Source of the DNA: a virus | DNA: 34,105 nucleotides | Strand: one strand, 5' to 3' | Virus record (IMG/VR): IMGVR_UViG_3300022890_000070 | Coordinates: 1 to 34,105 of that record | Shown: piece after piece, positions 1-34,105 of the stretch | Position numbering within the stretch: the first letter of the stretch is position 1 | Layout: each line of letters begins with the position of its first letter | Made by a program: the position numbers and the translations under genes | The notes under the pieces: generated by a model | Seen by the model: only the letters and a program-made list of their open reading frames with translations | Told to the model about the DNA's origin: nothing | Databases searched by the model: none

Positions 1-84
1 CAGATACACTAGCATTTCCAGATACCCTAGCATTTCCAGATACCCTAGCATTTTCATATACCCAAGCATTTCCAGATACACTTA
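1..84 (-). repeat. 18-bp tandem repeat array, part 1
   Basis: About four copies of an 18-bp unit encode VSGNAx on the minus strand. Units differ mainly at the codon for x (Trp, Arg, Ser) and at Ser/Tyr. The array continues at 33993-34105. The first six bases of the window equal the last six, and collapsing them restores the exact 18-bp phase. Confidence 0.9.
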
Positions 85-205
85 AATTACTTTCTTTTTC
101 AATTAAGCCGCCTAATTCTCCTTTTTCAATACAACTAAAGTCTTTTAGTGCTTTAATTCTATACATACTACCTTCTTTAATCATTTCATATTTATCGTTT
201 CTCAT
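1..205 (-). CDS. VSGNAx hexapeptide-repeat protein, 5' part (continues at 34105)
   Basis: This is the N-terminal part of a phage beta-helix protein whose 3' part is at 33801-34105. ATG at 205 follows GGAAGGAG. The N-terminus contains IKALKDF and GELGGLIEKE, the usual head of this family of phage proteins, and then enters repeats of the six-residue unit VSGNA[W/R/S], the period expected of a left-handed beta-helix. Joining the window ends keeps the frame, giving about 167-169 aa. The function of the family is not known to me. It overlaps the DUF3310 gene by 14 bp and is the last gene of the P1 operon. Confidence is high that it is a gene and low for its role. Confidence 0.85.
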   Translation of the reverse strand, partial: MRNDKYEMIKEGSMYRIKALKDFSCIEKGELGGLIEKESNLSVSGNAWVYENARVSGNARVSGNASVS

Positions 206-437
206 TTTTATCTCCTTCCTTAATTATTTTTATTAAATAATTTTCATACCATTTTGCTTTATTTAAATCTTCTATTCCATTCTTATTTTTATACCTTTGA
301 TTATACTTATAAATATTTCCTTTTAAATAACCTTCAAACTCTTCATCAGTTAAGCCAAGTCGTATCCATTCTATTGTTTCTATCTTTCCTTGTTTATAAT
401 GTTCTGGATTTATATTATCTTTTAAAACCTTGTCCAT
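192..437 (-). CDS. DUF3310 family protein (SaV-like)
   Basis: A small 81-aa phage protein. It shows the DUF3310 pattern: PEHYKQG at the N-terminus, then IETIEW, then LKGNIYKYNQRYKNKNG and a closing DLNKAKWY helix. The family is widespread in tailed phages of Firmicutes, in nucleotide and replication gene neighbourhoods, and has no proven function that I know. ATG at 437 follows AAGGAG. The gene overlaps the HNH gene by 16 bp and the repeat-protein gene by 14 bp, so it is co-translated in the P1 operon. The family call is confident; the role is unknown. Confidence 0.85.
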   Translation of the reverse strand: MDKVLKDNINPEHYKQGKIETIEWIRLGLTDEEFEGYLKGNIYKYNQRYKNKNGIEDLNKAKWYENYLIKIIKEGDKNEKR

Positions 438-748
438 ACTAACATCTCCTTATCCCAGTCGTCATATTTACTCTTAAAATATTTCTCTATTTCATCTGTA
501 TATTTATTACATTCTTTATGGTGGTTGAAACACAGCATAACTAAGTTTTCTTCTATTCCCATACCACTACGACTTCTCGGTACAAAATGGTGGCATTCTA
601 GTATTGGATTTTTAGTAAAGTCTTTATGGATACCAATAGTTTGACATAAGGCACAACCTTGATCCCTGTCGTATACTGTGTTGTATGTGTCGTTAGTTAT
701 CTTTAATGCTAGTGAGCGTTCTTTACGTGCTTTAGATTGTTTAGGCAT
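422..748 (-). CDS. HNH endonuclease
   Basis: A 108-aa HNH nuclease. A zinc-type CALC (Cys32, Cys35) precedes the core ECHHFVPRSR (His53, His54), then N68 and the second zinc half CFNHH (Cys73, His76/77), so all expected positions are present. Such free-standing phage HNH proteins nick or cut DNA and can act in packaging or recombination. This one sits among recombination genes in the P1 operon, unlike the second HNH protein at 31498-31761. Its ATG overlaps the preceding stop as TAATG, which implies translational coupling. It is not obviously a homing enzyme, as there is no intron next to it. Confidence 0.85.
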   Translation of the reverse strand: MPKQSKARKERSLALKITNDTYNTVYDRDQGCALCQTIGIHKDFTKNPILECHHFVPRSRSGMGIEENLVMLCFNHHKECNKYTDEIEKYFKSKYDDWDKEMLVWTRF

Positions 749-939
749 TACATATCACAATCAATTTCAAGCTTCTCATTGTCTATTAACATTTCAATTA
801 AATCAACTATCAATAACTGTGCGTTATAACCACTATTAGAATAATTGATTTTATCTAATAATTCTTGTAATTGTATTTGTAATCTAGTTGATACATATGA
901 ACTTTTAAGTATTCCTATTGTAGTATCTACCTTATTCAT
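748..939 (-). CDS. Hypothetical protein, 63 aa
   Basis: I do not recognise this short protein. It is predicted mostly helical, with an amphipathic stretch LQIQLQELLDKI and a C-terminal helix rich in Leu, Ile and acidic residues. It has no signal peptide and no Cys pairs. AAAGGAAG precedes the ATG. It overlaps the NinB-like gene by 8 bp and is TAATG-coupled to the HNH gene, so it is a real member of the operon. Its position among recombination proteins suggests an accessory role in DNA metabolism, but that is inference from position only. Confidence 0.7.
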   Translation of the reverse strand: MNKVDTTIGILKSSYVSTRLQIQLQELLDKINYSNSGYNAQLLIVDLIEMLIDNEKLEIDCDM

Positions 940-1405
940 CCCAACTTCCTTTCATTTCCATTAGCATATTCGGAGTAAGCGTTTCAATCTCTAACGCTTG
1001 TGCTTCTTGTACCACTCCATCTATAAATATCGACATTTCCTTTGTATCAAACTCGCTTGATCCACGCAACAACATATAGTGGTTAAACACTTCTTCACCT
1101 ATTTGTCCGTTGCCTACAAACTTACAATACATATCTTCTTGTTTTAATAAGTTTATATGTGATTTAACTGATACCAATATAGGATTATCTTCACTATCGG
1201 TTTTAGGCTGTCCATAATCACGGAGCATTTGTTTATATACTTCATCTTTTGACAATGATAAAGCGTTGCCTATTTTAGTTATCAGACACCAAGCGTAAGA
1301 ATTGGCATTTAACGAACGTTTGTTCTTATACTCTTTAATTGTGTAATCGTATTGTTTGGTCATGTCTAGACTTAATAGTTGTTGTACTATCTCTTGTATA
1401 GTCAT
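932..1405 (-). CDS. NinB/Orf-like recombination protein
   Basis: A 157-aa protein resembling the lambda NinB (Orf) family of recombination mediators, which bind ssDNA and assist annealing or resolvase steps. Visible marks are KRSLNANSYAWCL near residue 30 (the conserved family start), a helix with EVYKQMLRDYGQP, and the C-terminal block LLRGSSEFDTKEMSIFIDG. This block is typical of Firmicutes phage versions annotated as NinB-like. The gene sits just downstream of a small SSB-tailed protein, a nuclease and an annealing protein, a coherent recombination block. The ATG at 1405 is preceded by a GGAGTG-like site. The family assignment is fairly confident. Confidence 0.75.
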   Translation of the reverse strand: MTIQEIVQQLLSLDMTKQYDYTIKEYKNKRSLNANSYAWCLITKIGNALSLSKDEVYKQMLRDYGQPKTDSEDNPILVSVKSHINLLKQEDMYCKFVGNGQIGEEVFNHYMLLRGSSEFDTKEMSIFIDGVVQEAQALEIETLTPNMLMEMKGSWDE

Positions 1406-1418
1406 TTAATCACTCCTT

Positions 1419-1691
1419 TCAGAATGGGAGATCGGATGCCAAAATCTCATTAGCTTCTTCATTAACTGTTTCTAATTCAGTCTTTCTTGCTTTACCTACT
1501 TCTTCTGGTGTAATTACGCTTGTTTGTTCTTTATCTTTACAAATCCTAAAGGTGGGTTGTGTATCATTTTCTTTGTATTTATTGCTAAACATTACTATCT
1601 TTTCTCCGTTAACATTTCCTTTATAATATACAAGACCTGCCTTGCTTGTGTTTTCCCACAATGTACCTATGCTGTCGTCTTTCTTTTCCAT
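1419..1691 (-). CDS. Small protein with SSB-like acidic C-terminal tip, 90 aa
   Basis: The N-terminal half is a short beta-rich module (IGTLWENTSKAGLVYYKG and a later YKENDTQPTFRI), of the kind seen in DUF736-like phage proteins. The C-terminal half is acidic and ends in SDLPF. That ending matches the DDxPF tip of bacterial SSB, which recruits repair proteins. A single OB-fold SSB is normally longer, so this is not a standard SSB. It starts immediately at the nuclease stop (TAATG) and lies in the recombination operon. It may be a minimal ssDNA-binding or adaptor protein. The tail is seen directly; the role is inferred. Confidence 0.7.
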   Translation of the reverse strand: MEKKDDSIGTLWENTSKAGLVYYKGNVNGEKIVMFSNKYKENDTQPTFRICKDKEQTSVITPEEVGKARKTELETVNEEANEILASDLPF

Positions 1692-2197
1692 TATAATTTC
1701 ACAATCCTTCCTGGCTTTGATGCCGGCAAATGTATAGCGAACATATCTGTTATTTTAGTTCCAGTTAAATATTCTATGCCTTCACAATACATTTGTAATT
1801 GTTCTTTAGTTTTCTTTTTGTTTAATATTGTACTAGTCTTAACATCAAATACAGCCTTACTATTAAACAAATCTTGGTTATCATTGAATAACCTTATGAA
1901 CTCATACAACTCTGCTGTAAAGCCTTTATTTTTAGTTAGTAGCCATTGTTCTATTTCATCGTGTACCATTGTCCCTTTATTACAAGCATATATAAAAAAT
2001 GGTTCGTCTTTAATATGATCAAAACTTCCGTCATCTAGTATTTGAGTGACACTTGGTAAGAATTTACCATTTAATTTATATGTATGCCACTCATCATTGT
2101 ATTCAACTGGACTTTCAAAGTCGTCTATACCAGTTATAATATCAACTCTACCTGCAAATGTATCTGTGTTAACTATTTTTTCTGTTAATAACTTCAT
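1691..2197 (-). CDS. PD-(D/E)XK nuclease, RecB/Cas4-like, motifs in permuted order
   Basis: A 168-aa phage exonuclease of the RecB type, expected to resect DNA for the annealing protein encoded just upstream. Catalytic elements visible are GTMVHDEIE (His79, Glu83), FDVKT (Asp118, Lys120) and Q133...Y137. The metal-binding Asp motif usually lies between the His and the D-x-K motifs; here FAGRVDII (Asp19) sits at the extreme N-terminus, before LPSVTQIL, which normally begins the domain. The linker between E83 and D118 is correspondingly too short to hold it. AGGAG precedes the ATG, and the 29-bp overlap with the upstream gene supports the start. The nuclease fold is confident; the permutation needs a structural check. 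Confidence 0.8.
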   Translation of the reverse strand: MKLLTEKIVNTDTFAGRVDIITGIDDFESPVEYNDEWHTYKLNGKFLPSVTQILDDGSFDHIKDEPFFIYACNKGTMVHDEIEQWLLTKNKGFTAELYEFIRLFNDNQDLFNSKAVFDVKTSTILNKKKTKEQLQMYCEGIEYLTGTKITDMFAIHLPASKPGRIVKL

Positions 2198-2669
2198 CAG
2201 CTTGCACTCCTGTCATATCTTCTATTTTAACAATTTTATAATACGTTAACATAGCAGGAACATCATCTACTAATTCTTTTATCTTTTTAATTTGTACAGT
2301 TGTAATTTTTGGTGTTTTAGTTGGTACATTTTGTTGTTTAACTGCATTAGCCACTTCTTCATAACTAGCCACACTGGTATCAATTCCAATACCAAAGTTT
2401 CCTAAAGCACGTCCAATAGCACTTGTTTCACAATTTTCAATGTATGATGTTTTATTTATAAATCCATCTCCATCTTTTTCTCTTGCGTAACCAGTTGCTT
2501 TAATTTGTCCGTCAATAATAATACTAGCTTTAAATACACAAGCACCATCTACGTTGCTAACTAATTCAGTTAATATAGATCCATCGTTATTTTCTCTAAA
2601 ATACTTTATTCTTTCATTTACCATTACATAATCTTTATCCTTGATTTTTACAGTTTTTAATTTATCCAT
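2169..2669 (-). CDS. Putative single-strand annealing protein (Rad52/DdrA-like or ERF-like)
   Basis: A 166-aa protein of a common Firmicutes phage family. The core block YIENCETSAIGRALGNFGIG (about residues 80-99) with the preceding KATGYAREKDG is the family hallmark and resembles the N-terminal Rad52-type annealing fold. The region after residue 125 is a helical tail rich in Lys and Ile. An ATG codon further upstream (2708) is in frame, but GGAAGGAGG lies just before the ATG at 2669, so I use that start. It is followed by a RecB-like nuclease, the usual annealase plus exonuclease pair of phage recombination. Family recognition is good; the Rad52 assignment is from memory of the pattern. Confidence 0.7.
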   Translation of the reverse strand: MDKLKTVKIKDKDYVMVNERIKYFRENNDGSILTELVSNVDGACVFKASIIIDGQIKATGYAREKDGDGFINKTSYIENCETSAIGRALGNFGIGIDTSVASYEEVANAVKQQNVPTKTPKITTVQIKKIKELVDDVPAMLTYYKIVKIEDMTGVQADEVINRKNS

Positions 2670-2691
2670 TGTATTTCCTCCTTCCATTTTA

Positions 2692-2874
2692 TTATTCATC
2701 ATGACCACCTACTATTATCCTCCAATAAAAGTCTTTTTGCTTTGTACCTAAATTTAAATTATACAACCAATCTTTCATAGCTCTTTTTTCTTTGCTAGTT
2801 TTATAAGTCTTATATTCTTCGTATAACACATCTATAACTTTATCTATTGACCTTTGTTGTTTGTAATAACTCAT
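2692..2874 (-). CDS. Hypothetical phage protein, 60 aa
   Basis: A short, basic, helical protein starting MSYYKQQRSIDKVID and carrying LNLGTKQKDFYW. Similar small proteins occur next to annealing and replication genes in many Firmicutes phages; I know no function. The longer frame starts at 2895, but AAGGAG lies directly before the ATG at 2874, which I therefore prefer. It lies between the initiator-like gene and the annealing protein gene, overlapping neither, in the P1 operon. Confidence 0.7.
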   Translation of the reverse strand: MSYYKQQRSIDKVIDVLYEEYKTYKTSKEKRAMKDWLYNLNLGTKQKDFYWRIIVGGHDE

Positions 2875-2896
2875 TTTTTTTCTCCTTTTTATCATA

Positions 2897-3580
2897 TTAT
2901 TTAAAACCCTCTAATAGTTTATTTAGTTTTGCCTTGTCTTCTTTAGTTGCTTCTTCTTTTGTAATTTTATTATCAAACCAAATAGGCGTGTTAATATCAT
3001 TCGTTTTGCTTTTATCTTTGTTTTTCCAATTTCTCATAACCAAGTTATGATTTTTATATTTTTTACCGTGAGTTTCAATATACTCATCTAGATTTTTAAT
3101 CATAGTTGGATAGTCGGGAAAATCATCTTTTAACTTATCAAATTGTTTATCAGTTAATAACACATTTTTATATTCGCCATATGTCTTATTACTATTCTTT
3201 ATATTCTTTATATTCTTAGTAGTGGTTATTTGTTGGTTATTTGTTGGGGATTTGTTGGTTATTTTATTTTCTACACCTTGATATTTTCCCCAATTTACTA
3301 TGGTTATAACTGAATATTTGTTGGTTGAAGTGATGGTTATGTTTTTGGTATTTACAAGTTTCTGTAATGTTGTCCTTATTTGTTGTTCTGATAATCCAGT
3401 TGCCTTTGCCAGTTTTTTTCTACCAGTTATAAACGAACCTTTTTTAATTAAAATACCATGCCATTTTTTGTCTTCATAATTAGCATTAAAAAGACAGTGT
3501 ATAAATAACGATATTACATTAGGGTGGTCATGCCACTCCCAGTCCAATATTGACTTATGCAGTTTTATCCAACCGTTCAC
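2897..3580 (-). CDS. Replication initiator / DnaD-like N-terminal winged-helix protein
   Basis: A 227-aa protein, the first gene after promoter P1 and its leader RNA. It opens with WIKLHKSILDWEW and has a winged-helix region: KKGSFITGRKKLAKATGLSE at about residues 46-65, then QIRTTLQKL and a wing-like TSTNKYSVITI. This is the N-terminal pattern of phage replisome-organiser proteins. A Thr/Asn/Lys-rich linker (about 105-130) leads to a C-terminal helical region that may recruit host helicase loader. Start codon is GTG at 3580, about 10 nt after AGGAAG. No helicase or polymerase is encoded, so host proteins would be recruited. The fold is likely; origin binding is inferred. Confidence 0.75.
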   Translation of the reverse strand: MNGWIKLHKSILDWEWHDHPNVISLFIHCLFNANYEDKKWHGILIKKGSFITGRKKLAKATGLSEQQIRTTLQKLVNTKNITITSTNKYSVITIVNWGKYQGVENKITNKSPTNNQQITTTKNIKNIKNSNKTYGEYKNVLLTDKQFDKLKDDFPDYPTMIKNLDEYIETHGKKYKNHNLVMRNWKNKDKSKTNDINTPIWFDNKITKEEATKEDKAKLNKLLEGFK

Positions 3581-3599
3581 ACAATATCACTTCCTTTAA

Positions 3600-3711
3600 T
3601 ATAAAAAGATAACAAACATATATATAACGACTAACTTAAATTATCGGGTAGACAAAGTGTTAGTCGCTATGTATATATCTGCTATCATGTGTCTACCCTA
3701 CTCTTCTATCT
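3600..3711 (-). ncRNA. Structured leader RNA / attenuator of the replication operon
   Basis: Between promoter P1 and the initiator gene, the minus transcript folds into a 28-bp hairpin. Arms are 3659-3686 and 3608-3635, with a 23-nt loop at 3636-3658. The stem has 23 Watson-Crick pairs, four G-U pairs and one C-A mismatch. The plus-strand transcript would instead have four A-C mismatches, which points to selection on the minus RNA. An upstream GGGTAGAC (3691-3698) is perfectly complementary to GTCTACCC inside the loop (3646-3653), so a pseudoknot or alternative fold is possible. A five-U tract (3603-3607) follows the stem, as in an intrinsic terminator. No known RNA family was recognised. Confidence 0.75.
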
Positions 3712-3717
3712 AAATTT

Positions 3718-3746
3718 ATTTTACTACTAATTAGATCCATTGTCAA
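3718..3746 (-). promoter_or_regulatory. Promoter P1 (replication/recombination operon)
   Basis: TTGACA (3741-3746), a 17-bp spacer and TAAAAT (3718-3723) make a near-consensus vegetative promoter. It lies immediately after the stop codon of the 66-aa gene, with a predicted start near 3711. It drives the structured leader and the genes from 3580 downwards. Confidence 0.85.
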
Positions 3747-3754
3747 CACTATTT

Positions 3755-3955
3755 TTAATATTCTTTTATGTATTGTTTAACATATGGTTGATATTCTAAA
3801 TCTCTTAATAATTGAATATGTTTTGCGTTGTCTAATTCTTTAGCTACTGACTTATTATGTGTATGTTCTACATCTACTATTCTTTCAGTTAATTCATCAT
3901 ACTCATAATCAAAAACGAAAAATCTAACATCATACATATCTTTATATAGTTTCAT
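3755..3955 (-). CDS. Hypothetical protein, 66 aa
   Basis: A small soluble protein rich in Tyr and acidic residues, beginning MKLYKDMYDVRFFVFDY, with a helical C-terminus. I recognise no family. Its ATG overlaps the previous gene's stop as ATGA, so it is coupled to it, and it is the last gene of the P2 operon before promoter P1. A ribosome binding site AAAAGGAGG precedes it. Early-operon genes of this size in phages often target host proteins, but there is no direct evidence here. Confidence 0.65.
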   Translation of the reverse strand: MKLYKDMYDVRFFVFDYEYDELTERIVDVEHTHNKSVAKELDNAKHIQLLRDLEYQPYVKQYIKEY

Positions 3956-4125
3956 TTTTCCTCCTTTTCTAATTCATTTATTATTTTTTTTCCAACTTCC
4001 ATACCATCTCTAAATACTAATTCATATAATTTAGTGGCTTCCTTAACTATTTTAATAATTTGTTCTTCTACTTTTTTATTATCTATAGTTGCAATTGTTT
4101 TTTTAACAACTTCTTCTTTAGTCAT
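3952..4125 (-). CDS. Hypothetical helical protein, 57 aa
   Basis: Read directly from the DNA. ATG at 4125 overlaps the stop of the upstream gene by 8 bp and its TGA overlaps the next ATG as ATGA, so spacing on both sides is that of a true operon gene. GAGGT lies just upstream of the ATG. The product is Lys/Glu-rich and probably a single long helix or helical hairpin (VEEQIIKIVKEATKLYELV), with no membrane segment. I recognise no family. Confidence 0.65.
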   Translation of the reverse strand: MTKEEVVKKTIATIDNKKVEEQIIKIVKEATKLYELVFRDGMEVGKKIINELEKEEK

Positions 4126-4507
4126 TATTTACCTCCTCAACTTTTTCTACTAAATCAGCTTTTATTAGGTCTTTTACATATTTTTTAATTATTTTGTTAT
4201 TTGTTTTAATTGTTTCATAATAAAGATGTTCTTTAACATCAGGTTCTAATACTATCATATCAACAGAATTTTCGTTTATAACTTTGCATTCCCACAATTT
4301 TAAAATCCTGCTATCATTTACATCTCTTCCACTCCACATATTATAATTAGGTTCTTCATTACATATTGTTATAATTAGTTTTTTTTCTAAATCAACTACT
4401 TTAACTAATTTTGTTGGATATACTGCAACGTGACTTATTTCAAACCCAAACTTTTCCAACTCTTTCAAATCTACACTATCTTTAATTTTTAACATTATAT
4501 TAAACAC
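4118..4507 (-). CDS. Hypothetical protein, 125-129 aa
   Basis: A soluble phage protein with the opening LKIKDSVDLKELEKFGFEI, a form common in small early phage proteins of unknown function. Two starts are possible. GTG at 4507 sits about 5 nt after AGGAAGG. ATG at 4495 is overlapped as TAATG by the open frame upstream. The ribosome binding site favours GTG. The middle is beta-rich with Trp residues (NMWSGRD, LKLWECKV) and the C-terminus is a charged helix. No catalytic motif is visible. It is a member of the P2 operon. Confidence 0.7.
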   Translation of the reverse strand: MFNIMLKIKDSVDLKELEKFGFEISHVAVYPTKLVKVVDLEKKLIITICNEEPNYNMWSGRDVNDSRILKLWECKVINENSVDMIVLEPDVKEHLYYETIKTNNKIIKKYVKDLIKADLVEKVEEVNND

Positions 4508-4689
4508 TTAACCCTTCCTACTTTTCTCCAACCATCTTCTTCTACACATTGTTGTATGAAAGTATTATCTATTATCATAGCATCTTCAATCTTTTTAGTT
4601 CTTTCAATTACACTCTCGTGCCATACATTTTTAATAAACCATTTATCGTTTATAATAATCTTGCTGTATTTATAACCTACTGCTTTCGT
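4495..4689 (-). other. Open frame without a standard start (possible broken or frameshifted gene)
   Basis: A frame of 64 sense codons runs from 4689 to a TAA at 4495 with protein-like content (INDKWFIKNVWHES, EEDGWRKVG). It fills the gap between two genes exactly and ends in TAATG at the next ATG. No ATG, GTG or TTG occurs until codon 38. It is in the -1 frame relative to the 88-aa gene that ends at 4677, so a frameshift (programmed or mutational) or a rare start is needed. I see no canonical slippery heptamer. Confidence 0.4.
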
Positions 4690-4943
4690 TCATTCCACCC
4701 TAATTCTTCTATTTGTTTTTGTATTGCTTCATTTAGCACTTTATATATTTCTAAATGTTCACATCTACCATTCCTAATAGCATAAGTTATAATACAATAA
4801 TCGTTATTTTCAAATTCTTCAAAAATAATATGTTCTCCTAAATATTTACCTTGTTTAACCTTTTTATAAAACTTGCGTTGTATAGGTGTTTGATTAGTTG
4901 TTAATCTATATCCCAACTCTTCAAACATTTCTTTTGCTTTCAT
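4677..4943 (-). CDS. Hypothetical early phage protein, 88 aa
   Basis: The protein starts MKAKEMFEELGY, a beginning shared by many small Firmicutes phage proteins. It continues with a beta-rich middle (KYLGEHIIFEEFENNDYCI) and a conserved C-terminal helix LNEAIQKQIEELGW. I know no function for this family. It begins directly after the stop of the 27-aa membrane peptide with AAGGAGG upstream. It ends where the start-less frame 4495-4689 takes over in the -1 frame, so a longer fusion product cannot be excluded. Confidence 0.75.
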   Translation of the reverse strand: MKAKEMFEELGYRLTTNQTPIQRKFYKKVKQGKYLGEHIIFEEFENNDYCIITYAIRNGRCEHLEIYKVLNEAIQKQIEELGWNERKQ

Positions 4944-5027
4944 TTACTTACCTCCTTTTTTCCAGTTCAACATATAATATAATACGTTTAGTGATACGAA
5001 TGCAATTAAGCCTAATATTAAAATCAT
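4944..5027 (-). CDS. Small membrane peptide, 27 aa
   Basis: Read directly from the DNA. The ATG at 5027 overlaps the stop of the glucosaminidase-like gene as ATGA, and the TAA abuts the next ATG with no gap. The product is almost entirely one transmembrane helix (ILILGLIAFVSLNVLYYM), followed by a short basic end WKKGGK, implying N-out/C-in topology. The position directly after a membrane-anchored wall enzyme suggests a partner role, but that is inference. The AAGGAGG for the next gene lies within its last codons. Confidence 0.6.
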   Translation of the reverse strand: MILILGLIAFVSLNVLYYMLNWKKGGK

Positions 5028-5569
5028 TTATTTATCTCCTTTAATTTATTATATTGTTTCGTAACTCCTTTATACCAATGATGATTTAATCCGTTTGGAT
5101 CGTTATCAGCACCGATAGGACAATATTTCTTTTGTATTTGGCTTATAGTAGTTAATCCTTTATCTAAATAACCAACTCTCAAATTACGAGCAAAGAACAT
5201 TATACCTTCTTCTAATGTTTTAAAGCTACGCAGACCTTTACTTGTCATATTACCACCAACATTATTCTTGTTTTTGAAAGCACTAGAAGTAAAATGTCCT
5301 GTTTCGTGAATACTAATTGCCATCAATAATTCATATTCTACATTGTATTTTTCACTAGCAAGTCTAAACAAGTCATCTCTAGTTAATTTAACAACCTCTA
5401 CCACTTCTTTATCTTCTTCTAGTGTTATGTTGTCATCTTGTTCTATAACCTCTATATCGCTTTCTATTTGCTTAACGTCTAGGCTAAATTGTTTTCCACC
5501 TACACGGATTGTCAATGCTATAAACATTATTAAAACGAAAGTAATAAATATCGTTATTACAATTTTCAT
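5024..5569 (-). CDS. Membrane-anchored glucosaminidase/lysozyme-like enzyme
   Basis: A 181-aa protein with an N-terminal signal anchor (residues 2-21, ITIFITFVLIMFIALT), an acidic linker (about 30-60) and a C-terminal domain of the glucosaminidase/lysozyme-like superfamily. The domain contains the catalytic Glu motif AISIHETGHF (Glu89), then KNKNNVGG and the late WYKGVTKQYNKL. It should cut cell-wall glycan outside the membrane. Unlike the M15 enzyme and holins it is encoded in the P2 (early-type) operon, separate from the lysis genes. A role in wall remodelling, superinfection exclusion or envelope access is therefore possible. ATG follows GGGAG. The superfamily is confident; the exact bond cut is not. 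Confidence 0.75.
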   Translation of the reverse strand: MKIVITIFITFVLIMFIALTIRVGGKQFSLDVKQIESDIEVIEQDDNITLEEDKEVVEVVKLTRDDLFRLASEKYNVEYELLMAISIHETGHFTSSAFKNKNNVGGNMTSKGLRSFKTLEEGIMFFARNLRVGYLDKGLTTISQIQKKYCPIGADNDPNGLNHHWYKGVTKQYNKLKEINK

Positions 5570-5579
5570 ATTATCTCCC

Positions 5580-5768
5580 TTATTTTATTTTTAAGTTTTG
5601 TACGTTCAACGTCATTACAACAGTTGAAGTAATTAAAGTTATAATAAACATTCCATATTCGCCAATAGTTTCAAAATTAAGTCTTATCAATAATTCATAA
5701 GTTAAAATCAATACTAAAGTCATATTCAATACTCTGATTAAAAAGTTCTTTGAAATAAATTTAAACAT
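5580..5768 (-). CDS. Small membrane protein with two helices, 62 aa
   Basis: Two hydrophobic segments, about residues 9-26 (LIRVLNMTLVLILTYELLI) and 38-55 (YGMFIITLITSTVVMTL), are separated by a short polar turn. The ends are basic, giving a hairpin with both termini probably in the cytoplasm. GGAGGTG precedes the ATG, which overlaps the preceding gene by 8 bp. It lies just upstream of the membrane-anchored glucosaminidase-like enzyme and could work with it. A holin-like function cannot be excluded from topology alone. Confidence 0.7.
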   Translation of the reverse strand: MFKFISKNFLIRVLNMTLVLILTYELLIRLNFETIGEYGMFIITLITSTVVMTLNVQNLKIK

Positions 5769-6045
5769 TTGTCTTCACCTCCACGTTTTTTGTAGTCATC
5801 ATTAACTTTCTTAATTCATGTCCCCATATCCAAGAATGTTTATGATTGTCTAAATGTTCTTCATACTCTGTTCTATACCATTCTTTATGTTCCATAGGTT
5901 CATTATCTAGTAAATCGTTTAGATAGTCTAATGCGTCGCTTTCGTTTAACCAAACTTGATCTGCATTATCTATTGTATATAATGTATTATCATCAATCAT
6001 AGTAAACTCATTTCCTTTCATTATTTCTAATTGGTTATCAGTCAT
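5761..6045 (-). CDS. Hypothetical acidic protein, 94 aa
   Basis: A soluble acidic protein rich in Asp, Glu, Trp and His (for example VWLNESDALDYLNDLLDNE and HKHSWIWGHEL). It is predicted to be mainly helical in its C-terminal two thirds, with a short beta region at the start. Strong acidity and small size recall DNA-mimic or anti-host proteins of early phage operons, but no motif proves this. Start is TAATG-coupled to the 54-aa membrane protein gene. Confidence 0.65.
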   Translation of the reverse strand: MTDNQLEIMKGNEFTMIDDNTLYTIDNADQVWLNESDALDYLNDLLDNEPMEHKEWYRTEYEEHLDNHKHSWIWGHELRKLMMTTKNVEVKTNV

Positions 6046-6209
6046 TATTCATCATCTCCAAAAAAGTAATCAAATCTTAATCCTATTAACAATATAATAA
6101 TTGCTACCAATATTGATAACCAAACTAAACAAAAATCTACTGACAATACAAACCCTACAATCAACCATACAAATATAACCGTTAATACAAATAATAATTT
6201 ATTTTTCAT
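6045..6209 (-). CDS. Small membrane protein, 54 aa
   Basis: Read directly from the DNA. It has two transmembrane helices, residues about 4-23 (LLFVLTVIFVWLIVGFVL) and 27-43 (CLVWLSILVAIIILLIG), and ends in an acidic tail FFGDDE. ATG at 6209 lies shortly after AAAGGAG and overlaps the previous stop as ATGA. The TAA overlaps the next ATG as TAATG. Spacing and composition make it a convincing gene. The function is unknown; it joins a group of small membrane proteins in this operon. Confidence 0.65.
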   Translation of the reverse strand: MKNKLLFVLTVIFVWLIVGFVLSVDFCLVWLSILVAIIILLIGLRFDYFFGDDE

Positions 6210-6379
6210 TTTAATATCTCCTTTTCTATTTTATTTAAATTCGCTGTCGTGATACATTCTATTTGTCCTTCTATAATTAACTTATCAAATAATATTCTCA
6301 CACATGCTAATTCAGTACACGATAACTTTGCTAATGTTCTTAAAGCATTTTTAACATTATCTAATTGTTTATTGTTCAT
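6206..6379 (-). CDS. Hypothetical helical protein, 57 aa
   Basis: Read directly from the DNA. ATG at 6379 follows GGGAG at somewhat long spacing and overlaps the end of the XRE gene by 11 bp. TGA overlaps the next ATG. The product is a soluble, mainly helical protein (LDNVKNALRTLAKLS, then IEKEILK) with three Cys residues that form no obvious zinc pattern. I do not recognise it. Its position directly after a regulator could mean a partner or anti-repressor-like role, which is only inference. Confidence 0.55.
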   Translation of the reverse strand: MNNKQLDNVKNALRTLAKLSCTELACVRILFDKLIIEGQIECITTANLNKIEKEILK

Positions 6380-6575
6380 TTTTATCTATCTCCCTTATAT
6401 ATTCGGTAATTGTCAAGTAAGTCATTGCTGTTTCGTATTGATCTAATGTAATATTGCTTTTGCCGTTTTCTAATCTGTTATATTGTTCTCTACAAATGTG
6501 AAGTAAATCCGCTATATCTTGTTGAGTTAATTTTAGTGCCTTTCTACGTGCCTTTAACTGTTTTAAAAATTTCAT
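6369..6575 (-). CDS. XRE-family helix-turn-helix regulator, 68 aa
   Basis: A compact Cro/C1-type DNA-binding protein. A basic first helix (KQLKARRKALK) is followed by the HTH at about residues 17-40: LTQQDIADLLHICREQYNRL and then ENGKSNIT, the classic XRE end. Its C-terminus is too short for a repressor multimerisation or cleavage domain, so it resembles Cro. It is the first gene after promoter P2, with GGAGG before its ATG. It could control P2 and perhaps P1 or P3. With no integrase or second repressor here, it more likely times transcription than maintains lysogeny. Confidence 0.85.
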   Translation of the reverse strand: MKFLKQLKARRKALKLTQQDIADLLHICREQYNRLENGKSNITLDQYETAMTYLTITEYIREIDKNEQ

Positions 6576-6595
6576 ATTGCCTCCTTTGTAATTAA

Positions 6596-6624
6596 ACTAT
6601 AACATTAAACATCACACTTGTCAA
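6596..6624 (-). promoter_or_regulatory. Promoter P2 (early small-gene operon)
   Basis: TTGACA (6619-6624), a 17-bp spacer and TATAGT (6596-6601) form a near-consensus promoter. The start would be near 6589, only about 14 nt before the XRE ATG, so the leader is just a ribosome binding site. This contrasts with P1 and P3, which have long structured leaders. Confidence 0.85.
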
Positions 6625-6651
6625 CCCCTAATTGAATAAAGTTTACACAAA

Positions 6652-6684
6652 TAAAAAAAAGACTTAATATTTCAAGTCTCTTTT
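6652..6684 (-). terminator. Intrinsic terminator of the virion/lysis operon
   Basis: On the minus strand AGACTT (6674-6679) and AAGTCT (6660-6665) form a six-base stem with an eight-base loop, followed at once by a run of about eight U. It lies at the end of the long P3 unit, overlapping the last codons of the 42-aa gene, and just before promoter P2. Confidence 0.85.
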
Positions 6685-6792
6685 GATACGATCTATTGTA
6701 TATCTTAATGAGGCGTATATGGTATATCTACCAGTTACACGTTTCTTTCTATACATTTTATATAGTTGTATATAATCTTTTAGTGGTTTCAT
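6664..6792 (-). CDS. Small basic protein, 42 aa
   Basis: Read directly from the DNA. ATG at 6792 overlaps the stop of the M15 endopeptidase gene as ATGA. The TAA lies inside the terminator stem at 6660-6679. The product is strongly basic and Tyr-rich (YKMYRKKRVTGRYTIY), of a size and charge that would fit nucleic-acid or envelope binding, but I recognise no family. No good ribosome binding site is seen, so translation would depend on coupling. It is the last gene of the late unit. Confidence 0.55.
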   Translation of the reverse strand: MKPLKDYIQLYKMYRKKRVTGRYTIYASLRYTIDRIKRDLKY

Positions 6793-7424
6793 TTAAACAC
6801 TACTAATGTATTACTATTTCTACAATCTATATGCGTCCAACTCTTACCAACTTCTAATCCAGTCACTCCAAGTTGTTGCCAGTTATCTTTAATGAAATCA
6901 TTAACAACAGTAGGGGATACGTCCTTAACTTTGAAGTCAATAGCGTTTCCTAATATATGTTGGCTTTTAGAACTTCCTCTAACTGCTTTATTATATGCTT
7001 CACTCCTATATCCACTTGTTACCGTTATAGGTTTACCGAAATAATCCCTGATAGTTTGGATAGCATTTAATATGATCATGTTAAGTTTTAAATATTCCGT
7101 GCCATCATCTTGCATCAATTCTTTTATTTTGAAAGATTTAACCACAGATAACTCTTTAGACACCCATTTAAACTCACTCACACCATCTTTAATCAATTCA
7201 AGGGCAATTGTTCCAGTTGGTATCAATTCGTTTATATGGGCTTTAAATTCCCTTATACTCTCATCTCTGATTTCTACCTTATCCTCTAACATAACCTTGC
7301 ATTGTTCTAACGCTTCAATTAAATTAGTCTTTTTTAGTAGTTCGTTCTCTAATTCTTCTATATGTAAGTTTGTTTCTTCAGTTGTTTTATTTTTAACAAA
7401 TAACTTTGCAAACCATTTAAACAT
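6789..7424 (-). CDS. M15-family peptidoglycan endopeptidase (endolysin)
   Basis: A 211-aa protein. The first 110 residues hold a coiled-coil region rich in Leu/Glu/Lys (HIEELENELLKKTNLIEALE). The C-terminal 100 residues are an M15 zinc peptidase (VanY/Ply500-like) with SGYRS (137-141), SQHILGNAIDF (His156, Asp163) and SWTHID (His198), the three zinc ligands. It should cleave L-Ala-D-Glu or D-Ala-type bonds in the wall peptide at lysis. No wall-binding domain or signal peptide is seen. It follows the phi-LC3-type holin gene directly, the usual lysis pair. AGGAGTAG precedes the ATG. Confidence 0.85.
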   Translation of the reverse strand: MFKWFAKLFVKNKTTEETNLHIEELENELLKKTNLIEALEQCKVMLEDKVEIRDESIREFKAHINELIPTGTIALELIKDGVSEFKWVSKELSVVKSFKIKELMQDDGTEYLKLNMIILNAIQTIRDYFGKPITVTSGYRSEAYNKAVRGSSKSQHILGNAIDFKVKDVSPTVVNDFIKDNWQQLGVTGLEVGKSWTHIDCRNSNTLVVFK

Positions 7425-7425
7425 A

Positions 7426-7620
7426 TTAGTCTACTACTCCTTTTGTAACGGGATTTATGATTACTCCTAGTCCGATCAATATCGCTAACGCACTATCAAT
7501 AATCATATTAAGTTCTGGCGTTGGTGTAATATCAAATATTGATTTCAATATCATAAATACGAACGCAACTACACTTACTATAAAAGTTTTATTTCTTAAT
7601 CTTGCTTTCCAGTCCATCAT
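7426..7620 (-). CDS. Phage holin, phi-LC3 type
   Basis: A 64-aa protein matching the Phage_holin_1 pattern. A DWKARLRNKTF start is followed by a first membrane segment IVSVVAFVFMILKSIF (about 15-30), a turn with Pro (ITPTPE), and a second segment IDSALAILIGLGVIINPVT (about 41-59). Class II holins of this kind form the lesion that releases or activates the endolysin. It overlaps the upstream gene as ATGA and lies two bases before the endolysin gene. ATG ATG at the start allows two initiation points, a feature of holin timing in some phages. Confidence 0.85.
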   Translation of the reverse strand: MMDWKARLRNKTFIVSVVAFVFMILKSIFDITPTPELNMIIDSALAILIGLGVIINPVTKGVVD

Positions 7621-7922
7621 TTAACCTCCTTTTCCTTTATTGGTAATTTGTATAACTTATGTTGTAAGTCTTTTACTACTCCATTACCATTAAGGTTTGT
7701 ATATTCCTTGAACATTTCCTCAAAGTTGGTCCTAGCATATAAAGGGAAGAGCCCTTTATCACTATATTTTTCATAAACACTAATTAGTCCATTTCTTAAT
7801 AGTGCTTTCACACCTAATTGCGTAGCATTGTTTTTCTTCCTTTGTCTTATTGCTGCGTTAGTCAAGCATCCGATTGCAATAGTAATTATATAAATAATTA
7901 CATTGATCATTACGTTGTCCAT
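7617..7922 (-). CDS. Single-pass membrane protein, holin-like, 101 aa
   Basis: An N-terminal transmembrane helix at about residues 4-23 (VMINVIIYIITIAIGCLT) is followed by a basic stretch RQRKKNN and a soluble domain. That domain contains LGVKALLRNGLISVYEKY, DKGLFPLYAR and GNGVVKDL. This layout is common in Firmicutes phage lysis cassettes, where it is annotated as holin-like or membrane protein. It lies between the fibre genes and the phi-LC3 holin, so it may be a second holin, antiholin or other lysis modulator. The ATG abuts the previous stop. Confidence 0.75.
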   Translation of the reverse strand: MDNVMINVIIYIITIAIGCLTNAAIRQRKKNNATQLGVKALLRNGLISVYEKYSDKGLFPLYARTNFEEMFKEYTNLNGNGVVKDLQHKLYKLPIKEKEVK

Positions 7923-8093
7923 CTAGTTGTCCTCCGTTCTAAATCCTATGCTTTTTTGCTTTGGTTCTTCTACTTTAACTATTTGATTATAAGCATTAGC
8001 CAAGAGATTATACTCGCTAGATAATATATAATATTTTTCTACGAAATCTCTCAACTGCTTATATTCCTTTAATGTTATTTCTATCTTTTGCAT
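7923..8093 (-). CDS. Small coiled protein between fibre and holins, 56 aa
   Basis: Read directly from the DNA. GGGTG lies 5-6 nt before the ATG at 8093, and the TAG is followed with no gap by the next ATG. The product starts MQKIEITLKEYKQLRDFVEK and is a probable helical hairpin, ending FRTEDN. Such short proteins with 'YKxLxD' heptads are common downstream of fibre genes in Firmicutes phages; their role is unknown. It belongs to the late transcript. Confidence 0.65.
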   Translation of the reverse strand: MQKIEITLKEYKQLRDFVEKYYILSSEYNLLANAYNQIVKVEEPKQKSIGFRTEDN

Positions 8094-8102
8094 TATATCA
8101 CC

Positions 8103-11100
8103 CTATTTTATAACAGTTATTTGGAAAAATGTTCTGGTATCTGTTGTGACATCTAAATCGCCACCACTACTTTGATTTACTGTTACTACAAAATAATCTC
8201 CAGTGGATACATCGTGAAACGTTTTACCTAGATTTGCATATCCTCTTTCATATCTACTTCCAGCTGTAACAACATCAACTGCTGTTTCTATTGAACCGTT
8301 TAAAAATATAGATGCAAACCTACCCCCAGTGGCATCGCTATCCCATCTAACTCCAGCTTGTACTAAAACTGTTGCCCCATTATATTTTGCTGGTATTGTT
8401 AATCTGGTAGCTGCTCCTGAACTCCAAAAACTATCAGTATCATATGTTGCTGTATCCCACGGAATTGATAAATCAGTAGATGCAGTAGTAGTTTCATTAG
8501 CAGTTAAATTAACTAATGCACCAGCACCACCTAATCCATATTTATCTTCTAATAATTGTCCATTTTCTGCAAGTAAACCAAAATTAGTTATATCTTCTGC
8601 TAATGTTAAATCAGTTCCAGTTAAGTTCGCACTTGCTGTTGTACCGCTATTAGTTACTGTTGTTATACTATCAAAGTTTGTATAAACTAATTCAGTAGAC
8701 GCTGCAGGTAACACGCTTTCTGGTGTTATTGTTCCAGCAGTTAATAGTAATGCGTTTACTTCTGTTATCGCTGAACTATCTGCTCTAAATTCAAATATAT
8801 TTTGTTCCGTCCAACTATTACTAGAACTTTCCCAATAACTAAGAGCTAATTTCGTTAATGCTAATTGAGTTGTGGCATCACTAACAGCTAACGTATCTTT
8901 TGAACCGTTTATAAATATATCATAAGTAGTTCCATTCCATCTAAAGACAATCTTATATCTTGTATTTGGAAGTACAGTTTCAGAACCATAAGTATTTGAA
9001 TTTGTTGTAATTCTCCATTTTTCGCCAGTTGAACCACTTTTATAAATTACATAATCGTTAGTAGCACTAAAGGAAGCTATAAATGAACTTGTTTCATTCA
9101 TGTTACCAGTTAATACTTCAAAATATATAGTTCCGACATTTAAACTTGTAAAACTTCCACTTATTGCTTTACTTGATGCTCCATCAAACTTCAATGCATT
9201 ATTTAACGCTTCTTGGTGTACGTTATCATCTACTGTTGTATCTATTTCAGTAGCAGTTGATGATATATCGCTTAATTTAGTTAAGTCAGCATCATCTGCA
9301 TCTCCAATATTTAATACTGTTCCACTTAATGTTACATTATTTGTAAAGTCTAAAGCACCTGCTGCTTGACTTACAGTTCCTCCGCCACCAGCACCATCGT
9401 TAGATGTTATTGATAATGGATAAGTATCGTCACTATTTAATACAAATGTTCTTTCTTTTATATCTATTGTGTTATTTGTGCTATCAGTTAAAGCAAAACC
9501 TGCTAAATCTAAATCTGCTGATAATTGTGGTGTTGTATCATCAGTTAAATCTTGCATAGCACTATCTGCTGTTGAACCTTGAGCTGCTGTAGCAAAGTAC
9601 CCTACATCTTCTGCTGCTGCTGTTCCTAAATCTCCTGGTTGTGTTGAACTATCTGCTAAATCAAGACTAGCATTAACGCTTGTATCTAGTTTAGTTTCAT
9701 CTATACTTGCTGATTTGATATCTGCTTTTATTTCTTGACCTGTTAATGTTAAATCTATCTCATCAGTATCTGTAACTGTAACTGCGTCGTGTTTAGCTAA
9801 AGTATTAGCGACTATTTCATCAAACTTCGCTTTGGTTAATAGTCCTGCTCTTGATGTACTTGCAGATACTAAAGTAGCGTTAGTTCCGTCGCTTGAATTA
9901 ACATCTACGGTTGTAGTAGTAGAAGTTCCTTCTGATAAATTTGTTGATACATTGGTTAACTTATCTGTATTTAATGCAACTGCTGTGTTATTAGCAACTT
10001 CAGTATCAAAGTCACTTATTGTACTTGCTACTTGTGTACCAGTATGGTTTGCTCTAGCAAGTAATGTAGCATCAGCACTATTTGCTGTTGATCCATCTGC
10101 TATATTAAGTAATGTTCTCATTGCTGCATAATCTACTGCTGATACTAAACTCTTGCCGTTAGTGCTAGGATTAACTCCTGACCACTCTGACAAGTTTGCT
10201 GCGTACGCTTGAACGTCTGAACCTATTTCTAAGTTAAGGGCATCTTTTAATTCTGCATAAGTTAGTCCTTCTATGTCTGTTCCATTAACAAATCTTGGTA
10301 TATCATTTGCAACTGGAGTTCCACTTGTAGAAACGTTTCCGCTTCCAGCAGGTGTAGCCCAAGTTCCATCATCTTTTAAAAATTGTCCTGTATTTGCTGC
10401 TTTAGGTACATAACCGTGTTTAGTTATTGAAACATCATTAGTAGTATTATCTGCTAATATTTGCATTGCTTCAGTTACTTTTGCCGCTCCTATTGTAAGG
10501 GCTTCACTGCCAGTTACATCTCCTGTATGTGTTTGGTTATACAAATTAGTTGTTCCTTCTGAAACATCGTCGCTATCTATATCATCTATTGTTTCTAACG
10601 CAGTTTGTACATCTACATCAGTCGCACTTAATATTCCGTCAAAATTTGTGACGTCTACCGCAACATCATCTGCGTCTATACCTGTAAAGTTATTACCATC
10701 AAATGTTGGACTAGAGCCACTTATAACACTTTGGTCTATATATGTATGACTAGCACCACTTTCACCTATATGTGTATATGCTGCTTCAAAGTTTGTTTCT
10801 TGTGTTTCCGTTATATGTTCATTATCAGTTCCTGCATTTATTCCTGATAAATCATTATGAGTAAAATCACTTGATACATAAGTTGTATCTGGTGTATCTA
10901 TATTTCCACTACCTAATATAGTAGTAGAGTTTATTGTTTTGATATTTGTGCCACTTACTAAAGTATCTTGTTTACTTGCTTCTAAACCACTATACAAAGT
11001 GTTTGTTGCATTATCGCCACTATTAGTATTAGTGGTATTACTTAATATAGTTCTTTCATCTGCTGTTAATATTTTAGTTAGCGTTCCTTCAACCATATTA

Positions 11101-11495
11101 TCCATATCAAATGCGTCATCGTTTATTCCGTCTGGATCATAAACAGCTTTTGTCATATCTCCTGTACCAGCTACGTCTGTCCATTCTGTATCGTAATTAG
11201 TAGTTGATTTTTTAGATAATACTTGTCCTGTTGTTCCACCTGCTGCTACACCTGCTCCTGTTGCACCTGTTTCACCAGTAGCTCCTGTGTCGCCAGTTTC
11301 TCCTTGTATACCTTGTGTACCTTGATTAGCATATCCAGTTAGATCGGCTGTAATCTCATTTGTTTCTAAAGTAGCTGTAATCTCATTTGTTTCTAAAGTA
11401 GCTGTAATCTCGTTTGTTTCTAAAGTAGCTGTAATCTCGTTTGTTTCTAAAGTAGCTGTAATCTCGTTTGTTTCTAAATCAGCAGTTACATCCAT
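8103..11495 (-). CDS. Tail fibre / receptor-binding protein with repeats, LamG-like and C1q-like domains
   Basis: An 1130-aa modular fibre. The N-terminus carries five copies of ETNEITATL (residues about 8-50), then a collagen-like GXX run (GTQGIQGETGDTGATGETG). A long beta-rich shaft follows, with recurring motifs such as TTGQVLSKKS and TGQFLKDDGTWATP, typical of phage fibre repeats. A LamG/concanavalin-like module (DNA about 8560-9200) is clearly related to one in the hub protein at 12865-15051. The last about 120 residues resemble a C1q-like trimerising head (IPAKYNGATVLVQAGV ... DYFVVTVNQSSGG). This is the likely host-recognition protein. GGTG precedes the ATG. Confidence 0.85.
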   Translation of the reverse strand: MDVTADLETNEITATLETNEITATLETNEITATLETNEITATLETNEITADLTGYANQGTQGIQGETGDTGATGETGATGAGVAAGGTTGQVLSKKSTTNYDTEWTDVAGTGDMTKAVYDPDGINDDAFDMDNMVEGTLTKILTADERTILSNTTNTNSGDNATNTLYSGLEASKQDTLVSGTNIKTINSTTILGSGNIDTPDTTYVSSDFTHNDLSGINAGTDNEHITETQETNFEAAYTHIGESGASHTYIDQSVISGSSPTFDGNNFTGIDADDVAVDVTNFDGILSATDVDVQTALETIDDIDSDDVSEGTTNLYNQTHTGDVTGSEALTIGAAKVTEAMQILADNTTNDVSITKHGYVPKAANTGQFLKDDGTWATPAGSGNVSTSGTPVANDIPRFVNGTDIEGLTYAELKDALNLEIGSDVQAYAANLSEWSGVNPSTNGKSLVSAVDYAAMRTLLNIADGSTANSADATLLARANHTGTQVASTISDFDTEVANNTAVALNTDKLTNVSTNLSEGTSTTTTVDVNSSDGTNATLVSASTSRAGLLTKAKFDEIVANTLAKHDAVTVTDTDEIDLTLTGQEIKADIKSASIDETKLDTSVNASLDLADSSTQPGDLGTAAAEDVGYFATAAQGSTADSAMQDLTDDTTPQLSADLDLAGFALTDSTNNTIDIKERTFVLNSDDTYPLSITSNDGAGGGGTVSQAAGALDFTNNVTLSGTVLNIGDADDADLTKLSDISSTATEIDTTVDDNVHQEALNNALKFDGASSKAISGSFTSLNVGTIYFEVLTGNMNETSSFIASFSATNDYVIYKSGSTGEKWRITTNSNTYGSETVLPNTRYKIVFRWNGTTYDIFINGSKDTLAVSDATTQLALTKLALSYWESSSNSWTEQNIFEFRADSSAITEVNALLLTAGTITPESVLPAASTELVYTNFDSITTVTNSGTTASANLTGTDLTLAEDITNFGLLAENGQLLEDKYGLGGAGALVNLTANETTTASTDLSIPWDTATYDTDSFWSSGAATRLTIPAKYNGATVLVQAGVRWDSDATGGRFASIFLNGSIETAVDVVTAGSRYERGYANLGKTFHDVSTGDYFVVTVNQSSGGDLDVTTDTRTFFQITVIK
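11347..11481 (-). repeat. Five tandem 27-bp repeats in the fibre gene
   Basis: Five head-to-tail 27-bp units, nearly identical in DNA (one synonymous a/g change, and the unit nearest the start codon diverged at its end), encode the nonapeptide ETNEITATL. The near identity suggests recent expansion or strand-slippage exchange, which would change the length of the fibre N-terminus in steps of nine residues. Confidence 0.95.
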
Positions 11496-11501
11496 ATTTC
11501 A

Positions 11502-11843
11502 TCACCCCGTAATATCATCTTTATCAATAATAAGTCTACCTTTAATTATTGTATAAGTTTCATCATCTGAACTATCCCATTGTACGTCATACCAATATGT
11601 ACATTCGTCTAATAGATCTGTTTCAGTATCTAATAGTGTAGCATCAGCATATCCTTCGGCAGTAAAAGTTGTTATTTCTTTTTGTAATACATGTGTAGTA
11701 TCGCTTAACTTTTCTTTAACTGATAACCATACTGTATCACCAGCTGTAAATTCTGTTTCAACATCGTTAATTACAAGTTTAACAGTTAAACCAAAAGTAT
11801 CTCCTTTGGTCACATATAAGTCTTGTGTTGTTACTTGTGCCAT
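11502..11843 (-). CDS. BppU-N-like baseplate / tail protein, 113 aa
   Basis: A beta-sandwich protein with the pattern of the N-terminal domain of Firmicutes phage upper-baseplate proteins. Marks are KGDTFGLTVKL near residue 15, GDTVWLSVKEKL around 40, and a C-terminal CTYWYDVQW followed by YTIIKGRLIID. Such domains attach receptor-binding fibres to the baseplate. Here it is free-standing and encoded immediately before the long fibre, a natural adaptor for it. ATG follows GGGAAGGAA. The family is likely; the adaptor role is inferred from order. Confidence 0.75.
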   Translation of the reverse strand: MAQVTTQDLYVTKGDTFGLTVKLVINDVETEFTAGDTVWLSVKEKLSDTTHVLQKEITTFTAEGYADATLLDTETDLLDECTYWYDVQWDSSDDETYTIIKGRLIIDKDDITG

Positions 11844-11969
11844 AATATTTTCCTTCCCCTACCCTACTTGTATAAGATAGCCTTATTTTTATAAAACAAC
11901 GAAAAACCGTTGGTTATACCCCTCCCCTACCGTAGTAGAGTGGGGGAGTGTTAAGTAAGTGTAAACTAA
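11844..11969 (-). other. 126-bp intergenic spacer with two hairpins
   Basis: On the minus strand a GC-rich inverted repeat at 11922-11949 (CTCCC...GGGAG around CTAC...GTAG) is followed by a second hairpin, CAACG-6-CGTTG, then UUUU. Both stand out in AT-rich surroundings. The second could be a weak terminator that sets the level of fibre transcription. No convincing promoter or ORF is seen here. Confidence 0.55.
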
Positions 11970-12875
11970 TTATTTACGTTCAAATGTATAGGTTACAGTA
12001 ACTGTTCCGCCATCATTTGTTTCTACTCCTAAATCTTTATAATAAACATATGTGTCATAATCGGTTATACTCATGCCGTCCCAAGTTTGTACTTGATATT
12101 TAAACCCTGTGGTTTGATATTGTGTCGGAGTTGCTCCACTATCATATGCCCAATTAGTAAATCCTGTAAATGTTAATTGTCCTGTATCTGGATGAGTTAT
12201 CGTTAGATCAGTTATGATATCATAACTATCATCTTCAGTAGAAGCCGTTGTGCTATCGCTCATATAAATAACATCTAATAAACTCCAATATTCTATACCT
12301 ATACCAAAGCCTTCCCAATAATCCAAGTGAAATGGACTACTTATGTAAGTTCCTGGTATCAATGTTCCGTCAGCTTCAAATTCGTCTACTCTTATTATTT
12401 GTAATTCATCTATGCCGCTCATACTAATTTTAGCATCTTCAGTATCTAAAAAAGCCACTAAATAATCTGTTATTGCATTTATACCTGTAGGAGCTTGTCC
12501 AAATCCTACTCCATATAAGTCAGTGGAATATGCTGATACATCTATTGTATATACAGTAGCTAAATTAACTGTATATTCCGTTGCGATTTGCATAGTTAAG
12601 TATTCATCATATATTTGTTCTTCATCGTATGTCATAGTTGTGGAAGCGTCAGTTATTGATTGTGTTGTTCCAAATCTTAAATATACATATGGAGTTGTTT
12701 GAAAACTACTACCTGATAAATCAGGGAATAATGTATCACGATCTGGTTGTGGCAAAATCTTTTGACACATTAAATCTAAATAATTATCTAACACTCTATT
12801 CTTTAGCATTTTACTTCCTACTTGTACGCCATCTTTAAACATCTTAAACTCTACGTGCTTGTTACTAATTTTCAT
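11970..12875 (-). CDS. Tail/baseplate protein, 301 aa
   Basis: A beta-rich, acidic, Tyr/Thr-rich protein between the hub and the upper-baseplate-like gene, so almost certainly virion-associated. The first about 50 residues (KHVEFKMFKDGVQVG, then LDNYLDLMCQKIL) could contact the tail. The central part includes DLYGVGFGQAPTGI. The end is a regular beta pattern (GTVTVTYTFERK). No enzymatic motif is visible. A TTG at 12878 opens the frame, but ATG at 12875 is correctly spaced after GGGGTGG, so I use it. The closest idea is a baseplate periphery protein; confidence in the family is low. Confidence 0.7.
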   Translation of the reverse strand: MKISNKHVEFKMFKDGVQVGSKMLKNRVLDNYLDLMCQKILPQPDRDTLFPDLSGSSFQTTPYVYLRFGTTQSITDASTTMTYDEEQIYDEYLTMQIATEYTVNLATVYTIDVSAYSTDLYGVGFGQAPTGINAITDYLVAFLDTEDAKISMSGIDELQIIRVDEFEADGTLIPGTYISSPFHLDYWEGFGIGIEYWSLLDVIYMSDSTTASTEDDSYDIITDLTITHPDTGQLTFTGFTNWAYDSGATPTQYQTTGFKYQVQTWDGMSITDYDTYVYYKDLGVETNDGGTVTVTYTFERK

Positions 12876-15051
12876 CAATTACCACCCCATCAACTAGAGT
12901 AAGTTTGGTTTCTTCCATATCTTCATCTCTGATATACACACTATATGTGCCATCAGTTATTTCATCGTCCTCTATTTCGCCTGTTTCTACTCTAAAGGCA
13001 TCTAGATAACTTTGTATATAATTAGAGTTTCTCATTTTAATTACATAGGTCATCATATTACCTATTGCTATATCTTGTCTTATATCAGTTACTATAAAAT
13101 CTCCTGATACTAAATAGTCAGTGAAATCCAAATTGATTTTATTTAACGGTTTGAAGTTAGCTATAAAAGTATCTAACGCTGTGCTATTTACTCCTTTAAC
13201 TTCAAATTCTACTATTTCTGTTTGTATTTTGGTTCTATTGATTTGGTTCTTTGCATACTCAACCATTTCAGAAGCAGTAAAATATTTACCTTTTAAATCT
13301 ATTGTACGTTCTACTTTTCCTGTTGGTGATATAACATCTATACTATCTATTACTTCTTGTGCGTTAACAAATTTAGTTGTCTTTGGTAACAACGCAGTGG
13401 TTGCAAATACTGATACATCAGCTTCTACTGCTCTTGTTTTAAACCCTATTACATTGGTACTATTATAACCATCTAATATAAGTAAAACTTTAATACCTGC
13501 TGCTAATTCGTCTTGACCATCTATTCCCACAGCAGCACTATAAGTTACTAATTTAGTTGTAGTATCATAATCAACTGACATTAAATCAGCTGTTGCTCCG
13601 TAATCTAATAAAATTGTTACAAATGCTCCACTAAATGCTACTACTTCAAAAGCACCTTCCTGTAATGATTTAGCAGCCGATGTAGGTGATATACTAAATG
13701 CGTATGGTAACATAATAACATTCGTTTCGCTATCATATGGTGCTTCATCTAAATATTGATATTGTGTTAATATCTTTTGATTTTTAAGATTGATTACATT
13801 TGCATAATCTGTTGTTGATATGGTAGGTGTAAAGTTAACCCCTATACTATCATCTAACGTAGTTAAATAAGTATCATCTATGCTAATGTCAGCTTCTTTT
13901 AACTCTAAACTTTCTACTGTTTCTATATATATTTCTTGGTTTTCATCTATAAACCACGTGAAGTTATATTGATTAGATAATTTATTCATTAAACTTTCTA
14001 CCGTTTCCATACTTGCTTTTATACTAATTGTAGTATCAGGTAAATTATTACTTTGTATAAAGAACCCTTCGTCTACTAAAGGTTGTAATATATCTTCTAC
14101 TACATCACTCAAACTCTCAAAAGATTTCAATAATGATATAGTTCTTTTAGATGCAATAATCATAGGATTATAACACGTTAAGTTTAGCCTAACTATTTCA
14201 TTACCAGTTCTATATGATGGTAGTGTCAGCTCTTCTAAATAACCCGTATATAAAACGTTATTAAACGCTAAATCATTCCCTGTTAAATCAGCACTTGATA
14301 AAGATCCATCATTTGTTATAGTATCTAAATTATCAAAATCTGTATAAACTAAATTAGTTGTACTGGTTGGCAATACGCTGTCTGGCGTAATTGTTCCAGC
14401 ACTTAATGCTAAAGCATCAGCTTCGCTTATTGCTACATTTTCTAGTCTAGCATCATATAGGTTGCCACTAAAGTAATTGTCGCCACTAACGCTATCTCTA
14501 CCTAGTGTTATATTGGCTATATTATAATGTATTGTAGAAGAAACGGACAATGCCTCTTTTACTCCGTCTATAAATATATCTATAGTTGAACCGTTAAATC
14601 TACATACTATTCTATGTCTGCCTGCTTCAGTAACTCCAGCTACTGTAGATATGTGAGAAGCGTCCGCTCTTATAAAGACAAACCCAGATGTGTTAATACC
14701 AAATCTTTCAATGTTGGTATCTCCTGTTATAAAATATTCAGTTTCATCTCTAGTTTCTTTAATATCTACATCTATATATATTGTGTCTGCATTAAACGTA
14801 CTAAATGCACCACCTGTTGCATAACTTGATGATCCATTAAACTTCAATGATCCGCTTTCTGTATCTATTATTTCTACTTTTTGGTATTTAACAGGTAAAT
14901 CAGCTATTGCTTTTCCTGTAAAATCTACAGCCATTATTGATATTTGACTTTCTCTTGAAGTGTTTTTTAAACTTGCCATGTATGCTGTAGGATTAGATCC
15001 TGTTGTTATTATATCGTATTCAGTTGCGTTAAACTTTGCTTTTAATTCCAT
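12865..15051 (-). CDS. Baseplate hub / tail-tip protein with inserted LamG-like domain
   Basis: A 728-aa protein immediately after the tape measure, where siphophages encode Dit/Tal tail-tip proteins. The first about 60 residues form a small beta domain. A LamG/concanavalin-like module follows (about 65-245, with RIVCRFNGSTIDIFIDGVKE and AGTITPDSVLP). The remainder resembles the tail-associated hub fold (FTWFIDENQEIYIETVES, DDSIGVNFTPTIS). The LamG module is homologous to that in the fibre at 8103-11495 and probably binds surface sugars. No separate Dit gene is seen, so this may combine functions. ATG is TAATG-coupled to the tape-measure gene. Confidence 0.75.
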   Translation of the reverse strand: MELKAKFNATEYDIITTGSNPTAYMASLKNTSRESQISIMAVDFTGKAIADLPVKYQKVEIIDTESGSLKFNGSSSYATGGAFSTFNADTIYIDVDIKETRDETEYFITGDTNIERFGINTSGFVFIRADASHISTVAGVTEAGRHRIVCRFNGSTIDIFIDGVKEALSVSSTIHYNIANITLGRDSVSGDNYFSGNLYDARLENVAISEADALALSAGTITPDSVLPTSTTNLVYTDFDNLDTITNDGSLSSADLTGNDLAFNNVLYTGYLEELTLPSYRTGNEIVRLNLTCYNPMIIASKRTISLLKSFESLSDVVEDILQPLVDEGFFIQSNNLPDTTISIKASMETVESLMNKLSNQYNFTWFIDENQEIYIETVESLELKEADISIDDTYLTTLDDSIGVNFTPTISTTDYANVINLKNQKILTQYQYLDEAPYDSETNVIMLPYAFSISPTSAAKSLQEGAFEVVAFSGAFVTILLDYGATADLMSVDYDTTTKLVTYSAAVGIDGQDELAAGIKVLLILDGYNSTNVIGFKTRAVEADVSVFATTALLPKTTKFVNAQEVIDSIDVISPTGKVERTIDLKGKYFTASEMVEYAKNQINRTKIQTEIVEFEVKGVNSTALDTFIANFKPLNKINLDFTDYLVSGDFIVTDIRQDIAIGNMMTYVIKMRNSNYIQSYLDAFRVETGEIEDDEITDGTYSVYIRDEDMEETKLTLVDGVVIDEN

Positions 15052-16292
15052 TATGCAACACCTCTAGTTTGACTTAATACGTCGCTTACTAGACTAGTTA
15101 CCATGACCTTTATATCTTCTCCACCTATGCTTAATGATGGATATACGTTTACCATTGTACTTCCTCCGCCACCCATTTTATGGTTTGGTGTAATTGATCC
15201 TGATGTGTTTGGTGTAAATAATTCTGGTCCTCGTTCTCCAACCATATAAGGTTGATTTGAATTAGCTCCTCCACCATTTGCTCTATGACTAATACCGAAG
15301 AAACCTGCTATACCTGACAATACGCCTACTATATCAGTTCCAAATAGTCCTTTTGATACTTTATTACCAAATGCTCCACGTGCCTCTGCTTTAGGACCAG
15401 TAAAAAACTCTGTCCACCAGTCACCAGCTCCTGCTAACATACCTTTTAATCCGCCTAGTTCTGACATTAAATCTTTAACGTTTTGTATTGGTTTCCAAGT
15501 GCTAAAGGCTTTCCATGCAGTATCTAAAGCTGGTACTAAATCATCTGTTAAAAATGGTACTAATGTGTTTGCTAAAAACTCATAGAAACCTACTTTTAAA
15601 GGGATTAACATTTTACCAATACCTTCTTTTAAATCTCCAATAGCATTTTCTGCTGCTGCTATTTTACCTGCATCAGTTTGTCTTAATGCTGTATTCATAT
15701 CCCCAACATTATCAGTTATAACTTCAGCCAATATTGCTGCTCTTTCCATTTCGTTACCATTCTTTAATACTTTCTCTTGAGTTTCATCAAATGAAATCCC
15801 AACTCTAGTTAATGCTCCAACTTGTCCTTGTAATGCTTTCCCCATTAAATTCGCTATATTAACGAAATCTCCTGTTCCTGCATTTACTCCCTTTTGTTGT
15901 GCTACTAGATTATTCATAGCAGGTGTTAGTAGTTTCAATGTATCAGCTGTACTAGCAAATGTAGCTAATTGTTGTTGCCCTGATATAATTAGTTCATCTC
16001 CAAAGATACCTCTTTTTTGTTCTTCTCTCGCCAAGTTCATAACTGATTTGATTTCTGCGTCAGTTGCTCCAATTCTTTTAGTCATTACTTCGGTTAATTT
16101 AGTTTCGCCTTCAACTTGAAGATTATATGCTTCAATAGATTGTTTTGAAAAATCTAATATCTTTTTAGCTGCAAAAGCAACTCCTGCTGCTTTAGCGAAG
16201 TTTTTAACTGATGTACCTAAATTACCCACACTCTTTTGAGCTCCTTTGGTATCATAATTAACTTTAAAATCTATCCTTGCATCAGCTGCCAT
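15051..16292 (-). CDS. Tail tape measure protein (short)
   Basis: A 413-aa tape measure. A helical N-terminal region (VNYDTKGAQKSVGNLGTSVK) leads to a hydrophobic Ala/Gly stretch and the conserved LTRVGISFDETQEKVLKNG block. Further hydrophobic segments follow (GVLSGIAGFFGIS), and then the typical C-terminal GERGPELFTPNTSGSITPN motif. The frame begins with GTG at 16301, but ATG at 16292 sits after AAAGGTGGGTG and gives the usual MAAD start. At about 0.15 nm per residue it predicts a tail near 60 nm, short for a siphophage. It overlaps the Gp15-like gene by 11 bp. Confidence 0.9.
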   Translation of the reverse strand: MAADARIDFKVNYDTKGAQKSVGNLGTSVKNFAKAAGVAFAAKKILDFSKQSIEAYNLQVEGETKLTEVMTKRIGATDAEIKSVMNLAREEQKRGIFGDELIISGQQQLATFASTADTLKLLTPAMNNLVAQQKGVNAGTGDFVNIANLMGKALQGQVGALTRVGISFDETQEKVLKNGNEMERAAILAEVITDNVGDMNTALRQTDAGKIAAAENAIGDLKEGIGKMLIPLKVGFYEFLANTLVPFLTDDLVPALDTAWKAFSTWKPIQNVKDLMSELGGLKGMLAGAGDWWTEFFTGPKAEARGAFGNKVSKGLFGTDIVGVLSGIAGFFGISHRANGGGANSNQPYMVGERGPELFTPNTSGSITPNHKMGGGGSTMVNVYPSLSIGGEDIKVMVTSLVSDVLSQTRGVA

Positions 16293-16782
16293 CTTTCTCA
16301 CCCACCTTTTCGTTTAAGTAATTATATAAAATACTTAACCCTTCTTTGTTCTCGTTCTTTAAACGATATTTCAATTTCATTAGTTTTACAAAGTTTATAT
16401 AATCTTTGTTATACTTATCTGCCTTTGGTAGTTTTTCTGTTCTAAATCCTACTACCTTACAAATTGATGCGTTACCTTCAAGGAATATACCCTCTAGCAT
16501 TGAATTAAACTCCCACCAGTTGATTTTATCTTTGTTTAAGTCTATTTGCCTTGCTGATTTAAAACTGTCCCATATAAGCCTGTAATCTATCTTAAAATCA
16601 ATAGTCCTTTTACCATCGCTTTTAACAGCTTTTTGTAATGAATTGAATATTGAGTTAATTAAATCAACCTTGTTAGGTATATCTATATCTAATTCAGGTA
16701 TCAATAACTCTATTACTTCGTTGACTTTTTGTTGTTCAGCGTATTCAAACGCTAACATGACCGCCTTAAAGCTTATATCCAT
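16282..16782 (-). CDS. Gp15-like tail assembly chaperone (N-terminus may lie upstream)
   Basis: A protein of 166 aa from the ATG at 16782, with the Gp15-family block IDYRLIWDSFKSARQIDLNK and NWWEFNSMLEG. These proteins chaperone the tape measure during tail assembly. The open frame extends 40 codons further upstream, to 16902, without any normal start. The added residues (NDIDKIKINGKEYTMDI) look like the conserved beginning of the family (idGkeY.i.tdF). This suggests expression by a -1 shift from the preceding gene, as in many tail chaperone pairs, or a sequence error. No good ribosome binding site precedes ATG 16782. Confidence 0.75.
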   Translation of the reverse strand: MDISFKAVMLAFEYAEQQKVNEVIELLIPELDIDIPNKVDLINSIFNSLQKAVKSDGKRTIDFKIDYRLIWDSFKSARQIDLNKDKINWWEFNSMLEGIFLEGNASICKVVGFRTEKLPKADKYNKDYINFVKLMKLKYRLKNENKEGLSILYNYLNEKVGEKDGS

Positions 16783-16829
16783 TGTATATTCTTTACCGTT
16801 TATTTTAATCTTATCTATGTCATTCCAAT

Positions 16830-17315
16830 CTATTGTTGGATTGTATTCGTATATTGCTCTTTGTTTTGGTCTATTAAAGTGCTTATTACAAGCAGGCCCA
16901 CTTTACCAACTAAATTGTTATATTCTATTTCTGGCATTACGTTTTTTAAAAAGTCTACTTGATCTTTAAAAAATATATTCCCCATGTCAATACCTAGTTC
17001 TTCGTTTTCTCCATCTATCGCTATTTCTAATTGTCTAGCTTGTTCCTTTATCATGTGTAATTTATCTATTTCTTGTTTATATTTATCTGCATCAGTTGTT
17101 AAAGAAACCAATTTATCTTGTTCACTTATTGCTTTAACTATGCTTGTTTTATCATTTACCTGTGTATCTAATCTTTTAAATATTTCCCTTAACTGTTCGC
17201 TTTCATCATACGTTACTTTGACTTCTATTTCTTTTGTATTAGGTTTACCTTCTTCTTTGTATCCTAGCTTAACCTGTGTTTCAAAAAAGATTTCTTCTAC
17301 ATTAAACTCTATCAT
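16830..17315 (-). CDS. Tail assembly chaperone, upstream partner, 161 aa
   Basis: This occupies the gpG-like position between major tail protein and Gp15/tape measure. The N-terminus (IEFNVEEIFFETQVKLGY) is beta-rich, followed by a long charged helix around residues 65-105 (DKYKQEIDKLHMIKEQARQLE) and a helical C-terminus. The frame opens further upstream, but AAGGAGG is placed exactly before ATG 17315. Its last 73 bp overlap the open upstream extension of the Gp15 frame in -1 register, the usual geometry of a frameshifted chaperone pair. The role comes from synteny and layout. Confidence 0.75.
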   Translation of the reverse strand: MIEFNVEEIFFETQVKLGYKEEGKPNTKEIEVKVTYDESEQLREIFKRLDTQVNDKTSIVKAISEQDKLVSLTTDADKYKQEIDKLHMIKEQARQLEIAIDGENEELGIDMGNIFFKDQVDFLKNVMPEIEYNNLVGKVGLLVISTLIDQNKEQYTNTIQQ

Positions 17316-17340
17316 TGTTTCCTCCTTAAAAGTTATATAA

Positions 17341-17355
17341 GGGAGCAAAGCCCCC
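17341..17355 (-). other. GC-rich intercistronic hairpin after the tail tube gene
   Basis: GGGGGC-UUU-GCUCCC on the minus transcript gives a tight six-pair stem between the major tail protein gene and the chaperone gene. It has no U-run long enough for a strong terminator, so it more likely sets mRNA stability or partial attenuation. Confidence 0.6.
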
Positions 17356-17360
17356 ATATA

Positions 17361-17780
17361 TTATAATGAAGTTCTTGTAATTGTTCCGTCTGCTACTTTA
17401 AATGTAATATCTATTGCTCTTACTTCTTCTATTGTCATTGTTTCGCTAATAGCAGTAAGTTCGCCATTGAACGTTAAAGTTGCTCCACTTGTTCCGTCAG
17501 CAGTATCAGTAATTCTGATTGCTAAACTTCTAGTTGTTGTATGTCGGATTGTTAATAAAAATTCTGATAAAGTATCTCCATCATCATACTTAATTGTAAA
17601 TCCAAATTCAGGATCTAATGCTGTTACTTTGTTTTGTGCTACATCACTATTAAGTTTGTAAAAAGTATCAACAACTTCTCCCCATGATACATCAGCACTT
17701 ACTATGTCAGCTTCTTGCCAACTTTCAGAACCTGTAATATCTACTTCTAATTTGAAGTCTTTACCTGTAATATAAGCCAT
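17361..17780 (-). CDS. Major tail tube protein
   Basis: A 139-aa beta-rich protein with the tail-tube fold pattern: a start AYITGKDFKLEVDITGSES, then DIVSADVSWGEVVDTF, ATLTFNGELTAI in the middle and DITFKVADGTITRTS at the end. It should polymerise into the tail tube around the tape measure. It lies between the tail-completion gene and the chaperone pair, exactly as in A118-like phages. AGGAGG precedes the ATG and a GC hairpin follows the stop, compatible with high, buffered expression. It is shorter than many tube proteins and has no Ig-like extension. Confidence 0.85.
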   Translation of the reverse strand: MAYITGKDFKLEVDITGSESWQEADIVSADVSWGEVVDTFYKLNSDVAQNKVTALDPEFGFTIKYDDGDTLSEFLLTIRHTTTRSLAIRITDTADGTSGATLTFNGELTAISETMTIEEVRAIDITFKVADGTITRTSL

Positions 17781-17790
17781 CTTATTCCTC

Positions 17791-18183
17791 CTACTCTATT
17801 ATTGCTTTGAAATTAACATTATATAATATTCTTTCATTTTCATCTTTTCCTACGTATTGAGGTTCGTTATCTACATATATCATTTCAATATTTGAACTTG
17901 TTAGCGTTAAACCATTTTGCATATTAAGTTTATTAACTACTTCATCTACTAAACCTCTAGTAGTAGTGTCATCATTTTTAGTACCCCTTATAAGCACTCT
18001 AAATCTAACCGTACTATATATTCTAGTTGCGTTTAATTTATTGGTAGTTTCACCATCCATAAGTGATACAGCCGCTACTGAAGTACCTGTTTTAGGTAGT
18101 TCTGGACTATATGCTTTCGTTATGCTTGTTTCTTCAATTAGTAATCTAACTTTAGTCACAAATTCCGTACTGTTATATGCCAT
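17791..18183 (-). CDS. Tail terminator / Minor_capsid_3-like protein
   Basis: A 130-aa protein in the tail-completion position before the tail tube gene. It has an N-terminal helix (NSTEFVTKVRLLIEETSI), then beta strands (RFRVLIRGTKNDDTTTRG), an interrupting helix (VDEVVNKLNMQNGL) and a final strand pair (YNVNFKAIIE). This is the topology of tail terminators that cap the tube at the neck, and it resembles the lactobacillus-phage Minor_capsid_3 set. GAGGTG lies before the ATG. The role rests on synteny plus pattern. Confidence 0.75.
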   Translation of the reverse strand: MAYNSTEFVTKVRLLIEETSITKAYSPELPKTGTSVAAVSLMDGETTNKLNATRIYSTVRFRVLIRGTKNDDTTTRGLVDEVVNKLNMQNGLTLTSSNIEMIYVDNEPQYVGKDENERILYNVNFKAIIE

Positions 18184-18187
18184 CTAA

Positions 18188-18538
18188 TCACCTCTTATAA
18201 TAATCATAAATCTTTATGTATATTCTTTTCCATTCTTTTACATTTCTTCTTACGGTTTCTTCCCACCATAATGATATTGCTCTCCTATTACCTGGACCAG
18301 CACTTGCATCTCCGTAGTATAACCTTCTGACCTGTGGTGCTATCATAGTTACTATACCTTGAGCAAATTTACTATGTAGTGATCCGCTTTGATACATTGT
18401 ACCTTCATCCCAATAGGTAAATTCTTTAACGTCTTTATATGCTTGTTGTGATACTGCTGGTATTGCATCTCTAGTAGTTTTCTTACCAATAGATAATAAC
18501 CAGTTATTAGCTTGTTGAAAGTTCTTAAAAGCCTTCAT
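18188..18538 (-). CDS. Neck / Minor_capsid_2-like protein (HK97 gp10-like)
   Basis: A 116-aa neck protein. It starts with a helix (KAFKNFQQANNWLLSIGKK). The central GSLHSKFAQGIVTMIAPQVRRLYYGD matches the usual 'SLx.S...' plus 'YYG' pattern of Minor_capsid_2/HK97-gp10-type joining proteins. The end is basic and aromatic (EWKRIYIKIYDYYKR). It forms part of the head-tail joint. It is ATGA-coupled to the preceding Minor_capsid_1-like gene and followed closely by the tail terminator gene, an order conserved in A118-like phages. Confidence 0.8.
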   Translation of the reverse strand: MKAFKNFQQANNWLLSIGKKTTRDAIPAVSQQAYKDVKEFTYWDEGTMYQSGSLHSKFAQGIVTMIAPQVRRLYYGDASAGPGNRRAISLWWEETVRRNVKEWKRIYIKIYDYYKR

Positions 18539-18870
18539 ACTAATATAATCTCATAGTGATGTGGATTAGTACCATTACCATATAAAGTATCAATATCTCG
18601 TACTTCGTACTCACGACCATTGAATGTTATTAAATCTTGTTCTGTAAATGTTAAATGTTTAGGTATAGAGTTTTGATAATCGTAAAACAAAGTAGCTTTA
18701 CCAATTATTTCTTTTCCATCCTTTGACATCTTTAATACTTGTTGCTCATCAATTTTTACGAATTGAATTTCTCTACTAGTTGGATCATTTATTGCTTCAC
18801 CTGTATTAGTAAAGTCATATTTGTGTGTTATGGTATGTGGCAATCTTGATCTTGGTATTTGTTTTATCAT
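18535..18870 (-). CDS. Head closure / Minor_capsid_1-like protein
   Basis: A 111-aa beta-barrel protein of the Minor_capsid_1 type. It begins IPRSRLPHTITHKYDFT, as is typical of the family, contains KATLFYDYQNSIPK, and ends in REYEVRDIDTLYG followed by HHYEIIL. It is expected to close the head after DNA packaging by stacking on the connector. AGGAGG precedes the ATG and its stop overlaps the next ATG. The family is recognised from several blocks, so confidence is good. Confidence 0.85.
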   Translation of the reverse strand: MIKQIPRSRLPHTITHKYDFTNTGEAINDPTSREIQFVKIDEQQVLKMSKDGKEIIGKATLFYDYQNSIPKHLTFTEQDLITFNGREYEVRDIDTLYGNGTNPHHYEIILV

Positions 18871-18900
18871 ATTTTAACCTCCTAAATAATAATTATCAAA

Positions 18901-18915
18901 GGGGAATAAGTCCCC
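18901..18915 (-). other. GC-rich intercistronic hairpin after the connector gene
   Basis: GGGGA-5-UCCCC on the minus transcript makes a five-pair stem in the 50-bp gap between the head-tail connector and head-closure genes, followed only by UUU. It is similar in style to the hairpins at 17341, 11922 and 20872. Confidence 0.55.
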
Positions 18916-18920
18916 AATGA

Positions 18921-19334
18921 TTATAATATTCTAGTCAAAAGACCAGACTGAATTAGATACCTTTGTGATTTAGGTGCTATTTTTTGATATTCTTTAGAAC
19001 CTGTACCACCTGTTGTGTTACTTTCCGAGTACTTGCCAATGTTGAAACTTGTTGCCGCTCCAGCGTAATCATCATCTAGTCCAAGATTATTCTCGTTGTA
19101 TTCAACTTGATATGCTGTTGCTAGTTTTAAATTATCAGGAGCAGTAGTAGCAGTATAGTCATCAGCTGATATCTTTGCCCAATTGAAACAGTGTGCCTTA
19201 ATAAGTTCTGATGCTACATATATTTTATTCATTGTTCCATCACAGTTGTCTGGATACAAAGTACCATCATCGTTCAGTATTGTGTGTAGTTCAACTATCG
19301 TAAGATACTGACTTCTATCGTTTTCTAATGCCAT
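18921..19334 (-). CDS. Head-tail connector (adaptor), 137 aa
   Basis: This lies directly after the major capsid gene, where gp6/gp15-type adaptors are encoded. It is mostly helical with an acidic N-terminus (ALENDRSQYLTIVELHTIL). The middle has KIYVASELIKAHCFNW and LKLATAYQVEYNENN, a helix-rich arrangement usual for connectors. The C-terminus is a flexible Gly/Thr region leading to APKSQRYLIQSGLLTRIL, which would insert into the portal clip. AAAGGAG precedes the ATG. The function is assigned by order and general pattern. Confidence 0.75.
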   Translation of the reverse strand: MALENDRSQYLTIVELHTILNDDGTLYPDNCDGTMNKIYVASELIKAHCFNWAKISADDYTATTAPDNLKLATAYQVEYNENNLGLDDDYAGAATSFNIGKYSESNTTGGTGSKEYQKIAPKSQRYLIQSGLLTRIL

Positions 19335-19354
19335 AGTTTATTGCTCCTTTCTAA

Positions 19355-20230
19355 TTATACGCTTGACGCGTGATATTTAACTTGTATTTTAGTAGCGTTC
19401 AATACTCTAAATCCAGAGTTGATTTCTACTTGTGCTTTTTTACCAATATAATCTTCAGTATCTATAATTCTCATAGCTGATAATAAAGTGGTAATTCCGA
19501 ATGCATCCGCATCACCCATAATCATATCTACTAGAGATAAGTTTACAGAAGTTGAATTTGCACTATCGCTGTATGGGAAATATAAAGCTGCAGTTTCATT
19601 TAAACCGTTTGCTTCTATAACTCTAATTCCATACCATAATCCAGCTCTACCTGTAGAGAATACGTCGTCGTTTTTAACTGGTACGAAATCTCCACCTGCT
19701 TGTGTTAATATTTCTTCATAAACTGAAGTTGATACTATTACATAAGTAGGATTTGCTTTGTTGTCTTTTAATTCTTTTCTCATACCTATGATATAAGATA
19801 ATACATTACTATCAGAAATAGCAGTAGTATCAGAATAGTCAGTACCTTCATTAACTAGACATGCTAGTCCTGAAGTTTGCCATCCTTCTGAAACTTCTTT
19901 AAGTATTCTTGAATATTCAGCTTCTGCTTTATTGTAAGCAACTGCTGCTTCAGTAATACCAAAAATTTGTTCTTCTACTCTAAATGCGTTGTTAATAACA
20001 ACTTGAATTAAAGTATCTGCAGTAGTAGCTCCTGAGAAGCTTCCACCTACAACTTGAGGATCAACGATTGCGTTGCTTCCTAATTTGTGGAAAAAGTAAC
20101 CTCCAGCTTGTGTAACTACTTTGTCAGTATATGTCATACCTGGTACTAATACACTGTCGTAGTATAAGTTTGGTTCTACAATAGGTAAATATTTTTCATC
20201 TACGTATTGTGAGTTTATTGTTAGTGACAT
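19355..20230 (-). CDS. Major capsid protein (HK97 fold)
   Basis: A 291-aa capsid protein. The N-terminal arm (SLTINSQYVDEKYLPIVEPN) is followed by the E-loop/P-domain region (QIFGITEAAVAYNKAEAEYS and a long spine-like helix) and an A-domain-like part with NPTYVIVSTSVYEEIL and AGLWYGIRVIEA. It ends with KAQVEINSGFRVLNATKIQV, the closing strand typical of A118/P22-like coats. It follows the scaffold gene directly. AAAGGAATG precedes the ATG. No fused protease or delta domain is seen, matching a separate scaffold. Confidence comes from synteny plus pattern. Confidence 0.85.
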   Translation of the reverse strand: MSLTINSQYVDEKYLPIVEPNLYYDSVLVPGMTYTDKVVTQAGGYFFHKLGSNAIVDPQVVGGSFSGATTADTLIQVVINNAFRVEEQIFGITEAAVAYNKAEAEYSRILKEVSEGWQTSGLACLVNEGTDYSDTTAISDSNVLSYIIGMRKELKDNKANPTYVIVSTSVYEEILTQAGGDFVPVKNDDVFSTGRAGLWYGIRVIEANGLNETAALYFPYSDSANSTSVNLSLVDMIMGDADAFGITTLLSAMRIIDTEDYIGKKAQVEINSGFRVLNATKIQVKYHASSV

Positions 20231-20254
20231 TTAATCATTCCTTTCATTGATTGA

Positions 20255-20839
20255 TTATCCTTTATAAAAAGGATTGTTTTTGTACTTTTCATCTAAAAAT
20301 GATTTAGATGATTGTTTGTTTGGTGTAGTTGCTTTATTTTCTACACCGACTTTAGTGCTTGGTTGTTCTCTTAACATTGGTAGTTTATCTTCAATAATTT
20401 CAGTAAGTTGTGTCTTCAATACTTCTCTATCAAGTCCTTTGTCTGTAAATATAGCTTCGTTGTCTATTAGTTTAATTAACACATCTTTGTGTTTAGTATC
20501 TACTTCTAGTTCTAATAACGTATCCGCTATAGCTACTTCTAAATCCTTGTTTTGATACATATCCTTCCACTTGCTTACTTCTGTTTGTAATACACCAGTT
20601 GTTTCTAATGCCTTATCCAATTCTGTTTTTTGAGCTTCTTGAAGTTTAGAATATTCATCAACTGCTATTTTAGCATTGTCAAAATCTTCCACTCCTAGTT
20701 TTTTTAGTGCCTTTGCCATTTCTTCTTTTACATTCTTTGCAACAATGTTATTAACATCATCCTGTGTAAAAGTCTTTTCGTCTACCTCTTTTATAGTTGA
20801 TTGTTCAGTAGTTTCAACTGTTTCTTTTTTACTTTCCAT
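20255..20839 (-). CDS. Capsid scaffolding protein (GP20/DUF4355-like)
   Basis: A 194-aa, highly charged and almost wholly helical protein of scaffold type. The start is acidic (ESKKETVETTEQSTIKEVDE) and a coiled-coil body follows (about 60-110, SKLQEAQKTELDKALETTG). A Pro/Lys/Ser linker leads to a short basic end KSFLDEKYKNNPFYKG, the conserved C-terminus that binds coat protein. It lies immediately before the capsid gene. AGAGGA precedes the ATG. Such scaffolds direct procapsid assembly and are then released. Confidence 0.85.
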   Translation of the reverse strand: MESKKETVETTEQSTIKEVDEKTFTQDDVNNIVAKNVKEEMAKALKKLGVEDFDNAKIAVDEYSKLQEAQKTELDKALETTGVLQTEVSKWKDMYQNKDLEVAIADTLLELEVDTKHKDVLIKLIDNEAIFTDKGLDREVLKTQLTEIIEDKLPMLREQPSTKVGVENKATTPNKQSSKSFLDEKYKNNPFYKG

Positions 20840-20871
20840 AAGTAAAATCCTCTTTTCTTCCCATTGTTTAA

Positions 20872-20891
20872 GGGCACATAAGGTTAAGCCC
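20872..20891 (-). other. Intercistronic hairpin after the MuF-like gene
   Basis: GGGC-12-GCCC on the minus transcript lies in the 58-bp gap between the MuF-like gene and the scaffold gene. The stem is short (four GC pairs) and no U-run follows. It is listed because similar hairpins recur between structural genes. Confidence 0.4.
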
Positions 20892-20897
20892 GAATTG

Positions 20898-21728
20898 CTA
20901 ATAGTTTTTTATGAACTCTTTGTACTCATCTGTATCAAAGTCAATAGGTGTTGTGTATTCCACTATATGTGAACAATGACAGTTAATATCCTGTGCAGGA
21001 TCGCCAAAGTTTTGTGGTGCGTCTGTTCCTATACTAAAGTAACTACCTACACCGAACACTTGTTCGCCATCTATTGAAGCGTGGTCCATTCTAGGTTCTG
21101 CTGCTATCCAGTTATAAATCCAAGTCTTTTTCATTAGGTTTCCTCTTGTTTCGCTTAATTTACCTGCTGATTGCTTGGCTAGACTTTTGTGTGTGTTGAC
21201 TTCAGTAGTTGCTATAGTAGTTGCTTTACCACCGTTGTTTGATAATATCTTCTTAATGCTCTTTTCTACTTGTCTAGGTGTCTTTTGTCCTTTAACACCT
21301 TGTGCTACTACACTATACATTCGTTGAGTAGTACCCTTAATATTGCCACCTATAATTGATTTAAACTGTATCTTTTCATTTCTTTCTCTTATCTGTTCGC
21401 TTATTATATGTGATAAATTAAGTTTAGTATTGATCCTAGTGTCTATTTGCTTATCCATAAAGTCATAGAATAGTCTAGTTGTTCCTATTGTGTCAGCTGA
21501 TGTCTTTGTTATGTTCTTTCCATTTGTCAACCATAGAGAACCTATAATAATAGCCATGTTCTTTTTAAATTCCTTTAAATCATCGGTATTCTTTAATTCG
21601 CCTTCATCATCGTATTGCCAATCGTATTGTTCATACTCATGTTTAATTTCTTGATAACTATCGCTATAATCCTTTGTCATAGCCTTTAGTAAATTGGTTT
21701 CCTGTTTAGTTAAAACTTCTTCTAACAC
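20898..21728 (-). CDS. MuF/SPP1 gp7-like head morphogenesis protein
   Basis: A 276-aa protein with a helical N-terminal two thirds and the phage Mu F C-terminal domain. That domain is recognised by TKSLAKQSAGKL-like helices, then KKTWIYNWIAAEPRMDHASI, GEQVFGVG and the closing DINCHCSHIVEY. The HxSxDG and CxC residues of the family are present. In SPP1 the homologue binds the portal and helps DNA delivery; a few copies enter the virion. Start is GTG at 21728, with AGGTGATATAA upstream. It follows the portal gene closely, as expected. Confidence 0.85.
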   Translation of the reverse strand: MLEEVLTKQETNLLKAMTKDYSDSYQEIKHEYEQYDWQYDDEGELKNTDDLKEFKKNMAIIIGSLWLTNGKNITKTSADTIGTTRLFYDFMDKQIDTRINTKLNLSHIISEQIRERNEKIQFKSIIGGNIKGTTQRMYSVVAQGVKGQKTPRQVEKSIKKILSNNGGKATTIATTEVNTHKSLAKQSAGKLSETRGNLMKKTWIYNWIAAEPRMDHASIDGEQVFGVGSYFSIGTDAPQNFGDPAQDINCHCSHIVEYTTPIDFDTDEYKEFIKNY

Positions 21729-21737
21729 TTATATCAC

Positions 21738-23228
21738 CTACTCTACTATTGGTTCTTCAATCGGTTCTTCTATTGGTTCTTCTGGTATGAACATTGTATT
21801 ACCTGTGTTTTGTAATATCCTTGCTCTTTCGTCTTCATCTAATTCATCACCGTATATTTCATCTAACGCTTTTTCATTATCAGTAATATTGGCTTCTACC
21901 ATCATTTTATTTTGTTCTATTAGTGTTTGTCTATCTGGTGTAATGTAATCCCCAATTTCTATTTTAACATCATATTCTTTTGGTGATTTCTTTCTAAATA
22001 CATCATATGCCTGCATAACCGTTTCTAACATCGGTTGTAAGAAGTCCACAAGATGTGTAACCATAGATTGCCTAGTTCTCAACGATGTCATTTCACGTTG
22101 TATTAAAGCTTCTCCTGATGCGTTTGCTCCAGCAGTATCATTTATACCAATAGTTAAAGCGTTAAGCCCTACATTGGCTAATATGTTATTTAATAAAGCG
22201 TTTACACCCTTCGTATACTCATCTGTTCTTATTGCTGGTTGATTATGTGATATTTCGTTCTTACCGTTCTCACGATCATCAGTACCAGTTACTACATATT
22301 TCTTTCTAAAGTTATTGAATACTTTACCTGTTGCTAATATATCAGGTATATATGTTTCTGCTCTACCTGTTCTATATTCGTCCATTAGTTGTGACCATAC
22401 TTCATCTATACTATCAAATTCAGCTACTATGCCATCAAAGTCAGATTTAAGTCCTTCAAACTCTCCACCTAATATAAAATCGCCTTTAAATGTATATGGT
22501 ACTAAATCCATTGTTTCTTCCAACGTATTCAATGGTATGTCTACTAATTCTTTATCTTTAACCTTATATAATTTATACTCTACAAAGCCTTTACCATATA
22601 TTTCATGTAATACATAGTTACTCTTTTCAAAGTCGTAATGCTCCTTGAATATAAACCCTTGTGTTCTACCTCTTGTTTTAATCACTTCATAGTTAAACGG
22701 TGCATACTTCTCAATTATTGGATATTCACTTACTTCTGGATCGCTACTTACTTTCCAAGCAAATGATTTACCCCAGCACTGTGTTAATACTGAATTGTAT
22801 AAAAGTGTTAGCCAGTTATTATCTTCTAATATCTCATGTAATAAATCAGTTTCTTTAGTTTTTTCTTTTTCACCTTTCATTACTGATGCAGTGATTTCCG
22901 AATTCGTTAATAGTCTTGCTTTACCATGACATATCATAGCAGGTATTCCACTATGTACTACCCTTATATCGCTAGTTACATTAGCATAATAGTAGCTATC
23001 TTTAGTATCAATGGTTGTATACGCATTAGTCTTTGATTGATAGAAGTCTGCTAATAGATCCTCATCACCTAAAAACCATAGGTATTTCTCTTGTAATTTG
23101 TATTGATCGCGTTCTACTGTTTTCTTTGGCATTTTATCACCTCTTACTTTCGTATAATTTTGTATGTACGGATACATGAAGCCAGTTAGCGCTTCGCCTA
23201 TTTTGTCTTTTAACCCCAAGTTAATCAC
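21738..23228 (-). CDS. Portal protein (A118/SPP1 type)
   Basis: A 496-aa portal, the twelve-subunit ring through which DNA enters. Recognisable parts are PAMICHGKARLLTNS in the N-terminal third and GKSFAWKVSSDPEVSEYPI. The stem/crown region shows NDTAGANASGEALIQREMTS, a hallmark of Firmicutes portals. The acidic C-terminus carries three EEPI repeats encoded by a 12-bp repeat. The frame opens with GTG at 23228, overlapping the terminase stop as GTGA. ATG at 23132 has a better ribosome binding site (AGAGGTGATAAA), so an N-terminus 32 residues shorter is possible. Confidence 0.9.
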   Translation of the reverse strand: MINLGLKDKIGEALTGFMYPYIQNYTKVRGDKMPKKTVERDQYKLQEKYLWFLGDEDLLADFYQSKTNAYTTIDTKDSYYYANVTSDIRVVHSGIPAMICHGKARLLTNSEITASVMKGEKEKTKETDLLHEILEDNNWLTLLYNSVLTQCWGKSFAWKVSSDPEVSEYPIIEKYAPFNYEVIKTRGRTQGFIFKEHYDFEKSNYVLHEIYGKGFVEYKLYKVKDKELVDIPLNTLEETMDLVPYTFKGDFILGGEFEGLKSDFDGIVAEFDSIDEVWSQLMDEYRTGRAETYIPDILATGKVFNNFRKKYVVTGTDDRENGKNEISHNQPAIRTDEYTKGVNALLNNILANVGLNALTIGINDTAGANASGEALIQREMTSLRTRQSMVTHLVDFLQPMLETVMQAYDVFRKKSPKEYDVKIEIGDYITPDRQTLIEQNKMMVEANITDNEKALDEIYGDELDEDERARILQNTGNTMFIPEEPIEEPIEEPIVE

Positions 23229-24568
23229 TTCCCTATCTTTTCTTTAAATGGTAAGAACGCATACTGACTAGCGTTGATTGTATGGTCATTAGCATCTTCA
23301 GGTTCGTCTTTGTTAGGCAACCAACTGTATAAATTGTGTTCCCTTATGTGTTGTTCACACTTATCTACTACTAGGTACTTTTTAGTAGCTATCCACCCAT
23401 TTTGCAGGTTTATTCTATCTATTATCTTTGTTTTCTTATAAGCATTAACAAAGTTGAAATTCAACGCATGTACTCGCTTATATTTTTGACACTCTGTTAT
23501 GGTAGCTTGATCCGCACTATCTACAAACACTGTTGGACATATGCCCCACTTCTGTTGGTTTCTTAATACAAAATCACTTACCTTAATTGCTATATCAGAT
23601 GGTGTCAATGTGAAACTATCTCTATTGTTATATACTTCTTCTTCTAACACTACGTATTCATTACCTCTAGTTAATCCGCCCCATATAAATGCAAATGTAT
23701 CATCTGACTTACTTGAATATGATGTATCTATACCACATGTATATCGTACGTATGTTCGTTTGGTAAGCCTTTTTAAATCCTGTTCATCAGGATTAGTATA
23801 CATAGCCCATTTCTCACTTACTATGTTTGCTTGTGGTAACCTAAATATTAAGCCAACACCCTTAGTTCTTATTCCTTGTATCTTTGTCTTATATTCCCTT
23901 GTTTCAGGTAATAAGCTATGCAATAGTCTTTCTCTCTTTGCTTCATCCATAGTTGGATTATCATCAAAGTTAAAGAACCAATAATGCCAATGTTTCTGTT
24001 CTGGTGCTTTTAATAGCTCTTCCCATATGTGATTTGGTACACTATCTCTATATTTTTCTATAGGTCTAGATCTATTTATAATTTCCTTGTATATTTCTTT
24101 ATCTGGATTATCTGGATTTAGTGTTACACAACAGTATTCAAATCTCGGTAGGAATAACTCCCTTATGAAACCCATATCTGCTATATTTACTTCATCTATA
24201 AACACTGCTCCGAATTGTCCACCTAATACCTTCTTAAACCTTGCTGCATCACTATATCCTACTAAATAGACTGTATCATCGCCTATTTTAATATGTGGTA
24301 GCTTCTGTTTACTATTACCTTGTAAGAACACTTCTATATCAGGGAAATTGTCCATAAGTCCACAATCGCCTGTTGATAGTATATTACTCATTACTGTACC
24401 TAAACTTTCAGCAGCTATTAAATGCTTATTACGTTTAGTCTTTTTAATCATGTATAAGAACTTACTAGATATAGCAGTTGTAGTCTTACCTGCCTGTGTA
24501 GTTCCCTCTAGTACATCTACTTCACTATCAGTTAATAAGAAATCAAGATACTTCTGTGTTATCTTCAT
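23225..24568 (-). CDS. terL: Terminase large subunit
   Basis: A 447-aa packaging motor. The ATPase domain has Walker A EGTTQAGKTT (21-30) and Walker B AVFIDEVN (121-128), with the coupling motif near YCCVTLNPDNP. The C-terminal RNase H-like nuclease shows YTCGIDTSYSSKSDD (first Asp) and PTVFVDSADQAT (second Asp). The length is normal for the family. It hydrolyses ATP to pump DNA through the portal and cuts concatemers. GAGGAG precedes the ATG, which overlaps the small terminase gene by 26 bp. I cannot tell cos from pac packaging from the sequence alone. Confidence 0.95.
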   Translation of the reverse strand: MKITQKYLDFLLTDSEVDVLEGTTQAGKTTTAISSKFLYMIKKTKRNKHLIAAESLGTVMSNILSTGDCGLMDNFPDIEVFLQGNSKQKLPHIKIGDDTVYLVGYSDAARFKKVLGGQFGAVFIDEVNIADMGFIRELFLPRFEYCCVTLNPDNPDKEIYKEIINRSRPIEKYRDSVPNHIWEELLKAPEQKHWHYWFFNFDDNPTMDEAKRERLLHSLLPETREYKTKIQGIRTKGVGLIFRLPQANIVSEKWAMYTNPDEQDLKRLTKRTYVRYTCGIDTSYSSKSDDTFAFIWGGLTRGNEYVVLEEEVYNNRDSFTLTPSDIAIKVSDFVLRNQQKWGICPTVFVDSADQATITECQKYKRVHALNFNFVNAYKKTKIIDRINLQNGWIATKKYLVVDKCEQHIREHNLYSWLPNKDEPEDANDHTINASQYAFLPFKEKIGK

Positions 24569-24911
24569 TCTTTAACTCCTCAATAGAGTTTATCAATTCT
24601 TCTACTGGTGTAGTATCGTATACAACGGTATTTTTAACCTCGTCAATAGGCTTTTCTCCTATCATAGCAGCTAATATTTCATATGCTTTAGTATCGCCTT
24701 TTAACGCCTTGTCTATTAGCCTTATATTGACTAGTGTCTTTTTATCAACACCTTCTACTTCACTTTTGTCTTTTAATACTGCTTTTAGTATTTGTCTAAA
24801 TTCCTTTTCAGCTGTTTCTTGTTTACCTCTAGCAATTCCACCAGCACGTTGTATTTTTAACGCTTCTTCTGGTGTGCGTTGATTTAACGGTATTAAATTT
24901 TCCTTCCCCAT
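24543..24911 (-). CDS. terS: Terminase small subunit
   Basis: A 122-aa protein immediately upstream of terL, overlapping it by 26 bp. The N-terminus LNQRTPEEALKIQRAGGIAR resembles the 'GGiARGK' start of a common small-terminase type. The central helices (VNIRLIDKALKGDTKAYEIL) fit the oligomerisation core. The acidic end (EELINSIEELKNEDN) would contact TerL. The frame could open at a GTG (24920), but that codon forms part of the AGGTG ribosome binding site, so ATG 24911 is chosen. It recognises the packaging start site; the site itself was not located. Confidence 0.85.
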   Translation of the reverse strand: MGKENLIPLNQRTPEEALKIQRAGGIARGKQETAEKEFRQILKAVLKDKSEVEGVDKKTLVNIRLIDKALKGDTKAYEILAAMIGEKPIDEVKNTVVYDTTPVEELINSIEELKNEDNTEVS

Positions 24912-24931
24912 ATGTATCACCTACTTATTGA

Positions 24932-25018
24932 TTATTTCTTAACTGGTTTGCATGGTCCTTTACCTCTACCTGTTCTTGGTCCTTTACCTTCTGGTCCTTT
25001 ACCATCTCTTTGTGCCAT
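24932..25018 (-). CDS. DUF5320-like Gly/Pro/Arg micro-protein, 28 aa
   Basis: Read directly from the DNA. The ATG at 25018 is coupled to the previous stop as TAATG. The product carries the motif RDGKGPEGKGPRTGRGKGPC, closely resembling the conserved 'rDGtGPxGxGPrTGRGxGxC' head of DUF5320 and related tiny phage and archaeal proteins. It has one Cys and is strongly basic. No function is established to my knowledge. It lies between the glycan cassette and terminase genes. The motif similarity makes this a real gene despite its size. Confidence 0.7.
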   Translation of the reverse strand: MAQRDGKGPEGKGPRTGRGKGPCKPVKK

Positions 25019-25347
25019 TATTTCACTTCTTCCATTTCAAAATTGTTTAATTGATATGCTGCACTTGTCTTAACCAAGTAATCGCCTTCTTTTAACTCTG
25101 CTTTAGTATGGCTAGTTTGATCTACCCTATTACCTCTTTCAGTATCAAAGTGTTTTTCGCTATCTTCTACTATATACAATATACCTTCTTCTAATACTAA
25201 CTCTTGGTGTATTAGTGGCATATCAGTTAATACTTGTTCTTTAGTTTTGCTTGTTATTTTAATTGCTTCAAACTTCTTATTAGCTTCTTTAACTTGTTCC
25301 TTTAATTTCTTTACTTGTGCTATTGCCATCTTTGGTATTACTTTCAT
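25018..25347 (-). CDS. Hypothetical protein at end of glycan cassette, 109 aa
   Basis: A soluble protein with a basic coiled N-terminus (KMAIAQVKKLKEQVKEANKK) and a middle PLIHQELVLEEGILYIVED. The C-terminal part, GNRVDQTSHTKAELKEGDY followed by LVKTSAAYQLNNFE, looks like a small beta barrel. Similar small beta modules occur in phage head-decoration or base proteins, but I cannot assign a family. It starts 14 bp after the large glycosyltransferase gene with GAGGAG upstream and is TAATG-coupled to the micro-protein. A link between the glycan enzymes and the virion is possible, only by position. Confidence 0.65.
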   Translation of the reverse strand: MKVIPKMAIAQVKKLKEQVKEANKKFEAIKITSKTKEQVLTDMPLIHQELVLEEGILYIVEDSEKHFDTERGNRVDQTSHTKAELKEGDYLVKTSAAYQLNNFEMEEVK

Positions 25348-25360
25348 ATTATCTTCTCCT

Positions 25361-27703
25361 CTATATTATTTTGCCAAATCCTGCTTTTCTTATCTGTTCT
25401 GCTCTCTCTGGTGTAGTATCTAATACTTCGCCTTTTTTAACTGCTCTACCTAGTGCTATATCGTCATAGCCGTTAGTTATCTTAATCTTACAATCTAAAT
25501 TAGGTTCTTCTGTATACACATAGTTATCATTCTTACCACCTAGATCACCTATTAAGTCTATCCAGTCTTGTATATTGTCCTTCTTATGGTATTTAAAGCC
25601 TCTTAGATCCTCTTTAAGCATTCTATCTATAACTTCGTCCATGTTACTCATATCTAGCTCTAATAGATAGCCATTAACGCCATCTTGTATTTGTTCTACT
25701 GCACTCTCGTACTTGGTTACTAACATTGGTACTCCACAACTAATAAACTCTATTGTTGTTCTAGGATAGCTTTCATGTGATGAAAACTGTACTCCAAAGT
25801 CTGCTCCTTGCATATAATCAGTTACATTTAATCTTGGCTCTCTTTTAATAAAGCCATCTATATCACTTGGCATACTACCATCAGTAAATACTTCCCAAGT
25901 GAACGGTATCTTCCTTGCATTTAACCTTTGTGCAAATAATACCATTCTATCTAGTATGTTTCCTTTATCGCTACCTAGTCTAGTAGCACTCACTAAATAA
26001 AATCTTTTCATTGGTTTAGGTTCATCAAATAGGTTGTATAATACACCACATTTTACATTCGGTGCTACGTCCTCTACAGCCTTTGCAGATGTTATGCTAT
26101 CAGCTGTGACTGAAGTGGTCATTGGTGACTTCGGATAATGGTGCATATAGCCGTTCATGTTATTACATATTTGTTGATGTACTCTCTTGGCTTTTAAGTT
26201 CTTTTCTATAATGTGTGGATTTAATCCAAAGTGAAAGAATAAATCACATTCTAAATCTTGTCCTGTATTCTTAACACACTTAACTACTTTCTTGTATCTT
26301 GATAACTGGTATGGATCACATGTATCATATAGCATTATTATATCGTATGTATCTTTTAAGTATTCACATGCTGCATACATTGATGTTTCTATACCACCCA
26401 TTTTAGTTATCCTTGATCTATGAAATATCACTTGTGTTTTAACTGGTCGCTTTACTTTAATTTCGTGCTTCAAATATTGTGTAGATAAACTATCTTCTCT
26501 ACCAGCGTAATAAATATACAATGGTTCTACTATGTTTACCTTTTTGCCTTTTCGTACATTCTTATTAAACTCTATTTCTTCTCCAACTTGTAGGGTTTCA
26601 TCAAATCTATGACTACCTACTGTTTTTCTATTATATACACAATTCCAACTACAAGTGTTTTCTCTTATAGGTCGGTCTTTTATTTCCATAACTCTGCCGT
26701 CTTGATATTCCCAGCTCATAAATCCGTAGCCAAATTCTCCCTCGTCTATTTTAGCTAACCATTTCTCTATATAGTTTTCTTTTATCATATCGTCGCTATC
26801 AATGAACGCTATATATTTACCTGTTGTGTTGTCTATTCCTGTATTTCTAGCTTTAGATACTCCACCGTTGTTTTGGTGTATGGCCTTTATTGGTAATTTA
26901 TCTAGTCTAGTTTCGTTACAGCCGTCATCTACTAACATAACTTCTACTCTTTTATTTAATTGTGGTAATAATCTATCCATTAGTCGCATTGTTAACTCAT
27001 AAGTCTTGTAGAATGGAATTATAATTGATAAGTCTATATCATAGTATCCCCTTTTAGATAGGTCTACTCCAATGCCTTCTTTTTTAAACAACTCTAATAC
27101 TTCATTAGTCCATTTACCTTTTACTACTCCCCATGGTTTCATGTCTTTGTAGTACCCCATGTCTATTACATGATCGCCTTGATTTAAGTAGTGTTTATAT
27201 GGACTGTCTAATCTTTGTGTTTCCCATTCCCATATAGTCATAGGATTTTTAGTTAATTCTATTAGTTTCTTCCTATTCCATACTGCTGGTTGTGTGTTAC
27301 ATAAATATATAACACGGTTTTTTCTTAATCTAAACTGTCCTATCTTTTCTTCTTGAAACCAACCATTACGATTAGCAGATACATTTTGAAAATTAAATAC
27401 TGCTGTATCTTCATCAAAATTATTGGTACAAAATTCTATAATGTCTTGCTTTACTGGTTGTCTTATAAAATAATCTTCTAACAATAATATTACATATTCG
27501 CTATCTAGTCTTTCTAATGCTTTATGTAACCTAGTCGTCCATTCACCTTTAATTGTAAAAGTGTTTTTGTTGTATTTTTTAGTTTCGGTACATATATAGG
27601 TATCATATGGACAATTAGTCCAATATTTGTTTTTTAGTATAAAGAACGGATCTAATAAATCTATATAGCCATCACAACTCATTACTAAAATATCAGTTTT
27701 CAT
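25361..27703 (-). CDS. Three-domain glycosyltransferase (GT-A like, GT2, GT4-like) with small C-terminal domain
   Basis: A 780-aa protein. Residues 1-220 are a GT-A-like domain seen in polysaccharide loci (YVILLLEDYFI, NTQPAVWNRKKLIEL, WGVVKGKW). Residues about 224-425 are a GT2 with DLSIIIPFYKTYE, MLVDDG, NNGGVSKARNTGID and the DXD motif AFIDSDD (302-305). About 430-720 is a GT-B (GT4-like) with KMGGIETSMY, VSATRLGSDKGN and ESYPRTTIEFISCGVPML. The last 50 residues (GRAVKKGEVLDTTPERAEQ) are a short module typical of phage proteins rather than of transferases. It would add several sugars to a glycan or protein. It overlaps the upstream GT gene by 4 bp. Confidence 0.9.
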   Translation of the reverse strand: MKTDILVMSCDGYIDLLDPFFILKNKYWTNCPYDTYICTETKKYNKNTFTIKGEWTTRLHKALERLDSEYVILLLEDYFIRQPVKQDIIEFCTNNFDEDTAVFNFQNVSANRNGWFQEEKIGQFRLRKNRVIYLCNTQPAVWNRKKLIELTKNPMTIWEWETQRLDSPYKHYLNQGDHVIDMGYYKDMKPWGVVKGKWTNEVLELFKKEGIGVDLSKRGYYDIDLSIIIPFYKTYELTMRLMDRLLPQLNKRVEVMLVDDGCNETRLDKLPIKAIHQNNGGVSKARNTGIDNTTGKYIAFIDSDDMIKENYIEKWLAKIDEGEFGYGFMSWEYQDGRVMEIKDRPIRENTCSWNCVYNRKTVGSHRFDETLQVGEEIEFNKNVRKGKKVNIVEPLYIYYAGREDSLSTQYLKHEIKVKRPVKTQVIFHRSRITKMGGIETSMYAACEYLKDTYDIIMLYDTCDPYQLSRYKKVVKCVKNTGQDLECDLFFHFGLNPHIIEKNLKAKRVHQQICNNMNGYMHHYPKSPMTTSVTADSITSAKAVEDVAPNVKCGVLYNLFDEPKPMKRFYLVSATRLGSDKGNILDRMVLFAQRLNARKIPFTWEVFTDGSMPSDIDGFIKREPRLNVTDYMQGADFGVQFSSHESYPRTTIEFISCGVPMLVTKYESAVEQIQDGVNGYLLELDMSNMDEVIDRMLKEDLRGFKYHKKDNIQDWIDLIGDLGGKNDNYVYTEEPNLDCKIKITNGYDDIALGRAVKKGEVLDTTPERAEQIRKAGFGKII

Positions 27704-28317
27704 ATCATTCCCTCTTTTTTCACGAAATCAAATTCACCTTTTAGTGACCTATCGTTAACACTGCCAATTCTTGGATAATTATAATGATATGCTATTATCT
27801 CTGTATATAAATTACTATTGCTATTTTTAAATAATTCTTGTGTGAAACTTACATCTCCGCGTCCTTCTGGTCCGTACACAGCATCACCAAGTATTGTTCT
27901 TTTATATATCTTTAAATTTCCACTCCATAAAATTCCTTTATTACGAGCTTTAAATATGTGTCCATTTGTTGCTAATAAATCAAACCAATACATATCATAA
28001 GTTCCATCTACCAATTTACACACTTCTTTTATTTTTGGTAAATAATAATCATCAGTATCTATCATAGTTATATAATCACCTGTTACTTGGCTTAATAATT
28101 TATTACAAGTATAACTATTACCTTTATTTATATCATTAGTTATTATTTTGAGTTGTGGAATTTGATTTTCATATTTTCTTAACAACTCCAATGAATTATC
28201 TGTTGAACCGTCATCACATACTATGATTTCATATGCGTATTCTAATGGTATGCTTTCTATCATCTTTTCTATCCATTTTTCACTGTTATACATAGCGGAT
28301 ACGAAACTAATATTCAT
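27700..28317 (-). CDS. Glycosyltransferase family 2
   Basis: A 205-aa GT-A fold transferase, near the minimal size for a GT2 catalytic domain. Visible motifs are SFVSAMYNSEKWIEKMIESI at the start, ICDDGSTDNS (nucleotide binding), GNSYTCNKLLSQVTGDY and the metal-binding DXD MIDTDDYYLP. The later part has GPEGRGDVSFTQELF, the likely acceptor-side segment. It has no transmembrane helices, so it is cytoplasmic or works in a complex. It sits between the FrhB-like and the three-domain transferase genes with 1- to 4-bp junctions, a tight cassette. Donor and acceptor are unknown. Confidence 0.9.
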   Translation of the reverse strand: MNISFVSAMYNSEKWIEKMIESIPLEYAYEIIVCDDGSTDNSLELLRKYENQIPQLKIITNDINKGNSYTCNKLLSQVTGDYITMIDTDDYYLPKIKEVCKLVDGTYDMYWFDLLATNGHIFKARNKGILWSGNLKIYKRTILGDAVYGPEGRGDVSFTQELFKNSNSNLYTEIIAYHYNYPRIGSVNDRSLKGEFDFVKKEGMI

Positions 28318-28318
28318 G

Positions 28319-29077
28319 TTATCCTCTTTCTGCTGATTTCACCACACTAGGATTATATTTAATCACTTTATTTATATCAACTTCTATATAGTCTATTTTG
28401 TCCTTGATTTTGTCAAACAATAGTTCGCCTTTTAATGTTTTTATAAATACCGCAGACACGCCTTTATTATCGGCAAAGTCAGGGTATTCATTTCCTATGC
28501 CCCAAAAATCTCCTAGCATTATATCACTATTACTCTTAAAGTTTTTAAACTGGCAATTATAACAACTAGCACATAGGTTTTTATCTCCTAAAAAATCTTG
28601 CATAAATTCATTATTTTGAAAAGGTTGTAATACTATCTCTCCATTACTTAACTCATATCTAACTTTGAAATTAGTCCATCCTTCTTCTTTATCTCTAAAG
28701 TCCATATCTATTATTCCGTTATCGGCACAATACTTATTAAAGGCTTCTTTTGTTGGTGTGCCATGACATATAAAGTCTATTTGATATAAGTTTTCTTTTG
28801 GCTTTGTCATTTGACAAGGTGTTCCACTAAATAAAGTTAGTTCATTGGTTATTAATTTATAATTTACTGTTGATCTAACATATTTACTTTTCCGTAACTT
28901 CGTTAAATCTTCTTTATTATCTATTTTAATGTGTTTAACATCTAACTCATCCCAAGCAGCACCAATTACTGATCCGCCTTGTTCTATTATATGTTCAGCT
29001 AATGCTGTAAATATACCACCACTAGAACTCTTTAACCTAATGCTGTCATCTTTATTCTTTACTGCATATACTTTCAA
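28319..29077 (-). CDS. FrhB-like (F420 hydrogenase beta / polysaccharide pyruvyl-transferase partner) Fe-S protein
   Basis: A 252-aa protein of the FrhB_FdhB_C family. It shows SSGGIFTALAEHIIEQGGSV near the start, LTKLRKSKYVRS, LFSGTPCQM and DFICHGTP. A cysteine cluster LCASCYNCQFKN and SDIMLGDFWGI, the hallmark end of the family, follow. Homologues next to polysaccharide pyruvyl transferases in capsule loci are thought to carry out a redox step on the sugar; the usual N-terminal ferredoxin part is absent here. Start is TTG at 29077, a few bases after AGGTGA, overlapping the upstream gene by 26 bp. Confidence 0.85.
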   Translation of the reverse strand: MKVYAVKNKDDSIRLKSSSGGIFTALAEHIIEQGGSVIGAAWDELDVKHIKIDNKEDLTKLRKSKYVRSTVNYKLITNELTLFSGTPCQMTKPKENLYQIDFICHGTPTKEAFNKYCADNGIIDMDFRDKEEGWTNFKVRYELSNGEIVLQPFQNNEFMQDFLGDKNLCASCYNCQFKNFKSNSDIMLGDFWGIGNEYPDFADNKGVSAVFIKTLKGELLFDKIKDKIDYIEVDINKVIKYNPSVVKSAERG

Positions 29078-30083
29078 TTAAATCACCTAATCTATAACAT
29101 TCTTTTTTATAATCTGGCATTATTTCTTCAAGGTGTTTTTTAATGCTATCTTTATTTTCATATATCCATTTAAAACTATTAGTTAAATCATCTGCTGTTT
29201 TCATATCTTCTGATGGCAACACATAACCTTTGTATGTTCCAAATAAGTCCTGTGCTATGCCCTTACTCTTAATGGAGTATCCAACTACTAATGTTGGTAT
29301 ACATTGACTATAACTGCTTACACTAGCGTGTGTTCTTGCTGTTACTAACATTTTACATTTACCTATATAACCTTTAAGTTCCATAGCGTTACCATTTACT
29401 ATTCTCATCCTACCATTATTAATATATAAATCATTTAACATTGGCATATCATTATTTATCTCTTGTGTAACGTGTGGTACTAACATCACATTATATTGTG
29501 TATTGTTCATTATATATTCTATTAGATTTTCATAGTTTGCTCGCGACATATCATCGCTAACAAAATTACTAGCATTTATACCTATCCACTCTTTGCCCAT
29601 ATCGTCAAACTCAACTTCTTCAGTTTTTAATACAAAAGCACTATCAGGTATAAGTTCACAATCTATTCCGTTGTCTTTTAGTGCATTATAAGTTATACTC
29701 TCACGAGCTGTTATAAGTGAATATCGTTGTAAATCATCTACAATATCAGGTATAACTTCAGGTGTGATGCTACAACCTATCAAAGCAGTTTGCAACCCAT
29801 AATCATAAAACGACATATTTTCTTTTGCAAGTAAATCAATCGCACCTGGATAACAATAGTTATCTCCACCTATAGAAATTGCTATACCGCCTCTTCGTCC
29901 TATTATATTGTTCTTATATATTGTTAGCCCTTTAATTTCATCTAGTCCCCATTTATAATCTTCCCAATGATTATTAGAATATAAATCTATATCATCAAAC
30001 TTACATATATCTATAAGCGTTCTTACGATTGCTTCACAGCCGTGGTTCGCACTACCGCTATGAAAATACATTATAGTTTTCAT
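29052..30083 (-). CDS. Polysaccharide pyruvyl transferase family protein (WcaK-like)
   Basis: A 343-aa GT-B-like transferase that puts pyruvyl ketal groups on sugars. The family start YFHSGSANHGCEAIVRTLID is clear. Further marks are GGIAISIGGDNYCY, a switch region YSLITARES, CELIPDSAFVL and the C-terminal MLVTARTHASVSSYSQCIP, the conserved R-x-H segment. There is no membrane segment. It overlaps the dehydratase gene as ATGA and the FrhB-like gene by 26 bp, so all three are translated together. The pairing with an FrhB-like protein is the same as in exopolysaccharide loci. Confidence 0.9.
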   Translation of the reverse strand: MKTIMYFHSGSANHGCEAIVRTLIDICKFDDIDLYSNNHWEDYKWGLDEIKGLTIYKNNIIGRRGGIAISIGGDNYCYPGAIDLLAKENMSFYDYGLQTALIGCSITPEVIPDIVDDLQRYSLITARESITYNALKDNGIDCELIPDSAFVLKTEEVEFDDMGKEWIGINASNFVSDDMSRANYENLIEYIMNNTQYNVMLVPHVTQEINNDMPMLNDLYINNGRMRIVNGNAMELKGYIGKCKMLVTARTHASVSSYSQCIPTLVVGYSIKSKGIAQDLFGTYKGYVLPSEDMKTADDLTNSFKWIYENKDSIKKHLEEIMPDYKKECYRLGDLIESICSKE

Positions 30084-30997
30084 AGTTTATCAATTATTTC
30101 TTTAAGTTCTTTTTTAGTTATCTTCACACAGTTGCTACTTGTAAACGGTTCTGTGTATTCAACTTTACTTGTTATTTGAGAATTAACTCTATATCCAAGT
30201 GGAGTTCTTTCGCTATGATTAAGTTCGTTAACTGTTAATAAGGCTTCTCCTGTCTTTTCAATGCCACGCATACCAGTTATAACTTGGTTATCACTTATAG
30301 CGTCTGCTAGTTCTCCTATGGTGCAACCTTTATTTTCGTATATAAATAAGTCTTGATGTTCTCCTTTTTCTAAAGCATACAATACTAACTCAACTGCTTC
30401 ATCTATACTCATAAAGAACCTTGTCATACTTCTATCAGTAATAGTTATTGGTTTTCCTTCTTCTTTAAGTGTCAACCAATGTGGTACAACACTACCTTCG
30501 CTACCTATAACATTACCATATCTAGTGATAATGATATCTGTATGTCCTTTGAACATACTTAAGCCCATTCGTTCCATTAAAAATTTGGTAGATCCATAAG
30601 TTGTTTCTGCGTTGGCTGCTTTGTCAGTAGACAACATAACTAATTTGTTTACCTTGTTTTTATCACAAGCAAACATAACATTACGACTTCCTATTACATT
30701 TATATCTATTGCCGTTAATGGTTGTGCTTCACATATATCTACATATTTGTTAGCTGCTGCATGTATACAATAATCTACACCTTCTAGTGATCTATTGATT
30801 TCCCTAAAGTGTGTAATATCTCCAATAATAAATTTGATTTTCTTATTGTCATTAAATAATCTACGCATGGCTACTTGTTTACTTTCATCTCTACTAAATA
30901 TTCTAACTTCTTTTACATCTAGTTCTAATAATCTTTTAGTCATAGCTTTGCCTAACGATCCTGATCCACCTGTAATTAAGATAACTTTATTCTTCAT
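30080..30997 (-). CDS. UDP-GlcNAc 4,6-dehydratase-like SDR enzyme (PseB/CapE type)
   Basis: A 305-aa extended SDR protein. The NAD(P) loop TGGSGSLG is at residues 9-16, HAAANKYVDICEAQP at about 79-93, the catalytic STDKA at 123-127 and YGSTK at 134-138. This set, with Asp-Lys plus Tyr-Lys, is that of inverting UDP-GlcNAc 4,6-dehydratases (PseB, CapE, FlaA1), which start the synthesis of pseudaminic acid or fucosamine-type sugars. It has no N-terminal membrane domain (unlike CapD). GGAGG precedes the ATG. It begins the cassette, directly after rusA. Confidence 0.9.
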   Translation of the reverse strand: MKNKVILITGGSGSLGKAMTKRLLELDVKEVRIFSRDESKQVAMRRLFNDNKKIKFIIGDITHFREINRSLEGVDYCIHAAANKYVDICEAQPLTAIDINVIGSRNVMFACDKNKVNKLVMLSTDKAANAETTYGSTKFLMERMGLSMFKGHTDIIITRYGNVIGSEGSVVPHWLTLKEEGKPITITDRSMTRFFMSIDEAVELVLYALEKGEHQDLFIYENKGCTIGELADAISDNQVITGMRGIEKTGEALLTVNELNHSERTPLGYRVNSQITSKVEYTEPFTSSNCVKITKKELKEIIDKL

Positions 30998-31008
30998 TGT
31001 ATCCTCCG

Positions 31009-31416
31009 TTATTCGTATTCAATTTCCACTATTATTTGATCGTGGTTTCCGTAAGTCTTTATTACTTGTCCGTTATATACTTGTTTGTCATCTTTATAGG
31101 CATAACCGTTTAAAGCGTCACACACTATCTTACCTATGTTGTCCCAGTCTGGCTTAATAGTACATGGCATTCCCATCATTGCTTGTTTCTTTTTCTCTGA
31201 AAAACTTTCCGCTGGTTTCTTATTTACTGTTATCTTCAGTACAATGGCACCTTCATAGCTTGGTTCTTCTGTAAATTGCGATAAGTAGTATGCTCTTACC
31301 TTATCTTCAAAATCTCTTGTCTTAGTTTGTGTATATGCGTGTTTAGTATGTGAATTAAATCCTGGTCTTTGTTTTCCCATTGCCTTTATCGGACATATGA
31401 AAACTTTCTTTTCCAC
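31009..31416 (-). CDS. rusA: RusA-family Holliday junction resolvase
   Basis: A 135-aa endonuclease that cuts Holliday junctions and branched DNA before packaging. It has the RusA pattern: an N-terminal strand with PIKAMGKQRPGF, the acidic active-site block TIKPDWDNIGKIVCDALNGY (Asp90 and Asp92) and YKDDKQV (Asp109/110), then closing strands IIVEIEY. The residues expected for metal binding are all present and the length fits. AGGAGGAG precedes the ATG. It has its own promoter (31449-31478) and a LexA-like box upstream, so it may be transcribed separately and respond to DNA damage. Confidence 0.9.
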   Translation of the reverse strand: MEKKVFICPIKAMGKQRPGFNSHTKHAYTQTKTRDFEDKVRAYYLSQFTEEPSYEGAIVLKITVNKKPAESFSEKKKQAMMGMPCTIKPDWDNIGKIVCDALNGYAYKDDKQVYNGQVIKTYGNHDQIIVEIEYE

Positions 31417-31448
31417 TTTTAACTCCTCCTACTTATATTCCTATTAAT

Positions 31449-31478
31449 ATTATACCATATTTTTAGGTACTTTGTAAA
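31449..31478 (-). promoter_or_regulatory. Promoter P4 upstream of rusA
   Basis: TTTACA (31473-31478), an 18-bp spacer and TATAAT (31449-31454), with a TGG extended -10, lie in the 81-bp gap before rusA. It would start transcription of rusA, the glycan cassette and the virion genes inside the longer P3 unit. Confidence 0.75.
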
Positions 31479-31487
31479 GATAAAAGC

Positions 31488-31499
31488 GAACATTTGTTC
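31488..31499. promoter_or_regulatory. LexA/DinR-like box
   Basis: GAAC-ATTT-GTTC matches the Gram-positive SOS box GAAC-N4-GTTC exactly. It lies 9 bp upstream of the P4 -35 element and overlaps the end of the HNH gene. Chance occurrence in 34 kb is not negligible, so this is suggestive only. Confidence 0.4.
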
Positions 31500-31761
31500 A
31501 CCTTTTTAATCTTTTTACTTTTTGTATATACTCGTTTATATAATCTCCGTTATCTTTGTCAAATTGTTCGTACCAGTTTAACATTCTATGCATATCATCT
31601 CTCAATAGTACGCAGTTTTCTAGGTTTGTTTTACCTCCGTCGCGCCTTGGCGTGATATGATGACAAGTTAGTTTTAACTTCTTTGTTGGTTTATAACCAA
31701 ATATATCTATCTTTCCGTACTTACAATATAAACAATCCTTGACATATCTATTTGATTTCAT
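31498..31761 (-). CDS. HNH endonuclease, 87 aa
   Basis: A second, smaller HNH protein. DCLYCKYG gives Cys10 and Cys13; the core LTCHHITPRR holds His34-His35; DGGKTNLENCVLL supplies the Asn (46/49); DDMHRMLNW gives the last His (58). All elements of an HNH nuclease are present, in a length typical of the phage enzymes near terminase genes that help packaging. AGGAGG precedes its ATG. Upstream lies the 325-bp repeat-bearing intergenic region. It is not closely similar to the HNH protein at 422-748. Confidence 0.85.
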   Translation of the reverse strand: MKSNRYVKDCLYCKYGKIDIFGYKPTKKLKLTCHHITPRRDGGKTNLENCVLLRDDMHRMLNWYEQFDKDNGDYINEYIQKVKRLKR

Positions 31762-31814
31762 ATAAACCTCCTAAAAGTGTGATTTTTTCCAATTTGCAAC
31801 TCCTATTTTGTGTG

Positions 31815-31878
31815 GTTATTTCAATACATCAAAATAACTTTGATTTTTTAAAACTTATTCCAATACATCAAAATAACT
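31815..31878. repeat. Two 25-bp direct repeats, each an imperfect palindrome
   Basis: Copies at 31815-31839 and 31854-31878 differ at two positions and repeat at 39 bp. The first is a palindrome with arms GTTATTT / AAATAAC around about ten bases, the shape of a dimeric repressor site. Both lie upstream of the plus-strand promoter-like sequence and of the HNH gene. Confidence 0.8.
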
Positions 31879-31884
31879 ATTCTT

Positions 31885-31911
31885 TTGACAATTTCACTGT
31901 AATTTTATAAT
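31885..31911 (+). promoter_or_regulatory. Plus-strand promoter-like sequence
   Basis: TTGACA (31885-31890) and TATAAT (31906-31911) are both perfect, but the spacer is 15 bp, shorter than optimal. If active, it would transcribe the inverted repeat at 31930-31975, opposite to every gene in the window. Confidence 0.4.
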
Positions 31912-31929
31912 CTTTCAGTATGGTTGTCG

Positions 31930-31975
31930 TTTCCTTTTGTTATGATAATTGAATTATTATGCTTACGAAAGGAAA
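31930..31975. other. Long inverted repeat / hairpin
   Basis: TTTCCTTT (31930-31937) and AAAGGAAA (31968-31975) enclose a nested perfect palindrome ATAATT-G-AATTAT. It has no U-run after it on either strand, so it is not an ordinary terminator. Confidence 0.55.
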
Positions 31976-32086
31976 AATATAAGCGGGAAAGTCTTTTGTT
32001 GCAATTTATGTGCTATATATTCGCAAGTTAAGTTAGTTCCATTTTGTAACGTACTGGTATGCAATAGAGTTATCTATTGACGACGG

Positions 32087-33397
32087 TTATTTCAATACTT
32101 TTTGTTTACTGGTGCTTGTTATTACATTATAAATATTAACTAATCCTTTTTCCTTTTCCCAAATATATACTTGGTGTTTCTTAACTGCTCCTACAAATCT
32201 TTCGTGGTATTCATAGTAATCAGTAAGTTTAAGAGTTCCGTTTCTTCTAAATAAAAGTCCTGGCTTCTCCATAACCATTTCACTATGCAAGTGTCCTACG
32301 TGTACTTCTGTCCTTTTAGTTTGGCTTAATAAGTGTCTAAACTCTGCATCAATACTTTCTATAAGTCTTTTTACATTAGTTTCCCCATGAGCCCACACTA
32401 TTAAGTTATCTCCCCATACCATTTCTTGTAATTCTCTTGTATGTTTTCCAAACTTAATTTTCTTTCTATCTTCATATCTTGCTTGTAGTACACTATATAA
32501 ATAATAACTTGTAGTTCTGTCGTGATTACCTGGAACATTTCTTATTTCTACTTCGTTAAAATACTTTTCTAATTCTTCAATAGCTGACTTCCATAACTCA
32601 ACTCCAGTTTCAAACATCTTCTTCCATCTAACATCATTGTGCATAGGAGTTCCTTTAGTAGTTGTATTATCAGGAGTATCCGAATTGAAGAAGTCCCCAC
32701 CAATACACATAATTAACTTATCGCATTTTTCATGTTCTTGTTTCTCTATCATTTGCTTAATCATATCTCTAAACATATCACTTGCTATTTTACTATCGTA
32801 ATTAAACTCTGTATCTCCGTGCCAACTTAAACTACCTAAATGTAATTCAACTGGTGGACACTCCATAAGTTTATCTTTATTAAGTCCTTTTACACCTTTG
32901 CTTTCAAAATTGAAGTTATAGTTTTTAGGAGCTGACTTAATTAAATCTTTAACATTTTGTAAGAATTCTTTTTCATTCCATTTAGGTTCTAGTAATGGTT
33001 TAACACGATATTTAGTAGCATATAACCATACTCCATCTTCTCGTTGTTGCCATTTGCTTCTTTGAAAAAATACTAATTCGTTGAAATGGGGATCTATCTT
33101 AAGTTTTTTAAATAACTCTTCTTGACTACCTACAACCATTGTGCCCTCTACAACGCCATTAGAATACTCTGTTTTAGTTTCTTTATCGTTCTTTGTAGAT
33201 AACTTAACATCTGGTACAGGTGGTCTTTCAGATGCCTTTATAAATCGGTAGTATCTCTTCTTGATAGCGTTTCCAGTTAATTGATCACCAGTTTCTTTAT
33301 TCCATTCTTCAGCACCCTTTGCCCAAGTGGTTTGTTTTTCCCTTACTTGTTTACCTATTTCTTTTAATCGTTCTACATCGTAATCTCTCAATCCCAT
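32087..33397 (-). CDS. Calcineurin-like metallophosphoesterase with N-terminal DNA-binding-like region
   Basis: A 436-aa protein. Residues 1-55 (KQTTWAKGAEEWNKETG, then NAIKKRYYRFI) look like a small helix-turn-helix. The C-terminal part is a two-metal phosphoesterase with GGDFFNSD (233-240), PGNHD (289-293), WAHGE (335-339) and VHVGHLH (366-371). The usual first motif D-x-H appears as ELHLGSLSWHGD, a variant I recall from other phage members. Substrate is unknown; nuclease or phosphodiesterase activity is likely. ATG 33397 is only one base after GGAGG, so TTG 33391 could be the real start. It overlaps the 58-aa gene by 10 bp. Confidence 0.85.
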   Translation of the reverse strand: MGLRDYDVERLKEIGKQVREKQTTWAKGAEEWNKETGDQLTGNAIKKRYYRFIKASERPPVPDVKLSTKNDKETKTEYSNGVVEGTMVVGSQEELFKKLKIDPHFNELVFFQRSKWQQREDGVWLYATKYRVKPLLEPKWNEKEFLQNVKDLIKSAPKNYNFNFESKGVKGLNKDKLMECPPVELHLGSLSWHGDTEFNYDSKIASDMFRDMIKQMIEKQEHEKCDKLIMCIGGDFFNSDTPDNTTTKGTPMHNDVRWKKMFETGVELWKSAIEELEKYFNEVEIRNVPGNHDRTTSYYLYSVLQARYEDRKKIKFGKHTRELQEMVWGDNLIVWAHGETNVKRLIESIDAEFRHLLSQTKRTEVHVGHLHSEMVMEKPGLLFRRNGTLKLTDYYEYHERFVGAVKKHQVYIWEKEKGLVNIYNVITSTSKQKVLK

Positions 33398-33564
33398 TCC
33401 TCCGTTTCTTTATAATCTTCATATACATTTTTAAACTCTGCCTTTAATTGATTTTGTGTGTCTAACTCTTGTTCTACACGGTCATTTTCTTTTCTTGTCT
33501 TTCGGTATTCTATTTCTTCGGTGATCCATTCTATGTATTCTTGTGTGGGTTTTCTGTTTTTCAT
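33388..33564 (-). CDS. Hypothetical coiled-coil protein, 58 aa
   Basis: Read directly from the DNA. ATG at 33564 overlaps the stop of the 20-codon leader ORF as TAATG, and its TGA overlaps the phosphoesterase start by 10 bp. The product is highly charged and helical (TEEIEYRKTRKENDRVEQEL), without membrane segments. It resembles the small Trp/Glu-rich 'EYIEWI' proteins common at the start of Firmicutes phage operons. Ribosome binding site spacing is poor, so translation is probably coupled to the leader ORF. The function is unknown. Confidence 0.7.
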   Translation of the reverse strand: MKNRKPTQEYIEWITEEIEYRKTRKENDRVEQELDTQNQLKAEFKNVYEDYKETEEWD

Positions 33565-33626
33565 TAAAAAAGGCGAACTCTCCTTATGAGAATACCGCTT
33601 CTAATAATATATCTGTCTTCTTTCAT
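33564..33626 (-). CDS. Leader ORF, 20 codons
   Basis: A short frame from ATG 33626 with AAGGTGTGG about eight bases upstream. It begins MKEDRYIIRSG, ends in Arg/Leu/Phe, and stops at TAATG with the 58-aa gene. Its coding region contains the hairpin (33573-33598) and the six-U run (33566-33571). Ribosomes translating it would disturb the terminator-like fold, as in translational attenuation. It could equally be a small basic peptide in its own right. Confidence 0.5.
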   Translation of the reverse strand: MKEDRYIIRSGILIRRVRLF

Positions 33627-33763
33627 AAATATCCACACCTTTATACGCTTATTCGTTCCTAGCAAAGTCCAGGTACTCAGAATATCCGTGTGCTATGTCC
33701 GACCATAACCCGTCTTTTTGCCCCGTCCTCTGCTAGCAAGGAATAACCTTACTTTAATACCCT
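33566..33763 (-). ncRNA. GC-richer structured leader RNA of the P3 operon
   Basis: The transcript from P3 begins with about 100 nt that are clearly richer in G and C than the surroundings. Segments 33728-33746 and 33649-33667 pair over 19 positions (16 Watson-Crick, one G-U, two mismatches). Inside lies a hairpin GUUAUG-GUCGGA-CAUAGC. The segment after the long stem has the leader ORF and then a hairpin at 33573-33598 followed by UUUUUU, a terminator-like end. I recognise no tRNA, riboswitch or ribozyme family. It may be a stand-alone small RNA ending at the U-run, or an attenuator for the operon. Confidence 0.7.
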
Positions 33764-33769
33764 ACATAT

Positions 33770-33799
33770 ATTATACATTATTTTTATATTATCTGTCAA
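33770..33799 (-). promoter_or_regulatory. Promoter P3 (late/virion unit)
   Basis: TTGACA (33794-33799), an 18-bp spacer and TATAAT (33770-33775) are both perfect consensus hexamers. The site begins two bases after the stop codon of the repeat-protein gene. The start should be near 33763, at the head of the structured leader. It is the strongest-looking promoter in the window. Confidence 0.9.
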
Positions 33800-33800
33800 G

Positions 33801-34105
33801 TTACTTTACCACTTTTATTTCATAACCTAGTTTTTCTGATATTTCAGCAATCGTTAATTCTTTGATTTCTTCTTCTATTGCTGGTTTGTAATCTTTTATA
33901 AATAATATTTCATTTTCATTTCTAACTTCTGTAACTTCCCAATTTTCTCTTCTTCTTCCAAAACACCAACCAAACTCTAATTTTATTTCTCCACATACCC
34001 AAGCATTTCCAGATACCCAAGCATTTCCAGATACACTAGCATTTCCAGATACCCTAGCATTTCCATATACACTAGCATTTCCAGATACCCTAGCATTTCC
34101 AGATA
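33801..34105 (-). CDS. VSGNAx hexapeptide-repeat protein, 3' part
   Basis: This is the continuation of the gene that begins at 205. It holds about six more VSGNA[W/R/S] units. The last unit is closed by VCGEIKLEFGWCFGRRREN, then a soluble C-terminal segment (WEVTEVRNENEILF) and a helix ending GYEIKVVK. TAA is at 33801-33803. The joined protein has about ten beta-helix turns flanked by capping segments. No other gene lies between its stop and promoter P3, and no terminator is seen, so transcription of P1 may run into the P3 region. Confidence 0.85.
   Translation of the reverse strand, partial: SGNARVSGNASVYGNARVSGNASVSGNAWVSGNAWVCGEIKLEFGWCFGRRRENWEVTEVRNENEILFIKDYKPAIEEEIKELTIAEISEKLGYEIKVVK
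33993..34105 (-). repeat. 18-bp tandem repeat array, part 2
   Basis: Six to seven copies of the 18-bp unit encode VSGNAx. They are continuous in phase and frame with the array at 1-84 once the shared six terminal bases are collapsed. Neighbouring units are often identical in DNA, so copy number may vary and may also be mis-assembled. Confidence 0.9.

Follow-up and report, generated by a model that had tools for sequence, protein, structure and literature searches.

A phage leader RNA of recurrent layout before a replication initiator gene, a proposed variant of leader attenuators

In the rep leaders of IncI and IncB plasmids, a hairpin loop pairs with a flanking element of the replication-initiator leader, forming a pseudoknot. 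The c4 RNA of P1 and P7 can be set beside the CI RNA of satellite phage P4 as a comparison. In P4 immunity, CI RNA pairs with seqA, upstream of CI, and stops expression of the replication genes by premature termination (PMC4825925). In the repC leader of pT181, and likewise in the repR leader of pIP501, formation of a terminator-like stem just ahead of the start codon is opposed by a competing segment upstream (PMC5703833).

The leader considered here lies in IMG/VR virus record IMGVR_UViG_3300022890_000070, of which the whole 34,105-nucleotide stretch analysed is called the window, and occupies, on the minus strand, the gap that separates a small gene ending at 3755 from a DnaD-like gene starting at 3580. 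Its parts, with the gene that follows, are:

3718-3746, minus strand: promoter TTGACA-17-TAAAAT, near-perfect (11/12 positions in a sigma-70 consensus scan)
3690-3698, minus strand: 5′ element E, GGGUAGACA, exactly complementary to 9 nt of the loop
3641-3688, minus strand: 15-codon reading frame, MIADIYIATNTLSTR, spanning the 5′ arm and the loop, with a weak AGGG Shine-Dalgarno sequence 7 nt upstream
3659-3686, minus strand: 5′ arm (B) of a 28-bp stem, from the fold and the pairing count
3646-3654, minus strand: loop element E′, UGUCUACCC, complementary to 5′ element E
3608-3635, minus strand: 3′ arm (B′) of the 28-bp stem, from the fold and the pairing count
3603-3607, minus strand: U5 tract right after the stem, a possible terminator tail
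3590-3597, minus strand: Shine-Dalgarno sequence AAAGGAAG of the initiator gene, left free by the stem
2897-3580, minus strand: DnaD-like helicase loader or replication initiator (phrog_2514, E 2e-27), the first gene after the leader

From the position of the promoter, the transcript is predicted to start at about 3711. The parts follow one another in the order E-B-E′-B′, so that the E:E′ and B:B′ helices cross; E′ lies in the 23-nt loop of the stem, the spacer between E and the stem is 3 nt long, and the stem base adjoining the U-tract is A-U rich. Exact copies of GGGTAGACA occur in the window at two places only, 3690-3698 (minus strand) and 3646-3654 (plus strand).

An earlier note on this DNA had placed the leader before a replication operon, and the identity of the next gene bears this out. 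Besides that DnaD-like loader, the genes near the leader include a recombination protein (phrog_11717, a PHROG without assigned function, which we take to be Erf-like), NinB and an exonuclease-like fragment. The closest matches to the terminase, at ~42-44%, are in phages of Solobacterium, Anaerostipes, Streptococcus and Enterococcus, and a Firmicutes-like host is therefore likely. Within the initiator gene, Tandem Repeats Finder reports an iteron-like 11-bp tandem repeat, TGGTTATTTGT, in 3.8 copies (3223-3264, minus strand); it is a likelier candidate for the origin of replication than the leader stem, which was considered for that role and, given these repeats, did not clearly qualify.

With the pT181 leader, the window leader shares a terminator-like stem directly before the initiator gene and a competing upstream segment. 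The pT181 pre-emptor, however, pairs with the 5′ arm of the terminator, whereas the window element pairs with the loop, and in pT181 the choice is driven by an antisense RNA from the opposite strand: near 3500-3610 of the window no consensus-like plus-strand promoter was listed, by a consensus scan that weak promoters could escape. As with P4 CI and c4, the window loop is complementary to an upstream target in the same leader, before replication genes. The P4 arrangement differs in that CI is cut out of its leader and pairs with targets on both sides, whereas the window has one target, a long stem and a U-tract; there is no second, downstream target of the seqC type, the 9-mer occurring only twice in the window, Rfam finds no c4-type RNA there, and the relatives of the window phage point to a Firmicutes host. 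From the IncI/IncB leaders it differs in having its element 5′ of the stem and its Shine-Dalgarno sequence free. On these comparisons, the best reading is that the window leader would work like the pT181 or P4 leaders while belonging to neither.

Two other hairpins look closer to the IncI/IncB type: at L006:4860-5010 (before a DnaD-like gene) and L112:9369-9520, long hairpins have loops complementary, over 8-12 nt, to the next gene's Shine-Dalgarno region, and are possible pseudoknots hiding the ribosome site.

The likeness to P4 raises the tentative possibility of self-antisense feedback: a short terminated leader would build up with genome copies, and its free loop would pair in trans with newly made transcripts at their 5′ element, block E:E′ and favour termination, giving copy-number control or immunity without an antisense promoter. 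The order of promoter, target, hairpin with complementary loop and replication genes does resemble P4 immunity (PMC4825925), each element found, here and in the leaders described below, is complementary to its own loop only, and the 3-nt linker in the window hinders pairing in cis once the stem is complete; against this, the window has no seqC-like third copy and no Rfam match to known phage antisense RNAs.

The observations of the earlier note survive refolding almost entirely. The two arms pair on the minus transcript as it had counted (23 Watson-Crick pairs, four G-U and one A-C), UUUUU follows the stem at 3607-3603 on the minus strand, and the stem is indeed better formed as minus-strand RNA: the minus strand folds at -35.3 kcal/mol, where shuffled sequences average -18.0 (z -5.66; none of 200 shuffles as good), the plus strand at -21.0 kcal/mol, with the element pairing and not the long stem as its minimum-energy structure. 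The complementarity between 5′ element and loop is also real, but covers nine nucleotides (3690-3698 and 3646-3654) where eight had been claimed; by shuffling of the 5′ flank, a 9-nt match of loop and flank has a p of ~0.0026.

Folding of successively longer prefixes gives a predicted order of pairing. The E:E′ helix is the minimum-energy structure of window prefixes of ~65-85 nt; at ~90 nt it gives way to the long stem B:B′, the last pairs of which form at ~105 nt, where the U-tract is reached. All three leaders of a second phage, G004, described below, are predicted to make this shift from E:E′ to B:B′ as well. Alone, E:E′ is worth -12.6 kcal/mol and the full stem -31.5. Because the spacer between E and the stem is only 3 nt, the full 28-bp stem and the 9-bp E:E′ helix can hardly coexist, and would compete. 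Of the “pseudoknot or switch” that had been suggested, the competing pairing thus gains support, while a simple pseudoknot becomes less likely than alternative or partial pairing.

The reading we prefer, at a probability of about one half, is that this is the 5′ leader of an early replication and recombination mRNA and acts as a co-transcriptional switch, an attenuator, by way of termination and regulation that would run as follows. Transcription would start near 3711, and E would first pair with E′ in the still-open loop, keeping the 5′ arm inside that hairpin. As the 3′ arm emerges, the 28-bp B:B′ helix would displace E:E′, ending at the U-tract, where it would favour termination or arrest ahead of the Shine-Dalgarno sequence. 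The balance between E:E′ (read-through) and B:B′ (stop) would set the amount of initiator made, and might be tipped by an RNA, a protein or polymerase speed. The leader would then probably be an on/off or volume control for replication. What supports this directly is the promoter, the two helices and the way they cross, the order of folding as predicted, and the recurrence of the layout in independent leaders. The earlier interpretation is in this sense partly supported, its observation being confirmed: a leader RNA before the initiator operon agrees with the promoter, the strand asymmetry and the similar leaders elsewhere, and attenuator, sRNA and regulatory switch are still conjecture. The leader is best called a phage leader RNA of recurrent layout, a variant of leader attenuators.

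With its A-U-rich base next to the U-tract, the stem would be unusual as a terminator. Canonical intrinsic terminators have a short G+C-rich stem, a loop of 3-8 nt and a U-tract; the 28-bp stem, A-U-rich base and 23-nt loop of the window depart from this form, though the U5 is present, and a consensus terminator scan reported none in 2800-7000, the leader stem not being listed. In Rfam 15, no family reached the gathering threshold anywhere in the window or in locus L111 of the G004 contig described below (the only matches were to miRNAs, below threshold), in keeping with the earlier note, to which no known RNA family had seemed to fit. The long stem might instead serve processing or stability, as an RNase III substrate or 5′ stabiliser, with the complement between element and loop incidental or structural. 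Stems of 18-28 bp, as found in these leaders, are long enough for RNase III, and in all of the leaders with a U-tract the stem lies between promoter and start codon; this explanation is unlikely all the same, leaving the recurrent complement of loop and 5′ flank unaccounted for, and likewise the U-tract right after the stem.

In ribosome-mediated attenuation, the helix that forms would depend on a ribosome translating the 5′ arm and loop as a 15-codon leader peptide (3688-3641). The open frame, with AGGG 7 nt upstream, does cover both arm and loop; its Shine-Dalgarno sequence, however, is weak beside those of the phage's own genes, and the other leaders, when read, contain no equivalent frame or peptide. 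The frame is possibly coincidental, and such a mechanism is highly improbable.

The only close copy of the leader in the collections searched comes from the same virus, on a 13.8-kb contig (L022/L001) that is 99.93% identical and differs from the window only at 11238-11263, with no difference in the leader; a 24.9-kb contig is identical to the window where compared, and the leader falls outside that contig. No sequence-conserved homologue of the leader was found in INPHARED or upstream of 15 initiator homologues, and it is unmatched in the terminase relatives G001-G003 (loci L115-L117). No further leader turned up in the contigs of some 20 relatives, of which large parts were covered, and no similar leader stands upstream of PF09681 genes in 398 genomes of one phylum. 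Most related phages are without such a leader at the initiator, which counts against the attenuator reading.

A shared sequence motif was ruled out by the homologue, motif and stem-arm searches together. The pair GGGTAGACA...TGTCTACCC is carried by 15 viral stretches, about the chance level estimated for a collection of this size, and several of these are iteron-like CTACCC clusters of a different layout; the stem arm GTTAGTCGCTATGTAT recurs only in the same virus and in two chance matches. At L019:10231-10480 and L026:5144-5416, GGGTAGA/TCTACCC is densely clustered, with 9-10 copies of either orientation in ~280 bp; these clusters resemble origin iterons and, the shared 9-mer apart, have no relation to the window.

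What does recur is the layout: on three other phage contigs, the same crossing order is found downstream of promoters in unrelated sequence. One of these, IMGVR_UViG_3300013120_000220 (G004, locus L111), has three such leaders:

15944 of G004: leader 1, before a replisome organiser (phrog_4880, E 9e-34)
20297 of G004: leader 2, before a small gene without PHROG match, which we take to be DUF6948-like
32387 of G004: leader 3, before a DNA methyltransferase (phrog_116, E 7e-70)

Two of the three, in L111, were listed by a scan that looked for a long hairpin after a promoter and did not require loop complementarity; one of those two had already been found by a loop-complement scan, and the third leader came from the rest of the contig. 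All three have promoters matching 11-12/12 positions and stems of 18-22 bp; in each, 7-10 nt of the loop are complementary to the 5′ flank, and U5-U7 and the start codon follow. Each G004 element is presented by a small hairpin upstream, as part of its loop, so that contact between element and stem loop may there be a kissing loop; the window has no such small hairpin. In another virus (L317), the orthologue of the DUF6948-like gene, at 51% identity, is preceded by a different leader with the same crossing order, its crossing helices being 13 bp and ~14-16 bp, without a U-tract. In PinkBerry phage LS06-2018-MD08 (L306), the layout stands before an HNH endonuclease/replisome organiser operon, with a 26-position stem and an 8-nt loop complement. 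Four leaders share this layout and not an alignable sequence, a MAFFT alignment having misplaced the stems. No report of the same layout in a phage was found in the literature.

Among other high-scoring candidates, L215/L112 and L203 had top crossing scores and were set aside, L112 being of the loop-to-Shine-Dalgarno type and L203 low-complexity. In Vibrio phage 1.085.O (L150:36593), a promoter and after it a 23-position stem, whose loop has a 7-nt complement on the 5′ side, stand just ahead of two tRNA genes; rather than a leader, this structure may be a degenerate tRNA.

How far does this recurrence exceed chance? In 2.37 Mb of largely non-redundant phage sequence there are 84 long hairpins, of which three (the window and two from G004) have a promoter-like site of at least 10/12 no more than 130 nt away; a 5′-flank complement of at least 7 nt is present in all three, against 8/84 overall. 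When 188 regions following promoter-like sites that match at least 11/12 positions were scored for crossing helices, the window came top with 32.1, the best shuffled control reaching 22.0. Scores of at least 26 were obtained for 8/1,699 intergenic promoter-like regions (some of the eight being the same place twice) and 0/5,097 shuffles, and scores of at least 24 for 4/85 windows just after strong promoters. Crossing repeats also occur without promoters, in an estimated ~0.3-0.6% of promoterless intergenic windows with the known leaders removed, which makes some of the excess over shuffles a general one, and the enrichment at promoters looks real but modest. Over four leaders, wobbles on the sense strand number 12 G-U against 1 A-C (p 0.0017), this and the other p-values being optimistic because the G004 leaders were partly found by features later tested; flank shuffling gives only 0.05 and 0.09 for two of the G004 leaders.

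The wobble count bears on whether the inverted repeats only resemble an RNA structure and are in fact a DNA-level site: a replication origin, operator or recombination site. Interleaved inverted repeats adjoining an initiator gene, and the promoterless intergenic crossing repeats elsewhere in these phages, are consistent with such a site. It is nevertheless very unlikely: the wobbles favour sense RNA by 12 to 1, the plus-strand fold is much weaker, the iteron-like repeats are inside the initiator gene instead, and in G004 three different sequences occupy three promoters of one phage.

A wider and rather doubtful reading is that such leaders form a recurrent, sequence-independent class (promoter, 5′ element, long stem with matching loop, U-tract, Shine-Dalgarno sequence) of self-antisense attenuators, by which each early operon would sense its own transcript level; one phage could then run several orthogonal copies, as the three leaders on the G004 contig suggest. 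A leader type kept only as a layout is invisible to searches for sequence conservation, and if the layout is a true regulator, it would be an overlooked control of replication initiators and other early genes in low-GC phages. Orthogonal leaders, each matching only itself, would also be useful as synthetic gene-control parts.

Some further features of the window may be recorded. The same 18-bp tandem repeat is present at both of its ends (1-79 and 33990-34105), and L022 reads across the junction: the genome is therefore probably circularly permuted or terminally redundant, its ends meeting inside the repeat. A second near-perfect promoter, TTGACA-17-TATAGT with an extended -10 (6596-6624, minus strand), precedes a small HTH regulator (6369-6575), a possible lysis-lysogeny or early regulator. 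At 25361-30997 on the minus strand lies a cassette of glycosyltransferases, a polysaccharide pyruvyl transferase, an F420 hydrogenase/dehydrogenase beta-subunit-like protein and a polysaccharide-synthesis epimerase, an unusual phage cargo that may modify the host surface.
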